64,000 nt of DNA. Source: an uncultured Actinomycetes bacterium (GTDB lineage Bacteria > Actinomycetota > Acidimicrobiia > Acidimicrobiales > RAAP-2). Positions 1 to 64,000 of this stretch are shown here, piece after piece. Positions within the stretch are counted from its first letter, which is position 1; each line of letters begins with the position of its first letter. The notes beneath the pieces are model-generated. The model did no database searches. It was given only the letters and a program-made list of their open reading frames with translations, and was not told where the DNA came from. A program made the translations under genes and the position numbers. The stretch lies in NCBI GenBank assembly GCA_903873775.1, contig CAIQPR010000050.1, forward strand, positions 1 to 64,000. Direction: 5' to 3'.

Positions 1-1
1 A

Positions 2-709
2 CCCGTCGTTCTCGAAGCAGCTCCGCGACCGCTCGACGCCGTGCTCGGCTCCACCGTGGCGAGTTGGCTGGAGCCGCTGGCGCACAACGCGGGCATTGAT
101 CTTCTCGTGAACCAACAGATCACTGACGTACACCGGTCAGAGGGTGGATTTCGCGTGGAACGGGCCAATGGCGACGCGCTGCAGGTATCCGCGGTGATCC
201 TGGGTGTGGGTGCGGTTCCCAATACCGAGTGGCTCTCTGACTCAGGTCTGTCACTTCACAACGGCGTCGTGGTCGACGAGTATCTCCTCGCCGGCGACAC
301 GGTCGGTGCGATTGGTGACGTGGCGCGGTTCACCTGGCGCCACGATCCCTTCGTCGAGCAGGTGCGCATTGAACACTGGCAGACAGCCAATGATCACGCC
401 GCCGCGCTCGCAGCGACGCTGACGCGCGGGTCGCAGAACACGTCGCCGCTCGCCATGGTGCCGTATTTCTGGAGCGACCAGTACGGCAAGAAGATCCAAA
501 TGTTGGGTCACCCGAGTGCGAGCGACGACGTCACACTGGTACATGGATCGCTGGAGGAAGGGAAGTGGCTCGCCCTCTACGCGCGAGACGGTGTCGTCAC
601 GGGTCTCGTGGCGCTCAATCAGCCCCGCGCGCTGATGGTGTCGCGCGGGCTCCTTGAGCCACACGCCACGTGGGTTGACGCGTTAGCGGCCGCCCCGTGG
701 TCGCAGTAG
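2..709 (+). CDS. FAD-dependent ferredoxin reductase (3' part)
   Basis: The gene is cut by the window edge; about 235 C-terminal residues are visible and the frame is open back to base 2. The visible part runs from the end of the NADH-binding domain (VLEAAPRPLD, then VLGS) through a GVGAVPNT segment and the second FAD-contact motif (AIGDVA) into a C-terminal reductase domain of about 85 residues. This is the layout of rhodocoxin/putidaredoxin-reductase type flavoproteins, which pass electrons from NAD(P)H to a small ferredoxin. The partner is unknown; a free-standing ferredoxin lies at 26130. It is convergent with the SDR gene, with 3 bases between the stop codons. Confidence 0.85.
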   Translation, partial: PVVLEAAPRPLDAVLGSTVASWLEPLAHNAGIDLLVNQQITDVHRSEGGFRVERANGDALQVSAVILGVGAVPNTEWLSDSGLSLHNGVVVDEYLLAGDTVGAIGDVARFTWRHDPFVEQVRIEHWQTANDHAAALAATLTRGSQNTSPLAMVPYFWSDQYGKKIQMLGHPSASDDVTLVHGSLEEGKWLALYARDGVVTGLVALNQPRALMVSRGLLEPHATWVDALAAAPWSQ

Positions 710-712
710 GGC

Positions 713-1456
713 CTAGCGCCCCAACTGCTCTTTCAGCTCCGGCGGCATGAAATTGTTCTCTTCCGTCGTCTCGGCTTCGACGAGCTCCACCATCTTGTTC
801 ACAACGTCGGCGGGATCGAGTTGATTGTCCGTGACGAATCCGTGGACGACCTTGAACAGTCCCGTCGAGGGGGCGTTCGAAGAACTGTCGTCGAACCACT
901 CCCACATGGACGCGGCCATGCGGTCATTGAAGCCCGTGTTGTAGGGACCGGGATTGAGAAGGGTCACGTCCACCCCTTGCCCCGCCACTTCGGCGCGCAG
1001 AGTGTGGCCGAGTGCTTCCAGCGCGTGCTTGGTCATGGAATAGGGACCAAAGGACGGACCCGCAATGACACCCGCGATCGAGGAGACGATGATGATCCGT
1101 CCACGGCCACGCGACAACATCCCCGGCAGGACGGCCTGAGTCATCGCGAGGGTGCCAAAGACATTCACATCGAAGAGGCGTCGCACGCGCTCGAGAGGCA
1201 CGTCCGCGAGGGGGCCCGTCTGGCCCGCTCCGGCGTTGTTGATCAAGACATCAACATTCCACTCGGCGGCGCGGTCGACATCGGAGGTGGTGATGTCGAG
1301 CTTTTCGACGCGTAGGGACGGCTGGGCTTCGGAGAGTGCCTGTGCTTGATCGATCGTCTCAGTGGTGGCGATGACGCTGTGGCCGCGCGCGTCAAGCGCA
1401 ATGGCCGCGCCGAGGCCAAAGCCTGACCCGGCGCCGGTAATGAGGACAGTGGACAT
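713..1456 (-). CDS. SDR family oxidoreductase
   Basis: A 247-residue classical short-chain dehydrogenase/reductase. Visible motifs are the nucleotide-binding TGAGSGFG near the N-terminus, NNAGAG around residue 73, the catalytic serine in VSSIAG, the YSMTK catalytic pair and the PGPYNT loop. It starts at ATG 1456 behind a good AAGGAG ribosome site. It is the last gene of the run glpD, AGPS-like, FGGY kinase, SDR, 27 bases after the kinase stop, so it is probably co-transcribed with glycerol genes. The substrate cannot be deduced; a polyol or a keto group made by the operon would fit. Confidence 0.85.
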   Translation of the reverse strand: MSTVLITGAGSGFGLGAAIALDARGHSVIATTETIDQAQALSEAQPSLRVEKLDITTSDVDRAAEWNVDVLINNAGAGQTGPLADVPLERVRRLFDVNVFGTLAMTQAVLPGMLSRGRGRIIIVSSIAGVIAGPSFGPYSMTKHALEALGHTLRAEVAGQGVDVTLLNPGPYNTGFNDRMAASMWEWFDDSSSNAPSTGLFKVVHGFVTDNQLDPADVVNKMVELVEAETTEENNFMPPELKEQLGR

Positions 1457-1483
1457 GGGGCTCCTTGAGGTACGGGACGGAAT

Positions 1484-2935
1484 TTAGAATTCGACGGCGG
1501 AAAGTTCGGGAATCGTCTTCGCGGCGCGCGAGACCACATCCGCCCACTGCGCACGTCGAGACGCTCGCTCATCCGCGCTCAGGGTGGGTTCGAAGTAGTC
1601 GGTGGGGTGCCACTTTGCGGCAACGTCATCGAGACCCAGTGCGTCCACGGCGACCAGCGCCATGAGTCCCGCGCCGCGTGTCGTGGCTTCGCGTTCGGGG
1701 GAGACGGCAATTACGCAGCCACTGAAGTCCGCCAACAGTTGCGCGAGCAGCGTGTTTTTCGTCATGCCGCCATCAATCCGTAATTCTGTGATGGGCGATC
1801 CCGTTTCAACAACGGCCGCGTCCACGAGGTCGACTCCGCGGTGCGCAATACCCTCCAGAACGGCGCGCACCATGTGCTCCTTGCTCGATCCTCGCGTGAG
1901 TCCGAAGAATCCACCGCGGGCCCCGAAATCCCAGTACGGCGTACCGAGGCCAACGAAAGCGGGTACGAAACTGACACCGTCGGTCGTCGTCACCGATCGG
2001 GCGAGTCCCTCCGTCTCGGCGGCGTGAGAGATGAGGCCGAGATCGTCGCGCAGCCAGTCGACGCAGGTACCTGCCGAGAGGACGATGCCTTCGACGCCCC
2101 ACGTGATGTCATCACCACGACTCTGCACCACGACGGGAAAGCACCCCGAGGGGAATCGGGTCATGCGGTCCGGACCCTTTGGTCCGTGCACGAGGTCGAG
2201 CATGGCACCGGTGCCGAAGGTAATTTTCGTCGCACCCGGCGACACGCACGACTGGCCGAAGAGAGACGCCGGCTGGTCACCAATAAGAGCCGTGATGCGT
2301 GGCGCGCCCGGCAGAGCGGTCGCGACGCCGAAGTCACCCATCGTGGAGACGATCTGCGGCAGCATGGCGCTGTCGAGACCGAGAGCGTCGAGCACGCCGT
2401 TGTCCCACTCGAGAGATGTATTGACCAGTCCCGTGAGGCCGACGTTTGAATGGTCCGTGACGTGGACGGCCCCCTCGCTCAGAATCCAGGCGACGTACGT
2501 CTCGATCGTGGCGAACCGGAGCTCGTGTGAGGGCCGACCACTCTGTTCGACGAGCCACTTCGCTTTGGTTGCGGATTGATTCGGAGCGAGTCGCAGGCCG
2601 GCACCCTGTAAGACGAGACAATCGATGACCGTACGCAGGTCCTGCCACCCGAGGGCCGGACCGACGGGAAGGCCAGTGTGGGGGTCGAACACAATGGTGG
2701 TGGCCCGCTGATTTGCGATCCCCACCACGTCACAGGAACCGCCGGCGGCCAGTGTGGCGCGCGCCAGTTCGAGGCACAACGCGCCGATCTCCGTCGCGTC
2801 GAGTTCTACTTCACCGGGTTGCGGCGACGTCACCGTGAGAGGTCGTTGCTCGACGAATCCGACGGTGCCATCGACCTCGACGATCGCGGTACGCACCGAG
2901 GACGTGCCGACATCGATAACGAGAGCCCTCACCAC
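1484..2935 (-). CDS. FGGY-family carbohydrate kinase, glycerol-kinase-like
   Basis: A 483-residue two-domain sugar kinase of the FGGY family. The N-terminal phosphate-binding loop (DVGTSSVR), the central FGTGAM segment, the GLGTPYWD stretch and the C-terminal RIDGGMTKN signature are all present, matching bacterial glycerol kinases, which make sn-glycerol-3-phosphate from glycerol and ATP. It lies downstream of glpD and an alkyl-DHAP-synthase-like gene. The GTG start at 2935 overlaps the end of that gene by 7 bases (a second GTG at 2932 is also possible). Glycerol is the best guess; other FGGY substrates such as xylulose are not excluded. Confidence 0.82.
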   Translation of the reverse strand: MVRALVIDVGTSSVRTAIVEVDGTVGFVEQRPLTVTSPQPGEVELDATEIGALCLELARATLAAGGSCDVVGIANQRATTIVFDPHTGLPVGPALGWQDLRTVIDCLVLQGAGLRLAPNQSATKAKWLVEQSGRPSHELRFATIETYVAWILSEGAVHVTDHSNVGLTGLVNTSLEWDNGVLDALGLDSAMLPQIVSTMGDFGVATALPGAPRITALIGDQPASLFGQSCVSPGATKITFGTGAMLDLVHGPKGPDRMTRFPSGCFPVVVQSRGDDITWGVEGIVLSAGTCVDWLRDDLGLISHAAETEGLARSVTTTDGVSFVPAFVGLGTPYWDFGARGGFFGLTRGSSKEHMVRAVLEGIAHRGVDLVDAAVVETGSPITELRIDGGMTKNTLLAQLLADFSGCVIAVSPEREATTRGAGLMALVAVDALGLDDVAAKWHPTDYFEPTLSADERASRRAQWADVVSRAAKTIPELSAVEF

Positions 2936-4383
2936 GGCGCACCGCCCAGGGACAGCACTCCGGGATTACACACAGCGTCGGGATCGAGCGCACTCTTGAT
3001 ACGCGTGAGAACGTCGTAGCCACTGCCCAAGGCGTCGGGGACAAATCGTGCGCGATTGCGTCCGACGCCGTGATGGTGACTTAAAGCGCCTCCGCCGTTG
3101 AGAACGGCGCGCGAGGCCGCGTCCCACGCGGCGCGGTAGTACGACTCGGGATCCTTCTCGGGACGACCGACGAAAGTGAAATACAAGCAGGCTCCATCGG
3201 CGTACGCGTGGGACTGATGCACCGACGCCACCAGCGTCTCGGGAAGCGCGCGCAGAGCGGACGTGACCGCATCGTGAATCGGAACAAGTGTCGACCACGG
3301 ACCCGCTACCTCAATGGTGTCAACGACGAAGCCCTTTTGCCAGAGAGGTCCGAGCGCGCTGACGTCGTTGCGGTGCGCGAGCCAGGTCGCGACGTGGTCA
3401 TCACTCTCTCGGACGGCTGCGGCGCACTCGGCGGCCACGATGCCCATGGTGACGGCGACGAGGGCCGGATCGCCTTCGTCGAGAACAATCAGCGCGCAGC
3501 GATCGATGGAGAAATTCCGTTGCGATTCGGCGACATCGTAGAGACGCAGAACCGCCGGGAAGGCACCTCGCTGAATGATGCGTCGACAGGCGTCGAGCCC
3601 CTCGGCCACGGAGTCGAAGCTGTACGTCGCGCGCTCCGAGTGCGCCGGGAGCGCGCGAATGACGAGCGTCGCCTCAACGATGACGCCCAACGTACCTTCG
3701 GCACCTACGAAGAGTTGGGTCAAGTCAGGACCCACAGCCTGACGAGGACCCCGACCGCCGGTTTCAACGATAGAACCGTCCGCGAGGACGACCGTCAGTC
3801 CGCGCACGATGTCTTCGATCTTGCCGTAACGATTCGAGAATTGTCCCGCGCCACGACACGCCAACCAGCCGCCCACGGTGGCGAGTTCGAAGGACTGCGG
3901 AAAGTGTCCGCACGTAAATCCGCGCGCGTTAAGGGCCTGTTCCAGTTCCGGCCCGAAGCAACCAGCTTGGACGCGAACCGTACCGGAGACCTCATCGATC
4001 TCGAGGACGGCGTTGAGACTCGTGAGATCAAGAGCGATACCGCCGGTGCTCGGCACCGCGCCACCGACCACACCCGACCGTCCGCCCTGAGGAGTCACGG
4101 GCACGTGGTGCCGTGAGGCGGCCGCCATGACCGCGCTGACGTCGTTCACGTGCCGAGGGCGTACGACGGCCCCCGCTAATGCCGGGAGGCGTCCCTCGTG
4201 TATCCATCCGATCGTGAGGGGCCACCAGTCGCGACCCTGCGCGGCCCGTTCGTCACCGTCCGTCGAGACGGGAACGCCGAGACCTTCGAGGTCCGTGACG
4301 AGGGCCGGATCAAGCGCGGGGCCGGGGAAGACCGTCGTCAAGGGTCCGTCGGGCGCCTCGGTGGGCATGGTGGGCGTCGTCAT
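2929..4383 (-). CDS. FAD-binding oxidoreductase, alkyldihydroxyacetonephosphate-synthase-like
   Basis: A 484-residue VAO/PCMH-type flavoprotein. The FAD-binding loop PQGGRSGVVGG lies near residues 98-108, the second FAD segment (SFELATVGG, FVGAEGTLG) follows, and a SHHHGVGRNRARF motif near the C-terminus is the hallmark of alkyl-DHAP synthases, which replace the acyl chain of acyl-DHAP with a fatty alcohol in ether-lipid synthesis. ATG 4383 overlaps the glpD stop (ATGA) and follows an AAAGGGA ribosome site. An upstream in-frame extension to 4482 runs inside glpD and was rejected. True ether-lipid synthesis is not shown; it could instead oxidise a glycerol or alkylglycerol compound, consistent with its place between glpD and a glycerol kinase. 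Confidence 0.8.
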   Translation of the reverse strand: MTTPTMPTEAPDGPLTTVFPGPALDPALVTDLEGLGVPVSTDGDERAAQGRDWWPLTIGWIHEGRLPALAGAVVRPRHVNDVSAVMAAASRHHVPVTPQGGRSGVVGGAVPSTGGIALDLTSLNAVLEIDEVSGTVRVQAGCFGPELEQALNARGFTCGHFPQSFELATVGGWLACRGAGQFSNRYGKIEDIVRGLTVVLADGSIVETGGRGPRQAVGPDLTQLFVGAEGTLGVIVEATLVIRALPAHSERATYSFDSVAEGLDACRRIIQRGAFPAVLRLYDVAESQRNFSIDRCALIVLDEGDPALVAVTMGIVAAECAAAVRESDDHVATWLAHRNDVSALGPLWQKGFVVDTIEVAGPWSTLVPIHDAVTSALRALPETLVASVHQSHAYADGACLYFTFVGRPEKDPESYYRAAWDAASRAVLNGGGALSHHHGVGRNRARFVPDALGSGYDVLTRIKSALDPDAVCNPGVLSLGGAPW

Positions 4384-6032
4384 GAGTGATCCCTTTCGAG
4401 AGATAGTCCGGCGGCCAAGAATTCCTTGGTGACGAGCGATCGGTAGGCCGCAACTTCGGCGTCCTGTCGCGCGGTGTCCCACCCGAGCTCATCGGCCACG
4501 AGGGCTGCGATCGCCGGTGCCGACGCGAGCGTGGCGCGGGCGTCTTGGAGGTGCGCACGCGTGCGACGGGTCAAGAGATCTTCGAGGCTCACGACCATTT
4601 CGTGTCGTGCCGAGTACACGAATTCGGCCCGTCGGTAGGGCAATCCCTCGATGGCGACCTCCGCCAGGTCCGGGTGGAGCGCAATCAGTGCGGCGACCTC
4701 GGCCGCGTGCACGCCGAATCGGCGGTAGAGATGAAGATCGAGATCGGTCGTCGGTTCGCTCACGTTTTTTGTAGGGGCCCCAAACAATTTGAGCTTGGCG
4801 GTCTGGCAGCGAGCCTTTTTCGACAACCCTTGGCACACTGCGTCCACAGTGTCCTCCGCCATTTGTCGGTACGTGGTCCATTTGCCACCCGTGATGTGCA
4901 CGACGCCATCGTGGTTCACGATGACTTTGTGCCGCCGGGAGAGATCGGCCGTGCGTTCTTTGAGCTCCTCGTCACCCTCCGGCGCGAGGAGAGGTCGAAG
5001 GCCGGCCCACACTCCGGTCACATCCGCGGGCGTGACATTGGATGTCGTCGCGGCATTGGCGGCAGAGAGGATGTACGCGACATCCTCCGGCGTGGTCAGC
5101 GGATCATCGAGTGGTCCGTCGTAGGCCGTGTCCGTGGTGCCGAGGTAGGTGAATCCCGCCTCCTCGAAGGGGACGACGAAGATACTTCTCCGGTCGCCGG
5201 GAACGGCAAACACGGCCGCGACGTCGGCGGGCAGTCGGTCGTGAGGAACCGTGAGGTGCACGCCCTTCGCGGGAGTAATCCGGTGCGATTCGTGGCGTTC
5301 GGCGAGGGAGAAGATGGCGTCGGCCCACACGCCGGTGGCGTTGACGACGCTCTTGGTCGTGACCGCGAAGGTGTCGCCGCCCACCACGTCCTGGACGTGA
5401 ACGGCACGGACGCGTCCCGCGTCGTCGTGGTCAAAGCCGGTGGCGCGCACGTAGGTGGCGACCGAGGCGCCAAAGTTCACCGCGGCGGTCTGCGCGAGAG
5501 TGAGCGCGACGCGGGCGTCATCGCCGCGCGCGTCGAAGTAGAGAAAACCCGCCACCAATCGGTCGACTTTCAAGGTCGGGAGGTGCGCGAGGGCCTGCTC
5601 TTTGGAGATTCGTTGGTATCGCTGCCCAATGCGCCAGCCACCCGTGACGTCGTAGATCCGCAGAGCGCTGGCGTAACTGCGCGCCACTGTTTTGGACACC
5701 ACGCCGTTCTTACCGAAGAGGGGAATGAGAAAGGGCAGAACGCGCACCAAGTGGGGGGCGTTGGTGAGAAGCCGTTGGCGCTCCCGGAGGTTTTCGTAGA
5801 CCAGACGGAACTCCTTCTGCTGCAGGTACCTCAAACCGCCGTGCACCATTTTTGACGACTTGGACGACGTGCCCACGGCGATGTCGCCGGCGTCAATGAG
5901 GGCCACCCGTAGCCCCCGCTGCGCCGCATCGACGGCCACCCCGGTACCCGTCATACCCGCGCCGATCACAACAACGTCGAAGTCCTCCGAGCGCAAGCGC
6001 GCGAGAGCGGCCGATCGATCAAAGGTCTCCAC
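4380..6032 (-). CDS. glpD: Aerobic glycerol-3-phosphate dehydrogenase
   Basis: A 550-residue FAD enzyme that oxidises sn-glycerol-3-phosphate to dihydroxyacetone phosphate at the membrane and passes electrons to quinone. Visible are the N-terminal Rossmann motif (VIGAGMTGTG, about residues 21-30), the KMVHGGLRYLQ segment, TGVWAD, the TYLGTTDT segment and the ITGGKWTTYR motif near residue 390, followed by the GlpD C-terminal helical domain. It is the first gene of the operon and starts with GTG 6032. Downstream genes are linked by 4- and 7-base overlaps, so production and use of glycerol-3-phosphate are probably co-regulated. Confidence 0.95.
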   Translation of the reverse strand: METFDRSAALARLRSEDFDVVVIGAGMTGTGVAVDAAQRGLRVALIDAGDIAVGTSSKSSKMVHGGLRYLQQKEFRLVYENLRERQRLLTNAPHLVRVLPFLIPLFGKNGVVSKTVARSYASALRIYDVTGGWRIGQRYQRISKEQALAHLPTLKVDRLVAGFLYFDARGDDARVALTLAQTAAVNFGASVATYVRATGFDHDDAGRVRAVHVQDVVGGDTFAVTTKSVVNATGVWADAIFSLAERHESHRITPAKGVHLTVPHDRLPADVAAVFAVPGDRRSIFVVPFEEAGFTYLGTTDTAYDGPLDDPLTTPEDVAYILSAANAATTSNVTPADVTGVWAGLRPLLAPEGDEELKERTADLSRRHKVIVNHDGVVHITGGKWTTYRQMAEDTVDAVCQGLSKKARCQTAKLKLFGAPTKNVSEPTTDLDLHLYRRFGVHAAEVAALIALHPDLAEVAIEGLPYRRAEFVYSARHEMVVSLEDLLTRRTRAHLQDARATLASAPAIAALVADELGWDTARQDAEVAAYRSLVTKEFLAAGLSLERDHS

Positions 6033-6093
6033 GGACCTATGTTGGCACAGTCAATTCACCAGCCGTCGTGGCGTCCGAGGCGTCATCGTCGGG

Positions 6094-6099
6094 TAGGTT
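6094..6099 (+). promoter_or_regulatory. -10 element TAGGTT, leaderless start
   Basis: TAGGTT lies 7 bases before ATG 6107 with no ribosome site between, so transcription should begin at or beside the start codon of the acyl-CoA dehydrogenase gene. Confidence 0.55.
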
Positions 6100-6106
6100 G
6101 CCACCC

Positions 6107-7282
6107 ATGGACTTTGCACTCAGCGATGAACTATTGGCCCTCCAATCCACCGTGCGACGCCTGGCGCAGGACAAGATCAAGCCGCGGGCCCGCGAGATCG
6201 ATCTGAGCGGCGAGTACCCCCAGGACATTTTCGACGCCTTTCGGGATGCAGACCTCTTGGGACTGTGCATTCCGGAGGAGTACGGCGGCTCCGGTGCGGG
6301 GATTTTCGGACTGACACTCGCCATTGAGGAAGTCACGAAGTACTCCAACGTCATTGGGTTGATGCTGCTTCTGACCCGTTTGCCGACGGGTCCCTTGATG
6401 ATCGCGGGCAACGAAGAGCAGAAGTTGCGCTATCTGCCGGCTATCGCCAACGGGACACAGCGTGCGGCCTTCGGTCTCTCCGAGCCCGGCGCGGGATCGG
6501 ACGTCGCCGGTATGCAGACGCGCGCCACCCCCGACCCCGACGTCGAAGGTGGCTGGATTCTCAACGGCACGAAGTGCTGGATTTCCGGCGTGTCGCAGGC
6601 GGACTGGTTCACGGTTTTTGCGAAGACGGGCGAGCCGTCATCGCGACTACACGATTCCATCACGGCGTTCATTGTCGACGCGGACACGCCCGGCGTGACG
6701 CGTCCGCGCGTTGACGCGAAAATGGGTGTCAAGGGCATCGACACCGGCGAGATTCATTTCGAGAACGTCCACGTCGGACCGCAGAATGTGATTGGCGCCG
6801 TGGGCGGATTCCGTGTCGCGATGCTGGGTCTCAACGCCATGCGACCGATTGTCGCGGCCCGCGGCATCGGTCTGGCCGAAGGCGCTCTCATGTACGCCAC
6901 CGAGTACGTCAAGAACCGTCCCGCCTTCGGCAAGACCATCGCTGAATTCCAGGGCATTCAGTGGGAGATCGCGAAGTGCGCCACGGAGATCGAAGCGGCC
7001 CGCCTCTTGACCTACCGCTCGGCGTGGCTGGCCGACCAGGGCAAGTACACCAAGGAGTACGTGCCGCAGCTGTCAATGGCGAAGTACTACGCCACGGAAG
7101 TTGCGGTGAAGGCCTCGGGACTCGCGGTACAGCTGCTGGGCGCCGCGGGCTACATGGAAGAACACCCGACGGAGCAGTGGTACCGCGACGCGCGGCAACT
7201 CACCATCGTGGAAGGTACGTCCCAGGTGCAACTCGGCCTCATCGGCAAGGGCGTGCTGGGCCACGATCTGTGGTGGGACTAG
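6107..7282 (+). CDS. Acyl-CoA dehydrogenase
   Basis: A 391-residue flavoprotein of the acyl-CoA dehydrogenase family, catalysing alpha,beta-dehydrogenation of an acyl-CoA in beta-oxidation. It shows the standard N-terminal helical domain, the FGLSEPGAGSD FAD/substrate motif around residue 125, KCWISG, and a C-terminal RDARQLTIVEGTSQVQ segment carrying the position of the usual catalytic glutamate. The start was set at ATG 6107 (MDFALSDE), which matches family N-termini and a TAGGTT element 7 bases upstream; an extension to GTG 6068 is unlikely. The end abuts trpD with no gap, so the two are probably co-transcribed although functionally unrelated. Chain-length specificity cannot be read. Confidence 0.92.
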   Translation: MDFALSDELLALQSTVRRLAQDKIKPRAREIDLSGEYPQDIFDAFRDADLLGLCIPEEYGGSGAGIFGLTLAIEEVTKYSNVIGLMLLLTRLPTGPLMIAGNEEQKLRYLPAIANGTQRAAFGLSEPGAGSDVAGMQTRATPDPDVEGGWILNGTKCWISGVSQADWFTVFAKTGEPSSRLHDSITAFIVDADTPGVTRPRVDAKMGVKGIDTGEIHFENVHVGPQNVIGAVGGFRVAMLGLNAMRPIVAARGIGLAEGALMYATEYVKNRPAFGKTIAEFQGIQWEIAKCATEIEAARLLTYRSAWLADQGKYTKEYVPQLSMAKYYATEVAVKASGLAVQLLGAAGYMEEHPTEQWYRDARQLTIVEGTSQVQLGLIGKGVLGHDLWWD

Positions 7283-8302
7283 ATGCCCACTGTGGACTGG
7301 CCGACGCTGATTAGTCGTCTCGTGTCTCGTGACGATCTCGCACGTGACGAGTCGAGGGACGCACTGCTCGAGATTCTGTCGGGCGACACGTCGGAGGTCT
7401 TCGTTGCGGCGTTTCTGGCGGCTCTCACTACCAAGGGTGAGACGGTGGAGGAGTTGGTGGGCTTCGTTGACGCCCTGATGGCGGAGGCGGTCACTTTTTC
7501 CGTCGACGTCGACGCGATCGACATCGTCGGAACGGGCGGTGATCGACTGCGCAGTGTCAATGTCTCCACGATGTCCTCTTTGGCGGTGGCGGCCTGTGGC
7601 GTACCCGTGGCGAAGCACGGCAATCGTGCGGCGTCCTCGTCGGTGGGGACGGCAGACGTTCTCGAACATCTCGGCGTCAAGATTGACGTGGGTCCCGACA
7701 TCGTGGCTCGCTGCGTGCGCGAGGTCGGGATGGGGTTCTGTTTCGCCCAGCGGTTTCACCCCGGTCTTCGTCACTTGGGTCCGGTGCGGCGGCAACTCGG
7801 ATTCCGCACCGCTTTCAACGTTCTCGGGCCTCTGGCGAATCCGGCGGGCGTCACGCGCCTTCTTCTCGGCGTTGCCGACGGATCGGTGATGACCAAGATG
7901 GCCGATGTGCTGCAGGCGCGTGGGGTCACCCGAGCATTCTTGGTGCACGCCGATGATGGTCTCGACGAATTGAGTCTCGGCGCGCCGGCCACCGTTCTCG
8001 ACGTCACGCCCGACGCGGTGACCACGTGGCGTTTCGATCCGCGAGAAATTCTCGGCCGTTCGTGGAGCGTGGACGATATTCGTGGAGGAGACGCCGACGT
8101 GAATGCCACGGCGGTTCGCGACTTCGTCGCGGCGCGTCCGGGCGCCGTGTTCGACACGGTGTGCGCGAACGCCGGGCTCGCCCTCATGGTCGCGGGTAAG
8201 GCGTCGACTCTCGACGAGGGCTTCGAAATGGCCGCAACGGCCGTCAGCGACGGAGGCGCCGCCCGGGTGTTGGAGGGTGTCGTCGCTGTCAGCAACTCGT
8301 AG
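7283..8302 (+). CDS. trpD: Anthranilate phosphoribosyltransferase
   Basis: A 339-residue TrpD that joins anthranilate and PRPP in the second committed step of tryptophan synthesis. The glycosyltransferase signatures are intact: DIVGTGGD (PRPP loop), NVSTMSSLAVAACGVPVAKHGNRAASS, FNVLGPLANP and the DDGLDE metal-binding motif. It begins on the base after the acyl-CoA dehydrogenase stop. No other trp gene is in the window, so the pathway is dispersed as in many actinobacteria. It is convergent with galK, 7 bases away. Confidence 0.96.
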   Translation: MPTVDWPTLISRLVSRDDLARDESRDALLEILSGDTSEVFVAAFLAALTTKGETVEELVGFVDALMAEAVTFSVDVDAIDIVGTGGDRLRSVNVSTMSSLAVAACGVPVAKHGNRAASSSVGTADVLEHLGVKIDVGPDIVARCVREVGMGFCFAQRFHPGLRHLGPVRRQLGFRTAFNVLGPLANPAGVTRLLLGVADGSVMTKMADVLQARGVTRAFLVHADDGLDELSLGAPATVLDVTPDAVTTWRFDPREILGRSWSVDDIRGGDADVNATAVRDFVAARPGAVFDTVCANAGLALMVAGKASTLDEGFEMAATAVSDGGAARVLEGVVAVSNS

Positions 8303-8309
8303 GTCGCCG

Positions 8310-9302
8310 TTAGCGCAGGCCGAGCCGCTCCAGTGCTCCGCTGCTCGGTCGCACGGTCCAGTGGGCAAAACCGGGTCGACCGGGCGTCACATCCTCGTCG
8401 TGGGCGACGAGGATGCATCCACCAAATCCACCACCCATGAGCCGCGCGCCGTGGACGCCGGGCTGGGCGCACACGACGGTGACCAGTTCGTCGATGGGGG
8501 GAAGGGACACCTCGAAGTCGTCGCGTAATGACACGTGTGAGGCAATGAGTAACGCGCCCACCGAGTCAACGTCGCTGGTCGCGAGGGCTGATTCCATTGC
8601 GAGAACGCGTTCGTTCTCGCGCAGCACGTGGCGCGCTCGGCGTCGGAGGAGGTCCGACGAAAGACCCCCGAGGTCGCCCTCGGTGATGTCACGCCACGCT
8701 CCGAGCTCGCGGGCGACCGTGGCGCACTCCTCACGGCGGTCGCGGTACCCCGACGCGGCGAGAGAGCGAGTGATGCCGGAGTGGATCACCGTGAAGGCCA
8801 GTCCCGCCGGCACGGCCACGTCACGTGTGGTCAGCGTGGAGAAGTCGATCAGCAGTGCGGCACCCTTGCGGGCGCCCAGGGTGGCCAACGGGTCGAGCAG
8901 ACCAACGTCACTTCCGGCAGAACGTTCGTAGTGCTGCACACGGTGTGCGAGGTCGATCAAGGATCCGGTCGCGCCGCTCGCCAGGGCCAGTGCACCGAGA
9001 TAGGCCGCAGAGGACGACATGCCCGCGCCGGCCGGCAGCGTGCTGGTGACGTGCACGTCGGCGCTGGCGACGCCCAAATCCTTCAGGACCACCGCCGCTT
9101 GGCGCGCGAAATCATCGTGTGGCTCCGTGTCCGAGGTCCACGTTCCGAAACCGTCGGCGCGGACGTGGACGTGGTTATCGGCGCGACCGCTGAGAGTGAC
9201 ATTGACCCCGAGGTCGACGGCGAAGGGAAGAGCGAGACCGTCGTTGTAGTCAGTGTGCTCGCCAATGAGATTGCAGCGTCCGGGGACGAACACGGACCTC
9301 AT
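8310..9302 (-). CDS. galK: Galactokinase
   Basis: A 330-residue GHMP kinase that phosphorylates galactose at C1 as the entry to the Leloir pathway. The N-terminal galactokinase signature GRCNLIGEHTDYNDG, the ATP-binding PAGAGMSSSAA loop and the C-terminal MGGGFGGC motif are present. It is shorter than the roughly 380-residue E. coli type, as some actinobacterial forms are. ATG 9302 overlaps the stop of the upstream GH1 glycosidase gene (ATGA), so the pair are translationally coupled. This suggests that the glycosidase releases galactose for this kinase. galT and galE are not in the window. Confidence 0.92.
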   Translation of the reverse strand: MRSVFVPGRCNLIGEHTDYNDGLALPFAVDLGVNVTLSGRADNHVHVRADGFGTWTSDTEPHDDFARQAAVVLKDLGVASADVHVTSTLPAGAGMSSSAAYLGALALASGATGSLIDLAHRVQHYERSAGSDVGLLDPLATLGARKGAALLIDFSTLTTRDVAVPAGLAFTVIHSGITRSLAASGYRDRREECATVARELGAWRDITEGDLGGLSSDLLRRRARHVLRENERVLAMESALATSDVDSVGALLIASHVSLRDDFEVSLPPIDELVTVVCAQPGVHGARLMGGGFGGCILVAHDEDVTPGRPGFAHWTVRPSSGALERLGLR

Positions 9303-10729
9303 CGGGCGACGTCGGGTTCGGTGACGACCGAAAAATCCTGTTGCCGCAATCCGTCGACGATGGACCGGTACACCGCGGCGACGTCGTCGCCCGCGGTGTC
9401 GGTCGCGAGAACGCGACCATCGCGAGAGAGTCCGTGGATGCCGAATCGTGGTTCGTAACTACCCCATTCGAAATTGTCAATGAGCGTCCAGTGCCAATAT
9501 CCCTGCACGTCCACACCGAGGCGTCGGGCGCGCAGCAATGCTCCGATGTTCTCTCGCAGATAGCGCTCTCGTGTCCACCCGTCGCGACGGGGCCACGAAC
9601 CACGCGCGTCGCGGCGCACGCACATGCCATTTTCGACAACCCAGACGGGCAGCCCGTCTTGACCTGCTTCTCGCACGTAGGCCAGAAACATCGCGGGGTC
9701 GGGTCGGTCGTCCCACAGTGGTCGTCCCACGCGACGCCATCGGCCTCCCGACGTGAGGTGTCCGGGCAAGGTGAGGTGCTCGGCCACGGTTGGTGCGTAG
9801 TAGTCCAGCTGGGCGACGTCGAGCACGCGCGGGGTCGCCACCTCTCGCAGAACCGCCCGGGTCGTGGGGAGCGCGGCGTCCAGAGGGATTTTCCGGGCTG
9901 CGTAGCGTCGTGCCGCCGCCTCGAGCGGTGCGTACACGCCAACACCACCGGGCACGGCGTCGTAGTGCGCGTCCCGTCGATGTTGCAGCCACGCCACGCG
10001 CTCGCTGTCGCCAATGCCGTAGTGGTGCGCGTAGAGGGTGTCAAGAATCATCCGGTCCAGCTCGTAGATCGAGAAGGAGTAGTTGTTCGTCGCCACAACG
10101 CTGTTCGGCTGACGTTCTTTGATGGCCTGGTACCCGAGCACGTGTGCGGCGAGAAGATGATCAATGGTGGTCATTGTCGCGCTCAGGTCCGAGCGACGCC
10201 CGGGCGGGAAGATGCCGTGAAGATATGTGTTGAACGAGAAGATGTTGATCTCGTTGCTCGTGATCCACGTCGTGCAGAGGTCTCCGAAGAGTTCCACGGC
10301 GGTGGCGTACCACCCCGCGAGCCGACGCCACCCGGCGTCGTCGAGCCACGGGTCACGGCCGAGCCACTCGGGATTGGTGAAGTGGTGCAGCGTGACTAGA
10401 GCGCGTAGTCCTCGTCGTTGAACCGCGGTGAGTATGTCGCGATACCGGCGAATGGCGCTCTCGTCGAGAACGCCCGGTTGGGGCTCGACCCGCGTCCATT
10501 CAATGGACAGGCGAAAACTACTGAGACCCATCGCGGTGACGAGGTCCAACTGTTGTTCGTACTCGTCCCAAAAGCGATTGGCCGCTCCGGCGCGCGCGAC
10601 GCGACCCTCGTCTTCCCAGGCGGCCCAATTGTTCCGCGGTTGTCCGACGTCGTTGTAGCCGCCCTCAATTTGAAAACCCGCCGTGGCCACGCCGAACTCG
10701 AATGTGTCGGGCCAGAGGGCGTCAGTCAT
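9299..10729 (-). CDS. Glycoside hydrolase family 1 (beta-galactosidase/glucosidase type)
   Basis: A 476-residue GH1 TIM barrel and retaining beta-glycosidase. The acid/base glutamate is E160 in TSNEIN, where GH1 enzymes normally have TxNEP, so the residue after the glutamate is Ile rather than Pro. The nucleophile is E366 in VVENGM. No signal peptide is present, so the enzyme is cytoplasmic. ATG 10729 was chosen because family similarity starts at MTDALWPDTF; the in-frame extension upstream is low-complexity and basic. Coupling to galK by a 4-base overlap argues for a beta-galactoside substrate. No transporter gene accompanies the pair. Confidence 0.85.
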   Translation of the reverse strand: MTDALWPDTFEFGVATAGFQIEGGYNDVGQPRNNWAAWEDEGRVARAGAANRFWDEYEQQLDLVTAMGLSSFRLSIEWTRVEPQPGVLDESAIRRYRDILTAVQRRGLRALVTLHHFTNPEWLGRDPWLDDAGWRRLAGWYATAVELFGDLCTTWITSNEINIFSFNTYLHGIFPPGRRSDLSATMTTIDHLLAAHVLGYQAIKERQPNSVVATNNYSFSIYELDRMILDTLYAHHYGIGDSERVAWLQHRRDAHYDAVPGGVGVYAPLEAAARRYAARKIPLDAALPTTRAVLREVATPRVLDVAQLDYYAPTVAEHLTLPGHLTSGGRWRRVGRPLWDDRPDPAMFLAYVREAGQDGLPVWVVENGMCVRRDARGSWPRRDGWTRERYLRENIGALLRARRLGVDVQGYWHWTLIDNFEWGSYEPRFGIHGLSRDGRVLATDTAGDDVAAVYRSIVDGLRQQDFSVVTEPDVAR

Positions 10730-10794
10730 CTCGGTGACACTACCGAAAGGGGTCCCTCGTCGGGGTACGCTCGCCCGTGAGCGAAGGGGGCGAC

Positions 10795-11925
10795 GTGAGC
10801 GGACCATTGTCGGGCGTAAAGATCATCGAACTGGCGGGAATCGGGCCATCGCCCTACGCCGCCATGCTCCTCGCGGACCTCGGCGCCGACATTTTGCGAC
10901 TTGAGCGCGCGAACCCCGATGCCGCAGACGACCCGTACTGGGACCTCCTGCTACGGAGTCGTTCCTCCGTGGCGGTGAACCTGAAGCACGACCTCGGTCG
11001 CGAGCTGGTGCTCGACCTCGTCGAGAGCGCAGACGCACTCATTGAGGGATTTCGGCCGGGGGTGACCGAGCGTCTCGGTCTCGGACCGAACGATGTCTGG
11101 GCCCGCAACGACAAGTTGGTGTACGGACGCATGACGGGTTGGGGACAAGAAGGCCCGCTCGCTGCTCGCGCGGGCCACGACATCAACTACATCGCCATTT
11201 CGGGCGCGCTCTGGCCGATCGGACGCGCCGGCGACCGTCCCGTGCCGCCGCTCAATCTGGTGGGCGACTTCGGCGGGGGTGGCATGCTGCTGGCCTTTGG
11301 CGTGGTGGCGGGCATCCTCAACGTCCGCAATGGCGGTTCCGGTCAGGTGGTGGACGCGGCCATGGTCGACGGGGCTTCCTCACTCATGGCCATGACGCAC
11401 TCGTTCATGAACGCAGGATTGTGGCGCGAAGAGCGGGGGGTCAATATTTTGGACACCGGCGCCCATTTTTACGAGGTCTACGAAGCCAGTGACGGCAAGT
11501 ACGTCGCCGTCGGTGCAATCGAGCGCCAGTTTTACGAGGAACTTCTGGCGGGGCTGGGTTTGTCGGGCGTAGAGCTTCCGTCCCAGATGGACCGGGACCA
11601 GTGGCCTGCCATGAAAGAGCGCTTCGCGGCGATTTTCGCCACGAAGACGCGCGACGAATGGACCACCATCTTTGACGGCACGGACGCGTGCGTCTCACCC
11701 GTGCTCTCGCCGAGTGAGGCGCGTGAGCACCCGCATAATCAACAACGTCAGACGTTCGCGAGCGGAGAACTCGCGCCGTCACCGGCGCCGCGATTTTCGC
11801 GCACGCCCGGTGAGATCTCTCGTGGGGCAACAACGCCGGGCTCGCAGACCCGTGAGGGTCTCGCGCGTTGGGGTGTGAGTAATGAACGCATCACGATGCT
11901 GCGTGATGCCGGCGCTCTGGGCTAG
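10795..11925 (+). CDS. Alpha-methylacyl-CoA racemase, CaiB/BaiF CoA-transferase family
   Basis: A 376-residue family III CoA-transferase fold protein. The block GPLAARAGHDINYIA contains the catalytic His of AMACR/MCR enzymes, and LVGDFGGGGML carries the partner Asp. These enzymes epimerise the 2-methyl centre of branched acyl-CoAs so that beta-oxidation can proceed. GTG 10795 lies 4 bases after an AAGGGGG ribosome site; an alternative GTG at 10777 lies 5 bases after a TACGCT element and would add six residues. The stop overlaps that of the convergent RAM-domain gene within a CTAG. Confidence 0.9.
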   Translation: MSGPLSGVKIIELAGIGPSPYAAMLLADLGADILRLERANPDAADDPYWDLLLRSRSSVAVNLKHDLGRELVLDLVESADALIEGFRPGVTERLGLGPNDVWARNDKLVYGRMTGWGQEGPLAARAGHDINYIAISGALWPIGRAGDRPVPPLNLVGDFGGGGMLLAFGVVAGILNVRNGGSGQVVDAAMVDGASSLMAMTHSFMNAGLWREERGVNILDTGAHFYEVYEASDGKYVAVGAIERQFYEELLAGLGLSGVELPSQMDRDQWPAMKERFAAIFATKTRDEWTTIFDGTDACVSPVLSPSEAREHPHNQQRQTFASGELAPSPAPRFSRTPGEISRGATTPGSQTREGLARWGVSNERITMLRDAGALG

Positions 11926-12158
11926 ACGTTCACCACGGGGCAGGTGAGCGTGCGGGTGATACCGGGCACCTTCTGAATGGCGCCCACGACCAAACCGCCC
12001 AGCTCGTCAACGCTCTCGGCGCTGCAGGACACAATCACGTCATAGGGGCCAGTGACTTCGTGCGCCTTCGACACACCGGGGACGGAACGCGCGGCGACGA
12101 CCACGTCGTTCGCTCTGCCAACTTCGGTCTGGATCAATATGTAGGCGTCAACGGCCAT
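11922..12158 (-). CDS. Lrp/AsnC ligand-binding (RAM) domain protein
   Basis: A 78-residue stand-alone RAM domain, the amino-acid-sensing part of Lrp/AsnC regulators without the DNA-binding half. The beta-alpha-beta pattern AYILIQTEVG, VPGVSKAHEVTGPYDVIV and VPGITRTLTCPVV is typical. Such proteins are common in actinobacteria and may bind effectors or partner full-length regulators. ATG 12158 follows a GAAGGGAAGG ribosome site. Confidence 0.88.
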   Translation of the reverse strand: MAVDAYILIQTEVGRANDVVVAARSVPGVSKAHEVTGPYDVIVSCSAESVDELGGLVVGAIQKVPGITRTLTCPVVNV

Positions 12159-12211
12159 GTGGTACCTTCCCTTCAGGTACCTCCATCATGCCCTCTCGGG
12201 CGCCGTGCGTG

Positions 12212-12448
12212 CTAGTCCTCGCGGAAGCGTCGGCCGATGTGCCACTGAAAACAGTGATCGCACCGGTAGGTGTTGAGATCAACGCCCTCGAGAGTCCACG
12301 CCAATTGCGCGGCGCTGGCGGCCTCCTGCGCCGTTCGGTACGACTTCTTCGGCGTGCCGTCACGCTTGAAATGTGACGACGATCGGCCCAGGGGGCGAGT
12401 CTCCAGGCGACGCGGGCGGCGACGTTTCACGCCGTTGACCCTAGCCAT
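12212..12448 (-). CDS. Small basic protein with CxxC knuckle
   Basis: A 78-residue very basic protein that I do not recognise. The N-terminal 20 residues are rich in Arg (KRRRPRR), the middle part is an alpha-helical segment (TAQEAASAAQLAW), and the C-terminus has CDHCFQWHIGRR, a single CxxC plus His that could be half a zinc knuckle. It could bind nucleic acid. It is divergent from the DUF3039 gene with 20 bases between starts, in a region holding an ACTAGT palindrome that could serve both promoters. Confidence 0.65.
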   Translation of the reverse strand: MARVNGVKRRRPRRLETRPLGRSSSHFKRDGTPKKSYRTAQEAASAAQLAWTLEGVDLNTYRCDHCFQWHIGRRFRED

Positions 12449-12455
12449 CGATCAC

Positions 12456-12461
12456 TAGTCT
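12456..12461 (+). promoter_or_regulatory. -10 element TAGTCT, leaderless start
   Basis: TAGTCT lies 7 bases before GTG 12469 of the DUF3039 gene, with no room for a ribosome site. Confidence 0.55.
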
Positions 12462-12468
12462 TCGGTAC

Positions 12469-12753
12469 GTGAGCATTCGCTACGACACCGAGCAGACCAC
12501 CAGCGTGACGCCCCGCGTCGATGACGGTGATCACGAACGATTTACCCACGTGGTCCTCGAGGGACTCCACCCCGAGGAAGGTGACTTCATCCCCCTCAAC
12601 AACTCGGTCGTCGAGGGCATGATCAACGCCACGCCGGTGCGCGCGTTGTGCGGGAAGGTGTGGGTGCCGGGTCGAGATCCGAAGAAGTATCCAATCTGCC
12701 CGACGTGCCGCGAATTAGCGGAGAAGATGGGGTGGTCACTCCCCGAGGGGTGA
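12469..12753 (+). CDS. DUF3039 domain protein
   Basis: A 94-residue actinobacterial protein. The C-terminal block ALCGKVWVPGRDPKKYPICP followed by a second CxxC (CPTC) matches DUF3039, and the two Cys sites suggest a bound zinc. Its function is unknown in the family. GTG 12469 follows a TAGTCT element by 7 bases. The 3' end overlaps that of the convergent dienelactone hydrolase gene by 18 bases. Confidence 0.88.
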   Translation: MSIRYDTEQTTSVTPRVDDGDHERFTHVVLEGLHPEEGDFIPLNNSVVEGMINATPVRALCGKVWVPGRDPKKYPICPTCRELAEKMGWSLPEG

Positions 12754-13557
12754 CGAGTGGGTGAGCCGATCACCAAAGAAACTCAATACCTGCTCGAGAG
12801 CGGCGTAGGTCGGTGACGTGGGGTCGTCGCCCCGGTCCTCGGTCAGAACCGAGTGAGCGCCTTTACGGTAACCCCACGGATTGCCGTCGGACGAGTCGAT
12901 CTCGACGCCAATGAAGTTCTCGCCCAGCAGGTCGCGCAGTGCGGAAAATCTCTCGGCCGGCACGAGGGGGTCGCCGGTGAAGCGCAGTCCGAGCACGCAC
13001 ACGCCCGCCGCCGCTCGCGCGGCGACCGCGGCGCGTTCGGTGGGTGAGAGACCCACGTCGCCGCGAGCGGGGGACGAGGATCGCAGCCCCACCGGCAGGC
13101 TCGGCTGGGATAAGACCGGCGCCACCACCACGGGATCAACCATCATCGCGAGAGCAAAACCCCCGGTCAGGCACATGCCCACCACACCCACGCCGGGACC
13201 ACCGGTGCGCTTGTGCTCGTGGTGCGCGAGCACCGTCAGCCACTGGGTCACCCGGGAGGGCTTCTGCGTGGCGAACATCGTGAATTCGCGACTGACGCAC
13301 GCGCGGGCCATCGCGGCGAGCGCGCGAGGCGTGGTCGGCTCGGCGCCGTCGCTACCGAAGAGATGCGGCATCGTGACCGACAGACCACGACTCGCGACTT
13401 CCCTCGCGAAAGACGCCACGAGGGGAGTGATGCCGGGGATTTCGGAGAGGACGAGAACGGTCGGACCCTCTCCTGTGCGGTACACGTCACGCGTGCGCCC
13501 GAGCGCGGTAAAGGGCTCCTTAGAAAAGCCCGCCAAGGTGTCGGCACTCGTCGTCAT
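12736..13557 (-). CDS. Dienelactone hydrolase family protein
   Basis: A 273-residue alpha/beta hydrolase. The nucleophile elbow is GMCLTGG, a cysteine nucleophile as in dienelactone hydrolase. An Asp in LRFTGDPLV and a His in KGAHSVL complete a plausible Cys-Asp-His triad. Substrates of such homologues range from lactones to esters and cannot be chosen here. ATG 13557 follows GGGGGTGG; an in-frame GTG two codons earlier is possible. Cytoplasmic, no signal peptide. Confidence 0.85.
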   Translation of the reverse strand: MTTSADTLAGFSKEPFTALGRTRDVYRTGEGPTVLVLSEIPGITPLVASFAREVASRGLSVTMPHLFGSDGAEPTTPRALAAMARACVSREFTMFATQKPSRVTQWLTVLAHHEHKRTGGPGVGVVGMCLTGGFALAMMVDPVVVAPVLSQPSLPVGLRSSSPARGDVGLSPTERAAVAARAAAGVCVLGLRFTGDPLVPAERFSALRDLLGENFIGVEIDSSDGNPWGYRKGAHSVLTEDRGDDPTSPTYAALEQVLSFFGDRLTHSSPLGE

Positions 13558-13597
13558 TTCCACCCCCCGTGGCGCGTCTTCGTCGAGACGTGACCCG

Positions 13598-13603
13598 TAG
13601 GCT
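13598..13603 (+). promoter_or_regulatory. -10 element TAGGCT
   Basis: TAGGCT lies 10 bases before ATG 13614, which would leave at most a very short leader for the FMN reductase gene. Confidence 0.45.
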
Positions 13604-13613
13604 ACCCAGAATT

Positions 13614-14225
13614 ATGGCCAAATCTATTGTGTTTCTCTCGGGTTCCCTTCGCGAAGGGTCCTTTAATACACGCCTCGCGCGCATTGCTGCTCGGTCGTTG
13701 CCAGAGGGGTACGACGCCGTGTTTTTCGACCTCAAGGGCATTCCGCCCTACAACGCTGACGAGGATGGGGACAATTCGCCGGCGGACGTCGTCGAACTTC
13801 GACGACTGATTCATGATGCGGCCGGGGTGTTTTGGGCGACGCCGGAATATAACTACGCGGTGCCGGGCATCGTAAAGAACGTCATTGACTGGATCAGCCG
13901 ACCGATCTTTCCGCAGAATTGTTTGGTGGGTAAGCCGATGAATGCGGCCGTCGCCACGATTTCCACGACGAACGGCGCTCGCGCGCTCTCGGAGCTGAAG
14001 CGGATGTGGAATACCTCAGGGGGATTCAGTGTCCCGCTGCCCGATTGCGTGATCACTATGGCCGGCACCAAGTTCTCCGAGGCTGACGGTGTCGACGAGC
14101 TCGACGCGACCTCGGCCAAGATGGTGGCGCTCGCCGTTGCGTGCCTCGTGCGCGTGTGCGAGACCAACGCGCCAGAGACCCTCGCCGCGAATTGGCAGGC
14201 GTATGTCAAGGCTTTGTCGTCGTGA
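13614..14225 (+). CDS. NADPH-dependent FMN reductase family protein
   Basis: A 203-residue flavodoxin-fold reductase. The FMN phosphate loop is SGSLREGSFNTRLA at the N-terminus, and TPEYNYAVPGIVKNVIDW around residue 80 is the family's second FMN motif. Such enzymes reduce FMN, quinones or azo/nitro compounds with NADPH. ATG 13614 was preferred over an upstream GTG because it fits the family start and sits just after a TAGGCT element. Its stop overlaps the GTG of the next gene (GTGA). Confidence 0.9.
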   Translation: MAKSIVFLSGSLREGSFNTRLARIAARSLPEGYDAVFFDLKGIPPYNADEDGDNSPADVVELRRLIHDAAGVFWATPEYNYAVPGIVKNVIDWISRPIFPQNCLVGKPMNAAVATISTTNGARALSELKRMWNTSGGFSVPLPDCVITMAGTKFSEADGVDELDATSAKMVALAVACLVRVCETNAPETLAANWQAYVKALSS

Positions 14226-14917
14226 CCCACGCACTGGTGATTCGTCATCACGTCGAAGACGACGCCGGGCTCATTGGGGATGCCTTCAGCGCGCGCGGGT
14301 GGTCGATGTCGACGGTGATGTTTGATCGCGAGCACCCGACGCCGGCGCTCGACGACGTGGACGCTCTGGTGATTCTTGGCTCCAATGCGGCGGTGTACGA
14401 CCCCGAGGTGCGCGCGGCGTGGTTCGAGCGCGAACTCGATCTCCTCGCAGACGCGCACGCACGTGGTCTACCGATTCTGGGGATTTGCTTCGGGGCCCAG
14501 GCGCTCTGCGAACTCGCCGGAGGCGCCGTGAACAAGGCGGCGGTGGGTGAGAGCGGATGGCACACCATCGATGTGGTGGCGGGACGTGATCTCCCCGCGG
14601 GTCCGTGGTTTGAATACCACGGCGATGAGTGTCAACTCCCGCCCACGGCGACCGTGTGGGCCACATCTCCGGCCGCCGTGCAGGCCTTTACGTGGGGTCC
14701 CCACCTCGGCGTCCAATTCCACCCCGAGGTTGACGCCGAGCAATTGGAGCGTTGGTTCGACAGCGAAAATGGTGCACCCCGCGCCCACGATGATCGTCAG
14801 CTGGAATTTCTCCGACAGGCGAGAGACCTTGCGTCCGAGGCTCGACACCGTGCCGACGTCCTGGTCGGGCTCTTTCTCGACCATGCGGAGACCGCGATCT
14901 CAGAGGTCACGCAGTAA
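14222..14917 (+). CDS. Class I glutamine amidotransferase-like protein
   Basis: A 231-residue class I amidotransferase domain, similar to the GuaA glutaminase domain. The catalytic Cys is in GICFGAQAL and the His-x-Glu pair in FHPEVD, so the triad is complete. No synthetase domain is attached. Such stand-alone proteins may remove the gamma-glutamyl group or supply ammonia to an unknown partner. The GTG at 14222 overlaps the previous stop; an upstream in-frame start at 14141 lies inside the reductase gene and was rejected. It overlaps the end of recD by 11 bases. Confidence 0.85.
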   Translation: MTHALVIRHHVEDDAGLIGDAFSARGWSMSTVMFDREHPTPALDDVDALVILGSNAAVYDPEVRAAWFERELDLLADAHARGLPILGICFGAQALCELAGGAVNKAAVGESGWHTIDVVAGRDLPAGPWFEYHGDECQLPPTATVWATSPAAVQAFTWGPHLGVQFHPEVDAEQLERWFDSENGAPRAHDDRQLEFLRQARDLASEARHRADVLVGLFLDHAETAISEVTQ

Positions 14918-16676
14918 GGGCCGCGCAGCGCTCCCGTAGCGCACTGACGCGCGAAATTCGACGGGACAACGCCGCGTCAATGACGGCCGGAGGACCGACG
15001 AGACGTACGGTACGTCGGGCCCGCGTGACGGCGGTGTAGAGCAATTCTCGGGTCAGAAGAGGCATGTCGTAGTCGGGCAGAGACACAATCACGTGGTCGT
15101 ATTCCGACCCCTGACTCTTGTGAATTGTGATCGCCCACGCGGACTCCACATCAACCAGTTGACTGCTCGCGCGTTGACGAGGTGCTTCCCGAGGACCAAA
15201 GACGGCCAAGGTGGTGTCTCCTTCTCGAATCACGACCCCCACGTCACCATTCGCGAGCGGCCCGCTGAGTGTCGAGGGTTCATTTCGCGTCACCAGAAGA
15301 GGCGTACCCGGAGCGGTCGGGCTCTCGCTGAGGGTTCCCTGTGCTCGCCACCACGCCACAGAACCCACACCACGCCTGGTCGCACAGAGGACAACCATGT
15401 GGGTGAGGATGTCGAGGGCGTTGAGAGGCTGCTCACTCGTGGCGGCGTCGTGCAGTGCCGCGGCGTGTGCTGCGAGTTCGTGGAGGCCCGCGTCCCGCGT
15501 GTTGTCGATGGTGAGCGCCCCCTCCTCACCCGCCACGGCGAGAAGAGCGGCGGCGTCCCCCGCGTTGATGGCCGACGCCGCTCGCACCACCGTCGAGTCG
15601 CTGCGGAAATTGCGCGTGAGACGAATGACGAGACCGGCGAGCGGGCCGTCGTCGCACGCGTCAACGATGTCACGCAGCACCGCGCCGACATTCACCGAGG
15701 CCAATTGGTCGGGATCCCCCACAAGCAGAATGCGCGTGGACGGCGAACACGCCGCCAACAAGGCATCGAGAATGCCCAACTCCATCATGGAGACTTCGTC
15801 CACGATGAGGAGGTCGTCGAGGATGTCGACGGCGGGGACGTCGCTGTCTGGTCGCAGGCCGAGTAAGCGGTGCACGGAGCCACTGCGCGCGCTCACCTCC
15901 AGTGCGTCGCTCACCGGGCCAATCTGTTGGTTGATCGCGTCCCGTAGTCGCACGGCGGCCTTGGCCGTCGGAGCGGCGACCGCGACACGGACACGTTGAT
16001 CGTGGGCCTGGGCCAACGCGCCAAGGTCCGCCAGCACGCGGCCGACCGCCGTGGTCTTACCCGTTCCCGGCCCTCCCGTCACGACGGTGATGCGGCGAGA
16101 GGCCAGCGACTGGGCCACGGCGGCGGCCGGCGAGTCGCTCGTGTCCCTGGAGGCATTGTCCGCTAGAAGGTCCAGCACGGAGGGGTCGGGCGTGTCGTGC
16201 ATGGCCAGCAGAGTGGTGGCCACGCGCCATTCGGCGAGCGCGAGTCGACGGATGTGGCAAAAGCGCGGGGCGTCACCGCTCAGCGACACCACGAGTGGAG
16301 GGCCGACCGGTTCGATGGTGGCGTCGAGCGGCTGGCGCTGCACGAGCGCGTCGAGCAGCGACGACCGGTCGACCCACACCGCGGAGAGTTCGGCGGCGCT
16401 CGGAAAGGCATCCCGTGACGCGTCAAGAAGCTGGTCACGCAGTAGTTGTTCGAGATGCGGCGGCGTGAGGGCCAGAGCGGCGTGGTCGAGTCGGAGCGAC
16501 TTGGCCAGAAGCAACAGGGCGCTCACGCCAATGTCGTCCTTGGACGTCAGTGGGAGAACGCCCTCTCGTGCGCGCCCCGCGGTGCGCACGAGGGACTCGA
16601 CAAGGAATCGGTCGACCTCGGTGAATGCGTCGGCCCATTCGGGGTGGGCGGTCCAACGAGGTCCTAACTCGTTCAT
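14907..16676 (-). CDS. recD: Exodeoxyribonuclease V alpha subunit RecD
   Basis: A 589-residue SF1B helicase. Walker A is GGPGTGKTT (Lys 207), Walker B is LLIVDEVSMM, and the C-terminal TIHKSQGSEYDHVIV block is helicase motif V/VI. RecD is the fast 5'-3' motor of RecBCD, which resects double-strand ends and produces recombinogenic 3' tails. The ATG at 16676 overlaps the recB stop (ATGA); an upstream in-frame start lies within recB. Confidence 0.93.
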   Translation of the reverse strand: MNELGPRWTAHPEWADAFTEVDRFLVESLVRTAGRAREGVLPLTSKDDIGVSALLLLAKSLRLDHAALALTPPHLEQLLRDQLLDASRDAFPSAAELSAVWVDRSSLLDALVQRQPLDATIEPVGPPLVVSLSGDAPRFCHIRRLALAEWRVATTLLAMHDTPDPSVLDLLADNASRDTSDSPAAAVAQSLASRRITVVTGGPGTGKTTAVGRVLADLGALAQAHDQRVRVAVAAPTAKAAVRLRDAINQQIGPVSDALEVSARSGSVHRLLGLRPDSDVPAVDILDDLLIVDEVSMMELGILDALLAACSPSTRILLVGDPDQLASVNVGAVLRDIVDACDDGPLAGLVIRLTRNFRSDSTVVRAASAINAGDAAALLAVAGEEGALTIDNTRDAGLHELAAHAAALHDAATSEQPLNALDILTHMVVLCATRRGVGSVAWWRAQGTLSESPTAPGTPLLVTRNEPSTLSGPLANGDVGVVIREGDTTLAVFGPREAPRQRASSQLVDVESAWAITIHKSQGSEYDHVIVSLPDYDMPLLTRELLYTAVTRARRTVRLVGPPAVIDAALSRRISRVSALRERCAALTA

Positions 16677-19600
16677 CGCGTTTCTCCCGCGAGAATGTCC
16701 GAGGCGTGTCGCACCACGTTGGCCGGGAGTGACCACGTGGCGATCCCGTGGGTCGGATCATCACTCGACACGAGGCCCCGCAGGTACAAATACGCGAGAC
16801 CGCCCAAGTGGCGATCGGCGTCGTAGTCGGGGAGGCGGTCGCGGAGGAAACGGTGCAACGCCACGGAGTACAAGAGTCCCTGGAGCGGATAGCCCGAGGC
16901 GGACATCTCTCTCACCAGTGACGATGGGGAGTAGTCGGGTGAGAGGGTCACCAGATTGGTCTTGTAGTCCACCACAACAAAACGTGGAGGATCGCCCGGA
17001 ATCTCAACGACGAGGTCAATGGATCCGGTGAGGTAACCCTCGCGCAAGACGTTCGGATCCGCCTCGTCGCGCACGCGACGGAAGAAATCGACGTACGGAC
17101 CCTCGGCGTCCCCCTGCACGACGGCGTCGCACATCTCGGCCAGTCGTCGCGCGCGTGCGGGTCCGTCGGCGAGCGGGAGCGTGAAACGCATCTCACGACT
17201 GGTGCGGTGCGTCCCCACGAAATCGTCAAGACAGGCCCCGTCGAACATCTCTCCGAGCGGGCGACGGAGAAGTGACGAAAATACAGGCACGAGATAATCA
17301 GCCGGCGACAGCCCGGCGCTCTCGAACGTCCGTGTCACAACTTGTTCGAAGTGTGTCGACGACGACGGGACGACGCCCACGACCGACTCCAGCACGGAGT
17401 GGACGGCGTTCCCGAGATCGGTGCCGCGCCACTCACCGAAAGCGAAGGCGCCGGGGCGTTCGACGAGGTCCGACAATTCGAGCACGGGCGCGTCGAGTCC
17501 CTCATCAAGGGCGCGCTCGTCATCCGCCACGGCGTTCTGCACTCCACCCGCCTCGGCGGACGAGGTGGCGTCGGCATGGACGTGAAGTGCGCTGTAGGAC
17601 CACCGTCGATTGATCTCGGGAACGCGGGGCGCACGGCGCACGCGGGGCGCGGTGCGCGCGGGTCGCGGGTCGTGAACGAGGTCGCTCGCTGGAGGGACGA
17701 ATGGTAGGTCCAGCGTCGAGATGAGAGGCCCTGAAGCAGCTTCGCGACCCGGGTTGTCGCTCGCCTCGGCGTCGAAGGCGTCGATCAAGCTCTTGAATTG
17801 TGCCGCTCCTTCATGGACCCAGGCCACGAGAAGCGACTCCGCTCTCGTGAGAGCGACATAGATGAGCCTGCGCGTTTCGTCACGGTCGTCGTCGCTGACG
17901 GGACCAGCGAAGCCCTCCGAGGACGTCAGGCTGCGAGGGTCGATCACGCGTCGCTCGCCCGTGCTCCACGCCGCCACGCCGTCCGTGCGCAAGTGGCCGG
18001 TGCGCTCAATATCAGGCACTAAGACCAACGGAAATTCAAGCCCCTTCGAGGCGTGAATCGTCATCAACCGCACCGCGTCATCATCACTCTCTATACGACG
18101 TTGGGCGCTATCGCCGTCATCATCCTTGGCCTGCGCGTCGCTGATGTGCTCGTCCAGCCAACGAAGAAGGCGTTGCGGTGTTGCGGGACCCGCGAGGTCC
18201 TTCGCGGCCAGCTCGGTCACATGTTCGAGGTCGGTCCAGTGGCGCTCGCCCTCCGAGGTCGTTCGAATGATCGCGAGCACGCGCCCCGACACCACCACTC
18301 GGGACAATGCGCTCACGCCGGTGGTCGGAAGAGCGTGCAGGAGGTCGCGGAGATCTTCCGTTGGAACATCGCGGAACCACGTTGTTGCGAGCAGGGCCAG
18401 ACGCCGAGGGTCGTGCGGATGACAGAGGCTCCAGAGGAGCACGCGCAACTGCGACGCTGCCGTCGAGGTAAACACCGATGAGCCGCCGAGACTGACCGCC
18501 ACGACGCCACGACGGGCGAGATACCGCTGGAGTTGTCGAAGTATGACCCCACGTCGCAACAAGATGGCGATGTCGCGTGCCGGGACACCACTCGCCGTTA
18601 GGGCGACGATGGTGGCGTGTACGTCCCGGAAAATGTCCGCTCCTACGGTTGTGGCGTCGGTGCGACGAATGTGGAAATGACCGCGGCGATCGTGCTGTCG
18701 AGGGCTCGGCACGACGGGGTCGTACTCGATGGGTTCGGGTCCCGACGACAGATGCCACCCGTGTCGCCGTCCCGCGAGGAAAAGTGCGTTGAGGGCGTCG
18801 AGGAGGGGTGGGGCGGATCGATAGTTCGTCTGAAGGTCAATCAGTGTCGAGGTTGTCGAGTGAGCGAGTTCGTGGCGCAGTGATTGGTAGACCTTGACGT
18901 CTCCGCCACGAAATCCGTAGATAGCTTGTTTGGCATCTCCGACGATCACCATGGGCGTGGGCGAGGGACCCTCGCGAAACAGCCGCTGAAAGACGTTCCA
19001 CTGGAGGGCGTCGGTGTCCTGGAATTCGTCAATCATGACCAGTCGAAATTGCGCGCGCAGTCGCTCGACGAGAGCGGTGGGATGACTGCGGAGTTGTGCG
19101 TGGATGTCCATGAGCAACTCATTGAACGTGGCGACGTGCTCCAGTTCGCGCAGCGCGCGGAGACGCTCGTGAGCGTCACGGAGAATACGCACGGCGGTCT
19201 CTGCTCGCTCTGTCTGGACGGCATCCATCTCAATGGATGCGAAATCAACGTGGGCGTCGTCGAAACCACCGCCCCCTTCGACAACATCGAGTGCGCGGAT
19301 CAGCTTGGCCTGTAATCGTTCGGCTGCCGGCGTGACCCCCGAACTCTCATCTTCCATAGTGTCCACCAACAATCCAAACCCGGGGTCACGACTGTCGGCC
19401 AGACGGGTCAGTGTCTCGTTGACCGCTCGACGAGTCCACCGTGTGCCGGACGTCATCTCGTTATCGCCGGTATTGCGAACGGCTCCCGCGAATGAATGAA
19501 TTGTTCGGGCGTGGACGTCGTCGAGTTCTGCCACGATCGCGTTGCATCGCTCGCGGGCCACCGCTACACCCACCGTTGCGACACGGTCTGCGAATGCGAT

Positions 19601-19894
19601 CGCCCAGTCGTCCGCGTCGGGGTCAACCTGGGCGTTGGTCTCGAGTTGGTGAATCACGTCCCGACACGCGAGCACTCGTTCACGCAACCGCGTTTTCAAT
19701 TCGCGCGCCGCGGCGCGCGAGAAGGTGACCATCAACAGTTCGTGGGGGAGGTGGTCCTCTTCGATCATCCATCGAGCCGCAAAATGAGTGATCGTCCAGG
19801 TCTTGCCGGTGCCCGCACTCGCACCAACCATGACAATGTCCTCGAGCGTCCCGAGAGGAGACCGCAGAACGTCGAATGTGGTGTTGCTCGTCAC
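16673..19894 (-). CDS. recB: Exodeoxyribonuclease V beta subunit RecB
   Basis: A 1073-residue UvrD-type SF1A helicase fused to a nuclease. Walker A is GASAGTGKT at about residues 24-32; IVGDAKQAIYGFRGGD is helicase motif III/IV; LMTIHASKGLEFPLVLVPD is motif V. The C-terminal nuclease carries GSIDLVVE and VVDYKTN, the metal-binding Asp and catalytic Lys of the RecB nuclease family. Both catalytic functions therefore look intact. GTG 19894 overlaps the recC stop (GTGA). Confidence 0.95.
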   Translation of the reverse strand: MTSNTTFDVLRSPLGTLEDIVMVGASAGTGKTWTITHFAARWMIEEDHLPHELLMVTFSRAAARELKTRLRERVLACRDVIHQLETNAQVDPDADDWAIAFADRVATVGVAVARERCNAIVAELDDVHARTIHSFAGAVRNTGDNEMTSGTRWTRRAVNETLTRLADSRDPGFGLLVDTMEDESSGVTPAAERLQAKLIRALDVVEGGGGFDDAHVDFASIEMDAVQTERAETAVRILRDAHERLRALRELEHVATFNELLMDIHAQLRSHPTALVERLRAQFRLVMIDEFQDTDALQWNVFQRLFREGPSPTPMVIVGDAKQAIYGFRGGDVKVYQSLRHELAHSTTSTLIDLQTNYRSAPPLLDALNALFLAGRRHGWHLSSGPEPIEYDPVVPSPRQHDRRGHFHIRRTDATTVGADIFRDVHATIVALTASGVPARDIAILLRRGVILRQLQRYLARRGVVAVSLGGSSVFTSTAASQLRVLLWSLCHPHDPRRLALLATTWFRDVPTEDLRDLLHALPTTGVSALSRVVVSGRVLAIIRTTSEGERHWTDLEHVTELAAKDLAGPATPQRLLRWLDEHISDAQAKDDDGDSAQRRIESDDDAVRLMTIHASKGLEFPLVLVPDIERTGHLRTDGVAAWSTGERRVIDPRSLTSSEGFAGPVSDDDRDETRRLIYVALTRAESLLVAWVHEGAAQFKSLIDAFDAEASDNPGREAASGPLISTLDLPFVPPASDLVHDPRPARTAPRVRRAPRVPEINRRWSYSALHVHADATSSAEAGGVQNAVADDERALDEGLDAPVLELSDLVERPGAFAFGEWRGTDLGNAVHSVLESVVGVVPSSSTHFEQVVTRTFESAGLSPADYLVPVFSSLLRRPLGEMFDGACLDDFVGTHRTSREMRFTLPLADGPARARRLAEMCDAVVQGDAEGPYVDFFRRVRDEADPNVLREGYLTGSIDLVVEIPGDPPRFVVVDYKTNLVTLSPDYSPSSLVREMSASGYPLQGLLYSVALHRFLRDRLPDYDADRHLGGLAYLYLRGLVSSDDPTHGIATWSLPANVVRHASDILAGETR

Positions 19895-22800
19895 GACTCA
19901 GCGCCTCGCAACGGAACGAAGAGATCGTCGCTGATATCGAGATCCATATGTTCGAGTTCCCACCGCGACGGTCGTCGACTGGAGGTCGACGAAGACTGGA
20001 GACTCACACACGAGAACATCTCGTCCAGGTGCTCTCTTTCGGGAAACGAGGCGAGTGGTCCACTCTCTCGTAATTCGTCGAAGCTCACGGGAAAGAGCAG
20101 CATGTGCTCGATCTCATTCGCCTCACCCCCACCGCGGTCGCCCTCCCACTCGGTCGAGGGCGAGGCCTTGAGAGCGGGTGCCGCGAACGCGACGCTGGTG
20201 CGACGAAAGAGGGGAACGGGCTCCACCAGTGCACGACGTTGCCACTCGCTGATGATCTCAAGAGCGTGAAGGGCATCGTCCACGGTCCCGTCGAAGCGGA
20301 GCGCGCGGAGGGGATTGAGTCGATAGGCGCCCTTGGGTCGGTTCTTTTCCCGTCGTCGGTATGGGGCGGTCTTGTCAGGAAGGAACGACGTTTCCACGCG
20401 AGGAACCGCACTCGGATCAAGAATCTTCATGATCGCGAGATCGAGCAACGCCGGCAGCACAACGCGTGGTGCGGCACTCGCCGGGCGCATTTCGAGGTGA
20501 ACGACAACGGGCTCCCCGTCGTGTGCCGAACGACCAATGGTCATCGCGTTCTCGCCCGAAGAGGTGCGCATCTGTAGGGCGCGCCCACCCGCCTGAAGAA
20601 TCTCCGGTACGAGAGGTCCGTCGACGACATCGAGAGCGTCCAGTGCGGCATTGAACGCGCACAACTCGAGGAGAGGAAACTGCAGACGCCGCTCGAACAG
20701 GCGGCGGGGAATGACGTGGGTGTAGCCCGGTGTCGCAAAGACGTCGAGACGCCGCGTCGCGACGATGTCGTGCAGCGCCTGACACGGCTGCGATGCGCAC
20801 TCCGGCTGCGTCGGGTGCCACAGCGCCGAGATGTCGATGGCGTCAGGCTTGTCGTCGAGCAGGGCCCGAAAGTCATCGACGAGATTGTCGAGGTAGAAGC
20901 GCTGGAGGCGCCAGCGCTCTCTCGCGTCGAGCGAAATCGGCGGGACGTCGCGCCGCGCGTCCACGCGATCGGGGAGCGACGCTCCTCGGCCCACGACGAG
21001 GTGATAACGAGCGGGGTGTCGTAATAGACGAGCGAGATCCTCGTAAGAGGCGCCGTGCTCGCCCGACGTTGGCACCGACGGTGTCGTCGCCGACGCGGTC
21101 CACGTTCCTCGAGGGTCGAACAGCGGGAGGCTCGCCGCGTCGACATCGACGGGGTCAAAGAAGTGGCGAGGTGATGAGCGCACCAGGGCAGCGTGCGGCG
21201 AGTCGACCGAGGGCGCTGCCGCGATGATGGTGGCGAGCGGGAGGGCGGGCTCGATCGAGCGTCCGGTCGCCTCTTCTCGATTGTCGAACAAAATGATCAA
21301 CTCTTCGGTAGCACTCAAGATGGCGGCGAGGGTGGCGCCGGTGACGGTGTGCCGGGGATCTGGATCACCGTGTCGACGAGGTCCGAGGACAGCGGAACGC
21401 AGAGCCGTTGGGGGCAGGCTCTCTTCGTCCATTCCCAATAGACAGACGACCCGGTACGGGGCGTAGGCGAGAGCGGTCAGCGGGGCCACCGTGACTCCCA
21501 CGCGTCCGAAGATGCGCTGGCGCGACGTATCGGCCGCGATGCGTTGCCACCATTGCACCAGATCCTGGGCGCGGATCACGGGGTCAAGGCCGGCTGCGTT
21601 CCATTGCGCGATGCGATCAACCATTCGCTCCCAGGTGTCATCCGACGGGTCGTATGTCAAGGCGTTCATCGCAGCACTGAGACTCGCGATCCAGACACTC
21701 AGCGGACGCCGGGTCGTGCTGTCGCGCCACGCCGTCGCCTCCTCGATCGTCCGCAGCAGGGGCTGGAGTACGGCCACGAGTCGGTAGTCGTCACTCACGA
21801 GTCCCGAACCTGTCGAGGGCCACAGGGTGGCCGCGACCACCGTGTCGCCCGCGCTCTGCCAGGTCCCGGCGCCATTGTCGTCGGCGTACAGATTCCATGT
21901 CGTGCGGTGTTCGGGCGAAATACCAAAGGTCAACGTGGAGACGTCCGCGATCTGCCACAGTCGCTCCCACTCGTCTTCACTGAGATTCATCACGGCACGC
22001 ACGCACGGCGTCTCGCACCACTGGCGAATGTCGTCCACGGTGACGTACGAGGTCAACAACGTGATCAAGGAGGCGGAGGCACCCAGGCGCGTGAGACGAC
22101 GATCGTGCCAACGTTCGGTGAGTTCAAACGGCAGGCGTGGCAAGGGTGTGCCGGCGTCTGACGCGGGGATGTTCCAGTGTCGATCGAGCGGTGCTTCGAA
22201 TCGCCGCAGATCGGGGGAGAGGACAAGGATCTCGTGCGGTAAGACACTTCGGGACTGCATGGCGTCGAGCAGAAGATCACGTGCCACTTCAGCTTGCCGA
22301 CTCGCTCCTACGCAACCAACAATTGTGAGAGACGAGTCCTCGACGGAGGGAGGCGTGTTCTCGTATTCAAGACCTCGAGCGCGTCGCTGCAGTGATCCGA
22401 GCTGGGTGGTTGGCATCTCGGAAAGCTCGAGATGATCCCCGTTCGGCGTGATGGTTGACAGGTTGCGCCACAGCTCGAGGGCTTCCTCACTCTCGCGGTG
22501 CCATGGGCCAAAGTCGCCACCGTGTCCGAGAGGGGCAGGCACGAAGGCGTGGATCTCGTGGTGGTGCCCGAGGGCCTCGAGCATCGACAGCAGTGACGCA
22601 TCTCCCGGCGTTGACGGAAATCCGAAGATGAAGAGTCGTTGCGGGACACCCTCGAGGGCGGCGCTCTGCGCGGCCGCGAGAATCCTTCGACGTTGTTCCA
22701 GAGGCAGTGTTGAAGATGATCCGAGCGACTGGTAGTGCGCGAGGAAATCGTCGGGTGCCGTCCCGCGTTCGAGGTCCTCCGGCCGCCACCGAAGAAGTTC

Positions 22801-23157
22801 GTCGAGACCTTCGGCGTAGCGACGCGCGTCGACATAAGTGCCATGGGGTGTCGCCGCCAGGAGAGCGAGAGTTAACGCATGGATGTCCCACGACACGTAC
22901 GACGCCCCCAACACGGCCGTGCCGATGAGACGAAGGAATTCGTCGGGAAAGAGGCTGACGATATTCGCGGTGATGCCGTCGCGACGACCCTCGCACGAGG
23001 CGAGGTTCCAGTCGAGCCACTGGCGCACGGGTGCCGAGGGAACGATTGTCCATTCGGGCTCGAGGACGTGGCGCACTGGTGCGCGGCGGATCTCCGCGAA
23101 GTGGCGAGCCAACGACGCGAGGTCGGGTCCGATATGGATGTTGACTCCGGGCTTCAT
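19891..23157 (-). CDS. recC: Exodeoxyribonuclease V gamma subunit RecC
   Basis: A 1088-residue RecC, the subunit that recognises the recombination hotspot sequence and splits the duplex inside RecBCD. N-terminal helicase-like segments (HIGPDLASLARHF, FIFGFPSTPGDASLL) lack Walker residues, as expected for the inactivated RecC motor, and VCLLGMDEESLPP is a conserved block. It heads the operon recC-recB-recD, joined by 4-base overlaps. Start at ATG 23157; a TAGAGT element lies 9 bases upstream. Confidence 0.92.
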   Translation of the reverse strand: MKPGVNIHIGPDLASLARHFAEIRRAPVRHVLEPEWTIVPSAPVRQWLDWNLASCEGRRDGITANIVSLFPDEFLRLIGTAVLGASYVSWDIHALTLALLAATPHGTYVDARRYAEGLDELLRWRPEDLERGTAPDDFLAHYQSLGSSSTLPLEQRRRILAAAQSAALEGVPQRLFIFGFPSTPGDASLLSMLEALGHHHEIHAFVPAPLGHGGDFGPWHRESEEALELWRNLSTITPNGDHLELSEMPTTQLGSLQRRARGLEYENTPPSVEDSSLTIVGCVGASRQAEVARDLLLDAMQSRSVLPHEILVLSPDLRRFEAPLDRHWNIPASDAGTPLPRLPFELTERWHDRRLTRLGASASLITLLTSYVTVDDIRQWCETPCVRAVMNLSEDEWERLWQIADVSTLTFGISPEHRTTWNLYADDNGAGTWQSAGDTVVAATLWPSTGSGLVSDDYRLVAVLQPLLRTIEEATAWRDSTTRRPLSVWIASLSAAMNALTYDPSDDTWERMVDRIAQWNAAGLDPVIRAQDLVQWWQRIAADTSRQRIFGRVGVTVAPLTALAYAPYRVVCLLGMDEESLPPTALRSAVLGPRRHGDPDPRHTVTGATLAAILSATEELIILFDNREEATGRSIEPALPLATIIAAAPSVDSPHAALVRSSPRHFFDPVDVDAASLPLFDPRGTWTASATTPSVPTSGEHGASYEDLARLLRHPARYHLVVGRGASLPDRVDARRDVPPISLDARERWRLQRFYLDNLVDDFRALLDDKPDAIDISALWHPTQPECASQPCQALHDIVATRRLDVFATPGYTHVIPRRLFERRLQFPLLELCAFNAALDALDVVDGPLVPEILQAGGRALQMRTSSGENAMTIGRSAHDGEPVVVHLEMRPASAAPRVVLPALLDLAIMKILDPSAVPRVETSFLPDKTAPYRRREKNRPKGAYRLNPLRALRFDGTVDDALHALEIISEWQRRALVEPVPLFRRTSVAFAAPALKASPSTEWEGDRGGGEANEIEHMLLFPVSFDELRESGPLASFPEREHLDEMFSCVSLQSSSTSSRRPSRWELEHMDLDISDDLFVPLRGAES

Positions 23158-23213
23158 CTGCTCGGAACTCTACGCAAGGCGTGCGACAACACGAGCGACG
23201 AGAGGAGAGTCGT

Positions 23214-23219
23214 TAGGCT
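23214..23219 (+). promoter_or_regulatory. -10 element TAGGCT, leaderless start
   Basis: TAGGCT lies exactly 6 bases before GTG 23226 of the RNA methyltransferase gene. Confidence 0.6.
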
Positions 23220-23225
23220 GACGAG

Positions 23226-24440
23226 GTGACGGTGCAGGTTGGCGACGAAATTCTGGTGACAACGCAGCGACCGGCGACCGGTGGCGCGGTTGGTCGCACG
23301 GAGGAAGGCCAAGTCGTCTTTCTTCGGCACACTCTCCCCGGTGAAACTGTCGTCGCGCGCGTGACCGAGGTATCACGGTCGTTTGCCCGAGGTGACGCGA
23401 TCGACATTCGTTCCCCGCATCTCGATCGCGTCCCGGCACCCTGCGCCTACGCCCACCCTGGTGGATGCGGGGGATGTGATCTCCAGCATGCGGGCGTCGA
23501 GGCACAGTTGGATTGGAAGTCATCCGTCGTCTCCGAGCACTTGTCTCGTATCGCGCACCTCGACTGGGTCGTGAACGTCGAAGAGGTGGGGGTGGAGCCG
23601 CACGGATCACGCACGCGCGTGCGTTGTGCCGTTGACGCCGACGGTCGCCTGGGGCTACGCGCGTCACGTCGGACCGACATCATTGCCTTGAACGAGTGCT
23701 GGATTGCTGACCCCTCTTTGTCGCCCGCGTTTTCCGAAGTGTGGACGGGTTTCGACGAAGTTGAGTTGCGAGCCATCGGCGAGACGTCGTTTGCCGTCGC
23801 GCGACGTGATGACGGCGATGAATCCATCTACTCGATCCACAGCGTGGACGGGGGGTCCCTTCCCGCGGACACCGTGTCGACCGTGCGGGTGGGAGGGCAC
23901 GACTTTCGCGTCGGACCACTGTCCTTTTGGCAGTCTCACCGCAGTGCTCCCGACATCTTGACCGCCGCCGTCCTCGAGGGAGCCGACGTGAACCTCGGCG
24001 ATCACGTCGTTGATTTGTACAGTGGCGTTGGTCTTTTTACGGTTCCGTTGGCGGCGGCCGTTGGCCCCACGGGCCGCGTCACGGCCGTCGAAAGTTCAGA
24101 GGACGCGGTGGCGGACGCCACTTTCAACACCCGTCGAGCGCGGCACGTGACGCACCGGAATTGGCGGGTCACACCGCGAGCAATGAATGACACGGTCGCC
24201 GCAGGGGACATTGTGGTGATGGATCCGCCGCGGGGCGGTGTGGGTCACGCCGCGATGACGGCACTCGTGCGCCGGGCGCCGCGCCGCGTTGTCTACGTGT
24301 CGTGCGACGCCGCGACGTTTGCCCGTGACCTCGCCGTGCTGCTGGCGGCGGACTATCGCATTCATTCTCTTCGTGCCTTTGACCTCTTTCCCATGACCGA
24401 ACACGTGGAAATCGTCGCTGTACTTGACGCGCCGCGCTAA
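23226..24440 (+). CDS. TrmA/RumA-family RNA (uracil-5-)-methyltransferase
   Basis: A 404-residue class I SAM-dependent methyltransferase. It has an N-terminal TRAM domain, then a [4Fe-4S] cluster site (CAYAHPGGCGGC plus a fourth Cys in NECWI). The SAM-binding DLYSGVGLFTVPLA follows, then DPPRGG, and the catalytic Cys is in YVSCDAATFARDL. These enzymes make 5-methyluridine in 23S rRNA or tRNA, and the Fe-S cluster favours the RumA/RlmD-like branch. The GTG start lies 6 bases after a TAGGCT element. Confidence 0.9.
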   Translation: MTVQVGDEILVTTQRPATGGAVGRTEEGQVVFLRHTLPGETVVARVTEVSRSFARGDAIDIRSPHLDRVPAPCAYAHPGGCGGCDLQHAGVEAQLDWKSSVVSEHLSRIAHLDWVVNVEEVGVEPHGSRTRVRCAVDADGRLGLRASRRTDIIALNECWIADPSLSPAFSEVWTGFDEVELRAIGETSFAVARRDDGDESIYSIHSVDGGSLPADTVSTVRVGGHDFRVGPLSFWQSHRSAPDILTAAVLEGADVNLGDHVVDLYSGVGLFTVPLAAAVGPTGRVTAVESSEDAVADATFNTRRARHVTHRNWRVTPRAMNDTVAAGDIVVMDPPRGGVGHAAMTALVRRAPRRVVYVSCDAATFARDLAVLLAADYRIHSLRAFDLFPMTEHVEIVAVLDAPR

Positions 24441-24500
24441 CGGGTGCAGAGTGCGAGTGGAGGTCCGTCCTCTGGACCCCCACGAGGGAGGTTTGCATCG

Positions 24501-24776
24501 ATGTCGAACAAGCTCGATCACCATCACCGTCACACTGTGCAGCGACTCTTCGCTCATCCGCTCGGCCACAACATTCAGTGGGTCGACGTTGTGTGTCTCT
24601 TAGAGAGACTCGGCACGGTCCACGAGTCACACCGCGGCGCGTGGGTCTTCAGCGATGAGCACGGAACCTTGTCCTTCGGCAAGAACCGGGGTCGAGAGTT
24701 GACGGAGGATCAGGTGATGCGCGTTCGACACTTGCTGCAGTCGCGTGGGCTCGCGCCGGCGCGTTCGGCCGCCTGA
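24501..24776 (+). CDS. Small protein with HicA/dsRBD-like pattern, paralogue of the 34410 gene
   Basis: A 91-residue protein that starts with a His-rich helix (DHHHRHTVQRLFAHPLGHNIQW), then VDVVCLLERLGTVHESH, a beta region and a C-terminal helix. It aligns over its whole length with the product of 34410-34688 (shared HH..T...F.HP..HNI.W.DV..LL...GTV). The helix, then LL..LG..E..H.G, then strands recalls the HicA/dsRNA-binding fold, but this is inference and no HicB-like partner is adjacent. ATG 24501 follows a GGGAGG ribosome site by 9 bases. The leader contains a small GGTCC/GGACC hairpin at 24462-24478. Confidence 0.75.
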   Translation: MSNKLDHHHRHTVQRLFAHPLGHNIQWVDVVCLLERLGTVHESHRGAWVFSDEHGTLSFGKNRGRELTEDQVMRVRHLLQSRGLAPARSAA

Positions 24777-24798
24777 TCGTCCGCAGCTCGAGACCGGG

Positions 24799-24804
24799 TA
24801 CCGT
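24799..24804 (+). promoter_or_regulatory. -10 element TACCGT, leaderless start
   Basis: TACCGT lies 6 bases before GTG 24811 (yaaA family gene), with no ribosome site. Confidence 0.45.
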
Positions 24805-24810
24805 GGCGCG

Positions 24811-25593
24811 GTGCCACGCGCCCCGCTCGTCCTCGTGCCGCCGTCAGAAGGCAAGAGTGCGGGCGGCACACGTCGGCGCACGCACGACACCTTCGCGGAT
24901 CTTCTGGCGTCGCCGAGAGACGATGTGCGTCGCGCGCTCCAGAGCGAGTTGAGCTCTCGCGATCGAGACGCCTGGGGTCGACTCCTCGGTGCCAAGGGCG
25001 AGCTGTTAGACCGTGTTCTGATGGCCAACGCGGCCGCATCGTGCGACGAGGGACCGTGGTTGCCCGCGTGGCGCCGGTTCACGGGTGTTGTGTGGACCTA
25101 CCTGGATCCCGCGACCTTGAGTCCCGCCGAACGTTCCCGCGTGCTGGTTCCGTCCGGACTCCTCGGCCTCTCTCGAGGTTCTGATCCCGTTCCCGATTTT
25201 CGTCTGGGGATGAAGGCGTCTCTGAGCGGACTCGGAACCTTGTCGACCTACTGGCGACCGCACGTCACCACGGCACTGACCGCCATCTCGAAGGGTCGAC
25301 CCGTCGTCGATTTCTTGCCGAACGAGCACGCCGCCGCGCTCGGGCCCGAGATCGTGACGTCGCCGATGTTCGTGCGTGTCAGATTCCTTTCCGCCGACGG
25401 CGTGAGCGCAGCGGGTCACGACGCAAAGGCGGTGAAGGGAGTTGCTATTCGCGTCGTCCTGCGCGAGGGGCTCGACGCTCTGCGGTCACTCGACTTTGCG
25501 GGATGGCGCACACGAGAAGACGACGGTGGCTACGCGATTGTCGCGCCCCGCGAGTCGCAACGCGACGTCTTTCTCGCGCAACGCGGGAGTTAG
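24811..25593 (+). CDS. yaaA: Peroxide stress protein YaaA family
   Basis: A 260-residue member of the YaaA/DUF328 (UPF0246) family, which in E. coli lowers free iron and protects DNA from peroxide. Diagnostic segments are LVPPSEGK at the N-terminus (PSEGK in the actinobacterial branch), VLVPSGLLGLSR, VDFLPNEHAAAL and the HDAKAVKGVAIR basic motif. The GTG start at 24811 lies 6 bases after a TACCGT element; the earlier in-frame start at 24745 lies in the previous gene and was rejected. The 3' end overlaps the convergent NTF2-like gene by 4 bases. Confidence 0.85.
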   Translation: MPRAPLVLVPPSEGKSAGGTRRRTHDTFADLLASPRDDVRRALQSELSSRDRDAWGRLLGAKGELLDRVLMANAAASCDEGPWLPAWRRFTGVVWTYLDPATLSPAERSRVLVPSGLLGLSRGSDPVPDFRLGMKASLSGLGTLSTYWRPHVTTALTAISKGRPVVDFLPNEHAAALGPEIVTSPMFVRVRFLSADGVSAAGHDAKAVKGVAIRVVLREGLDALRSLDFAGWRTREDDGGYAIVAPRESQRDVFLAQRGS

Positions 25594-26036
25594 AACGTCT
25601 GACCCATGCGTTCGAGCATGGCTTTCATGTTGGCGTGGACCTGATTGACGGCTTTGAGGGGACGAATCATGACGCGGAATTCAACGATCTGTCCTTGGTC
25701 GTTGCACCGAATGATGTCCACGCCGTTGACGTAGGCACCGTTCATCGACGTCTCGAATTCCAGAACGGCGGTATCGCCACTCATGACTTTCTTCGTGTAG
25801 TGAAACGAGCGCGTGTCCGTGTCCGTACGTTCTGATGTCGACGTCGAGCTCGACTCGTCACCGGGAAACGTGGCCGCCGCCGCGGTGAGATACAACGTGG
25901 TGAGTTCCTTGCCCACTTGTGGGGTGTACACGATGGGTGAATAGAACACCACGTCATCCGCGAGTAGCTCGTCGAGACCACCGGGCAGGCGACCTCTCAT
26001 GTGCAGTTCCCATTTGGCCACAACGTCAGTAATCAC
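25590..26036 (-). CDS. NTF2-like / SnoaL-like domain protein
   Basis: A 148-residue single-domain cone-shaped fold protein: VAKWELHMRGRLPGGLDELLADDVVFYSP at the N-terminus, then alternating strands ending in IVEFRVMIRPLKAVN. Members include steroid isomerases, polyketide cyclases and many uncharacterised proteins, so no reaction is assigned. GTG 26036 follows a strong GAGGAGG ribosome site. Divergent from the ferredoxin gene with 93 bases between. Confidence 0.82.
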   Translation of the reverse strand: MITDVVAKWELHMRGRLPGGLDELLADDVVFYSPIVYTPQVGKELTTLYLTAAAATFPGDESSSTSTSERTDTDTRSFHYTKKVMSGDTAVLEFETSMNGAYVNGVDIIRCNDQGQIVEFRVMIRPLKAVNQVHANMKAMLERMGQTF

Positions 26037-26129
26037 GGATCCTCCTCGACACGCTCAGTCTGTCAGTCGCGAGACGTCAGTGGCGCCACGACGGTGTGCC
26101 ACTATGGTCGTTGAGAGCAGGGAGGCCCC

Positions 26130-26327
26130 GTGAAAGTACGACTGAACGCTGACAAGTGCCAAGGACACGCTCGGTGCTACGCGCTTGCTCCGGAACTTTT
26201 TGACGTCGATGAGTACGGTCAAGGATCGGTGCGCTCCGCCGACTCCGTGCCGGCGGACCTTGAAGATCGCGCTCGCCTCGCCGTGGCGAATTGCCCCGAA
26301 TTCGCCATCGAAATCATCGACGATTAG
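26130..26327 (+). CDS. Ferredoxin, cytochrome P450-associated type
   Basis: A 65-residue single-cluster ferredoxin. The cysteines are CQGHARC then NCPE, a CxxHxxC...CP pattern in which His stands in the usual second Cys place, typical of the [3Fe-4S] ferredoxins that feed actinobacterial cytochromes P450. No P450 is in the window. GTG 26130 follows GGGAGG. It could be reduced by an enzyme like the partial reductase at the left edge. The stop overlaps the stop of the convergent MFS gene. Confidence 0.9.
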   Translation: MKVRLNADKCQGHARCYALAPELFDVDEYGQGSVRSADSVPADLEDRARLAVANCPEFAIEIIDD

Positions 26328-27817
26328 TCCGTCGCGGGGACCGGGGTCGACGCGGGAGTCGTCGGCGCGACGGCGGGTGACGACACGCCGGTGTTGGGGA
26401 GCAACAGAGCGGGAATCACCGCGATCAGACACGTGCCAAATGACCACCAAAATGAGTGAGCAAATGCGTTGGCCATGCGCTCGAGGTCGTTCGTCGTCGG
26501 CACCAGTTGTCCGTTCTGGAGCGCGACCGCCCGGTCACCTAGCTGTGCGGTGAATTGGGTCTGCAGGACCACCGCAAAGACGGCGACACCGAGAGAGCCA
26601 CCCACCTGGCGGATGATGTTGGTGGCGGACGTTGCCTTCGGCACGTCCTTGTGCGTGAGATTGCGATAGGACGCCGCAAAGATCGGCATCATGCAGAAGC
26701 CGAGTCCGACGCCACGAACGAAGAGGGCTGCGGCGAGCCACCATTCGTTGGTCGACGCACCGACTTGGGTGTAGGCGAGGGTTCCTAAGGCGAGCAGGAG
26801 TACCCCGTACGGCGCAACGTGCCGTGGGCCCAGACGGTCCGAGCGATTGCCGGCGTACCGCATGATCAGCGCCGCGCCGATGCCTTGAGGTGCCATCAAC
26901 AAACCGGCCTGCCACGCGCTATCGCCGCGCACGAGTTGGTAATAGAACGGCAGCAGGAACATGGTCCCGTAGAGAGTCGCGCCGACGAGAAAGATGCCGA
27001 TCGCGGCCATCGAGAACGTGCGGTCCTTGAACAGTCGCATGTCGATAAGAGGCTCCGGAGCGCGTAGCGAACGCAGAACGAACAGCGCGCAGAGGACGAG
27101 GCCCCCAATCAACGTTCCCCACACCGTTGACCCGGAGAAACTCCCCGTGGTGCCCACTTCGGACAAGCCGTAGACGATGAGGGCGAGACCCGGAGATAAG
27201 AGAAGGAATCCGGTGAGGTCAAATCGGTGGTCATTGTCCTTGGTTGAGGCCGGCAAGAACGTTTGGGCGAGGAAGATCGCGAGTATGCCGATCGGGACAT
27301 TCACGAAGAAGATGAGGCGCCAGGTTGTATTGGACACAATGATGCCGCCGATGACGGGTCCGAGAATGGGTCCGAGGAGCTGGGGGACACCGATAATCCC
27401 CATGACCCGACCCATGCGCTGCGGTCCGGCGGCTCGGGCCATGATGGCTTGCCCGACGGGCATGATCATGCCGCCGCCGAGACCCTGAATGACGCGAAAC
27501 AGAATCAGACTGCTCGCGGACCACGCGAAACCACAGAGGGTGGACCCGACGACAAACAGCGCCAGCGATGTGATGTAGACGGGCTTCGCGCCCAGGCGGT
27601 GCACGGCCCAACCCGAGACGGGGATCACGATGGCGAGAGCGAGCAGGTACCCGGTCGTCACCCACTGAATTGTTGAGAGATCCACGTTGAAGTCGTGACT
27701 CAGCGTGTGGAGGGCGACCGCCACGATCGTCGTGTCGAGGATTGACATGATGGTGCCGAGCACCACGACAATGCCGATGCGAATCAGCGCGGGCTCGAGC
27801 TTGTCCTGTGTCGGCAC
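26324..27817 (-). CDS. DHA2-family MFS drug exporter
   Basis: A 497-residue, about 14-helix major facilitator of the EmrB/QacA (DHA2) type. Visible are the TTIVAVALHTLSHDFN N-terminus, motif A (GWAVHRLGAKPVY), the IQGLGGGMIMPVGQ segment and the antiporter motif C region (GPILGPVIGG). It exports drugs or metabolites using the proton gradient. No EmrA partner or TetR regulator is adjacent. GTG 27817 follows GGAGGTGG; a TAACCT element lies about 33 bases upstream of it. Confidence 0.92.
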   Translation of the reverse strand: MPTQDKLEPALIRIGIVVVLGTIMSILDTTIVAVALHTLSHDFNVDLSTIQWVTTGYLLALAIVIPVSGWAVHRLGAKPVYITSLALFVVGSTLCGFAWSASSLILFRVIQGLGGGMIMPVGQAIMARAAGPQRMGRVMGIIGVPQLLGPILGPVIGGIIVSNTTWRLIFFVNVPIGILAIFLAQTFLPASTKDNDHRFDLTGFLLLSPGLALIVYGLSEVGTTGSFSGSTVWGTLIGGLVLCALFVLRSLRAPEPLIDMRLFKDRTFSMAAIGIFLVGATLYGTMFLLPFYYQLVRGDSAWQAGLLMAPQGIGAALIMRYAGNRSDRLGPRHVAPYGVLLLALGTLAYTQVGASTNEWWLAAALFVRGVGLGFCMMPIFAASYRNLTHKDVPKATSATNIIRQVGGSLGVAVFAVVLQTQFTAQLGDRAVALQNGQLVPTTNDLERMANAFAHSFWWSFGTCLIAVIPALLLPNTGVSSPAVAPTTPASTPVPATD

Positions 27818-27905
27818 GGGTCCACCTCCGAGTGCGGGTTGGGAACACCGACGAGGTTAGAGGTGCGCAGCGCGTTATCGCACACACCTTTCCGAGCCGG
27901 TCGGC

Positions 27906-27911
27906 TAGCGT
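27906..27911 (+). promoter_or_regulatory. -10 element TAGCGT
   Basis: TAGCGT lies 8 bases before GTG 27920 of the membrane protein gene, with only C residues between. Confidence 0.4.
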
Positions 27912-27919
27912 CCCCCCGC

Positions 27920-29695
27920 GTGGAGCAGCGTCGTAGCGAACCAGTCGCGGTGGGAGCTCACTTCTCGATCGGTGCGTGGTGTCTCGCCGCGATCTTCTTT
28001 GCCGCATTGGCGTTTGCCTTGATGTGGAATGTCTGGGCACTCTCCCCGACACACGCGACAACCTGTCCCTGTTCGGACACGTCGTGGGCGGTCTGGGTCA
28101 TCGAGTGGCCGTGGCACGCCCTCACGCACGGTCTCAATCCGTTCTATTCGCGCGCCATGTTTTATCCGCAGGGCACGAACTTGTTGACGTACCCGGGCTA
28201 CACCGCGATTGGCGTGCTGCTGCTGCCCGTGACGGCGATCTTCGGGCCGGTAGCGGCGTTCAATGTGGCCATCATTCTCGGTCCCGTGCTGTCGGCCCTC
28301 GCGGCGACGTGGCTCGCGACGCGATGGATAACGAGTCGAGTGCTGTGTGCGGGTGCGGGTGCCATCTACGCGTTCAGTCCCATTGTGATCTTGAACGAGC
28401 CCCTGGGGCACCTCAATCAAACATTCCTCGTGGGGCCACCGCTCGTCGCTCTCGGACTTTACGAGTTGTTTTGGCGTCGCGAACACCGCCCTCTACGCGT
28501 GGGTGCGGCGCTGAGCGCCGTGCTCATTCTTCAGTTCTTCATCTCCACTGAAGTGCTCGCCATCATTGTCGTCAGCGCTACAGCGCAACTCGCACTGGTG
28601 GCGGTGGTCGCCGCGATTGTTCGTCGCGACGCACTTCGAAGCGCACTCCACGACAGGGCTCGTGGTCTCGTGGCGACATCCGTCGTCGCCGGCACGGTGT
28701 TGCTTGTGCCGGCGCTTTTTGCTGTGCGTGGGCCTAGTCATTTTGACGGCAATGTGTGGCCGGGGCGCGCATTGTCGGTGACGAGCATCAAAGACTTCTT
28801 CGTTCCGACAACGGGCTTCAACCTGTGGTGGCAGCATCCCACCTTCAACTATTTCCAACCGACGTACATGGCACCCACCTTGTTGCTCGTACTCCTCGTT
28901 GGCGTCGCCGCGGCACGACGCATCGATCTATGGGTGTTCGTTTCTCTCGCGTCGGTGGCGGCGTGGTTGGCGCTCGGCTCGTCGTACGTCTTTTCGCCGT
29001 GGCACTGGCTCGGACGTCTTCCCCTGCTCGAAAACGTCGTCAATACGCGCTTCGCGATCGTCATGTTTCTCTTCTCGGCACTCGCTCTCGCGGGCGTGGC
29101 CGATACTGCTCGACGCTGGCGGCCCGCTCCCTGGGGCCCCGCGTTCGCCGGCGCCGTCTTCGTGCTGGCGTCCTTTCCCTACGTCGGTAATGCCGTCGGT
29201 GCGGCGCCGTACAGCGCGGCCCGTGTGTGGATTCCTCGCTGGTACGCACTCCACGCTCCCCATCTCCGCGAGAAAGACGTGGTGTTGGGATTCCCCTTTT
29301 TCAATACGACGGCGAATTTTCTGAGTGTCCAAGCGCTCGAAAATATGTCCTACACGGTGGTAGGGGGTACGTCACCACAGTGGCTTCCCGAGAGACAGGG
29401 TCGCGCCCGAGCGGGCTATCAAGCGATTTGGAATGCCGCGTCCACCGCCGCGCAGACGCATCTTTCCCTGACGGCATCGCCGTCTGACATTGCGGATGTG
29501 CGATCCGCTCTGCGGTTCTGGCGCGTGGACTGGATTGTCATACCGCAGCGCAACGGCCCGACGACGTCGCACGTCGCGCGAAATCCGCTCGTTCTGGCGT
29601 TATGGATGAGCAGCATCGTGGGGCCGGTGACGGTTCACGATGGTTCGTGGGTTTGGCACCTCGATGACGGTCGGGTCCCGTCCGAAGTGTCGTGA
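27920..29695 (+). CDS. Polytopic membrane protein, GT-C-like
   Basis: A 591-residue protein with about 11-12 hydrophobic helices in the first 420 residues and a soluble C-terminal part. An acidic residue sits in the first outer loop (CSDTSWAV), followed by HGLNPFYSRAMFYPQGTNLL. This is the layout of GT-C glycosyltransferases that use polyprenyl-phosphate sugars. No family is identified with certainty. GTG 27920 was chosen because it follows a TAGCGT element; an in-frame start at 27839 would add a basic N-terminus. The stop overlaps the next gene by 4 bases. Confidence 0.7.
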   Translation: MEQRRSEPVAVGAHFSIGAWCLAAIFFAALAFALMWNVWALSPTHATTCPCSDTSWAVWVIEWPWHALTHGLNPFYSRAMFYPQGTNLLTYPGYTAIGVLLLPVTAIFGPVAAFNVAIILGPVLSALAATWLATRWITSRVLCAGAGAIYAFSPIVILNEPLGHLNQTFLVGPPLVALGLYELFWRREHRPLRVGAALSAVLILQFFISTEVLAIIVVSATAQLALVAVVAAIVRRDALRSALHDRARGLVATSVVAGTVLLVPALFAVRGPSHFDGNVWPGRALSVTSIKDFFVPTTGFNLWWQHPTFNYFQPTYMAPTLLLVLLVGVAAARRIDLWVFVSLASVAAWLALGSSYVFSPWHWLGRLPLLENVVNTRFAIVMFLFSALALAGVADTARRWRPAPWGPAFAGAVFVLASFPYVGNAVGAAPYSAARVWIPRWYALHAPHLREKDVVLGFPFFNTTANFLSVQALENMSYTVVGGTSPQWLPERQGRARAGYQAIWNAASTAAQTHLSLTASPSDIADVRSALRFWRVDWIVIPQRNGPTTSHVARNPLVLALWMSSIVGPVTVHDGSWVWHLDDGRVPSEVS

Positions 29696-30081
29696 GCGCG
29701 CCGATACAGCGGCCCACGCCCGACGGCGCGGCGGCGACGGAGCGGGTCCGCGAGATCTGCTCTCGTTTGGCCGGCGTCGAGGAACGCTTGAGCCACGGTG
29801 AGGCGACGTGGTTCGTGTCCCGACGATCGTTTGCGATGATGGCCGATCACCACCACGGAGACCGTGTCGCTGTTCACATGGCCGCTCGCGAAGGTGTGCA
29901 AGAACAACTCGTGTCGGAAGATCCCTCGCGATTTTTCCGTCCGCCCTACGTAGGTTCCCGGGGGTGGATCGGTGTGTACGTCGATCGTCGTGCGACTGCG
30001 GCACTATGGAGGACGATCCACGAGCTCTTGTACGAGGCGTGGGACCTGATCGCAGCCCCTTCAGTGCCTCGGCCGGAATGA
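29692..30081 (+). CDS. MmcQ/YjbR family protein
   Basis: A 129-residue double-wing (CyaY-like fold) protein. ERLSHGEATWFV near residue 32 and RFFRPPYVGSRGWIGVYVD near residue 83 are the conserved blocks of the MmcQ/YjbR family, which has been proposed to bind DNA but has no settled function. Its GTG start overlaps the stop of the membrane protein gene (GTGA). Confidence 0.88.
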   Translation: MSAPIQRPTPDGAAATERVREICSRLAGVEERLSHGEATWFVSRRSFAMMADHHHGDRVAVHMAAREGVQEQLVSEDPSRFFRPPYVGSRGWIGVYVDRRATAALWRTIHELLYEAWDLIAAPSVPRPE

Positions 30082-30157
30082 TCGTCGTGCTCACTGCCGG
30101 TTCATTACCCCTACTGTGGCGGGAAGTGACACGGGGCGAGAAGAAAGCGACAGAATC

Positions 30158-30886
30158 ATGACGGAGCAGACGCCGGGACCTCTAGCCCTTGTGGGATCTG
30201 GGGAGTACCTCCCCGTGATGGCGGAGATTGAAGGCTCTCTTCTCGCGGGCCGCCCGCCAAAGTACGTGCAAATTGCGACGGCCGCCGTCCCCGACGGACC
30301 TGACGTCGTCGCGAAATGGCACCGGATGGGCCGTGAGCAGGCGGAGCGACTGGGCGTCGAGTGTGTCATCGTGGACGTCGCGACGCCAGAGGACGCGAAC
30401 GACCCTCGCCTCGTTGAGCTCATCGACCAACCGGGACTGATCTACCTCTCTGGTGGACATCCGGACTTCTTGGCGGATGTATTGCGCGGCTCGGCCGTAT
30501 GGTCTCGCATCCTCTCCGAATGGCGTGCGGGCGCCGCGTTGGCGGGTTGTTCGGCCGGTGCCATGGTGATGGCACAGCGCATCCCTTCGCTGCGCCACCC
30601 TCGAGAAGGAGGCACCGAAGGTCTGGGTCTCACGCCACATGTCCGGGTAATCCCGCATTTTGATCGTTTCGCAGCTCGCATGCCTGATGTCCTCGATCGC
30701 TTCCTGCTGCCGAACGACGACGCCATCACCGTTGTAGGGATCGACGAAGAAACGGCTCTCGTTGGTGGGCCGCAAGAGTGGACCGTTCAGGGTCGCCAAT
30801 CCGTGTGGGAACTCACGAAACAGGGCCGCACGCAGTACATGCCCGGCGACACGTTCACTTCGCCGCTGCGACCAGCGGACGCGTAG
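30158..30886 (+). CDS. Peptidase S51 / cyanophycinase-like protein
   Basis: A 242-residue class I amidotransferase-like fold with a serine nucleophile: GCSAGAM (Ser 132) replaces the Cys elbow, as in peptidase E and cyanophycinase. The N-terminal LVGSGEYLP and the ALVGGPQEWTVQG block near the C-terminus fit this family. The natural substrate (an Asp dipeptide or a cyanophycin-like polymer) cannot be told. ATG 30158 was preferred to GTG 30116 because a TACTGT element at 30112 would place the transcript start downstream of 30116. Confidence 0.8.
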   Translation: MTEQTPGPLALVGSGEYLPVMAEIEGSLLAGRPPKYVQIATAAVPDGPDVVAKWHRMGREQAERLGVECVIVDVATPEDANDPRLVELIDQPGLIYLSGGHPDFLADVLRGSAVWSRILSEWRAGAALAGCSAGAMVMAQRIPSLRHPREGGTEGLGLTPHVRVIPHFDRFAARMPDVLDRFLLPNDDAITVVGIDEETALVGGPQEWTVQGRQSVWELTKQGRTQYMPGDTFTSPLRPADA

Positions 30887-30944
30887 CGAACCGTCGTCTT
30901 TGCGACGACAACGGGAGGATCTCGCGAGATCGCGGTGTTGGTAT

Positions 30945-30992
30945 CCACCTCCAAGGGTGTTCACGCGTGAGCCTGAGCATCCTTGGAGGTGG
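30945..30992. repeat. 12-bp inverted repeat at the tmRNA 3' end
   Basis: CCACCTCCAAGG at 30945-30956 is matched perfectly by its reverse complement at 30981-30992, with a 24-base loop. The inner arm is the last part of the tmRNA (acceptor and T-stem edge). In the primary transcript the downstream arm can therefore pair with the tmRNA 3' strand. It could be a terminator without a U tract, a processing signal, or a trace of past recombination at the locus. Confidence 0.7.
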
Positions 30993-31330
30993 CGGGAATT
31001 GAACCCGCGTCCATCAGCTTCTTAGTTGGCCTTCTCCGAGCGCAGCTGGCAGGAAATTGTCGGGACCTCCACTGTTGTCAGCGCCGGTGATGATCCGTAG
31101 TCAGAAGTGGTGTCCCGCACCGGCCTCTGACAGATCGGTACGGTAAGCCCTACTTTATGGCGCCCGGTAACTAATCCGTAGGACTGGGACTAGACGGACG
31201 TCGCTGCACTAGGCAGCGAGCGCAAGCTGAGGCTTGGCGTTTATTTTTGGTTCCGGCTCTTTAACGTGGCTCCGGAGACCACGGCTCGCTTCTCCAACCT
31301 TGACGACCAATGTCGAAACCAATCACCCCC
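30984..31330 (-). ncRNA. ssrA: Transfer-messenger RNA
   Basis: An RNA of about 347 nt that rescues stalled ribosomes. The 5' end GGGGGTGATT (from 31330) pairs with CACCTCC before the 3' end (30985-30991) to make the acceptor stem. GGTTTCGAC at 31320-31312 is the conserved tmRNA 5' motif, and the T-arm GCGGGTTCAATTCCCGC is intact. CCA is not encoded. The tag frame ends GCC AAG CCT CAG CTT GCG CTC GCT GCC TAG (31238-31209), giving AKPQLALAA or, with upstream codons, a slightly longer tag ending LALAA; the exact resume codon is not certain. Its partner smpB lies 66 bases upstream on the same strand. Confidence 0.95.
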
Positions 31331-31396
31331 TCGCACGCATCACGTGACGCGTGCGCACAGCGTAGTGCGCACGCTCGACGGAGCGGCCGGCGGGAT

Positions 31397-31918
31397 CTAC
31401 CCAAACTTTTCGATGTTGCGCGCGACGCGCGCCATCTCGCGTTCGGCGTCTCGCTTGGCGAGCTCTTGTCGTCGATCGTGCAATTTGCGACCGCGCGCGA
31501 CGGCAATTTCGATTTTGGCGCGCCCATCTTTGAAATACATCTTCAAGGGGATCAATGTGAGTGGTTGGGCTCGCGTCTTACCCACCAGCTCGTCGACCTC
31601 CCGACGATGCACCAGTAGCTTTCGTTTGCGATCGGGGTCGTGGCTCCCGAAGCCCACCGCAAATTTCCAGGGTGGAATGTGGGTCGCGAACAGCCACAGT
31701 TCGCCGCCGTCCACACGGGCGTACCCGTCCGCAATTTGCGCCTTGCCCTCTCGCAGCGACTTCACTTCGCTGCCCGTCAAAACGAGGCCACATTCCAATG
31801 TGTCGAGGATTTCGAAGTCGTGACGGGCCCGTCGATTCGTGGCGACGACGCGGTCTCGACCGGCGGCGTCAGCCTTCGCCTTGTCTCGGCGTTCCTTCAT
31901 CTGCTTCGCACGAGCCAC
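31397..31918 (-). CDS. smpB: SsrA-binding protein SmpB
   Basis: A 173-residue SmpB, the tmRNA partner that brings it to the empty A site. The core VVATNRRARHDFEI, then ECGLVLTGSEVKSLREGKAQI, the WLFATHIPPW region and the basic C-terminal tail (RGRKLHDRRQELAKRDAERE) are all present. GTG 31918 was chosen because a TAGCCT element lies 7 bases upstream; ATG 31900 is an alternative that shortens it by six residues. A long in-frame extension to 32458 was rejected because it runs antisense through the JAMM gene. Confidence 0.95.
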   Translation of the reverse strand: MARAKQMKERRDKAKADAAGRDRVVATNRRARHDFEILDTLECGLVLTGSEVKSLREGKAQIADGYARVDGGELWLFATHIPPWKFAVGFGSHDPDRKRKLLVHRREVDELVGKTRAQPLTLIPLKMYFKDGRAKIEIAVARGRKLHDRRQELAKRDAEREMARVARNIEKFG

Positions 31919-31925
31919 GCTCTGC

Positions 31926-31931
31926 AGGCTA
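31926..31931 (-). promoter_or_regulatory. -10 element TAGCCT, leaderless start for smpB
   Basis: On the minus strand TAGCCT lies 7 bases before GTG 31918, with no ribosome site. Confidence 0.5.
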
Positions 31932-31963
31932 CTCAGACACCGCGACGACGACGTCAGCGTCAC

Positions 31964-31969
31964 TAGGGT
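31964..31969 (+). promoter_or_regulatory. -10 element TAGGGT, leaderless start
   Basis: TAGGGT lies 6 bases before GTG 31976 of the JAMM protease gene. Together with the smpB element at 31926-31931 it forms a compact divergent promoter of about 60 bases. Confidence 0.55.
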
Positions 31970-31975
31970 TGCGTC

Positions 31976-32386
31976 GTGCTGGTTATGACAAGTGCTCAGC
32001 GGGACACGATGATCGCGACGTGCGTGCGCGCACTGCCGAACGAAGGGTGCGGTCTGCTTCTCGGCACTGCGGACGGGCGGGTTGTGGACGTGGTGCCGGC
32101 CGAGAACGTTGCGGCCTCCGCGCGAATCTACGAGATTGACCCCAAGAGTTTGCTGCGCGCCAGCCGAGATGCGGACGACCGGGGGCTCGAGATCATCGGC
32201 GTCTTCCACTCTCACACGCACTCCGACGCCTATCCCAGTCCGACCGATATCGCGCAGGCGCCGGATCCGCAGTGGCACTACGTACTGATCTCGTTTCGCC
32301 TGGTGCCGACGGTGGTGCGCAGCTACCGCGTCGTCGACGGAGTTGTGAGCGAAGAGGACCTGGTCGTCTCCGCACCCGACGCCTGA
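31976..32386 (+). CDS. JAMM/MPN+ metallopeptidase, Mec-like
   Basis: A 136-residue zinc peptidase of the JAMM (M67) family. The complete motif is Glu 23 (NEGCGLLLG) and HSHTHSDAYPSPTD with His 78, His 80 and Asp 91. In mycobacteria a homologue (Mec) cleaves cysteine from the sulfur carrier CysO, and related bacterial JAMMs trim carrier C-termini. Here the gene stands apart from cysO-cysM, which lie at 62979-64000. This link to CysO is inference from family knowledge. Confidence 0.9.
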   Translation: MLVMTSAQRDTMIATCVRALPNEGCGLLLGTADGRVVDVVPAENVAASARIYEIDPKSLLRASRDADDRGLEIIGVFHSHTHSDAYPSPTDIAQAPDPQWHYVLISFRLVPTVVRSYRVVDGVVSEEDLVVSAPDA

Positions 32387-32423
32387 TTCGACGGACGGGG
32401 ATCTGCGCGTCACAATGGGGGGC

Positions 32424-33539
32424 GTGGCGACGCGACGGAGCTCTCTGAAGGATCCCACGGTCCTGGCCGTACCCGTTTATTTCGCATCCATGTTCCTTGA
32501 AGCTCGTTCGTTGCGACGACGTCGCACGGAAGTGGCATTCGACGCGGGTCAGTACGAGCGTCGAGACACCGTCGCGAGTTTGACGATGGGGGCGATATCT
32601 CTCGCGGTGCCCCTGGTGGCGCCGCGCCTCATGCGGCCACTCACGCCGGGTAAAGGTCGAGGTGCGAAGTGGGTGCTTGCGGGTGCCGCTGTGGGAGCGG
32701 TCCTCACCACCGCCGCGGACACTGCCGCTCGAAGTCGCCGCCGACGCTCCGCGCATCCTGACGCCGACGCGGGCACGGCCCGTCTGGAGCGCGCCGCCGG
32801 CATCGGCGGGGTTGTGACGGTGGCCCTCGGCGGGCTGGGTCTCGTGGCGTGGTGGCCCACCATCTTTGACGCCGAACGGTTCTACCGTCGCCGCATCGTG
32901 GCCGACCTCGGCACCGGACCGGTGGCGTTGGGCACCGCGATCGTCGCGTGGGACTTCATTTATTACTGGAACCACCGGTTCATGCACACCGCTCGTTACA
33001 TGTGGGCGATGCATGTCGTCCACCATTCGAGCGAGCACTACAACCTCTCGACCGCGCTGCGTCAGCCGGTCGCTGAACCACTGACGACCTTCGTGCCCTA
33101 CGGCGTTGTCAGCATGCTCGGCGTGCGGCCCGACGTCATGACGACAGCCCGAGGGCTGAACTTGCTGTGGCAGTACTGGATTCACACCGAAGCCGTGAGG
33201 TCACTCGGATCATCGGAGGCCGTACTCAATTCGCCGTCGCACCACCGGGTGCACCACGGTTCGAATCCGCGGTACCTGGACAAGAATCACGGCTCAATTC
33301 TCATTGTGTGGGATCGACTCTTCGGGACGTACGAACCCGAAACGGAGCCCGTGGTCTACGGACTCACGAAGAACATTTCGACCTTCAACCCGGTGGTGAT
33401 CGCGAGTCACGAGTACGTGGCCATGGCCCGTGACGTCGCGAGCGCTCGTGGGTGGCGAGATCGTGTGGGATTTGTCGTGCGAGGACCGGGGTGGGCAACG
33501 CGCCGACGGGCGGAGCTGGCGGGCGCATCGCTCTCGTAG
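32424..33539 (+). CDS. Sterol desaturase / fatty acid hydroxylase superfamily protein
   Basis: A 371-residue membrane di-iron oxygenase. The histidine clusters HRFMH, HVVHHSSEHYN and HRVHHGSN form the expected metal site, between hydrophobic helices (about residues 50-150 and the middle region). Members hydroxylate or desaturate sterols, carotenoids and fatty acids; the substrate is unknown. Starts at ATG 32415 and GTG 32424 are both possible; GTG lies 7 bases after CACAAT. Its TAG stop is also part of the -10 element of the next gene. Confidence 0.87.
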   Translation: MATRRSSLKDPTVLAVPVYFASMFLEARSLRRRRTEVAFDAGQYERRDTVASLTMGAISLAVPLVAPRLMRPLTPGKGRGAKWVLAGAAVGAVLTTAADTAARSRRRRSAHPDADAGTARLERAAGIGGVVTVALGGLGLVAWWPTIFDAERFYRRRIVADLGTGPVALGTAIVAWDFIYYWNHRFMHTARYMWAMHVVHHSSEHYNLSTALRQPVAEPLTTFVPYGVVSMLGVRPDVMTTARGLNLLWQYWIHTEAVRSLGSSEAVLNSPSHHRVHHGSNPRYLDKNHGSILIVWDRLFGTYEPETEPVVYGLTKNISTFNPVVIASHEYVAMARDVASARGWRDRVGFVVRGPGWATRRRAELAGASLS

Positions 33540-33542
33540 TCT
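33537..33542 (+). promoter_or_regulatory. -10 element TAGTCT built on a stop codon
   Basis: The TAG stop of the upstream gene (33537-33539) is the first half of TAGTCT, which lies 6 bases before ATG 33549. Termination codon and promoter share bases. Confidence 0.55.
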
Positions 33543-33548
33543 GGCGTC

Positions 33549-34334
33549 ATGGGAACAACGCCCGCACTGTTTATTGGACACGGCAATCCGATGAACGCCA
33601 TCGAACCGTCGCGGTACGCCGATGCGTGGTACGAACTCGGCCAGCGAATTGGCACGCCCCGCGCCATCGTGTGCGTATCCGCCCACTGGTTCATCGGGGC
33701 CACGGCGGTCACAGCCATGTCGGCGCCACGCACGATTCACGACTTCTACGGCTTCCCTCAAGAACTTTTCGAAGTGCGCTACCCGGCGCCGGGTTCGCCA
33801 GAACTCGCCGAGGAGATCATTGACGCGGTGCAGCCCACGTGGTGTGGGCGTGACGAAGACAGTTGGGGACTCGACCACGGAACGTGGTCGGTGTTGCGAC
33901 GCATGTACCCGGACGCGTCGGTGCCAGTTGTGCAAGTGAGCGTGGACGCAACCAAGTCCGTGCACGACCACGTCGCTTTGGGTGCACAGCTGGCGCCGCT
34001 TCGCGATCGTGGTGTTCTTGTCGTCGCTAGCGGCAATATCGTTCACAATCTACGCATGGTGCAGTGGAGTGCCGGCGACACGGGTTTCGAATGGGCCCAC
34101 AACTTTGACGATGCCGCGCGCGACATCTTGACGACAGACCCGTCACGATTCGGTGCCCTCGAAGATCACGCGGCGTACCACGCAGCATCTCCCACGCCCG
34201 ATCACTTCTGGCCGGCCGCCTACCTCGCCGGACTCGCGAGCGCGTCCGGCGAGACGTGTCGCGTGGAGATTGAGGGCTATGTCGCGGGCTCTCTCTCCAT
34301 GACCAGTTATTCGTTGGGCCTCCCCGAGGCGTGA
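33549..34334 (+). CDS. ygiD: 4,5-DOPA-extradiol-dioxygenase-like (LigB/YgiD family)
   Basis: A 261-residue class III extradiol ring-cleavage enzyme fold. Candidate metal ligands are the His in FIGHGNP, the His in SAHWFI and the His in GLDHGTW. GNIVHNLR and the C-terminal VEGYVAGSLSMTSYS-type segment are also family features. Homologues cleave DOPA-like catechols; the physiological substrate in bacteria is often unknown. ATG 33549 sits 6 bases after TAGTCT. Confidence 0.9.
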   Translation: MGTTPALFIGHGNPMNAIEPSRYADAWYELGQRIGTPRAIVCVSAHWFIGATAVTAMSAPRTIHDFYGFPQELFEVRYPAPGSPELAEEIIDAVQPTWCGRDEDSWGLDHGTWSVLRRMYPDASVPVVQVSVDATKSVHDHVALGAQLAPLRDRGVLVVASGNIVHNLRMVQWSAGDTGFEWAHNFDDAARDILTTDPSRFGALEDHAAYHAASPTPDHFWPAAYLAGLASASGETCRVEIEGYVAGSLSMTSYSLGLPEA

Positions 34335-34409
34335 CTTTGGTCCCTAGTGCGTCTCTGAATATCGGCGCACGAGGACGTTAGGGTCAGGTCATCCTCAGAA
34401 AGGGTGACT

Positions 34410-34688
34410 ATGACCGAAGGCGCACACCTCAACAATCACCATCGCGACACGCTCGTCAAGATTTTTCAGCACCCGACGAGCCACAACATCGAGTGGCACG
34501 ACGTCCTGAGCCTCCTGCAGGCCGTGGGGACGGTGGAGGAGCGACACGAGGACAAGTACCACGTCGAGATCAAAGGTGCCCACCACGTCTTCAATCGGCC
34601 GAAGCACAAGGACATTGACGTCCAGCAAGTGATTGATTTGCGTCATGCTCTCACCGAAGCCGGCATCACGCCCGACGCCGTGAATTAG
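34410..34688 (+). CDS. Small protein with HicA/dsRBD-like pattern, paralogue of the 24501 gene
   Basis: A 92-residue protein with NNHHRDTLVKIFQHPTSHNIEWHDV, then LLQAVGTVEERH, a strand (KYHVEIKG) and C-terminal VIDLRHALTEAG helix. It is a full-length paralogue of the product of 24501-24776. Fold resemblance to HicA is suggested by the pattern only. ATG 34410 follows GAAAGG; a TAGGGT element at 34378 would give a leader of about 25 bases. The 3' end overlaps the convergent serine hydrolase gene by 4 bases. Confidence 0.78.
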   Translation: MTEGAHLNNHHRDTLVKIFQHPTSHNIEWHDVLSLLQAVGTVEERHEDKYHVEIKGAHHVFNRPKHKDIDVQQVIDLRHALTEAGITPDAVN

Positions 34689-35815
34689 TCGGCGAGAGCG
34701 GCCAACGCCGTGAGGACGATGACAAAACCTCTCGTGTCGCCCATCAGTCCGACCTGCATCTTGTTCATCATGTAGCTGATGGTGAGTCCAGATTCCTGAT
34801 CCATCACAATGATGGAGCCACCGAATCCTCCCCAGAAACACGCCGACGGGCCGAGGGGCACCGTCTCGTTGCCGAGTCCGTAGCCAGCCCCGCCAAATCG
34901 CATCGGTAGGTTGAGGACGAGGTCGTGCCCGTCGATGGCGGTGGTGAATACGTCGTCGACAATTGCCGAGGACAAGAAGCGCCGCCCGTTGACCTCGCCA
35001 CGATTGGTGATGATCGATTGCACCAACGCCACCGATCGCGCGTTGCCGTGACCATTGGCCGCGGGAATCTCCGCCGCTCGCCACCAGCGGTGCTGCGGCG
35101 CCGTCGCGTCCAGGGGTGGTGAGGTCAGTGAGCGCACCATGATCGAGTCCGGGTCGAAACTGCTCATGTCCGGTAGTGCCGGCGGAATGACGATCGATAC
35201 TCGTGATTCCTCCGCCTCGGGAAGCCCGATGAAGAAATCAGCTCCGAGCGGTTCCGCGAACTCCTTACGGAAAAACGTGCCGAGGGACTCGCCCGTGACT
35301 CGACGAACAACCTCTCCAAGGAGATACCCCTGCGTGACCGCGTGGTAGCCGGACTGGGTGCCGGGTTCCCACCAGGGTTCTTGGGCGGCGAGAGAGGTAA
35401 CGCACTTGTCCCAGTCGGCAAGGTCTTCGATGTTGATGTCGCGGGTAAATCCGGAGAGTCCCGCGGAGTGGGTGAGCAAGTGGCGCACCGTCACGGCACC
35501 CTTGTTCGCCGCCGCAAAGTCGGGCCAATACGTGGCGACCGGCGCGTCGAGTTGGATCTCCCCACGATCGGCGAGCAACAGCGTGCAAAGGAACGTCATT
35601 GTCTTGGTGGTGCTCCAGACATTGACGAGCGTGTTGTCCTGCCACGGGGCGGACTGCGCCGCATCGGTGAACCCGCCCCAGATGTCGACAACGACCTCGT
35701 CGTGGTGGCGAATGGCGATTGACGCGCCCACATCTCCACCGCTGTTCAGGCTGGCGTCGAGCACCTCGCGAACTCCCGCAAAACGCTCCGTCGTAAATCC
35801 TTGTGTCACCGACAT
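34685..35815 (-). CDS. Serine hydrolase, beta-lactamase (class C) family
   Basis: A 376-residue penicillin-binding-protein-fold hydrolase. The SxxK motif is STTK (Ser 68, Lys 71). HLLTHSAGL follows, and Tyr in SGYHAVTQGYL is the second catalytic residue. This arrangement is typical of EstB-like esterases rather than true beta-lactamases. No signal peptide is seen, so it should be cytoplasmic. ATG 35815 follows a strong GAGGAGG site; the longer in-frame extension to 36472 is antisense to the lectin-like gene and was rejected. Confidence 0.88.
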   Translation of the reverse strand: MSVTQGFTTERFAGVREVLDASLNSGGDVGASIAIRHHDEVVVDIWGGFTDAAQSAPWQDNTLVNVWSTTKTMTFLCTLLLADRGEIQLDAPVATYWPDFAAANKGAVTVRHLLTHSAGLSGFTRDINIEDLADWDKCVTSLAAQEPWWEPGTQSGYHAVTQGYLLGEVVRRVTGESLGTFFRKEFAEPLGADFFIGLPEAEESRVSIVIPPALPDMSSFDPDSIMVRSLTSPPLDATAPQHRWWRAAEIPAANGHGNARSVALVQSIITNRGEVNGRRFLSSAIVDDVFTTAIDGHDLVLNLPMRFGGAGYGLGNETVPLGPSACFWGGFGGSIIVMDQESGLTISYMMNKMQVGLMGDTRGFVIVLTALAALAD

Positions 35816-35893
35816 GGCCCCTCCTCGTTCAGGGTGACCATAGTGTTCGCGACTCTCACCGCGGTGCGACCACTTTTGTGCCCGCCGGGACCG

Positions 35894-35899
35894 TAGGCT
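35894..35899 (+). promoter_or_regulatory. -10 element TAGGCT, leaderless start
   Basis: TAGGCT lies 6 bases before GTG 35906 of the lectin-like surface protein gene. Confidence 0.6.
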
Positions 35900-35905
35900 T
35901 TCAGC

Positions 35906-36742
35906 GTGTTTTCCTCCTCGCGTCGGCGACTTGTGAGTGCTGTCGTGCCCGTGCTGGTGGCCCTTCTCGTCAGTGCAGGTCCCGCGGGTGCCTCCGTCGC
36001 GTGGCCCCCGACGGGCCCGTCGAATCACGGATGGACGCTCAACGGCTCCGCGGCGTGGACCGGCGGGGCGATCGGTCTCACCTCCGCGGGCGGCGTCTCC
36101 CAAGCCGGCTCCGCGTTTTACGGGACGCCCCAAATGTCGGCGGGCTTTCACATTCAGTTCTTCTTGAATATGGGAGCGACGGGCGGAGCGGATGGCATCA
36201 CGTTCGTCATGGCCGACGCTGATCAAACCCCGCCCACCACGCTCGGTGCGGCCAACGGTGGACTTGGCTTTACCAATACGCCGGGTCTCGTCGACGGCGT
36301 CCAAGGTGGCATTGGCGTGGCCTTTGTGACGCACCAAGACCAGGGAGATCCCTCCAATAACTTTGTCGGTGTCCTCACGGGCGGTTCTGGGAGCCAGAAG
36401 GACTGGTTGGATACGAGTGAGGTGCCGTTTCCGCTGTACGGACTGCACCTCGTCGACGTCACGTACGACCACGGTGAGCTGACCGTTGGTCTCGACGGCG
36501 CCAACGTCCTCGTGCTGACGGTGACGCTGCCGTCAAGCGTGCGCGTGGGATTCACGTCTTCGAATAACGCATCGTCGACCGGTGATCACCAAGTCACCAT
36601 CTGCAACTGTACGAGCGAGGACCAATTGTCCGCCGGCGGCGCCCTGGGTCTCTTGACGATGGGCGCGTTGGGGGCAGGCATCTTCGCGGTGGGCATGTGG
36701 TCCGCGCGGCGACGTCATCGGCGTTCGATCACCCTCGCGTAA
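35906..36742 (+). CDS. Secreted L-type-lectin-like protein with C-terminal anchor
   Basis: A 278-residue exported protein. A Sec signal (residues 1-30: RRR, hydrophobic core, ending AGA) is followed by a beta-sandwich that resembles legume/L-type lectins (AGFHIQFFLNMG, GGADGITFVMAD, GGIGVAFVTHQD, LHLVDVTYDHGELTVGLDG). Such domains bind sugars. The C-terminus is a hydrophobic segment (GALGLLTMGALGAGIFAVGMW) followed by ARRRHRR, a tail like those of proteins processed by exosortases, although no PEP motif is present. It is followed by a HEAT-like membrane protein gene, mirroring the pair at 43391/45779. Confidence 0.75.
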   Translation: MFSSSRRRLVSAVVPVLVALLVSAGPAGASVAWPPTGPSNHGWTLNGSAAWTGGAIGLTSAGGVSQAGSAFYGTPQMSAGFHIQFFLNMGATGGADGITFVMADADQTPPTTLGAANGGLGFTNTPGLVDGVQGGIGVAFVTHQDQGDPSNNFVGVLTGGSGSQKDWLDTSEVPFPLYGLHLVDVTYDHGELTVGLDGANVLVLTVTLPSSVRVGFTSSNNASSTGDHQVTICNCTSEDQLSAGGALGLLTMGALGAGIFAVGMWSARRRHRRSITLA

Positions 36743-36818
36743 ATCCCCGAATTGTGGTGACGACGGCCCTAGGCTCAAAGAGAATTTTTGTCCGCGCGTG
36801 GATGCCTAGAGGAGAGTG

Positions 36819-37760
36819 ATGTCGGACGGTTGGCGTTTCGCCATTATCGCAGTGGGGGCCGCGCTCATCTTGGGCGCTGTTCTCTGGCGATACGTCCGCT
36901 CGCAGCGGGGATCTCAGCAGCTCTCTCGGGCGCTACGGGATCCGGACCCCCTCGTTCGTCGGGCCGCAATTGAGGTCATGAGTGAGCGCGGCATCGGCGA
37001 TTACGCCCCGGCACTGCGTCCTTTGATCAATTCAGAACCTGACGCGAATGTTCTTGACGCCTTGGCGCTCGCCATTACGCGCAATCAGTGGGAACCGGCC
37101 GACAATCGCAAGTTGGTCGAATTGCGCCTGTGGGCAAAGGCCCGTAACGAGGCGAATCCGCCCGAACCGACTCTCGTGCCGCCGGCGCCGGCGCCGGTCG
37201 TCGCGCCGGAGCCTCCGGTGACACCAGTCTCCGAGGAACCCGCGCCGGAGCCGATCCCGAGCGACGTCACGGTCGTGACCCCCACGCCACTCGTGGCTCC
37301 CGTTCCTGTGGTGGCGCAACGGTCCGCCGTGGTCGCTGATGCTCAACGCGAGGCCGACGACATCATTGCGCGCGCGCAGGCCACCGCTCGGTCGATCGAG
37401 GCCGCTGCGCGGGCGGAACGTATCGCGGTGCTTGAGCAGACGTACGCCGAAGTTGCCGCCATCGTGGCGTCCGCGCGCGACGGCCAAAGCGCGGTCCTCG
37501 CGGACGCGCGGGCGTTACTGGAGCGCTTCATGGCGGGTGACGGGCAGCTTCCTGAAGAGCCGTTGATCGCGCGCCGAGGGACTGTGGAAATTCATCACGT
37601 GGCGACAGAGGAGCCGGTCGAACCCGATCACAGCAGCGTCAACTCTGATGACGATGACGATGACGACGAAGATGGCGATGTCGACAATGACGACAACGAG
37701 CAGAAGGTCGTCATTGTGATTCGCTCCGAGCAGGCGCCCAAGAAGAAAAAGAAGAAGTAA
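36819..37760 (+). CDS. Single-pass membrane protein with HEAT-like, Pro-rich, coiled-coil and charged tail regions
   Basis: A 313-residue mosaic. Residues 6-25 form a membrane helix; 30-110 a HEAT-like helical region (DPDPLVRRAAIEVM, LRPLINSEPDANVLDALALAI); 110-165 a Pro/Val-rich linker; 170-235 an Ala-rich coiled coil (EADDIIARAQATARSIEAAARAE). Then comes a run of seven Asp in an acidic block, and the protein ends in KKKKKK. The HEAT-like part aligns with the product of 45779-46195. ATG 36819 is 4 bases after AGGAG. The orientation suggests a cytoplasmic body. Function unknown; a scaffold for the neighbouring surface/glycan system is a guess. Confidence 0.75.
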   Translation: MSDGWRFAIIAVGAALILGAVLWRYVRSQRGSQQLSRALRDPDPLVRRAAIEVMSERGIGDYAPALRPLINSEPDANVLDALALAITRNQWEPADNRKLVELRLWAKARNEANPPEPTLVPPAPAPVVAPEPPVTPVSEEPAPEPIPSDVTVVTPTPLVAPVPVVAQRSAVVADAQREADDIIARAQATARSIEAAARAERIAVLEQTYAEVAAIVASARDGQSAVLADARALLERFMAGDGQLPEEPLIARRGTVEIHHVATEEPVEPDHSSVNSDDDDDDDEDGDVDNDDNEQKVVIVIRSEQAPKKKKKK

Positions 37761-37764
37761 GTCT

Positions 37765-38451
37765 CTACTCCGCGATGTACGTGCGGAGGACCTTGATCGC
37801 TTCGAGCACATCAGCGACGTCGTGCCAGGGGAGTGTCTGCGATTCTCTGGCGGCGTATTCGCCCGTGCGCACGCGAATGGCGCGCATACCGACACTGGCC
37901 GCACCGGCGACATCCTTTTCGGGGCGATCACCGACGTAGACGACGTGTGATGCGGGGACACCCAGCGCCTCCAGCGCGGCACGAAATGGTGCCGGGTGCG
38001 GTTTGCGAAACTCGCGACCAATTTCGTCAGAGATCACAATCGCGTCAAAGTGGTGGGCGATACCGAGAGCCGCGATTTTTGCTCGCTGGATGGTGACGTC
38101 ACCGTCCGTAATGAGACCGAGCGGTACCACCGCGTGTAGCGCGGTCAACGCATCTTCGACGTTGTCGATGAGGGGGAGCGACTCTGGCGCAAAGCTGCGA
38201 AAGCGGTCCACAAGAAGCTGAATATCTTGTGACGGGTCGAGATCGGCGACCGCGCGGTCGATGATGCCGCCGCGGTCGCTGCCCTGCGATGAATACAGCG
38301 ACAATTTCTCGTACCACGCCTCCCGCGGCACTGAGCTCCGTTGGGCGGCGAACTCCGCGACGTGATGCCAGGCGGCGTCGAGGAACGACTGTTGCAAGTA
38401 GAGCGTGTCATCGAGATCGAAAATCACTGCACGAACGCTGTCAGTGCTCAC
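37765..38451 (-). CDS. HAD-superfamily hydrolase
   Basis: A 228-residue haloacid-dehalogenase-type phosphatase. Motif I is FDLDDTLY (Asp 12 nucleophile, Asp 14), motif II the Thr in GLITDGD, motif III the Lys in RKPHP, and motif IV VYVGDRPEKDV. A four-helix cap lies between motifs I and II, as in pyrimidine- or sugar-phosphate phosphatases. GTG 38451 overlaps the epimerase stop (GTGA), making it the last gene of the exosortase/glycan operon. A sugar-phosphate substrate would fit the operon. Confidence 0.88.
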   Translation of the reverse strand: MSTDSVRAVIFDLDDTLYLQQSFLDAAWHHVAEFAAQRSSVPREAWYEKLSLYSSQGSDRGGIIDRAVADLDPSQDIQLLVDRFRSFAPESLPLIDNVEDALTALHAVVPLGLITDGDVTIQRAKIAALGIAHHFDAIVISDEIGREFRKPHPAPFRAALEALGVPASHVVYVGDRPEKDVAGAASVGMRAIRVRTGEYAARESQTLPWHDVADVLEAIKVLRTYIAE

Positions 38452-39569
38452 GCCGGCGTCCACTCCGTAAGGTCGGGTTCGCGGGTGGGCAACAGGTCAA
38501 GCACGGCCGGATCTTCAAGAGCGTCCGCGATTTGTTCCGACGTCGTGCCGTCGCCGTAGAGACACGGCGCACCCGCCACGTACGTCAGTGTTGCGGCCTC
38601 CGCAAAGTGCGCGGCCAGAGCGAGAACGCGTTCGACGTCCACACCGGAGAGTGCGGCAACACCCTGTTCAACGCCCTCCCATCGGGGCGTGGAGCGACGC
38701 AGGACGATGGCCGGAACGCCGAAGAACGCGGCTTCTTCTTGGAGGCCGCCGGAGTCCGTCACGACGACACGAGACGTCGCGAGAACCGACAGGAGGTCCT
38801 CGTAGGGAAGAGGATCGCACAGGGTGACGTCGATCGACTCAAGGCGTGACCACAGGCCACTCTCGAGGAGTCGCGCGCGCGTCCGAGGATGCACGGGAAA
38901 GGTGACTGGTCCGACTTCAGAAGAGAGCCGCTCGATAATGGACACGAGGTCGGTGAGGCGCGCGGGATTGTCGACATTGGTGGGACGGTGGGCCGTGAAC
39001 AACACACCACGCCGTTGGTCCGCGGGGACGCGCGTGAGACCCTTGCCCACCAACACATCAATAACCGGATTTCCGACGACGCGGATTCGTTCCTCGGGGA
39101 CGCCCTCTTCGCGCAAGAAACGAGCGGCCAGAGGGGTCGGTGCGAAATGAAACCGGGCCGACGCGGCGGCGATCTTTCGGTTCGTCTCTTCGATGGACGT
39201 TTCGTTGAAACTCCGTAGCCCCGCTTCCACATGAACTAGCGGGATCTGGTGTCGTCGTGCCGCCAGGCAAAACAGGGGCACCGTGTAGGTGTCACCCAGG
39301 ACAACCACCAGGTCCGGAGATTGTTCGGCCAAGACATCGAGTGCCTTCGTGAGAATCACGCCCACGCGTTCGGACTCAGCGGCCGGGAGGTCCCAACGAA
39401 TCTCCGGCTGAATGCCGAGCTCGTCAAAGAACGTGTCGGTGAGGTTGGCGTCGTAGTGCTGTCCGGTGGCGAGTGTGATGACGTGGTGGCCGCGTCGGGA
39501 AAGAGCGGTAATCACGGGTGCCAGCTTGACGATCTCCGGCCGCGTGCCGAGCGGTACGAGGATGTTCAT
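38448..39569 (-). CDS. wecB: UDP-N-acetylglucosamine 2-epimerase (non-hydrolysing)
   Basis: A 373-residue GT-B-fold epimerase converting UDP-GlcNAc to UDP-ManNAc for surface polysaccharides. Conserved blocks are GTRPEIVKLAPV at the N-terminus, GDTYTVP, HVEAGLRSF, TAHRPTN and TDSGGLQEEAAFFGVP. It overlaps the ATP-grasp gene upstream and the HAD gene downstream by 4 bases each. With the GT2 synthase and PIG-L deacetylase in the same array it points to an amino-sugar glycan. Confidence 0.94.
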   Translation of the reverse strand: MNILVPLGTRPEIVKLAPVITALSRRGHHVITLATGQHYDANLTDTFFDELGIQPEIRWDLPAAESERVGVILTKALDVLAEQSPDLVVVLGDTYTVPLFCLAARRHQIPLVHVEAGLRSFNETSIEETNRKIAAASARFHFAPTPLAARFLREEGVPEERIRVVGNPVIDVLVGKGLTRVPADQRRGVLFTAHRPTNVDNPARLTDLVSIIERLSSEVGPVTFPVHPRTRARLLESGLWSRLESIDVTLCDPLPYEDLLSVLATSRVVVTDSGGLQEEAAFFGVPAIVLRRSTPRWEGVEQGVAALSGVDVERVLALAAHFAEAATLTYVAGAPCLYGDGTTSEQIADALEDPAVLDLLPTREPDLTEWTPA

Positions 39570-40513
39570 CCTTCGAAGACTTCCTCGAAGTACCGCAGCA
39601 TGGACACGCCCGGTCGGGTCGTGAGGCGAGTGCGGTCGATCTCACGGCCGAGCATGGCGGCGAGGTACTGACCCACAAGATCACAACCCGCAGCCAGTGA
39701 CAGTGGGAGCCCTCCCGAAAATCGAGGGTTTACCTCGACGAGCCCGAGCGTGCCGTCCTCGTCGAGAAATCCTTGGAGGCAGATGGGTCCGGTGAGACCG
39801 ACGGCCAGAGCGGTGGCGTGAACGAGCTCGTTGACGCCGTCGTGGAGAAACGTTTCGCCCTTGGTGGAGATACCGGCCTTGGTTTCCGTGCGCCACCTCG
39901 GCACGCAGCCGACGAGGGTCCCGCCGAGATCGATAAGGCCGTCGGCCGTGAACTCGCGTCCCTGCAGTCGCGTTTGAACAATCGGATCGGGCACGTGCGC
40001 GAGGACCCACGGAAGATCGTCAGGATCGTCGACGGAGAAGACGTCACGCGAGCCTCGTCCAAATCGGGGCTTGACAATCCACGGCCCGGGGACCCCATCA
40101 GCGGATCGATTGGTGGCCGGAATGGGTATTCCTGTTCCCCGAAGGACCTCGGCAAACTTCCACTTATCGACACACGTCTCCACGGCGTCGCGAGAGGGAA
40201 ACCAGTGGGCCACGTCGGCGGCCTCAAACGCGGGATGGGCGTCGCTCAGCACACCGAGTTCTTCCGCGACGGTGGAAATCACTGCGTCCACGCCGTGATT
40301 CGACGCGACGTCCAGCAGGGTGTCGACGAACGTGGGGTCGGCGGACCGCGGACCCACCACCGCAGCATCCGCGAGTCGAAGGCCGACCGCGGAGGTGTCG
40401 CAGTCCATGGCGATGACGCGGTGTCCGTCCTGCCGTAATCGACGGATCACGGCAACACCTGCCGGGCCTCCCGCGCCTGTGACTAGGACCGTGACGTGTT
40501 CAGACGTGTTCAA
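39566..40513 (-). CDS. ATP-grasp domain protein, CarB/PylC-like
   Basis: A 315-residue protein with an N-terminal Rossmann-like domain (VLVTGAGGPAGVAVIRRL) and an ATP-grasp domain. WIVKPRFGRGSRDV is the nucleotide-binding lysine region, and LVEVNPRFSGG the metal-binding Glu/Asn motif. The family forms amide or ester bonds by acyl-phosphate chemistry and resembles CarB fragments and PylC; the substrate is unknown. The only suitable start appears to be TTG 40513, overlapping the exosortase gene by 14 bases. It may attach an amino acid or acid group to a glycan or precursor. Confidence 0.85.
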   Translation of the reverse strand: MNTSEHVTVLVTGAGGPAGVAVIRRLRQDGHRVIAMDCDTSAVGLRLADAAVVGPRSADPTFVDTLLDVASNHGVDAVISTVAEELGVLSDAHPAFEAADVAHWFPSRDAVETCVDKWKFAEVLRGTGIPIPATNRSADGVPGPWIVKPRFGRGSRDVFSVDDPDDLPWVLAHVPDPIVQTRLQGREFTADGLIDLGGTLVGCVPRWRTETKAGISTKGETFLHDGVNELVHATALAVGLTGPICLQGFLDEDGTLGLVEVNPRFSGGLPLSLAAGCDLVGQYLAAMLGREIDRTRLTTRPGVSMLRYFEEVFEG

Positions 40514-41042
40514 CGTGGTTCTCCTGTGTACGGGGGATAGCGGCTCTTTTGTCCATCAGCATCATCAACATGATCATGAATCCACCGAGGGTGTAAATAA
40601 ACGTGAACGTGCTGCCGGCCCAGTCGTGGAAGAGAACCAAACTCCCACGACCGTAGAAGATACCCACCACGATCGACACGGTGATACGAACGATGTTGCC
40701 ACCCACCACGAGGCCGACTGCCGTCAGCGTGGCGAATGTCCGACGGAATGCTCGCCCTCTTGGCGCGATGGCACCCATGCAAATGATGGACAGAGCGGAG
40801 GCGAGGGATGAACAGGAGAGAGTGACCACGGCTTCGAAGGGCTCGGCTCCCGACGGGAGCACGGCGATCGAGTAGGGCTGAATGTAAATGACGTGATTGC
40901 CGGCGCCGAAGAGGCCGAGCAGTGCGACGGAGGCACGCGTCTCCGCAACACGGAACGGGTCCTTCGCCACGGCGTAGATCACCCCGAGGACAACGAGCAG
41001 CGCAAGGGTTCGGTAGATCAACCGAATGCTTGATGCGTTCAC
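40500..41042 (-). CDS. Exosortase/archaeosortase family protein
   Basis: A 180-residue integral membrane protein with about five to six hydrophobic helices. The three exosortase catalytic residues are visible: Cys 77 in TLSCSSLASAL, Arg 119 in NIVRIT and His 139 in LFHDWAG. The FHDWAGS segment strongly recalls PEP-CTERM exosortases, which cleave substrates at a C-terminal signal and transfer them to the envelope or a glycan. GTG 41042 overlaps the GT2 stop (GTGA). It is short and lacks the extra C-terminal domain of EpsH-type enzymes. The best candidate substrate is the product of 43391-45661. Confidence 0.88.
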   Translation of the reverse strand: MNASSIRLIYRTLALLVVLGVIYAVAKDPFRVAETRASVALLGLFGAGNHVIYIQPYSIAVLPSGAEPFEAVVTLSCSSLASALSIICMGAIAPRGRAFRRTFATLTAVGLVVGGNIVRITVSIVVGIFYGRGSLVLFHDWAGSTFTFIYTLGGFMIMLMMLMDKRAAIPRTQENHVEHV

Positions 41043-42388
41043 GGTGCCACCTGCGTCGTGGGGTCCTGAGCGCGGCTGGTCTTCACCCACGTATATGGCC
41101 GCCCGAGAAGACCGTCAAACCACGCTTTGGTACACAGCGCGATGGAGACGAAGAACAGCGGGAGGAAATACACCAGCGAGAAGACCCATCGTCGAGGTGC
41201 CCTACCGATGAGGAGACCGCCGCCGAGTTCCAAGAGCGGTCCGAGGAACAAGAGTGTCCACAGCACGAACGCGTTGGCCGCGGCGCCAGGGTGTGTGAGA
41301 CCGATCATCCACGGAATCAACAGCACGAGACCAAGGCAGCTGAAGACAGGCATGTGGAACACGAGGAGGAACATCATCGTTTCGATCTTCTCGGAAAGAG
41401 TCAATCGTCGAGACTCGAGAACTTGTCGTCGGTAGTCGCGCCACACCTGCTGATGTCCGCGGGCCCATCGATACCGCTGTCGCCAGAATCGAGACAGCGT
41501 GACGACACCTTCCTCGTAGTCCACCGCGGTCACGTCGTAGCGAACACGTTGTCCGCTCAAGATGAGCTTCATTGTGAGGTCGGTGTCTTCGGTCACCGTA
41601 TCGGGGTTCCAGCCTCCGACTTCCCGCAATGAACTCGCGCGCACGGCACAGTTGGCGCCACCATAGGCGGGGAGGCGGAAGATCGACTGTCGGCCGTACT
41701 CGTTCACTAGGTAGCCCGCGAGGTAGTCCATTGCGATAAGTCGCGTCAACGGTGAATCGTCGGGATTCACGATGGCGCATCGGCCTTGAACGGCACCCAC
41801 TCCCGGATCGTTGAAGTGGCGGGCGAGTCGCCAGACCACGTCATTGGCGGGCTGGTGATCCGCGTCGAAAACAACAATGATGTCCCCCGTCGCGATGGTT
41901 AGCGCGTCGTTCAGGGCCCCAGATTTTCCGCCACCGGCGCCCGGAGGGCGGTGAAGAACGTTGAGAATAGGGGTGACGGCCGCCAAGGCGTCCAACTTCT
42001 CGGGCGTCGAATCCGTCGACCCATCGTCGATGATGATGAGCTGCAGTTGCGAGTGGGGATAGTCCAGATTGGCCAGACTCGCCACGAGCGACGCAACCAC
42101 TGACTCTTCGTTTTTACACGGCACGAGAATGGTGACGCGGGGGAGAGCATCGGGCGTCGATTGATCAAGAGCAGGCGAAAGGTCAGTGGCCGCTGACTTC
42201 ATCGCTCCGACGGCGAACACCATGTGGCGCGCGAAAAAGATGATGAAAACCACTTCAAGGAAAATGATGAGGATGGAGTTCACGGTGTTGGCGCCGAGAA
42301 CCGCGACGCCCACGAGGACGGCCCCGAGCAAACTCAACAGCACCCACGGCGCACCGTTGGGGCCTCCGCCGTGGTTCGGAGTCGCCAT
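41039..42388 (-). CDS. Membrane GT2 glycosyltransferase, PgaC/BcsA-like
   Basis: A 449-residue processive-type glycosyltransferase. Two N-terminal helices precede a GT-A domain with VPCKNEE, IIDDGSTDST, FDADHQP (DxD), TEDTDL (catalytic Asp) and QRYRWARG (QxxRW, product gate); three to four further helices follow. Such synthases polymerise and export UDP-GlcNAc- or UDP-Glc-derived chains. ATG 42388 lies 7 bases after a TAAACT element and heads the five-gene overlapping run GT2, exosortase, ATP-grasp, epimerase, HAD. The substrate is not readable, but wecB suggests an N-acetylhexosamine. Confidence 0.9.
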   Translation of the reverse strand: MATPNHGGGPNGAPWVLLSLLGAVLVGVAVLGANTVNSILIIFLEVVFIIFFARHMVFAVGAMKSAATDLSPALDQSTPDALPRVTILVPCKNEESVVASLVASLANLDYPHSQLQLIIIDDGSTDSTPEKLDALAAVTPILNVLHRPPGAGGGKSGALNDALTIATGDIIVVFDADHQPANDVVWRLARHFNDPGVGAVQGRCAIVNPDDSPLTRLIAMDYLAGYLVNEYGRQSIFRLPAYGGANCAVRASSLREVGGWNPDTVTEDTDLTMKLILSGQRVRYDVTAVDYEEGVVTLSRFWRQRYRWARGHQQVWRDYRRQVLESRRLTLSEKIETMMFLLVFHMPVFSCLGLVLLIPWMIGLTHPGAAANAFVLWTLLFLGPLLELGGGLLIGRAPRRWVFSLVYFLPLFFVSIALCTKAWFDGLLGRPYTWVKTSRAQDPTTQVAP

Positions 42389-42395
42389 TGGGTCC

Positions 42396-42401
42396 AGTTT
42401 A
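42396..42401 (-). promoter_or_regulatory. -10 element TAAACT, leaderless start
   Basis: On the minus strand TAAACT lies 7 bases before ATG 42388, giving the GT2-exosortase operon its own leaderless promoter downstream of the PIG-L gene. Confidence 0.5.
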
Positions 42402-42471
42402 CGCACGGGTTAGAGCGAAAACGAGATTGCTCACCACGATCGAGCGCGCCCCGGCGATGCCGAGGAGAATG

Positions 42472-43131
42472 TCAGTGGGTCTGATTTAGGAGGAGGAGTT
42501 CTTGCTCCGGCGTCATGCGGTGCGCCCCAAGGTCAAACTGCATCCGTTCGCACATGAAACCCTCGGCAAAGCGCATCCGCGCCGTGAAGCCACGGTACCG
42601 AGCCTGGGCTTCGATCGCCTCAAGGTCCACGAGCCCGTTGCGCTCCACTTGCGAGCCGTGGGCCCGTAGGAGAGCGAGCTTGCCTTCGACGTAGCCGTCC
42701 ACATCAACGAAGATCGTGGGCACAAAACCAATCGTGCTGGGCGATTCGTACTGGAGAACCGTGGTCGCGCGACGGGCAGCGGCAAGTGTCGCCACGGCGG
42801 TCGCCCGGTGGTCTTGGTGCGTGTCGCGGCTGGCGTGCGTGTAGACGACGTCTGCTCCGGTTTCCTTCAACACAGCTTCGATCGAACCAACGGCGGTACG
42901 ACCTTCCGGGACCGCTCCGTCCTCAAAGTTTCCCCAGAAGAGATTCGCTCCGAGCAGCTTGGCGGCGTCTTCTTGTTCGTGCGTGCGCGAACGCGCCATC
43001 TGAGGACCCTGTTCGCCGGTGGTCATTACCAACATGGAAACTTCGTGGCCACGTGCGATGTGAGCGAGGAGGGTGGCGCCGCAACCCAACTCAATGTCAT
43101 CCGGGTGAGCTCCGACTGCCAAGACCCGCAT
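42472..43131 (-). CDS. PIG-L family deacetylase
   Basis: A 219-residue LmbE-like zinc deacetylase. AHPDDIELGCG at the N-terminus supplies metal ligands and the catalytic Asp; HASRDTHQDHR supplies the last His. The family removes N-acetyl groups from GlcNAc-containing compounds such as mycothiol and bacillithiol precursors or glycolipids. ATG 43131 follows AGAGGG. It lies 84 bases before the GT2 gene on the same strand and is driven by the promoter at 43231-43259. Position suggests that it acts on the glycan made by this array, not on mycothiol. Confidence 0.9.
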   Translation of the reverse strand: MRVLAVGAHPDDIELGCGATLLAHIARGHEVSMLVMTTGEQGPQMARSRTHEQEDAAKLLGANLFWGNFEDGAVPEGRTAVGSIEAVLKETGADVVYTHASRDTHQDHRATAVATLAAARRATTVLQYESPSTIGFVPTIFVDVDGYVEGKLALLRAHGSQVERNGLVDLEAIEAQARYRGFTARMRFAEGFMCERMQFDLGAHRMTPEQELLLLNQTH

Positions 43132-43152
43132 AATCCCTCTTCTTCGATTTTT

Positions 43153-43165
43153 CGCCAGTTTGGCG
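43153..43165 (-). promoter_or_regulatory. Small hairpin in the PIG-L leader
   Basis: CGCCA-AAC-TGGCG on the minus strand forms a perfect 5-bp stem about 20 bases before the ribosome site, and a TCCC/GGGA stem lies just upstream. The leader is about 90 nt, unusually long for this window. No known riboswitch class is recognised. Confidence 0.35.
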
Positions 43166-43230
43166 GTATTTCTCCCTTGGGGGAAGAGCACCCACCTGTC
43201 CGATAAATTTTCTTCTTTGCGGACCTAGAA

Positions 43231-43259
43231 AACGTACAGGTTAGTCGACACAGTGTCAA
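43231..43259 (-). promoter_or_regulatory. Promoter for the PIG-L / glycan operon
   Basis: On the minus strand, -35 TTGACA (43259-43254), a 17-base spacer and -10 TACGTT (43236-43231) make a near-consensus sigma70-type promoter reading toward the PIG-L gene. Confidence 0.6.
43247..43257. promoter_or_regulatory. Palindrome GACACAGTGTC overlapping the -35 box
   Basis: An 11-base palindrome (5-bp arms, one central base) covers most of the minus-strand -35 box, a position expected for a repressor operator. A related inverted repeat lies 35 bases away at 43293-43307. Confidence 0.45.
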
Positions 43260-43292
43260 GGGGCATCTATCACAGAAAGTGCACCCCACTAT

Positions 43293-43322
43293 TTGACACA
43301 ACGTCAACTTCTAGATTATTTT
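43293..43322 (+). promoter_or_regulatory. Promoter for the large surface protein gene
   Basis: TTGACA at 43293-43298 and TATTTT at 43317-43322 (18-base spacer) in AT-rich DNA read toward 43391. The -35 box is the left arm of an inverted repeat TTGAC-N5-GTCAA (43293-43307), possibly an operator. Confidence 0.45.
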
Positions 43323-43336
43323 TTTTGCCTACTACG

Positions 43337-43380
43337 GAGATTCGCGTCGGTTGTTCGAGAGAACAATACGGACCGATCTC
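43337..43380 (+). promoter_or_regulatory. Structured 5' leader hairpin before the surface protein gene
   Basis: An inner stem TTGTTC-GAGA-GAACAA (43351-43366) with a GNRA tetraloop is enclosed by GAGAT (43337-43341) with ATCTC (43376-43380) and TCGG/CCGA. The structure ends 10 bases before ATG 43391. It could stabilise the mRNA of an abundant protein or control translation. Confidence 0.5.
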
Positions 43381-43390
43381 TCAGCAAGAA

Positions 43391-45661
43391 ATGGATACAC
43401 GCATGCGAATTGTTCCCTCGAGTCTTCGACGCGCCCTCGCTGGTGCTGCTGCAGGCGCCGTTGTGGTGCTGTCGGTGTCGGCACCGGCATTCGCCGACGC
43501 GAATGCGACCATCACGAAGAGCGGCGTGGACGTGACCAACAGCTCGACCAGCGTGGCCAACGTCGGTGACACCATTAAGTGGACGATCTCCTACGAGAAC
43601 ACCTCGGGCAAGACCATTTCCGCCGACATCCAAGACGGCATCGTCGCCCCCAACTCCTACGTCGCTGGATCCCTGCAGGCTCCCGCCGGGTGGATCCCCG
43701 AATGGTCGACCAACAACGGATCGACGTGGCTGACGACCGAGCCGACCCCCGCGTCATCGGTGACGAATGTCCGCGCCTACGCGTCCTTCATCGGTGATTC
43801 ATCCACGGGTAACGCCGCGGTTCTGCCGGAGCCGAACGTACCTCTGGCCGCGAGCCTCGCGGAGAGTGGTGGCGACGGATTCCAGACCTATTTCACGCCG
43901 ACGTCTGTGTGCACGACCTTCCACGTTGACAGTCAATTTGAGGCGGAGTGCTTCAACAAGACCACTGGCGCCGTTGAGTCGGACAAGGTGATCTCGTCCT
44001 CGATTGCCACGCTGGACCGCGCTCAGCCGGTTCAGGACATCGCCACCGGACGCGTGTACTTCCTCGGTTCCACGGGTGGCACCGACGCCATTGTCTGCCT
44101 TGACCTGTCCAACACCAGCAACATCACGCTGTGCAGCCCGAAGGGGTACACCTCCATTGGCTCGAAGTCGGCGTCGCCCGACCTCGTGAAGGTCGGCTCC
44201 AGCATTTATGCCTGGGACGGATCGAAGTTCTACTGCGTCACGACCAGCATGGCGCTGTGCGCCAACCAGCCTTTCGCATCGTCCATTTCGTCGTCGGACG
44301 ATGCGTCGGCCCTTGTCTCGGGCGGCCTGATCTACGCCACGAGTGGCGCCACCTCAAATGGTGGCGTGAACACGAGCCAGTACGTGACTTGCTTTAACCC
44401 CGCCACCCACTCCACGTGCACGGGCTGGACGGGTGGCACGCCGGCAGGATTTGTGAATGTCGCCACGTCGTTCCCGACGTCAGGGAACTCGCAGTACGCC
44501 GGCGCCGACTACATCGTGCCGCTGACCAATGCGTCCGGCGCCGAAACTGGAGTGTGCACGCACAGCTCCTTCGTGCAGTCCAACCCCTACACCGGAAGTC
44601 GTTGGGCCTGTTTGAACAACAACAGCTCCGTGAACACCGGTGCCGCGGCCGAACTGGACGCCTTCCACAGCACCCACCTTGGTGTGTACACCGGCGGACT
44701 CAAGGCTGAACTGGGTACCCGCTCGGGCTCGCGCATCTTCCTGCTCTACGCCCACGATGCGTCGAATGTCTCGGGTAACGAAGTGGACTGCTTCGACTGG
44801 GCCACGGGCACGGGCTGCACGGGTGGTACGGGCTCAGACGGCTGGAGTGGTTGGAGCAATTCGGCCAACCCCGCCCAGGGACAGATCATGTTCCCGGCGC
44901 TCTCGGCCTCAAATGACCGCTACTCGAACACCGTGGGCCAAGAGGGTCTCTACTCCGTGGCGGTTGACCCGTACGACCCGGTGTGTTTCTGGTCTGACGC
45001 GGACAGCGGTTTGATCCGTTCAATCGACGTCGCGACCGGCGTGGCGGGCACCTGCAAGACGTCCGCCACCACGGAAGTCGCTGCGGCGCCGACGGCGGCC
45101 GCTGGCGCCGCGTACTGCGACGGCAGCCCTTCGCACGTCACCAGTTGGAACCAAGTGAAGATCACTGGTCTTGCGCCGTCGGACTTCTCCGAGGTTCTCG
45201 TCACGCTGTATGACGCAAACGGACAGCCGGTGAGTGGCTTCGAGAACGTGACGACGACGAACGGCGTCCTCGACATCTCGTCCATTCCCTTCAGTGGTGA
45301 CGACACGTCGCTCACCGCGGACGTGACCGTTCAGGGCGTTCCGAGCAATCTCACGTGGCCCGCGAATAATGCTCCGGGTGCTCAGATCACGTGGATTGGT
45401 GACGCGGTTCAGGTGTGCTTCGAGACCACGGTGCAGTCCGTCACGCAGACCACGACCTTCCATAACACGGTGATCGAGACGACGACGCCGACCGGTGACC
45501 CCGGTACCACGACGTCCACGAACTCGAATGACTTCACGGTCTCCATCAACACGGTCGACGAGCCGCTCGCCGGTGCGATCGGTGCCATGGTGGTCGCGCT
45601 GCTCGCCGCTGGTGGATTCCTGGTGCTGCGAGGACTTCAGAAGCGTCGTCAGAACATCTAG
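43391..45661 (+). CDS. Large secreted beta-propeller-like protein with exosortase-type C-terminal signal
   Basis: A 756-residue exported protein. A Sec signal peptide (residues 1-35, ending APAFADA) precedes a DUF11-like beta domain (VGDTIKWTISYENTSGKT). Next comes a repeating region to about residue 560 in which each unit carries a Cys pair (CLDLSNTSNITLC, FYCVTTSMALC, CFNPATHSTC, CFDWATGTGC), suggesting a disulfide-braced propeller. Two further beta domains follow. The C-terminus VDEPLAGAIGAMVVALLAAG, then helix and LQKRRQ, is tripartite: EP motif, hydrophobic segment, basic tail. It has its own promoter, leader hairpin and tandem terminators. ATG 43403 is an alternative start. Probably a major cell-surface protein; function unknown. 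Confidence 0.8.
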   Translation: MDTRMRIVPSSLRRALAGAAAGAVVVLSVSAPAFADANATITKSGVDVTNSSTSVANVGDTIKWTISYENTSGKTISADIQDGIVAPNSYVAGSLQAPAGWIPEWSTNNGSTWLTTEPTPASSVTNVRAYASFIGDSSTGNAAVLPEPNVPLAASLAESGGDGFQTYFTPTSVCTTFHVDSQFEAECFNKTTGAVESDKVISSSIATLDRAQPVQDIATGRVYFLGSTGGTDAIVCLDLSNTSNITLCSPKGYTSIGSKSASPDLVKVGSSIYAWDGSKFYCVTTSMALCANQPFASSISSSDDASALVSGGLIYATSGATSNGGVNTSQYVTCFNPATHSTCTGWTGGTPAGFVNVATSFPTSGNSQYAGADYIVPLTNASGAETGVCTHSSFVQSNPYTGSRWACLNNNSSVNTGAAAELDAFHSTHLGVYTGGLKAELGTRSGSRIFLLYAHDASNVSGNEVDCFDWATGTGCTGGTGSDGWSGWSNSANPAQGQIMFPALSASNDRYSNTVGQEGLYSVAVDPYDPVCFWSDADSGLIRSIDVATGVAGTCKTSATTEVAAAPTAAAGAAYCDGSPSHVTSWNQVKITGLAPSDFSEVLVTLYDANGQPVSGFENVTTTNGVLDISSIPFSGDDTSLTADVTVQGVPSNLTWPANNAPGAQITWIGDAVQVCFETTVQSVTQTTTFHNTVIETTTPTGDPGTTTSTNSNDFTVSINTVDEPLAGAIGAMVVALLAAGGFLVLRGLQKRRQNI

Positions 45662-45668
45662 TTCGACG

Positions 45669-45687
45669 AGAGCCCGTGACGGGCTCT
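45669..45687 (+). terminator. Hairpin downstream of the surface protein gene
   Basis: AGAGCCCG-TGA-CGGGCTCT-type stem of 8 bp with a 3-base loop, starting 8 bases after the stop codon. It has no U tract; it is the first of two tandem hairpins. Confidence 0.6.
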
Positions 45688-45689
45688 AA

Positions 45690-45734
45690 GACATGACAAT
45701 GGCCCCGGCAGCATGCCGGGGCCATTGTCATGTC
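45690..45734 (+). terminator. Perfect 21-bp hairpin, strong terminator candidate
   Basis: The arms 45690-45710 and 45714-45734 are perfectly complementary (core ATGGCCCCGGC) with a GCA loop. This is by far the strongest hairpin in the window, placed right after a putatively highly expressed gene, and symmetric, so it could also stop transcripts from the other side. Confidence 0.75.
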
Positions 45735-45766
45735 GCGAGATGGTCCCACCACTGCGATGCGTGTCG

Positions 45767-45772
45767 TAGGTT
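45767..45772 (+). promoter_or_regulatory. -10 element TAGGTT, leaderless start
   Basis: TAGGTT lies 6 bases before GTG 45779. Confidence 0.55.
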
Positions 45773-45778
45773 GACGGG

Positions 45779-46195
45779 GTGGTCTTTGTCCTTGGTGCAC
45801 TCGCGCTGATTGTGATTGTCGGATTCGGCATCCGGTCCTTCGTGTCGTCACGTGAACGACGCCGCGCGTGGGTTGACGTTGCCCGCCTGGTCCAGTCGGC
45901 GGACGCGGAGGATCGTCGGCGAGGGGTTGCCGAGATGCCAACACTTCGCGTGACCGACTGGCAGCCTCTCGCTGCGTGGCTCATACGTGTAGAAGAAGAT
46001 GATTCCGTCACACGCGAACTCGCGACGTGGTTGTCCGATCCCGTTACCGTCAAGACTTTTGGGTTTGGGAATTACGTGGATGAATTGTTGTGGGCTCGCG
46101 TGTGGATGAGTCAGCACCCGTTGGGATTAGACGACGAGACCCTTCGAGGCTTGACGACGTCGCCACACTCGGGCGATCAGTCCCCACGGGAGTAA
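45779..46195 (+). CDS. Single-pass membrane protein with HEAT-like region
   Basis: A 138-residue protein with one N-terminal helix (VFVLGALALIVIVGFGIRSFV) and a helical domain with DAEDRRRGVAEM, DWQPLAAWLIRVEEDDSV and YVDELLWARVW. It aligns with residues 30-110 of the product of 36819-37760 (shared RR..A.EM, D[YW].P...LI..E.D..V, ELRLWAKA/DELLWARVW). The 3' end overlaps the convergent gene by 69 bases. Function unknown. As with its paralogue, it follows a surface-protein gene. Confidence 0.72.
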   Translation: MVFVLGALALIVIVGFGIRSFVSSRERRRAWVDVARLVQSADAEDRRRGVAEMPTLRVTDWQPLAAWLIRVEEDDSVTRELATWLSDPVTVKTFGFGNYVDELLWARVWMSQHPLGLDDETLRGLTTSPHSGDQSPRE

Positions 46196-48928
46196 CAGGC
46201 CAAGAGCAAGAATCCCGGCGCTCACGACAGAAACCCAAAGGCCAACTGACTGGACCATCGTGAGTCGATACGACAACGTCACCGTCGCGGGTTGCGCGGT
46301 CGACAATGGAACGTACATAAACCCCGGACCGGCGGGATAGACAGTCGCGGAACGGCCGTTGATGGTGGCCGTCCAATTCGGCGTCAAACTTTCTTTTACC
46401 AGCACGCCCGAGGATCCTCGAGGAGCGCGCACCGTAATGGGACCGTTCAGCGGCAGGTGCGCGCTGCTCGCGGGTGCGGATGTGGCTGAAGGCAAGTTCA
46501 AGAGACTCAGATTGAAGGACGCTTCTGCCGACACCTTCGAAATGGCGCTGTGGTACGGAAGATTGAGGCCCGACCACGTGATTTCTCCCTGGCCGACACC
46601 CAGACGGGCGACCACGACATGCGACGACGAACGGAGAAGCGTCTGCGTTCCGGGGTGCAGAGCCAGTCCCGTATCCACATTCCAGAGACCTCCCCCGACG
46701 TTCGGGGGACTAAATGCGGTTAGCTGCCGACGAGATTGCGTCGGCAGCGTCGAACTGGGAACGAAATGCCAGCTGCCGCCGAGAGACGTCACTCCGATGA
46801 GGCTGACGGGAATCGGGCCCCCGACGGCACTGACCGCCGCCAAGGTGGCCTCGTTGCCATCGGCTTCGAGCAACACGTGGCCTCCACCATTCGCGTAGGC
46901 GCGTAACGTGGCGGCCACGTGGGGCGCGTTGGTGATCGGCGTGGTGCCGTAAATCGCGACAGCGGTGAAGTGCCGAAGATCCGCGACGGAATACTCGTCG
47001 AGAGCCCGGTCGCCCTCAACAGGAATGACGGTCGTCGGTCCCTGCCCCGCGAGTCCCGTCTGACGAAGGAAATAGTCATAGGTCGTGTGGTCGGGCGTAA
47101 TGACGAGAACCGTTGGGGCTGACGTGGCCGAGGCGATGGGCTCAGGGTTCTGATACTGAACGAGCTGATACGGAGACGCGGCGGTCGTGGAGCCCACGCT
47201 CGCGAAGGTATGCGGTTCGTCTAGGTAGGGAGCCTGGGCACTGAGTCCTGGGCCGACGTACATCCACTTGATCGACCACCAGTTGAAGAAGTATTCGCGT
47301 TGCGCGAGCGGAAGCGACGGATTGGTGAGTGAGGTCTCGAGCCAGTACTGCCAGTCCAAGTGGAGATTTTGCTGGTTGATGTAGCCACGTATTTGCGGCG
47401 TTGTGGTATCCGCATTGATCCAACTCGTGATGTCGTCGGTGAGTCCCCCGATTCGGAAGGCCTGCGTGCCGTGGGCTTCTGGTGGAAGCAGCGCGGCGAG
47501 TGCTCGCTGTTCGGGAGTCTTTCCGTTAAGGGCCGGCGGTAGACCTGCGACGACGTACGCGAGTAGCCACACGACAAGTGCCACGACCATGAGATCGACG
47601 CCCGCTCCGACGAGGCGCGGCAATGATCTTTCAATGACGGCAACACCCAGACCGATGAGCGGCGCGGCACTGAGCGACAAGAAGATGACGAGCTCGGCCG
47701 GTTTGATGCTCGAGAGGTTCCATTGCGTCTTTGGGCTTAAGTCGACGAGGGAATAGAGCGCAATGGCGGCGGGGGCCACCAAGAGCGCGAGGGTGACGGG
47801 GAATGTTGGAAGGCCCGGACGTCGCGTAGCCGAGTGACGCGTCAGCGTCCATTCCAGACACACAACGAGAACCGCGACGACAGCGAGTGGCGCGCAGAGG
47901 AATGCCATGCCCTTCATCTGTGGCGCATGAAAACCGAAAAGGATGTTCAGGGAGAGAGGCTGATTGCGGACCAGGCTGAGCGCGCTACCGGGATCCTGAA
48001 GATACGTTGGGATGCCCAGGGGTAGCTGGGGGAGATAGAAGAACGCGACGGCCCCACACGTTGCCACCAGTGCTGCGAGACCTGACGTGAGTCGGTCTCG
48101 CAGGGGTCGCGTTGGGGTGAAAGTGAGGAGGCACGTGACCGTAATCACGCCCACCACGCCGCCCTCTTGGTGGGACAACAGCGAGACCGACAGGGCGATA
48201 ATGACCAGAATCAAGCGCCGGCGGGTGGGGGATGAGACGTACCACGCCGCGAGGGCCATGGCGATGCTGGTGCACGTGATCGCGAGCAACCGCGCGTATT
48301 CGCCCTCGATGAGTGATTGCTCCCAGAGGGCGGGCGTGGCCAGCAACACCAGCCCCGAGATCAATGCGGCGATCCTCGACGTCGTGACAATCCGAACGAA
48401 TGAATAGGCCCCGGCGATCGTCGCCATCATGAACACCGCCGTCAATGCCACCATCGTCCCGCCGAGGGACCCACCCGTGACCGTGGCTGCAGCGAGAACG
48501 AGAAGGTGGTAGGCGGGCCCGTAGATACCGGGGATGCCGCGCGTGCCGCTGTACCACGCGGCGTTCCATTGAATATGGGGGAAGGAGTGCTGGAGCAGCG
48601 AGACGTAGCTCAGATGGCCGAAATCGTCGTACCCCTTCGGGAATCCTCGAAAATCACCGGTACGCCACCCAATCCAGGCACATACGGAGGCCAGGACGAG
48701 AAGGGCGGCCAAGTCTTCGAGCCACGTCAAACGACGGCGAGGCGTGGTGGCGTCGGGGGTCTCGTCATGCTGACGGATCCACTCTCGAAGCTCCCTCGGC
48801 GTGCGCCACGTGGGCGCGACGAATCGCTCAGGCGCGCGTTCGGTTGGTGTGCGTTCGCTTGTCGTCAACCAAGGACCCTCGCTGTCGAACCCGGAGGCCC
48901 GAACGGCGTCGTACGCCGTTCGGATCAA
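46127..48928 (-). CDS. Large GT-C/YfhO-like polytopic membrane protein
   Basis: A 933-residue protein. After a 70-residue polar N-terminus come about 12-13 membrane helices with KGYDDFGHLSYV (acidic/His loop typical of GT-C glycosyltransferases) and YGPAYHLLVL. An outer part of about 350 residues follows, including a Rossmann-like segment (TVLVITPDHTTYDYFL, GGGHVLLEADG) and a YfhO-like beta domain (VLVKESLTPNWTATINGR), then a final helix. It probably transfers a lipid-linked sugar outside the membrane. The start at TTG 48928 is uncertain. It neighbours the exosortase region and may modify the surface protein or glycan. Confidence 0.72.
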   Translation of the reverse strand: MIRTAYDAVRASGFDSEGPWLTTSERTPTERAPERFVAPTWRTPRELREWIRQHDETPDATTPRRRLTWLEDLAALLVLASVCAWIGWRTGDFRGFPKGYDDFGHLSYVSLLQHSFPHIQWNAAWYSGTRGIPGIYGPAYHLLVLAAATVTGGSLGGTMVALTAVFMMATIAGAYSFVRIVTTSRIAALISGLVLLATPALWEQSLIEGEYARLLAITCTSIAMALAAWYVSSPTRRRLILVIIALSVSLLSHQEGGVVGVITVTCLLTFTPTRPLRDRLTSGLAALVATCGAVAFFYLPQLPLGIPTYLQDPGSALSLVRNQPLSLNILFGFHAPQMKGMAFLCAPLAVVAVLVVCLEWTLTRHSATRRPGLPTFPVTLALLVAPAAIALYSLVDLSPKTQWNLSSIKPAELVIFLSLSAAPLIGLGVAVIERSLPRLVGAGVDLMVVALVVWLLAYVVAGLPPALNGKTPEQRALAALLPPEAHGTQAFRIGGLTDDITSWINADTTTPQIRGYINQQNLHLDWQYWLETSLTNPSLPLAQREYFFNWWSIKWMYVGPGLSAQAPYLDEPHTFASVGSTTAASPYQLVQYQNPEPIASATSAPTVLVITPDHTTYDYFLRQTGLAGQGPTTVIPVEGDRALDEYSVADLRHFTAVAIYGTTPITNAPHVAATLRAYANGGGHVLLEADGNEATLAAVSAVGGPIPVSLIGVTSLGGSWHFVPSSTLPTQSRRQLTAFSPPNVGGGLWNVDTGLALHPGTQTLLRSSSHVVVARLGVGQGEITWSGLNLPYHSAISKVSAEASFNLSLLNLPSATSAPASSAHLPLNGPITVRAPRGSSGVLVKESLTPNWTATINGRSATVYPAGPGFMYVPLSTAQPATVTLSYRLTMVQSVGLWVSVVSAGILALGLLLPWGLIARVWRRRQASKGLVV

Positions 48929-48965
48929 TAGTAATAACGAGGGGCGTTGTTACCTTGGATACTGA

Positions 48966-50117
48966 TTAGTCATCGAGTAGATGGGACAGGCGCTGTACCG
49001 ACTCAATGAATTCGTCGATTATGTCGTACACGACCTGCGACGCGCTCTTGGTCTCGTTCATCGCTCCCACGACTTGACCGACAAAGTAATTGGTGAGCTT
49101 TTCCGCCCCTGATCCGGGGCGGAGCGCGGCTCGGTCAATACGCGCGAGAGCCTCGCTGACCAAGATGGGCTGCAAGGGCATGCCGAGCGGCTGCGGCGTA
49201 GCGGGATCATCCCATTCGTCGGTCCAGGCGGTCCGTAGTTGGCGAGCGGGCTTGCCCGTGCGCGATCGAGAACGAACGGTGTCCGACGAGCTGGCGTCGA
49301 GGAATTTTTGCTTCACCACGGGGTGGGTTTCGGCTTCCTCGGTCGTGAGCCACACCGAACCGCACCAGATGCCCTGTGCTCCTAGGGCCATCGCGGCTGC
49401 CATTTGTCGCCCCCGTCCGATGCCGCCGGCGGCCAACACCGGAACGGGCGCCACCGCGTCGACCACCTCCGGCACCAGAACCATCGTGCCCACTTCGCCC
49501 GTGTGTCCTCCGGCTTCGGCGCCCTGGGCGATGATGATGTCCACGCCCGTGGCTACGTGTCGCTGTGCGTGCTGCGCTTTGCCGGCCAAGGCTCCTATGA
49601 GACGACCCTCTTCTTTCACCCGGTCAATCATGTGGGGCGGTGGTGGTCCGAGGGCGTTGACGATCAGGCGCGGCGCGTGGGCGAGAGAAATTTCCAACAG
49701 GGGACCTGCTTGACCCTCGGAGAACGGCGCGGAGTTGCTGTCGCCCCCGCCGCGACCCAGCGCGCCGCGGGCCGGTTCGTCAGAAGGAAGCGGTGGGACG
49801 TCGTAGCGACGAAGAATGTCATTGACGAAATCGACGTGCTCGGATGGAATGAGTTGGCGGATGTCATCGAGGGTGTAGCCACCGGTCTCGCTGCCGGCGT
49901 ATTTCGCCGGAACGATCAGGTCCACGCCGTAGGGGCGATCGCCGACCTGATCTTCAATCCAGGCCAAATCAATTTCCAGTTGGTCTGGAGAATGCGCCAC
50001 GGCACCGAGGACCCCGAGACCGCCCGCTCGTGTGACGGCGGCGACGACGTCGCGGCAGTGGGTGAAAGCAAGGATGGGAACATCGATATCGAATAGGTCG
50101 GTTATTGCCGTGCGCAT
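48966..50117 (-). CDS. Nitronate monooxygenase family protein
   Basis: A 383-residue FMN-binding TIM-barrel of the 2-nitropropane dioxygenase class. IIIAQGAEAGGHTGEVGTMVLVPEVVD and VLAAGGIGRGRQMAAAMALGAQGIWCGSVW are the FMN phosphate-binding blocks. Members oxidise alkyl nitronates, and some act as enoyl reductases in lipid pathways. ATG 50117 follows a GGGGGTG ribosome site. Divergent from the acyl-CoA carboxylase operon, with 82 bases between starts. Confidence 0.9.
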   Translation of the reverse strand: MRTAITDLFDIDVPILAFTHCRDVVAAVTRAGGLGVLGAVAHSPDQLEIDLAWIEDQVGDRPYGVDLIVPAKYAGSETGGYTLDDIRQLIPSEHVDFVNDILRRYDVPPLPSDEPARGALGRGGGDSNSAPFSEGQAGPLLEISLAHAPRLIVNALGPPPPHMIDRVKEEGRLIGALAGKAQHAQRHVATGVDIIIAQGAEAGGHTGEVGTMVLVPEVVDAVAPVPVLAAGGIGRGRQMAAAMALGAQGIWCGSVWLTTEEAETHPVVKQKFLDASSSDTVRSRSRTGKPARQLRTAWTDEWDDPATPQPLGMPLQPILVSEALARIDRAALRPGSGAEKLTNYFVGQVVGAMNETKSASQVVYDIIDEFIESVQRLSHLLDD

Positions 50118-50187
50118 GGTCACCCCCACGGGAGCATCGACCGGGATACGGCCCCTTTGACTCCCGACGCCGAATGGTACTGCTCGT

Positions 50188-50193
50188 TAGTAT
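50188..50193 (+). promoter_or_regulatory. -10 element TAGTAT, leaderless start for the carboxylase operon
   Basis: TAGTAT lies 6 bases before GTG 50200; no ribosome site intervenes. It is the likely promoter for five overlapping genes. Confidence 0.6.
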
Positions 50194-50199
50194 CGCCAC

Positions 50200-51843
50200 G
50201 TGAAGCAAACCTTGTTGGCACCGCCACTGTCGTCGGCGGTGGATCCGTCGGGTGAACAGTTTCAAAAGAACCGCCGCGACATGCTGGAACAACTAGCTGT
50301 TGTCGATGAACTGCTGGACCAAGCCGAGGCCGGCGGCGGTGAGAAGGCGATGGCGCGCATGCGCTCGCGCAACAAGATGCCCGTGCGGGAGCGCATCGCC
50401 GCGGTGATCGACCCGGACAGCCCCTTCCTCGAAATCAGCGCCCTCGCTGCCTACGACTCCGACTACGCCCTGGGTGGAGGGATGGTGGTGGGCATTGGCG
50501 TGATTGCGGGAACTGAATGCGTCATCATGGCGAACGATCCGACGGTTCTTGGTGGTGCGCTGACGGCGTACTCGGGCAAGAAGTGGATGCGGGCCCTCGA
50601 GATCGCTCGCGATAATCGAATTCCCTACGTCAGTTTCGTCGAATCCGCGGGAGCCGACTTGCGCGTTCAGGGGGGTGGGGGATCTCAGCGTCGCAGTCAG
50701 ACCAGCCACTTTGCCGAGAGCGGGCGCTTCTTTTACGACTTGATCGAACTCTCCAAGGAGCGCGTTCCGACCGTCTGTGTGGTCTTCGGATCGTCAACCG
50801 CCGGTGGCGCATATCAGCCGGGATTGTCGGACTACAACATCGTCGTCAAGGACCAGTCCAAGGTGTTTCTCGCTGGACCACCTCTCGTCAAGATGGCGAC
50901 GGGCGAAGAATCGGACGACGAAACCCTGGGTGGCGCGCAAATGCACGCTGAGATTTCGGGCTTGGGCGATTATTTCGCTGAGGACGAGATGGACGCGATT
51001 CGTATGTGTCGAGAAGTCGTCTCGCACCTCAATTGGAGGAAGGCGGGGCCGGAGCCCAGTCTTCGACCAGATGCGCCCCAGTACGACGCCGAGGAATTGC
51101 TCGGACTCGTCAGTCGGGATCTTCGGTCGCCGGTTGACGTGCGCGACGTGATCGCACGCGTCGTCGACGGATCGAGATTTGAAGAATTCAAGCCTCGCTA
51201 CGGCTCGACCATCGTGTGCGGATGGGCGTCGATCCACGGGTATCCGGTCGGCATTTTGGGTAATAACGGTGTGATTTATCCGAAGGCGGCGGAAAAGGCC
51301 GCACACTTCATCCAATTGTGCAATCAGATCGACGTGCCTCTCGTGTTTCTCCAGAACATCACGGGGTACATGGTGGGCAAGGATTTCGAGGCCGACGGCA
51401 TCATCAAGAAGGGTTCGCAGATGCTGAACGCGGTGACGAACTCCACCGTTCCGCATCTCACCGTCATTATCGGTTCGTCCTATGGGGCGGGCACCTACGG
51501 CATGTCCGGTCGCGCCTTCGGCAATCGATTCACCTTCCTGTGGCCCACCGCCAAGATCGCCGTCATGGGACCCAAGCAGATTGCAGGCGTGATGTCCCAA
51601 GTCCGCCGGGGACAGGCGGAGCGTCAGGGCCTGCCATTTGACGAAGAAGAGGATCGCAAGATCGTCGAAATGGTGGAAGACGCGCAGGAGAAGGGCTCCT
51701 TAGCCCTCGTCGCGACGGGCGCCATTAGCGACGACGGCATCATTGACCCTCGTGATACCCGCACCGTCTTGGGCATGTGTCTGTCGGTTGTGCGGACCAA
51801 ACCGATTCGGGGCGCAGAAGGATACGGGGTGTTCCGCCTATGA
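50200..51843 (+). CDS. Acyl-CoA carboxylase beta (carboxyltransferase) subunit
   Basis: A 547-residue carboxyltransferase that moves CO2 from biotin to an acyl-CoA. RMRSRNKMPVRERIA, the CoA-side FVESAGADL, GSSTAGGAYQPGLSDY and the C-terminal SSYGAGTYGMSGRAF and KIAVMGPKQIAGVM blocks fit the methylcrotonyl/geranyl-CoA type more than propionyl-CoA. It is followed with an ATGA overlap by the biotin subunit and then by an AtuA-like gene, which favours a geranyl- or isoprenoid-CoA-like branched substrate. Confidence 0.92.
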   Translation: MKQTLLAPPLSSAVDPSGEQFQKNRRDMLEQLAVVDELLDQAEAGGGEKAMARMRSRNKMPVRERIAAVIDPDSPFLEISALAAYDSDYALGGGMVVGIGVIAGTECVIMANDPTVLGGALTAYSGKKWMRALEIARDNRIPYVSFVESAGADLRVQGGGGSQRRSQTSHFAESGRFFYDLIELSKERVPTVCVVFGSSTAGGAYQPGLSDYNIVVKDQSKVFLAGPPLVKMATGEESDDETLGGAQMHAEISGLGDYFAEDEMDAIRMCREVVSHLNWRKAGPEPSLRPDAPQYDAEELLGLVSRDLRSPVDVRDVIARVVDGSRFEEFKPRYGSTIVCGWASIHGYPVGILGNNGVIYPKAAEKAAHFIQLCNQIDVPLVFLQNITGYMVGKDFEADGIIKKGSQMLNAVTNSTVPHLTVIIGSSYGAGTYGMSGRAFGNRFTFLWPTAKIAVMGPKQIAGVMSQVRRGQAERQGLPFDEEEDRKIVEMVEDAQEKGSLALVATGAISDDGIIDPRDTRTVLGMCLSVVRTKPIRGAEGYGVFRL

Positions 51844-53780
51844 CCTTTGACACACTTCTCATTGCCAATCGCGGCGAAATAGCACGCCGCATCATCCGCA
51901 CTGCACGGGCCATGGGCCTCCGCACGGTCGCGGTCTATGTCGACGCCGACGCGACTGCGCCGTACGTGACGGAGGCCGACCTTGCGGTGCACCTGGAGAC
52001 GGGGTACCTTGACGGTGCCGCCATCATTGACGCCGCGCGCCGAGCGTACGCCGGTGCCATCCATCCGGGGTACGGGTTCTTGTCGGAGAATGCCACATTC
52101 GCCGCTGACGTTGCGGCGGCGGGCCTCATCTTCATTGGTCCGTCCGTGGACGTACTTGCTCAGATGGGCGACAAGATTCGCGCAAAGGAGCTTGCCCGGT
52201 CGGCGGGCGTTCCCGTCTTGCCGTCGTCGGAGGATCCCGAGCGCGCCGATGAGGTGGGCTTTCCCCTCATGGTGAAGGCATCCGCCGGTGGTGGCGGAAA
52301 GGGTATGCGCGTCGTTGAGACGGCGGCCGATTTGGCCGACGCCGTGGCCGCCGCTCGCCGTGAGGCCGCCAGCGGCTTCGGGGATGACCGCGTGTTTCTC
52401 GAGCGGTACGTCGCGGCCTCGCGCCATATTGAGATCCAGGTGCTCGGCGACCAACACGGCGCCCTCGTCCACCTGGGCGAGCGTGAGTGCTCTATTCAGC
52501 GTCGCCACCAAAAGTTGGTGGAGGAGTCGCCGTCTCCCGTTGTTGACGTAGAGCTTCGTGAACGTATGGGCACCGCCGCACTAGCCCTCGCTCGTTCCAT
52601 GGGCTACTACTCCACGGGAACCGTTGAGTTTCTGGTCGACGACGCGACGAAGGAGTTCTTCTTTCTCGAAGTGAATACCCGTCTTCAGGTCGAACATCCG
52701 GTCACCGAAGAAGTGACGGGTATCGATCTCGTTCGCGAGCAGATTCGCATCGCACGCGGCGAACACCTCACCGTTTCTCAAGAGGACGTCATGGTCCTCG
52801 GACACGCCATTGAAGTGCGACTGTGCGCCGAAGACGCCGTGGCCGGCTTTCTTCCGGCCACCGGCACCATCGCCGCATTCGAGACGCCTCACGCGCCCTC
52901 CGTGCGCTGGGAAACGGGAGTGCAGGCGGGGTCGGTGGTGTCGGTGTCCTTTGACCCGATGTTGGCCAAAGTCATCGCGTACGCCCGAACGAGAACGGAA
53001 GCGGCCAGCGTCCTCGCACGGGCCCTCGAAGGACTTCATCTGGGTGGTGTGACAACAAATCGAGATTTTCTCGTGTCGACACTGCGCCATCCCGCGTTCC
53101 TCGCTGGCGACACGACGACGGCGTTCATTGAGCGTCACGCGCCCGCCCGCGTCGTCGAGATCGACGACGACGAGCGTCAGTGGCTGGACGCGGCCGTGGC
53201 TCTCTGGGTGCAGGCGGAGAATCGTCGCGAAGCCGCCGTACTCGCCGAGTTGCCGTCGGGTTGGCGAAACGCGCGGCTGCCCGATGAGTCACTCACAGTC
53301 ACGCGTGGCGGAGACACGGTCGCCCTGCGCTACCGGAGTCGTCGCGATGGTTCATTCCTTGTTGACGGACGTCACGAAGCAGTCGTGTTCGAGTGCACCC
53401 CCACGTTGATTGACGTGTCTCTTGCCGGTCGTCGCGCGTGCCGGCGGGTGACCCGTGTTGGCGACCGGGTTTTTCTGCAGTCTGATCGCAGCACGGTCGA
53501 GTACGTCCTCGAACCGCGATTCACCGTGCCCGGACGCGAGGAGCGTGCGGGGGGTCTTCACGCCCCGATGCCCGGCGTCGTCCTTGATGTTCGAGTCGAA
53601 GTCGGCCAGGTCGTAACCAAGGGAGCGACACTCGTGGTCCTCGAGGCCATGAAGATGGAGCACCACATCACCGCGCCGCGCGATGGCGTGGTCACCGACG
53701 TCTACGTGACGGCCGGACAACAGGTAGAAAACGGCGCCACACTGCTGGGGTTCGATGACGGCGGCGAGGGTGACGCATGA
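51840..53780 (+). CDS. Acyl-CoA carboxylase alpha subunit (biotin carboxylase and BCCP)
   Basis: A 646-residue protein: biotin carboxylase at 1-450 (IANRGEIARRI, ATP-grasp KASAGGGGKGMRVV, HIEIQVLGDQHG, EVNTRLQVEHPVTE), a middle linker domain, and a C-terminal biotinyl domain with LEAMKMEHHI (biotin Lys about 605). It carboxylates its biotin with bicarbonate and ATP and feeds the beta subunit. ATG 51840 overlaps the beta stop; the in-frame extension to 51777 lies inside the beta gene and was rejected. Confidence 0.95.
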   Translation: MTFDTLLIANRGEIARRIIRTARAMGLRTVAVYVDADATAPYVTEADLAVHLETGYLDGAAIIDAARRAYAGAIHPGYGFLSENATFAADVAAAGLIFIGPSVDVLAQMGDKIRAKELARSAGVPVLPSSEDPERADEVGFPLMVKASAGGGGKGMRVVETAADLADAVAAARREAASGFGDDRVFLERYVAASRHIEIQVLGDQHGALVHLGERECSIQRRHQKLVEESPSPVVDVELRERMGTAALALARSMGYYSTGTVEFLVDDATKEFFFLEVNTRLQVEHPVTEEVTGIDLVREQIRIARGEHLTVSQEDVMVLGHAIEVRLCAEDAVAGFLPATGTIAAFETPHAPSVRWETGVQAGSVVSVSFDPMLAKVIAYARTRTEAASVLARALEGLHLGGVTTNRDFLVSTLRHPAFLAGDTTTAFIERHAPARVVEIDDDERQWLDAAVALWVQAENRREAAVLAELPSGWRNARLPDESLTVTRGGDTVALRYRSRRDGSFLVDGRHEAVVFECTPTLIDVSLAGRRACRRVTRVGDRVFLQSDRSTVEYVLEPRFTVPGREERAGGLHAPMPGVVLDVRVEVGQVVTKGATLVVLEAMKMEHHITAPRDGVVTDVYVTAGQQVENGATLLGFDDGGEGDA

Positions 53781-55546
53781 GTGAGCCCCTACGTGTAGCC
53801 AATTGTTCGGGGTTCTATGGGGATCGTCTCTCGGCGGCGAGAGAGATGGTGGAGGGCGGACCCATAGACGTCCTCACTGGTGACTGGCTCGCCGAGTTGA
53901 CGATGTTGATCCTTGCGCGGACGCAACTCAAGCATCCCTCGGGCGGGTACGCGAGAAGTTTTGTGACCCAAATGGAACAAGTGATGGGGACATGCCTCGA
54001 CCGCGGCGTGAAGGTTGTGGCGAATGCGGGCGGACTCAATCCTGCGAGTTGTGCCGAAGCTGTCGCGGAGGTGGCGGACCGCTTGGGCTTGGCCCCACGC
54101 ATCATGTACGTGGACGGCGACAACCTCTTGGACCGCGTGCGTGACTTACAGGGGTCGGGTGCGGGCCTTCGTCATTTTGAAACCGGCGATCTTCTCGATC
54201 CAAACGACAACTTCCTCACGGCAAATGCGTATCTGGGCTGTTTCGGGATTGTCGAAGCGCTGTCGAAGGGTGCTGACATCGTGATCACGGGACGGGTCAC
54301 GGACGCGGCAGTCGTGTGCGGTCCCGCGGCGTGGCATCACGGATGGGGGCGCGACGATCTCGATCAACTCGCCGGCGCCGTTGTCGCGGGTCACGTCATC
54401 GAATGCGGCGCTCAGGCAACGGGGGGTAATTACTCCTTCTTTACCGAGATCCCCCACATGACGCACGTGGGATTTCCCTGGGCGGACATCGCGTCTGATG
54501 GCTCTTCAGTTATCGGAAAACATGAGGGGACGGACGGCCAAGTGTCCGTCGGGACGGTGACCTCACAGCTCCTGTACGAAATTTCCGGACCCCGCTACTT
54601 CGGTCCCGATGTGACCGCGCGTTTTGACACCCTCGAGGTCTCGCAGATTGCCCCCGATCGCGTCCGCATTTCCGGAGTCACGGGGGAGGCGCCACCGCCC
54701 ACGTTGAAGGTGGCGATGAACAAGATTGGCGGCTATCGCAAGGATCTCTCGATAGCGTTGACCGGGCTTGATATTGAGGAAAAGGCTCGTCTCGTGGAGC
54801 AAGCGTTTTGGGATGCGTGCCCATTTTCGCCCTCGGACTTTGACAGCGTCACGACACGTGTCTTGCGCACCGACAAAGTCGACCCCGCTACCAACGAAGA
54901 GGCCGTGGCGCTGTGGCGCATCACCCTGAAGGATCACGATGAGCGCAAGGTGGGGCGAGCGGTCGCCAACGCCGCCACCGAGATCGCGCTGGCGACGATT
55001 CCCGGATTCTTCGGCGTCGGAGGTTCCCCGTCGGCGGGCTCCGCGTTTGGGGTCTACGTGCCCGCGCTCGTCGATCGCGAGCTCGTCCCGCAGTACGTGC
55101 ACGATCTGCAGGGTGCGACGACGATGGTCGAGTCGGTGGTGCCGGTCTTCGGACCGACGGCTCAGCTGGATACTGTCGACGCCGCACCGCCGAGGTCGTG
55201 GGGCGCTACGCACAGAGTTCCCCTCGGTCGTGTCGTCGGTGCGCGATCGGGAGATAAAGGTGGGCACGCCAACGTAGGTGTGTTTGCGCGATCGGCCGCG
55301 GCCTATGAATGGCTGCGCTGTGAATTGACAACCGAACGCCTCCGCGAACTCCTTCCCGAAAGCGCGGAGAGGCCCATTGATCGCTACGAATTCCCGAATT
55401 TATGGTCGGTGAATTTTGTCCTGCACGATCTTCTTCAGGAAGGTGTCGCGGCCTCCACTCGTCAGGACGCGCAGGCCAAAGGATTGGGTGAGTGGCTCCG
55501 CGCTCGATTCGTCGACGTGCCGGTCGAAATTCTGGAGGCATCATGA
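53777..55546 (+). CDS. AtuA-like protein (DUF1446)
   Basis: A 589-residue protein of the acyclic terpene utilisation AtuA family. VANCSGFYGDRLSAAREMVEGGPIDVLTGDWLAE at the N-terminus, then VVANAGGLNP, the VITGRVTDAAV region and GARSGDKGGHANVGV near residue 490 are the conserved blocks. AtuA is required for citronellol/geraniol catabolism in Pseudomonas, but its reaction is not known. It lies inside the carboxylase operon with 4-base overlaps on both sides. Confidence 0.92.
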   Translation: MSEPLRVANCSGFYGDRLSAAREMVEGGPIDVLTGDWLAELTMLILARTQLKHPSGGYARSFVTQMEQVMGTCLDRGVKVVANAGGLNPASCAEAVAEVADRLGLAPRIMYVDGDNLLDRVRDLQGSGAGLRHFETGDLLDPNDNFLTANAYLGCFGIVEALSKGADIVITGRVTDAAVVCGPAAWHHGWGRDDLDQLAGAVVAGHVIECGAQATGGNYSFFTEIPHMTHVGFPWADIASDGSSVIGKHEGTDGQVSVGTVTSQLLYEISGPRYFGPDVTARFDTLEVSQIAPDRVRISGVTGEAPPPTLKVAMNKIGGYRKDLSIALTGLDIEEKARLVEQAFWDACPFSPSDFDSVTTRVLRTDKVDPATNEEAVALWRITLKDHDERKVGRAVANAATEIALATIPGFFGVGGSPSAGSAFGVYVPALVDRELVPQYVHDLQGATTMVESVVPVFGPTAQLDTVDAAPPRSWGATHRVPLGRVVGARSGDKGGHANVGVFARSAAAYEWLRCELTTERLRELLPESAERPIDRYEFPNLWSVNFVLHDLLQEGVAASTRQDAQAKGLGEWLRARFVDVPVEILEAS

Positions 55547-56334
55547 GCGATCTTCGTACTCTGTGTGCGGATCTGGCGGCCGAACATGAGGCCCTCGACG
55601 AGGTGGTCGAGTCCTTGAGCGATGAGCAGTGGCTCCTCGCCACGTCGAGTCCAGGGTGGGCGATTGTTGACCAGGTGGGACACCTGCGGTATTTCGACGG
55701 CTCCGCGGCGCTCGCGGTAAGCGACCCCGACGCCTTTCGGGCCTCCTTCGACGCCCTGGTGGCGGCCGCGGGAGGCGCGGGCATCGATGACTTCACGTTG
55801 GGGGACTTTCGTCGCGCGGGGGCCTCGGAGCGAGTGACATTGTGGCGCGAGAATCGGTCACGATTGTTGGCGGCAGCGAATTCTTTGACCGAAGGCCAAC
55901 GTGTTCCCTGGTACGGACCATCGATGGGGGCGGCGTCGTTCATCACCGCCCGCCTCATGGAAACTTGGGCGCACGGCCAAGACATCGTCGACGCGTTGGG
56001 GGTGTCGCGCGTCGCGACGGATCGACTGCGTCACATCGCGCAGTTGGGCGTCATTACGAGGGCGTGGTCGTATCGCGTGCGGGGCGAGGACGTTCCGGAG
56101 GGAGACGTGCGCGTGACGTTGCGGGCCCCGTCCGGGGCGGACTGGACGTGGGGGAGCGATTGCGCGGACGACGAGATCACCGGATCGGCCGAGGACTTCT
56201 GCTTGGTCGTCACGCAGCGTCGTCATGTCGACGACACTGATCTACAGGCGGGGGCGCTCGGGCGACACTGGCTCGAACGCGCGCAGGCTTTTGCGGGTGG
56301 TCCCACGACGGGTCCCGCACCACGGGGTCGCTGA
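55543..56334 (+). CDS. TIGR03084 family metal-binding protein (DinB/MDMPI superfamily)
   Basis: A 263-residue protein with an N-terminal four-helix bundle of the maleylpyruvate-isomerase-like type. Candidate metal-ligand histidines are in QVGHLRYFDG and ETWAHGQDIVDALG. These motifs match a subfamily that is regularly encoded next to AtuA-like genes in actinobacteria. Its function is unknown; thiol-dependent isomerisation or CoA-intermediate handling is possible. ATG 55543 follows GGAGG and overlaps the AtuA stop. Confidence 0.88.
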   Translation: MSDLRTLCADLAAEHEALDEVVESLSDEQWLLATSSPGWAIVDQVGHLRYFDGSAALAVSDPDAFRASFDALVAAAGGAGIDDFTLGDFRRAGASERVTLWRENRSRLLAAANSLTEGQRVPWYGPSMGAASFITARLMETWAHGQDIVDALGVSRVATDRLRHIAQLGVITRAWSYRVRGEDVPEGDVRVTLRAPSGADWTWGSDCADDEITGSAEDFCLVVTQRRHVDDTDLQAGALGRHWLERAQAFAGGPTTGPAPRGR

Positions 56335-57107
56335 TGTCGCTGGTGCGATCGTCCTACGCGAACGGCGTGATGACCATCACCTTGGCCGATCCCGAACGGC
56401 GCAACACCCTCAGCCAGGAACTCACTGCGGATCTGGCTGACGCGGTCGATGCGGCGGAATCGCGTGAGGACGTACGCGTAATTGTCGTGACCAATGACGG
56501 CACGACGTTTTGCGCCGGCGCCAATTTGAGCGATCGATCGTCAGGTGGGTCGCCTCGAGCTCCGGTGGACCCGATGGCTCTGTTCGGCCGTTTTCGACAC
56601 TCGCCGAAGCCCTTCGTCGGGCGTATCAACGGGCACTGCGTGGCCGGCGGAATGGGACTGGCGGCCGCTTTCGACATCTCGATCGCAGTGGACACCGCCA
56701 AATTCGGCTTCACCGAAGTGCGCGTCGGTGTTGCCCCAGCCATGATTTCCGTCCTCTGTCTGCCCAAAATGCGCGCCGCCGATGCGCGCGCCGCCTTCTT
56801 GAGAGGGCATCGATTCTCGGCTGCTGAGGCGGCGTCCATGGGCTTGATCAACACGGCGGTGTCGGCGGAGAACCTCGATGCGGCAGTGGATGAAGTAGTA
56901 GCAGACATCCTCGCGGGCGCTCCCGGTGCACTGGCGGCGGCGAAGATGCTCCTCGCGCGCGTACCCGGCATGTCGGAGTCGGAAGCCTTTGAGTGGACAG
57001 CGCAATTGTCGGCAGACCTATTTCGCGGCCCCGAAGCGCGCGAGGGCATCTCTGCGTTTCTCGAAAAGCGACCCGCATCGTGGATACCGACGTCGACAGA
57101 GGGTTGA
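56334..57107 (+). CDS. Enoyl-CoA hydratase/isomerase family protein
   Basis: A 257-residue crotonase. DPERRNTLSQEL, FCAGANLSDRS, the oxyanion-hole GHCVAGGMGLAAAFD and GFTEVRVGVAPAMIS are visible. The Glu in FTEVRVG is one catalytic acid; the place of the second is taken by APAMIS, as I recall for glutaconyl-CoA-type hydratases of the leucine and Atu pathways. It would hydrate the product of the carboxylase. Last gene of the operon; ATG 56334 overlaps the previous stop. Confidence 0.9.
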   Translation: MSLVRSSYANGVMTITLADPERRNTLSQELTADLADAVDAAESREDVRVIVVTNDGTTFCAGANLSDRSSGGSPRAPVDPMALFGRFRHSPKPFVGRINGHCVAGGMGLAAAFDISIAVDTAKFGFTEVRVGVAPAMISVLCLPKMRAADARAAFLRGHRFSAAEAASMGLINTAVSAENLDAAVDEVVADILAGAPGALAAAKMLLARVPGMSESEAFEWTAQLSADLFRGPEAREGISAFLEKRPASWIPTSTEG

Positions 57108-57131
57108 CAAGTGTGACGCCCCTCCGAGCGG

Positions 57132-57137
57132 TAGCCT
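57132..57137 (+). promoter_or_regulatory. -10-like TAGCCT before a small membrane-protein gene
   Basis: TAGCCT 39 bases before ATG 57177 would give a leader of about 33 nt containing a weak GGGAA ribosome site. Confidence 0.35.
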
Positions 57138-57176
57138 GTCCACTGGCACAGTGGTCGAGATGATGGGAACTGCAAG

Positions 57177-57335
57177 ATGGTGGAGGGCCTAATCGTCGCG
57201 TCGGCGGGCACTTTCGTGATTCTCAGCGCCTTGAGCGTCGTGCGACTCGTGGTTGAAAAGTCGTCGGAACGCCGACGCGCACATGAGATGCGCTCGGACG
57301 AGCCACTGGCGATGGCCAGCGACGGGGGTCTGTAG
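57177..57335 (+). CDS. 52-residue single-pass membrane protein
   Basis: A small gene filling most of the gap between the enoyl-CoA hydratase and the Nudix-like gene. The product starts MVEGLIVASAGTFVILSALS, continues with VVRLVV to complete one membrane helix, and has a charged C-terminal tail (EKSSERRRAHEMRSDEP). A TAGCCT element precedes it, codons are normal for the window and the length is right for actinobacterial small membrane proteins. I recognise no family; function unknown. Confidence 0.5.
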   Translation: MVEGLIVASAGTFVILSALSVVRLVVEKSSERRRAHEMRSDEPLAMASDGGL

Positions 57336-57344
57336 TCGCCGTGC

Positions 57345-57350
57345 CACGAT
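57345..57350 (+). promoter_or_regulatory. -10-like CACGAT, leaderless start
   Basis: CACGAT lies 6 bases before GTG 57357. It departs from the TANNNT rule at its first base, so confidence is lower. Confidence 0.35.
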
Positions 57351-57356
57351 GGACGT

Positions 57357-58457
57357 GTGGCCACGGACAAGACACGTATTGACGAGTGGCGACACACGCG
57401 ACACACGTTGCGAACGGATGCGGCGACTTTTCACGCACTTCGCCGTCTGTACGGTCTGACGGATCCTCGCACCTATCTCTTGTCTCGACCTGAATGGGAA
57501 CTCCCTCGGGCCATTCCCGTCGATGATCTCGTGGTGAACGTGCGGCCCCTGGAGGAAACACCCGCAGCGCGATACGTCGCTGCAGACGGGGTGCTTCCCC
57601 CTGATGCACTCCCGCAGGAGCGCTATAGCGACGTGGTGCAACGACTCGCCCCACCGACGCTGTTTCGAGACCAGCTCTGTTACCGCATGGTGGCTCTCTC
57701 GCGTGAGGGCGCAACGTGCCGTCTTGACGTGGGTGCTATGCGCTACTTCGAATTCTTCGATCAAGGCGAGGCCATGCGTCACGAACTTGCGGTCATTGGC
57801 GACGATATGACGCGAGCGCTCTTGCGCCGCTCTTTGGGAGATCTGACGAATCTTGAGAATCGTAAGGTCATTATCGGGGTGAGCGTGGTGACGTTGCGGG
57901 TCGAGTCGGACGGGCGCGCGACGTTCCTACTGCACCGGCGCGATCGATCGGCGGTGGCGACCGAACAGGACCAGTGGCACGTAGTTCCGTGCGGCGTGTT
58001 TCAGCCCACCAGCGAGGACACCAACGCGTGGTACCGCGACGCCGACCTCGGCGCTCTGATTGAACGTGAAATCGCCGAGGAGTTACTCGGGATGGACGAG
58101 CACAACGGCAATGCTGACCTGCTCAGAAAAGTGCACGCCGCACGTGACCAGGGTGGGTTGCGGCTGGTCGTGACCGGAATTGGTGTGAATCCCGTTTTGG
58201 GAAGCTGCGAAATTCTCTGTGCCGCCGTCTTTACCGCGCACGCGTTCGACGAGACCTTCGCCGACGTCGTCGCGACGACGGACGAAGGGACGCTGCTCGC
58301 GGCGCGACCGGGAGTGCGAGGTTTTGAATTTTCGGATGACGTGATTGAGGACGTCACCACCGCGCACCCCTTCGCGCCTTCCGGGGCGGCTGCGTTGTGG
58401 TCCGCGTGGCGGCATCGGGACGAACTCACAGCGGCGAACCCTACCGACGACTCGTAA
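57357..58457 (+). CDS. Protein with Nudix-like domain
   Basis: A 366-residue protein. The C-terminal half contains EREIAEELLGMDEHNG after GVFQP, resembling the Nudix box (REuxEE then LG), flanked by VIIGVSVVTLRVESDG and LVVTGIGVNPVLGSCEIL strands. The N-terminal 170 residues (helical; RLYGLTDPRTYLLSR, LCYRMVALSREG) match nothing I know. Such proteins may bind or cleave nucleoside-diphosphate-linked ligands. The box deviates (spacing from the Gly, no clear GxxxxxE), so catalysis is uncertain. Confidence 0.65.
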   Translation: MATDKTRIDEWRHTRHTLRTDAATFHALRRLYGLTDPRTYLLSRPEWELPRAIPVDDLVVNVRPLEETPAARYVAADGVLPPDALPQERYSDVVQRLAPPTLFRDQLCYRMVALSREGATCRLDVGAMRYFEFFDQGEAMRHELAVIGDDMTRALLRRSLGDLTNLENRKVIIGVSVVTLRVESDGRATFLLHRRDRSAVATEQDQWHVVPCGVFQPTSEDTNAWYRDADLGALIEREIAEELLGMDEHNGNADLLRKVHAARDQGGLRLVVTGIGVNPVLGSCEILCAAVFTAHAFDETFADVVATTDEGTLLAARPGVRGFEFSDDVIEDVTTAHPFAPSGAAALWSAWRHRDELTAANPTDDS

Positions 58458-58505
58458 CGGCACTACTCGGTAAGGTGGCGTGAGTAGTTGAGGAAGGGAG
58501 ACGTC

Positions 58506-59255
58506 GTGTCGACTGCGGTGGTGACGGGAGCGTCGAGTGGTCTTGGCAAGGAGATCGCGCGCCAATTACACGCACAGGGATACGACGTGACCATTGTCGC
58601 TCGATCCGAAGCCGCTCTTCAGGAGCTGGCGAGTGAGCTCACCCATGTACGCATTCTCGTGGCTGATCTGGCGACCCCCGACGGCATAGCGCTCGTGAGC
58701 GCCGAGGTGGGCAACACAGATCTGTTGGTCAACAACGCCGGTTTTGGTTCACTCGGGAATGTGGCGGACCTCGCGAGCGGCGAAATGGAGCGCATGATCG
58801 CGGTGAATTGTGTTGCTGTGACGACGCTGACCCGAGCGGCGTTGCCCGGCATGCTGGCTCGGGGACGCGGCGCCATTCTCAACGTTGCGTCCACGGCCGC
58901 GTTTCAGCCGGGACCCGGTATGGCGACGTACTACGCGAGCAAGGCGTACGTTTTGTCCTTCACGGAAGCGGTCGCCGAAGAGGTCCGCGGGACCGGAGTG
59001 AGCGTCACCGCGTTTTGCCCGGGCGCCTTCTCGTCGGGCTTCTTCGCGACTGCCCACGCAGAGTCGTCACGACTGGCGAAGTACGTCCCACTCCCGACAT
59101 CGTCAAAGATGGCGACAGCGGCGTTGGCGGCGGCGAAGGCGCGCAAAGTCGTGGCGATCCCTGGTGTGATGAATAAGTCCGGCACCTGGCTCGTACGTTT
59201 CATGCCGCGCATGATTGTGCGACGCGTCGTTAAATTCGTTCAAGCACAGGGCTAA
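58506..59255 (+). CDS. SDR family oxidoreductase
   Basis: A 249-residue classical short-chain dehydrogenase with TGASSGLGKEIA, DLLVNNAGFGS, the Ser in NVASTAA, YYASKAYVLSF and CPGAFSSGF. The pattern is close to DltE/YqjQ-like acyl or keto reductases, but the substrate is unknown. GTG 58506 follows AGGAAGGGAG by 5 bases; a TAAGGT element at 58471 gives a short leader. Confidence 0.88.
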   Translation: MSTAVVTGASSGLGKEIARQLHAQGYDVTIVARSEAALQELASELTHVRILVADLATPDGIALVSAEVGNTDLLVNNAGFGSLGNVADLASGEMERMIAVNCVAVTTLTRAALPGMLARGRGAILNVASTAAFQPGPGMATYYASKAYVLSFTEAVAEEVRGTGVSVTAFCPGAFSSGFFATAHAESSRLAKYVPLPTSSKMATAALAAAKARKVVAIPGVMNKSGTWLVRFMPRMIVRRVVKFVQAQG

Positions 59256-59314
59256 CGGGTCGCCGTCACGAGACGGTCACCAAGATGTCACAATTTGATT
59301 TCAGTGCGTCCCGG

Positions 59315-59320
59315 TAGATT
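59315..59320 (+). promoter_or_regulatory. -10 element TAGATT
   Basis: TAGATT lies 10 bases before GTG 59331 of the Ig-like/polytopic protein gene and decides that start over TTG 59295. Confidence 0.4.
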
Positions 59321-59330
59321 CTTGCGCACT

Positions 59331-62318
59331 GTGTCCCCTCGATTGCGTTCCCATCTTCCGCGATCTCAAAAAGTGTGTCTGGCTGGACTGTGGCTGTTCT
59401 GCGCCATCTTCTGGCTCCCGGTCGGCGCACCGTCACGCGCTGACGCAGCACCGCTCGCCACGTCGGCGCCCGTGGCGCCGATCGTCAGTGGTGTGCACTG
59501 GAGTCACCGAATGGGTGGCACCGCCGACGCCACGGTGAGCTGGCATCCGGTAGGAGCGTCCGCCAAGAATGCGCCGTCGTCGTACTCCGTGACGACGCAA
59601 GGTGCGTCGTGCACGACCGCGACAGGAGCAGCCTCCTCGTGCACGTTGACGTCACTTCCCGCCGGACGCACGTACGACTTTGCGGTCACTGCGACAAACA
59701 GCGCCGGGACATCGCCCACCACCTCGCTGAGTTCGACCCTTGATCCCGAAGGGCAGTCCATTTCTTTTCCGACACTCTCCAACGTGACCTTCGGTCAGGC
59801 ACCGCTCACACTCACCGCCGTGGCGACGTCGGGTCTTCCCGTGACCTATGGCGCCCAGGGGGCCTGTGAGGTAACGGGGGACGTGTTGACTATCACGGGG
59901 GCGGGTGATTGTTCGGTGACGGCCTCGCAAGACGGATCTACCGCGTTCCAAGCGGCCACGCCGGCGGCCAATTATTTTTCGATCGCGCCCGCACCGGCGA
60001 CGATCACGGTGACGGGCGACACCGTCGCCGCCGACGGTCGCGGGCACGCGGTGACCGCGTCGGTCAATCCCGCGGGACCGGGTCTCATGTACTCCTACTG
60101 CGCCGGGAAAACTGCGCAGACGTGCCAGTCGACGCCGCCGAGCACCCCGGGCGTCTACACCGTGACCGTGTCGCTGGATGACGCAAATTATGTCGCCCCA
60201 CCGGTGACGACCACGTTGGTCATTACACCCGGTCCCTTTGTCTTGCCCGTCACACTTGGTGGTGGACTCTCATCGTCCTTGCCCTCTCGTGGCGTGGTCC
60301 AATTCTCTGCCGGGGGAGTGCGAGTGTCCTCGTCAACGTCTGGCTTGGTACCGGGGTCGCGCGCCGACGTGGGGGTCGTCGCGACGGAGGCTCTCGGGTC
60401 CTTTGTGGTGCCGACGTCGACTGCCGCGTGGTCGGGGCTCTTGCGATCATCGTCACCGCTGACATCCGTGGTTGCCGTGGCCCCGGTGATGGCGACATCT
60501 CTTCAAGACCTCGCGACATCGACCAGCGTGCCCTATCCCTCCGGTGAATATCCCGGAACGGGGCGCTACCACGTCATTACGATCGTGACGGCCGGATTGG
60601 TGCCCAACTCCACGGCCCTCGTCGTCATGCATTCGGACAACGTGGTCCTCGCCGAAGCAAAGGTCAACAGCAGCGGAGTGGCCGAGCTCGCGGCACCTCT
60701 CTACGACGGATGGGCGGGAGAACAACACGCACTCTTCGTGGCCGGGACGTACCTCGTCGCACACGTCACGGCCGACGCGTCGGGGCGGGTTCTCGCCGAC
60801 GTGACTCTGCCCCCGTCACTGTTGGCGCGCCTCGTGCCGCACCAGGATGCGGCCATTGTGACAGTCAGTGGTGGGGCACCCGTGTCGCTCGCGACCGTGC
60901 GCCTGCCGGGCGTTGACGACTTCGAAAAATTTTTGACGCTTTCGACCCCGAGTCATCTGCACCACTACTCGCCGACGTCGACACCGAATCTGACCATGAA
61001 TCACTTGACGGGCACGATCGCCGCCCTTTCGACGGTGGCGGCAGGTGTGGCGCTGGCACGCACGGCGGGATCAACCGCCGGAGCTCATGGATCGCTCGGC
61101 GCGCAGGCCAAGAGCTCCGGGCACCAAGCGTCGGTGAAGTCGGTGGAGGTCACGCATCACACGGTGGGGGCCCAACGACGGGGAGTGGGCGACCGCCTCG
61201 GGACGTGGCGATTACCGGGATACGAAAAGGTCGACGACGCGACTATCTCCATTCCGCTCACTGTGGCCCCCGTGAGCGCACTTGGTGGTGCGTTGACGTC
61301 CGATGGTTCCTATCTGCGTGCACCGCTCGGACCACTCTCTCTTCTCCTGCCCGCGGCCGGGCTGGTCCTCGGTGCCGTCGCCGCCCAGCAGACGCACGGC
61401 TACCCGTTGCCACCGCATTACGGGGTTTTCGTCGCAGTCTTCGTGCTCGGGATTTTCGATGCGTTGGCTGGATTTGCCGCGATCGCGTGGGTCGTCTTGT
61501 CGGGCATCAGCACGGGTCACATCTTCTCGATCCCCATGGTGAACTCCGCTCTCACTCTCGGTGCACTGTGGTGTGGTGTGCCGTTCATGATCAAGAAACT
61601 GCGACCCTTCCTTCGAGATCACCCCGACGAGTTCCATTCCTGGTGGGTCCGAGCCGGCGACGTCATCATCGGCACGGCCCTCGCGAGTTATCTGGCCGCG
61701 AAACTTGTGAAGTCGCTCCCACTCGTGTCGAACCTCATCCTCCCGATCGCGGTGCACGCGAGTGCGATCGGCGTCATCGCGATGGTCGCCGTGAGCAGCA
61801 GGTACGTCCTCTCGGCGGGCATCGCCCTGGCGTACCCTGAACGACTTCAGAAAGTCACGGTCGAGGAACTTCCTGATGAGCATTTGAAGTTTGAATTTCT
61901 CTCGCTCGGTATTCGCAGCATTTTCATTGTCCTCATCGTCTCGTCCATTGTGGGACGACTGTGGCTCGGTCTCGTTGTTGCGGCCATCATGGGCACGGCG
62001 TCGTTCGTCAAGGCGCACGCCGCGCCGCGTGAAGTGCCGGCGTGGATGTACCGCGCGATTCCGCGTCGCTTGGGGAAAGTCTTCGTCGTCTCTGTCGTGG
62101 GTACCGTCGCGGTGCTGGTGATTCAGGCCTGGATCACTTCGGCCTTTTGGCGAGTGGGAGCCCTCTTGATCTTTGAGGCTCTGTTGGGACTTGGCATTGA
62201 CGCACTTTCGGGTCTGCACGGCGACCCCCTCGGAAAGAATTGGGCCACGCGACTCCTCGGAGCGACGCTGGCCGTCCTGACGGCCCTCGCGCTGACCGGC
62301 CGGCTGATCGCGGCGTAA
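59331..62318 (+). CDS. Secreted Ig-like domains fused to polytopic membrane domain
   Basis: A 995-residue protein. It starts with a Sec signal (VCLAGLWLFCAIFWLPVG). An fn3-like domain (about 45-140), two Ig-like MBG-type domains (SISFPTLSNVTFGQAPLTLTA-type, then TITVTGDTVAADGRG) and a large beta-rich region to about 560 follow. Next is one helix near 590, a basic stretch, and seven to eight membrane helices from about 680 to the end, with soluble loops. Neither the membrane domain nor the whole is recognised. It probably displays its N-terminal half outside the cell. GTG 59331 is placed after a TAGATT element. Confidence 0.7.
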   Translation: MSPRLRSHLPRSQKVCLAGLWLFCAIFWLPVGAPSRADAAPLATSAPVAPIVSGVHWSHRMGGTADATVSWHPVGASAKNAPSSYSVTTQGASCTTATGAASSCTLTSLPAGRTYDFAVTATNSAGTSPTTSLSSTLDPEGQSISFPTLSNVTFGQAPLTLTAVATSGLPVTYGAQGACEVTGDVLTITGAGDCSVTASQDGSTAFQAATPAANYFSIAPAPATITVTGDTVAADGRGHAVTASVNPAGPGLMYSYCAGKTAQTCQSTPPSTPGVYTVTVSLDDANYVAPPVTTTLVITPGPFVLPVTLGGGLSSSLPSRGVVQFSAGGVRVSSSTSGLVPGSRADVGVVATEALGSFVVPTSTAAWSGLLRSSSPLTSVVAVAPVMATSLQDLATSTSVPYPSGEYPGTGRYHVITIVTAGLVPNSTALVVMHSDNVVLAEAKVNSSGVAELAAPLYDGWAGEQHALFVAGTYLVAHVTADASGRVLADVTLPPSLLARLVPHQDAAIVTVSGGAPVSLATVRLPGVDDFEKFLTLSTPSHLHHYSPTSTPNLTMNHLTGTIAALSTVAAGVALARTAGSTAGAHGSLGAQAKSSGHQASVKSVEVTHHTVGAQRRGVGDRLGTWRLPGYEKVDDATISIPLTVAPVSALGGALTSDGSYLRAPLGPLSLLLPAAGLVLGAVAAQQTHGYPLPPHYGVFVAVFVLGIFDALAGFAAIAWVVLSGISTGHIFSIPMVNSALTLGALWCGVPFMIKKLRPFLRDHPDEFHSWWVRAGDVIIGTALASYLAAKLVKSLPLVSNLILPIAVHASAIGVIAMVAVSSRYVLSAGIALAYPERLQKVTVEELPDEHLKFEFLSLGIRSIFIVLIVSSIVGRLWLGLVVAAIMGTASFVKAHAAPREVPAWMYRAIPRRLGKVFVVSVVGTVAVLVIQAWITSAFWRVGALLIFEALLGLGIDALSGLHGDPLGKNWATRLLGATLAVLTALALTGRLIAA

Positions 62319-62372
62319 GCGTGGGCGAGGGCCCACCCGTATGCTCGAGATGCATGAAAGAGGTGGCTGACC

Positions 62373-62900
62373 ATGACTGACTCGACGTCCGTTGATATCG
62401 CGCTTGCGATCGTTCGCATTTTTCTGGGAGCCATGATTTTCGCGCACGGCTTCTACAAGGTTTTCCGTGGAGGGAAGCTCGCCGGGACTGCAAAATGGTT
62501 CGACTCGATCGGTATGCGCCCGGGGTCTTTGAACGCCGCGATGGCGGCGGCCACGGAACTCGGCGTCGGCGCTCTTCTGGTCGTGGGGTTCCTGACGCCG
62601 GTCGCCGCGGGTGGACTCATTGCTTTGATGGTCGTGGCGATTGTCACGGTGCACCGGAAAAACGGCTTCTTCGTGTTCAATGCCGGCCAAGGCATCGAAT
62701 ACTGCCTGATGATTGCCGTCGCGTGCCTCATCCCAGCTACCTTGGGTGCTGGTCGCTACGCCATTGATCACCATCTCCACGGGTCGCTGTTCCACTGGCT
62801 GGCGAACCCGACCCACGGTCTTCTCACGGCGCTGGTGCTCGGCCTAGGGGGATCAGCGCTGCAATTGGCGGCGATTTATCGGCCGGGTTCCGTCGCGTAA
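62373..62900 (+). CDS. DoxX family membrane protein
   Basis: A 175-residue, four-helix membrane protein. IVRIFLGAMIFAHGFYKVF, the WFDSIGM loop and ATELGVGALLVVGFLTPVAAG are the DoxX family blocks. Homologues take part in membrane redox or oxidative-stress complexes (for example with SodA and SseA in mycobacteria), none of which is nearby. ATG 62373 follows GAGGTGG; a TATGCT element lies at 62340-62345. Confidence 0.88.
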   Translation: MTDSTSVDIALAIVRIFLGAMIFAHGFYKVFRGGKLAGTAKWFDSIGMRPGSLNAAMAAATELGVGALLVVGFLTPVAAGGLIALMVVAIVTVHRKNGFFVFNAGQGIEYCLMIAVACLIPATLGAGRYAIDHHLHGSLFHWLANPTHGLLTALVLGLGGSALQLAAIYRPGSVA

Positions 62901-62978
62901 AGGTCCCGTTCTAACGAGTTGCCCGTAATATGTGACCAAGTTTGTCAACAATCGTGGCAATCGTTAGCGAGGTGTGTT

Positions 62979-63263
62979 GTGGCTCCACTTGTTCGTATTC
63001 CGACCGTCCTGCGCCCTGCGGCAGGCGGCAACGCCACGCTAACTGTCGACGGAGTCACCATTGGCGAGATCCTCGGCAAAGTTGTCGCGGACTTTCCGGC
63101 GGCGTCCGCCCAGGTCTTCAACGACGACGGCACTCTGCACAAGTTCCTCAACGTGTACGTCAACGATGACGATGTGCGCTACCTCGGCGGCCTCGAGGCT
63201 CCCGTGGCGCCGTCGGACGAAGTCACGCTGCTTCCCGCAGTCGCGGGTGGGGCAACGGCGTGA
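62979..63263 (+). CDS. cysO: Sulfur carrier protein CysO-like (MoaD/ThiS fold)
   Basis: A 94-residue ubiquitin-like carrier: RIPTVLRPAAGG at the N-terminus, TLHKFLNVYVNDDDVRYLGGL in the middle, and DEVTLLPAVAGG near the end, closely following mycobacterial CysO. The carrier takes sulfur as a C-terminal thiocarboxylate and passes it to O-phosphoserine on CysM. Unusually, the GG (residues 90-91) is followed by Ala-Thr-Ala before the stop, so the thiocarboxylate cannot form until the tail is removed. Its stop overlaps the cysM GTG. Confidence 0.92.
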   Translation: MAPLVRIPTVLRPAAGGNATLTVDGVTIGEILGKVVADFPAASAQVFNDDGTLHKFLNVYVNDDDVRYLGGLEAPVAPSDEVTLLPAVAGGATA

Positions 63264-64000
63264 CCAAGTACGCGTCGGTTCTTGATCTCATTGGGGACAC
63301 CCCGATCGTCGACGCGTCAGCCCTGTCGCCGAAGCCGAACGTCAAGATTTGGGTCAAGTTGGAGGGTCGCAATCCCGCCGGTTCGGTGAAGGACCGCGTC
63401 GCCCTGTCTCTCATTGAAGCGGCCGAACGTGACGGGCGCCTCGTCCCCGGCGCTCCCGACCAAATCTTGATCGAACCTTCGAGTGGCAACACCGGGATCG
63501 CTCTCGCGATGGTGTGCCGACTGCGGGGGTATCACCTCAAGGTTGTTCTTCCGTCAAATGTGTCCGTGGAGCGCACGCAGCTCTTGCGTGTATGGGGTGC
63601 GGAGATCATCACGTCGCCGGGTTCTGAAGGTTCCAATGGCGCGGTCCGAATGGCCCAAGCCTTGGCCGCGGAGAATCCCTCGTGGGTTTTTCTCTACCAG
63701 TATGCGAATCCCGCGAACCCTGACGCGCACTATCGCACGACGGGACCGGAAATCCTCGCCGACGTTCCCGAAATCACGCACTTCGTCGCGGGACTCGGCA
63801 CTTCGGGCACGTTGATGGGAGTAGGTCGGTACTTAAAAGAGCACAAGCCCGGCGTGCAAGTCTGGGCCATTGAGCCACCGAGTGGAGAGATGGTGGACGG
63901 CCTCAGGAACTTGGACGACGGATACATCCCGCCCGTGTTCACCGACAATCATGGGGCCGAGCTCCTCGATCGCAAAGTCGTCGTGCGCCCCAAGCAGTCC
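63260..64000 (+). CDS. cysM: Cysteine synthase CysM-like (5' part)
   Basis: The first 247 codons of a PLP-dependent O-phosphoserine/O-acetylserine sulfhydrylase, cut by the window end. The PLP lysine is in NPAGSVKDR (about residue 43), the substrate loop is EPSSGNTG, and the phosphate-binding motif GLGTSGT is present. The GTG start overlaps the cysO stop, so cysO and cysM are coupled. In mycobacteria this pair with Mec makes cysteine independently of O-acetylserine and resists oxidative stress. Confidence 0.93.
   Translation, partial: MTKYASVLDLIGDTPIVDASALSPKPNVKIWVKLEGRNPAGSVKDRVALSLIEAAERDGRLVPGAPDQILIEPSSGNTGIALAMVCRLRGYHLKVVLPSNVSVERTQLLRVWGAEIITSPGSEGSNGAVRMAQALAAENPSWVFLYQYANPANPDAHYRTTGPEILADVPEITHFVAGLGTSGTLMGVGRYLKEHKPGVQVWAIEPPSGEMVDGLRNLDDGYIPPVFTDNHGAELLDRKVVVRPKQS

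Follow-up and report, generated by a model that had tools for sequence, protein, structure and literature searches.

To our knowledge, the attachment target of bacterial exosortase substrates is unknown. The XrtG/glycosyltransferase pair of Firmicutes (TIGR03110/TIGR03111) consists of a small Gram-positive exosortase beside a GT2 glycosyltransferase, and we know of no PIG-L/ATP-grasp/HEAT set that belongs to it. The PEP-CTERM/EpsH system has Cys, Asn-x-x-Arg, and His-x-x-x-Gly motifs in the enzyme, a C-terminal signal built from a motif, a helix, and a basic end, and neighboring glycan genes (Haft 2006; PMC1569441, in excerpt). Each of these features is shared by the locus described here. EpsH has at least eight predicted transmembrane helices (PMC1569441, in excerpt), whereas the enzyme of this locus has 180 residues. 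The excerpted text lists Actinomycetota as being without PEP-CTERM (PMC1569441). Sortases and their LPxTG substrates share the tripartite C-terminal signal and the Cys-His-Arg catalysis, but sortase and exosortase are not homologous (PMC1569441, in excerpt). Archaeosortase ArtA, which acts with PGF-CTERM signals, belongs to the same enzyme superfamily as the exosortase studied here (PMC7157517, in excerpt). In Methanosarcina, the artA neighbors PssA and PssD are involved, and the proposal is that they synthesize archaetidylethanolamine, an amine lipid, as the acceptor (PMC7157517, in excerpt).

We analyzed a 64,000-nucleotide stretch (the window) of contig CAIQPR010000050.1 from an uncultured Actinomycetes bacterium. 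The window probably encodes a system that sorts proteins by their C termini through an exosortase of an unnamed actinobacterial type, with several substrates and an amino-sugar acceptor made by the exosortase operon.

The exosortase operon and its neighbors

The exosortase scores 35.7 bits on TIGR04178 (cut-off 23), which places it in the superfamily, and the model matches all 57 exosortases of the clade (the window enzyme and 56 relatives) at E ≤ 0.01. PF09721 gave 23.3, just under its cut-off of 25.7, and TIGR02602 is absent from the matches of the window exosortase at E ≤ 0.01. The GTG start, from which residues are numbered, overlaps the GT2 stop codon as GTGA. The initial annotation had described a small exosortase with Cys77, Arg119, and His139. 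These positions are right, and the three residues are invariant in seven of seven aligned exosortases and, in the later set, in 57 of 57; so is Asn116 (57 of 57). The relatives were gathered by a scan with a pattern around His139, so the invariance of this residue is to some extent a product of the search, which does not apply to Cys77 or Arg119. Cys77-Ser78 is also invariant (57 of 57). The window enzyme reads Cys-Ser-Ser, compared to Cys-x-Gly in EpsH (PMC1569441, in excerpt), and the third residue is Ser or Ala in the printed sequences. The AlphaFold model of the exosortase is helical with a pLDDT of 91.9. Foldseek found no match to this model in the PDB at E ≤ 0.001, and a profile search of solved structures returned a single match at chance level (E 0.37).

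The PIG-L, GT2, exosortase, ATP-grasp, epimerase, and HAD genes are co-directional, and they overlap or lie at most 65 bases apart (Table 1). The grouping of the exosortase with GT2, ATP-grasp, UDP-GlcNAc epimerase, and PIG-L genes, as first annotated, holds: each family was matched, in one direction and with tight spacing. The operon reaches down to 37765, and the epimerase and HAD genes fall outside the interval first assigned to it. The small transmembrane protein 3' of substrate 1 has no Pfam match, and the HEAT profile is also silent on it. Homologues of the large membrane protein are present at two of the 56 loci compared below, L022 (the locus of G028) and L027, and in G019 on another contig.

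Table 1. Features of the exosortase locus, in window coordinates.
Feature	Position	Strand	Basis and remarks
Substrate 2, L-type (legume) lectin	35906..36742	+	PF00139 38 bits, cut-off 26.3; tail LSAGGALG-helix-RRRHRR
Transmembrane and HEAT-repeat protein, free-standing in the window	36816..37760	+	PF13646
HAD phosphatase	37765..38463	-	PF00702
Non-hydrolyzing UDP-GlcNAc 2-epimerase, WecB-like	38448..39569	-	TIGR00236 256.5 bits, cut-off 210.15
ATP-grasp ligase	39566..40513	-	PylC-like N domain, ATP-grasp_3 / ATPgrasp_Ter (PF02655/PF15632)
Exosortase	40500..41042	-	TIGR04178; 180 residues from GTG 41042; ORF open from 41090
Membrane GT2 glycosyltransferase	41039..42406	-	PF00535 3.9e-27; nearest model PgaC/IcaA, TIGR03937 134 of 422 bits
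PIG-L family de-N-acetylase	42472..43191	-	PF02585 9.3e-27
Substrate 1, 756-residue secreted protein	43391..45661	+	N-terminal signal-like helix; tail DEPLAGAIG-helix-KRR, about 45551-45658
Small transmembrane protein 3' of substrate 1	45779..46195	+	Kept in G028, 56% identity; system membership uncertain
Large membrane protein (DUF6541/PTPS_related), possible accessory	46127..48928	-	PF20176 33.1 bits, cut-off 29

Probable substrates and their C-terminal signal

The annotated large secreted protein, divergent from the operon and ending in DEPL, a helix, and KRR, was found as the 756-residue substrate 1, whose tail is VDEPLAGAIGAMVVALLAAGGFLVLRGLQKRRQNI. Its AlphaFold model has a pLDDT of 32.6 from two sequences, and we therefore claim no fold for it. 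At least four proteins in the window's genome share one tail signal, [PS]-x-x-G-x-x-G followed by a helix and an Arg-rich end. They are the 756-residue protein, the window lectin, and, on other contigs, a second lectin and a DUF642 protein (PF04862). The system had been annotated as having one substrate, a reading that we reject because the tail and lectin searches gave these proteins. Six ORFs in the window end in a helix and basic residues. The motif is present in only two of them, substrates 1 and 2, and these flank the exosortase operon, which argues that the tail is more than chance.

The tail of substrate 1 starts with DEPLAG in the window, DAPLAG in the nearest relative (G028), and EVPAAG in G019. 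DEP was rejected as the recognized motif since its Glu varies, and with it goes the annotated view of DEP as a variant of PEP. The Pro-Glu-Pro of PEP-CTERM tails is absent from the substrate 1 tails of the window, G028, and G019. The three close genomes have nine tails between them, all of which contain [PS]-x-x-G-x-x-G, and position -2 is acidic in seven of the nine; the motif is short and derived from the same tails that it describes, three of which were first found by tail queries. None of the NCBIfam models tried recognized these substrate tails.

Distribution of the system across genomes

Seven of the 120 genomes in the family sample have an exosortase match, and in three of these the enzyme is close, with 52-68% identity to the window exosortase. 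Full-length homologues of substrate 1 were found in the same three genomes and in none of the other 117. The tail is kept in both G028 and G019; in G019, substrate 1 lies on a different contig from the exosortase and has a lectin beside it. The other four exosortase genomes lack substrate 1 but have another tail protein. Tail-bearing lectin homologues number four in the 120 genomes, all within the three with a close exosortase, and the six complete lectins encoded in genomes with no exosortase match are all tailless. Only G000 and G028 have the tail-bearing DUF642 protein. In the positive genomes, five larger lectin proteins and one DUF642 protein have no tail. G084, a genome without an exosortase match, encodes distant relatives of substrate 1 that end in LAFTG-helix-RRR, which we take to be a sortase-type signal. 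All seven exosortase genomes have HEAT homologues, as do seven others of the family in which no exosortase match was found. Six of the latter were inspected (G010, G018, G029, G041, G049, and G057, with G096 left out), and their HEAT homologues lie in other gene contexts, so HEAT alone is not diagnostic.

The expected co-occurrence of tail and exosortase is borne out by protein homology in these 120 family genomes; the tail profile gave no separation at low scores in 395 genomes of the class. At E ≤ 0.01, tail profile A2 matched 57 class genomes, and it failed as a genome-wide discriminator because 51 of the 57 have no exosortase match. It matched six of the 15 class genomes with an exosortase match and was silent in nine. 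Five matches exceeded 30 bits (three from the window's own genome and two from G028), and four of these were members of the profile. The cassette was not seen in the stretches taken from six of the 15 genomes, G159 (E 1.9e-17), G452 (9e-14), and G210, G297, G335, and G392 (1e-7 to 1e-5), and these six were left out of the system.

Fifty-six database loci, all from Actinomycetota, were compared. They contain ATP-grasp (55 loci), GT2 (54), PIG-L (50), epimerase (49), and HAD (47) genes. The HEAT module is present at 55 of the 56, in the exosortase frame at 31, in the ATP-grasp frame at 15, and free at nine. In 46-47 loci a tail protein is encoded close by, and 41 of 46 tail ORFs, found without use of the motif, sit 2-6 kb from the exosortase. 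At 9-10 of the 56 loci we saw no tail protein that was convincing, and some contigs end there. The motif class of the tail divides in step with the exosortase tree, at a branch supported at 100/97, with no crossing. Judged by these sequence matches, the system is not local, and the cassette recurs across many Actinomycetota. Its carriers include the cultured soil bacteria Geodermatophilus, Blastococcus, Pseudonocardia, and Catenulispora; Geodermatophilus obscurus and Pseudonocardia sulfidoxydans are two of the species.

Proposed mechanism and comparison with described systems

Sorting by the exosortase appears well supported by the comparisons above, and we infer cleavage, transpeptidation, an acceptor, and an order of steps as follows. 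The 756-residue protein, the two L-type lectins, and the DUF642 protein would cross the membrane via Sec and halt there by the C-terminal helix with its Arg-rich end. The exosortase would recognize [PS]-x-x-G-x-x-G at the helix's outer edge, cut at the motif using Cys77 with Arg119 and His139, and pass the new C terminus to an acceptor. Judging only from family names, this acceptor is most likely a glycan or glycolipid with an amino sugar, and the operon's enzymes would make it. UDP-ManNAc would come from the epimerase, GT2 would transfer HexNAc, PIG-L would take off the acetyl group to give a free amine, and the ATP-grasp enzyme would tailor the product. The HEAT module may keep the exosortase and the ATP-grasp enzyme together at the membrane. 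The seven functions occur together at most of the 56 loci, and HEAT is fused to the exosortase at some and to the ATP-grasp at others, which suggests that the acceptor pathway is small and fixed and involves a free amine.

A tentative and rather doubtful extension is that the system is a bacterial working analogue of the GPI anchor, distributed over Actinomycetota, with an exosortase-HEAT-ATP-grasp membrane complex joining cut C termini to the free amine of a de-N-acetylated amino-sugar lipid. The lipid would then be a dedicated GlcN or ManN lipid made by the same operon, and the proteins joined to it would be lectins of the surface together with further secreted proteins.

In other systems, exosortase substrates may be released, and their sequences are rich in residues linked to glycosylation (PMC12188702, in excerpt). 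Substrate 1 has Ser/Thr-rich stretches, and the exosortase here might only cut proteins and release them to the medium, with the glycan genes glycosylating them lengthwise and no acceptor involved. We consider this unlikely, because HEAT shares a frame with the exosortase or ATP-grasp at 46 of the 56 loci, which points to steps that are coupled and not to glycosylation as a separate process. It is less probable still that the tails are uncut membrane anchors and that the operon makes or exports a polysaccharide that the secreted proteins merely bind. The lectin and DUF642 domains could suit glycan binding, and GT2, epimerase, and PIG-L are polysaccharide-type genes, but a plain anchor needs no seven-residue motif across unrelated folds and would not follow the exosortase tree, and the exosortase has kept its catalytic residues. 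The least probable alternative, that the tails are LPxTG-like signals processed by one of the three PF04203 sortases of the genome while the exosortase does something else, draws on the slight resemblance of LPAAG, LPEEG, and LPADG to LPxTG and on the G084 tails, but the window tails lack T-G at this position and frequently lack L-P as well (SAGGALG, SSGGFNG), the genome's own sortases have homologues at only two of the 56 exosortase loci (divergent sortases could escape), these sortases lie on other contigs with no motif tail seen in the stretches around them, tail-bearing forms follow exosortase presence, and tail type follows exosortase clade.

Under exosortase sorting to an operon-made acceptor, the reading we favor, the contents of the cassette offer clues to what exosortases attach proteins to. 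The candidate acceptor pathway occurs in cultured soil bacteria, so the acceptor question is directly testable. The tail motif, as [PS]xxGxxG or GNG ahead of a helix and Arg residues, provides a search pattern for substrates missed by the NCBIfam models tried. Exosortase sorting would also be placed in a group that the founding paper, in its excerpted text, lists as without PEP-CTERM (PMC1569441).

The enzyme had not been matched to a named Xrt type, and this stands, with no type's cut-off reached. The best named-type scores of the window exosortase are all under cut-off (XrtS 30.8 of 145, ArtC 25.5 of 100, and XrtR 23.3 of 150). Six other clade exosortases are below every named-type cut-off shown; cut-offs were compared for seven of the 57 and E-values for the other 50. 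The nearest curated models are exosortases S (NF033767), R (NF012138), and P (NF012139). The XrtS model matches 57 of 57 clade exosortases at E ≤ 0.01, with the window score far under its cut-off. XrtP matched none of 296 genomes of the phylum, where the control also matched nowhere, and the XrtP-associated glycosyltransferase model gives the window GT2 98 of 520. The XrtG model gives 16.8 of 102.75 bits and its glycosyltransferase model 79.4 of 363.95 bits on the window proteins. Among the matches listed in a search of titles and abstracts of open-licence papers, none concerned the cassette or an Actinomycetota exosortase signal. The choice-of-anchor P family (NF040603) includes one Pseudonocardia and one Catenulispora tail protein from these loci; its name leaves the anchoring enzyme open, and neither of the two window substrates matches it. 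The acceptor proposed for ArtA is an ethanolamine lipid (PMC7157517, in excerpt), whereas the neighbors of the window exosortase would make an amino sugar.

Gene layout and properties of the exosortase

The genome carrying the exosortase island measures 1.97 Mb in 81 contigs and is 91% complete. The operon genes from PIG-L to HAD share the strand of the exosortase and are joined by overlaps or gaps of at most 65 bases. The most likely start codon of the exosortase is the GTG at 41042; the GTGA there shares bases with the GT2 stop codon. A large DUF6541/PTPS_related membrane protein (46127–48928, minus strand) lies near the island here and in G028, a genome of the same genus. Homologues occur at loci L027 (15136–18150) and L118 (8831–11686). 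Judged by eye, the reading frame of the L027 homologue closes with a HEAT-like stretch. This protein may be an accessory glycan enzyme.

Features of the exosortase island
Feature	Coordinates	Strand	Remark
L-type lectin	35906–36742	+	before TM-HEAT protein, convergent to HAD
TM-HEAT protein	36816–37760	+	convergent to HAD
HAD	37765–38463	-	operon gene
UDP-GlcNAc 2-epimerase	38448–39569	-	operon gene
ATP-grasp	39566–40513	-	operon gene
Exosortase (ORF)	40500–41090	-	TIGR04178
GT2	41039–42406	-	operon gene
PIG-L	42472–43191	-	operon gene
756-residue protein	43391–45661	+	divergent from PIG-L

The exosortase passes TIGR04178 (35.7 bits, cut-off 23) and falls just under the PF09721 cut-off in the window search (23.3 versus 25.7). 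The same model run on the whole genome returned the window exosortase as its single match, at 21.5 bits, below the cut-off. The initial annotation could not assign a named Xrt type, and the scores against cut-offs agree: XrtS 30.8/145, ArtC 25.5/100, XrtR 23.3/150 and XrtG 16.8/102.75 bits. None of the window protein and the six clade members with printed cut-offs reached a named type. XrtS is the model matching all 57 sequences, the window protein and 56 relatives from the database. Their alignment has invariant Cys77, Ser78, Asn116, Arg119, Ser123, Gly127, Leu137, Phe138, His139, Trp141 and Gly143, which include the Cys77, Arg119 and His139 singled out earlier. The relatives were collected by peptide patterns, one of which covers positions 136–143, and invariance within that span is in part a product of this selection; neither Cys77 nor Arg119 falls inside it. 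The AlphaFold model is helical and confident (pLDDT 91.9), and Foldseek gave no match to the PDB at E ≤ 0.001.

Distribution of the exosortase, its cassette and the HEAT module

An exosortase match was found in 7 of 120 family genomes and 15 of 395 class genomes, so the enzyme is patchy, even within the genus. Absences are soft because the sampled family genomes vary in completeness and a single protein query may miss distant exosortases. The cassette surrounds the exosortase in nine of the 15 class genomes (G000, the window's own, and G028, G147, G333, G177, G180, G134, G313 and G230), with no PIG-L seen in G177 and G180. It was not seen in the other six (G159, G452, G210, G297, G335 and G392), where nothing beyond the exosortase itself or a distant GT2 was matched, and these count against reading the genes as a system. 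Better exosortase matches within the class are those of G159 (locus L165, 9241–9645; E 1.9e-17) and G452 (L166; 9e-14). No cassette genes were seen in the examined stretches of either locus, and both are possibly other exosortase types. Weak exosortase-like matches at L169–L172 (G210, G335, G297 and G392) adjoin a different GT2 and another protein, the tail of which consists of LLPIS, a helix and an Arg-rich end. The PIG-L/ATP-grasp cassette was not seen there, and this is possibly a second, separate exosortase-like system.

A database contig scan gave 56 loci, all from Actinomycetota: Acidimicrobiia and other MAGs, Geodermatophilaceae, Micromonosporaceae, Pseudonocardia, Catenulispora, a Streptosporangiaceae and an Acidothermus MAG. 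The set repeats contigs of sampled genomes (L021 is G019, L022 G028, L031 G034, L034 G021, L050 G020 and L068 G033). By tblastn with the window proteins, ATP-grasp was found at 55 of the loci, GT2 at 54, PIG-L at 50, the epimerase at 49 and HAD at 47. The own-type sortase was found at two, the 756-residue protein at one and the window lectin at none.

Profile search detected the HEAT module at 55 of the 56 loci, in frame with the exosortase at 31, in frame with ATP-grasp at 15 and alone at nine. Fusion now to one and now to the other suggests that it probably bridges the two. Counted against the system are HEAT homologues in family genomes that lack an exosortase match, seven in number. TM-HEAT relatives of the window protein occur without an exosortase match in a sister genus (L110, L111 and L115; also L113 and L114), and sugar-nucleotide or glycosyltransferase-like genes lie near some of them.

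Candidate substrates and the tail signal

The single substrate first proposed has become several candidates: the own genome encodes the 756-residue protein, two tailed lectins and a tailed DUF642 protein. Full-length homologues of the 756-residue protein occur in three of 120 family genomes, its own, G028 and G019 (another genus), the same three that have a close exosortase (52–68% identity to that of the window). In G019 the homologue lies beside a lectin homologue, on a contig other than the exosortase's. In the other four exosortase genomes (G020, G021, G033 and G034) an unrelated tail protein adjoins GT2. G084 and G026 gave partial matches only. G084 belongs to the window's genus and has no exosortase match; its distant relatives of the protein (L119 6363–10183; L120 5552–8305) end in LAFTG, a helix and RRR, a tail we take to be sortase-type. 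This is perhaps a natural anchor swap inside one protein family.

Of the 120 family genomes, 10 have lectin homologues. Four single-domain lectins bear the tail: a pair in the own genome and single ones in G028 and G019. The tail is absent from all six complete lectin proteins of genomes without an exosortase match (a seventh runs off its contig) and from five larger lectin proteins of the three positive genomes. Tail-less proteins of about 1500 residues with two L-type lectin matches (L206 565–5145 on own contig 32, L207, L208 4969–9405 and L209) sit in exosortase-positive genomes, and similar ones occur in genomes without a match. The DUF642 orthologues (PF04862, 35.2 bits, cut-off 27) on own contig 26 and G028 contig 1 have the tails TDLPAAGITG and TDLPSGGLTG. 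No tail was seen on the homologues of G019, G006 (runs off the stretch) and G026 (broken). The own DUF642 gene is split between the end of contig C26 and the start of C12 (L124 and L125), which have identical overlapping ends. It was tail queries that first brought up the DUF642 pair and the second lectin, the latter being recovered again by lectin homology.

DEP does not survive as the motif, since its E is A in G028. The pattern [PS]-x-x-G-x-x-G fits every one of the nine tails in these three genomes, from which it was itself read, and seven have an acidic residue at −2. Among 21 tail ORFs in examined regions away from exosortases, two fit a loose pattern and none the strict one.

A motif-blind filter (apparently secreted, C-terminal helix, Lys/Arg after it) picked out 46 tail ORFs across the 56 loci. 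Forty-one are 2–6 kb away from the exosortase, at densities of 0.68 and 1.40 per 10 kb, and five lie elsewhere (0.05–0.17 per 10 kb). The motif [PS]x(1,2)Gx(1,3)G is present in 39 of the nearby 41. Under the strict filter, 39 loci have a tail ORF within 8 kb, 38 with the motif, and the motif match at L067 is probably spurious. A looser, motif-requiring filter adds L022, L024, L040, L041, L048, L050 and L074, and a separate look found a tail protein at L053, giving 47 of 56 loci (46 if L067 is discounted). No tail protein was seen at L021, L025, L030, L032, L033, L035, L043, L045 and L057; the substrates of the L021 genome are on a different contig, and the contigs of L035, L045 and L057 stop near the exosortase. 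The loci are not independent. Clustering at 60% identity reduces them to 22 groups; a strict tail lies at 2–6 kb in 12 of these and at 6–10 kb in four, two of the four having it at 6.0–6.1 kb.

Two tail types were recognized, P-x-G-x-x-G-G (Acidimicrobiia, Pseudonocardia, Catenulispora and others) and LP-x-x-GNG (Geodermatophilaceae and Micromonosporaceae). In the exosortase tree a 100/97 branch separates them without crossing (15 PGxxGG and two PxxGxxG versus 29 GNG), with 11 rows unlabelled, eight labels assigned by hand and long branches flagged. Common descent could explain part of this agreement.

Co-occurrence of enzyme and tail, the check proposed at the outset, held by protein homology (three of 120 genomes); the tail profile did not discriminate at low scores in the 395 class genomes. 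The profile matched weakly in 57, of which 51 lack an exosortase match, and was silent in nine of the 15 that have one. Also counted against the system are three sortases encoded in the own genome outside the island.

Proposed mechanism and relation to known systems

Comparison at the sequence level establishes the enzyme, its gene set, the shared tail, their co-occurrence and the fusions. We infer that substrates would be exported by Sec and arrested by the C-terminal helix, cleaved at the motif by Cys77 and passed to an acceptor. For archaeosortase, PssA and PssD take part in processing, and their proposed product is the amine acceptor archaetidylethanolamine (PMC7157517). Exosortases have been suggested to be transpeptidases leaving some new group (PMC11980579). 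By the same logic, the window operon should make the acceptor. The epimerase would provide UDP-ManNAc, GT2 would transfer HexNAc, PIG-L would yield a free amine and ATP-grasp would tailor an amine or carboxylate. The lectin and DUF642 cargo domains would suit glycan binding.

No title or abstract among the listed matches in the open-licence literature treats this system. Haft 2006 (PMC1569441) gives the EpsH motifs as N-x-x-R, H-x-x-x-G and C-x-G. The window exosortase has C-S-S in place of C-x-G, but it matches N-x-x-R and H-x-x-x-G. The same paper lists the group holding this system as without PEP-CTERM. The system is a variant of the known exosortase systems that has no named type, in a group listed as PEP-CTERM-free, with a signal of its own and a coupling of HEAT and ATP-grasp suggested by the fusions.
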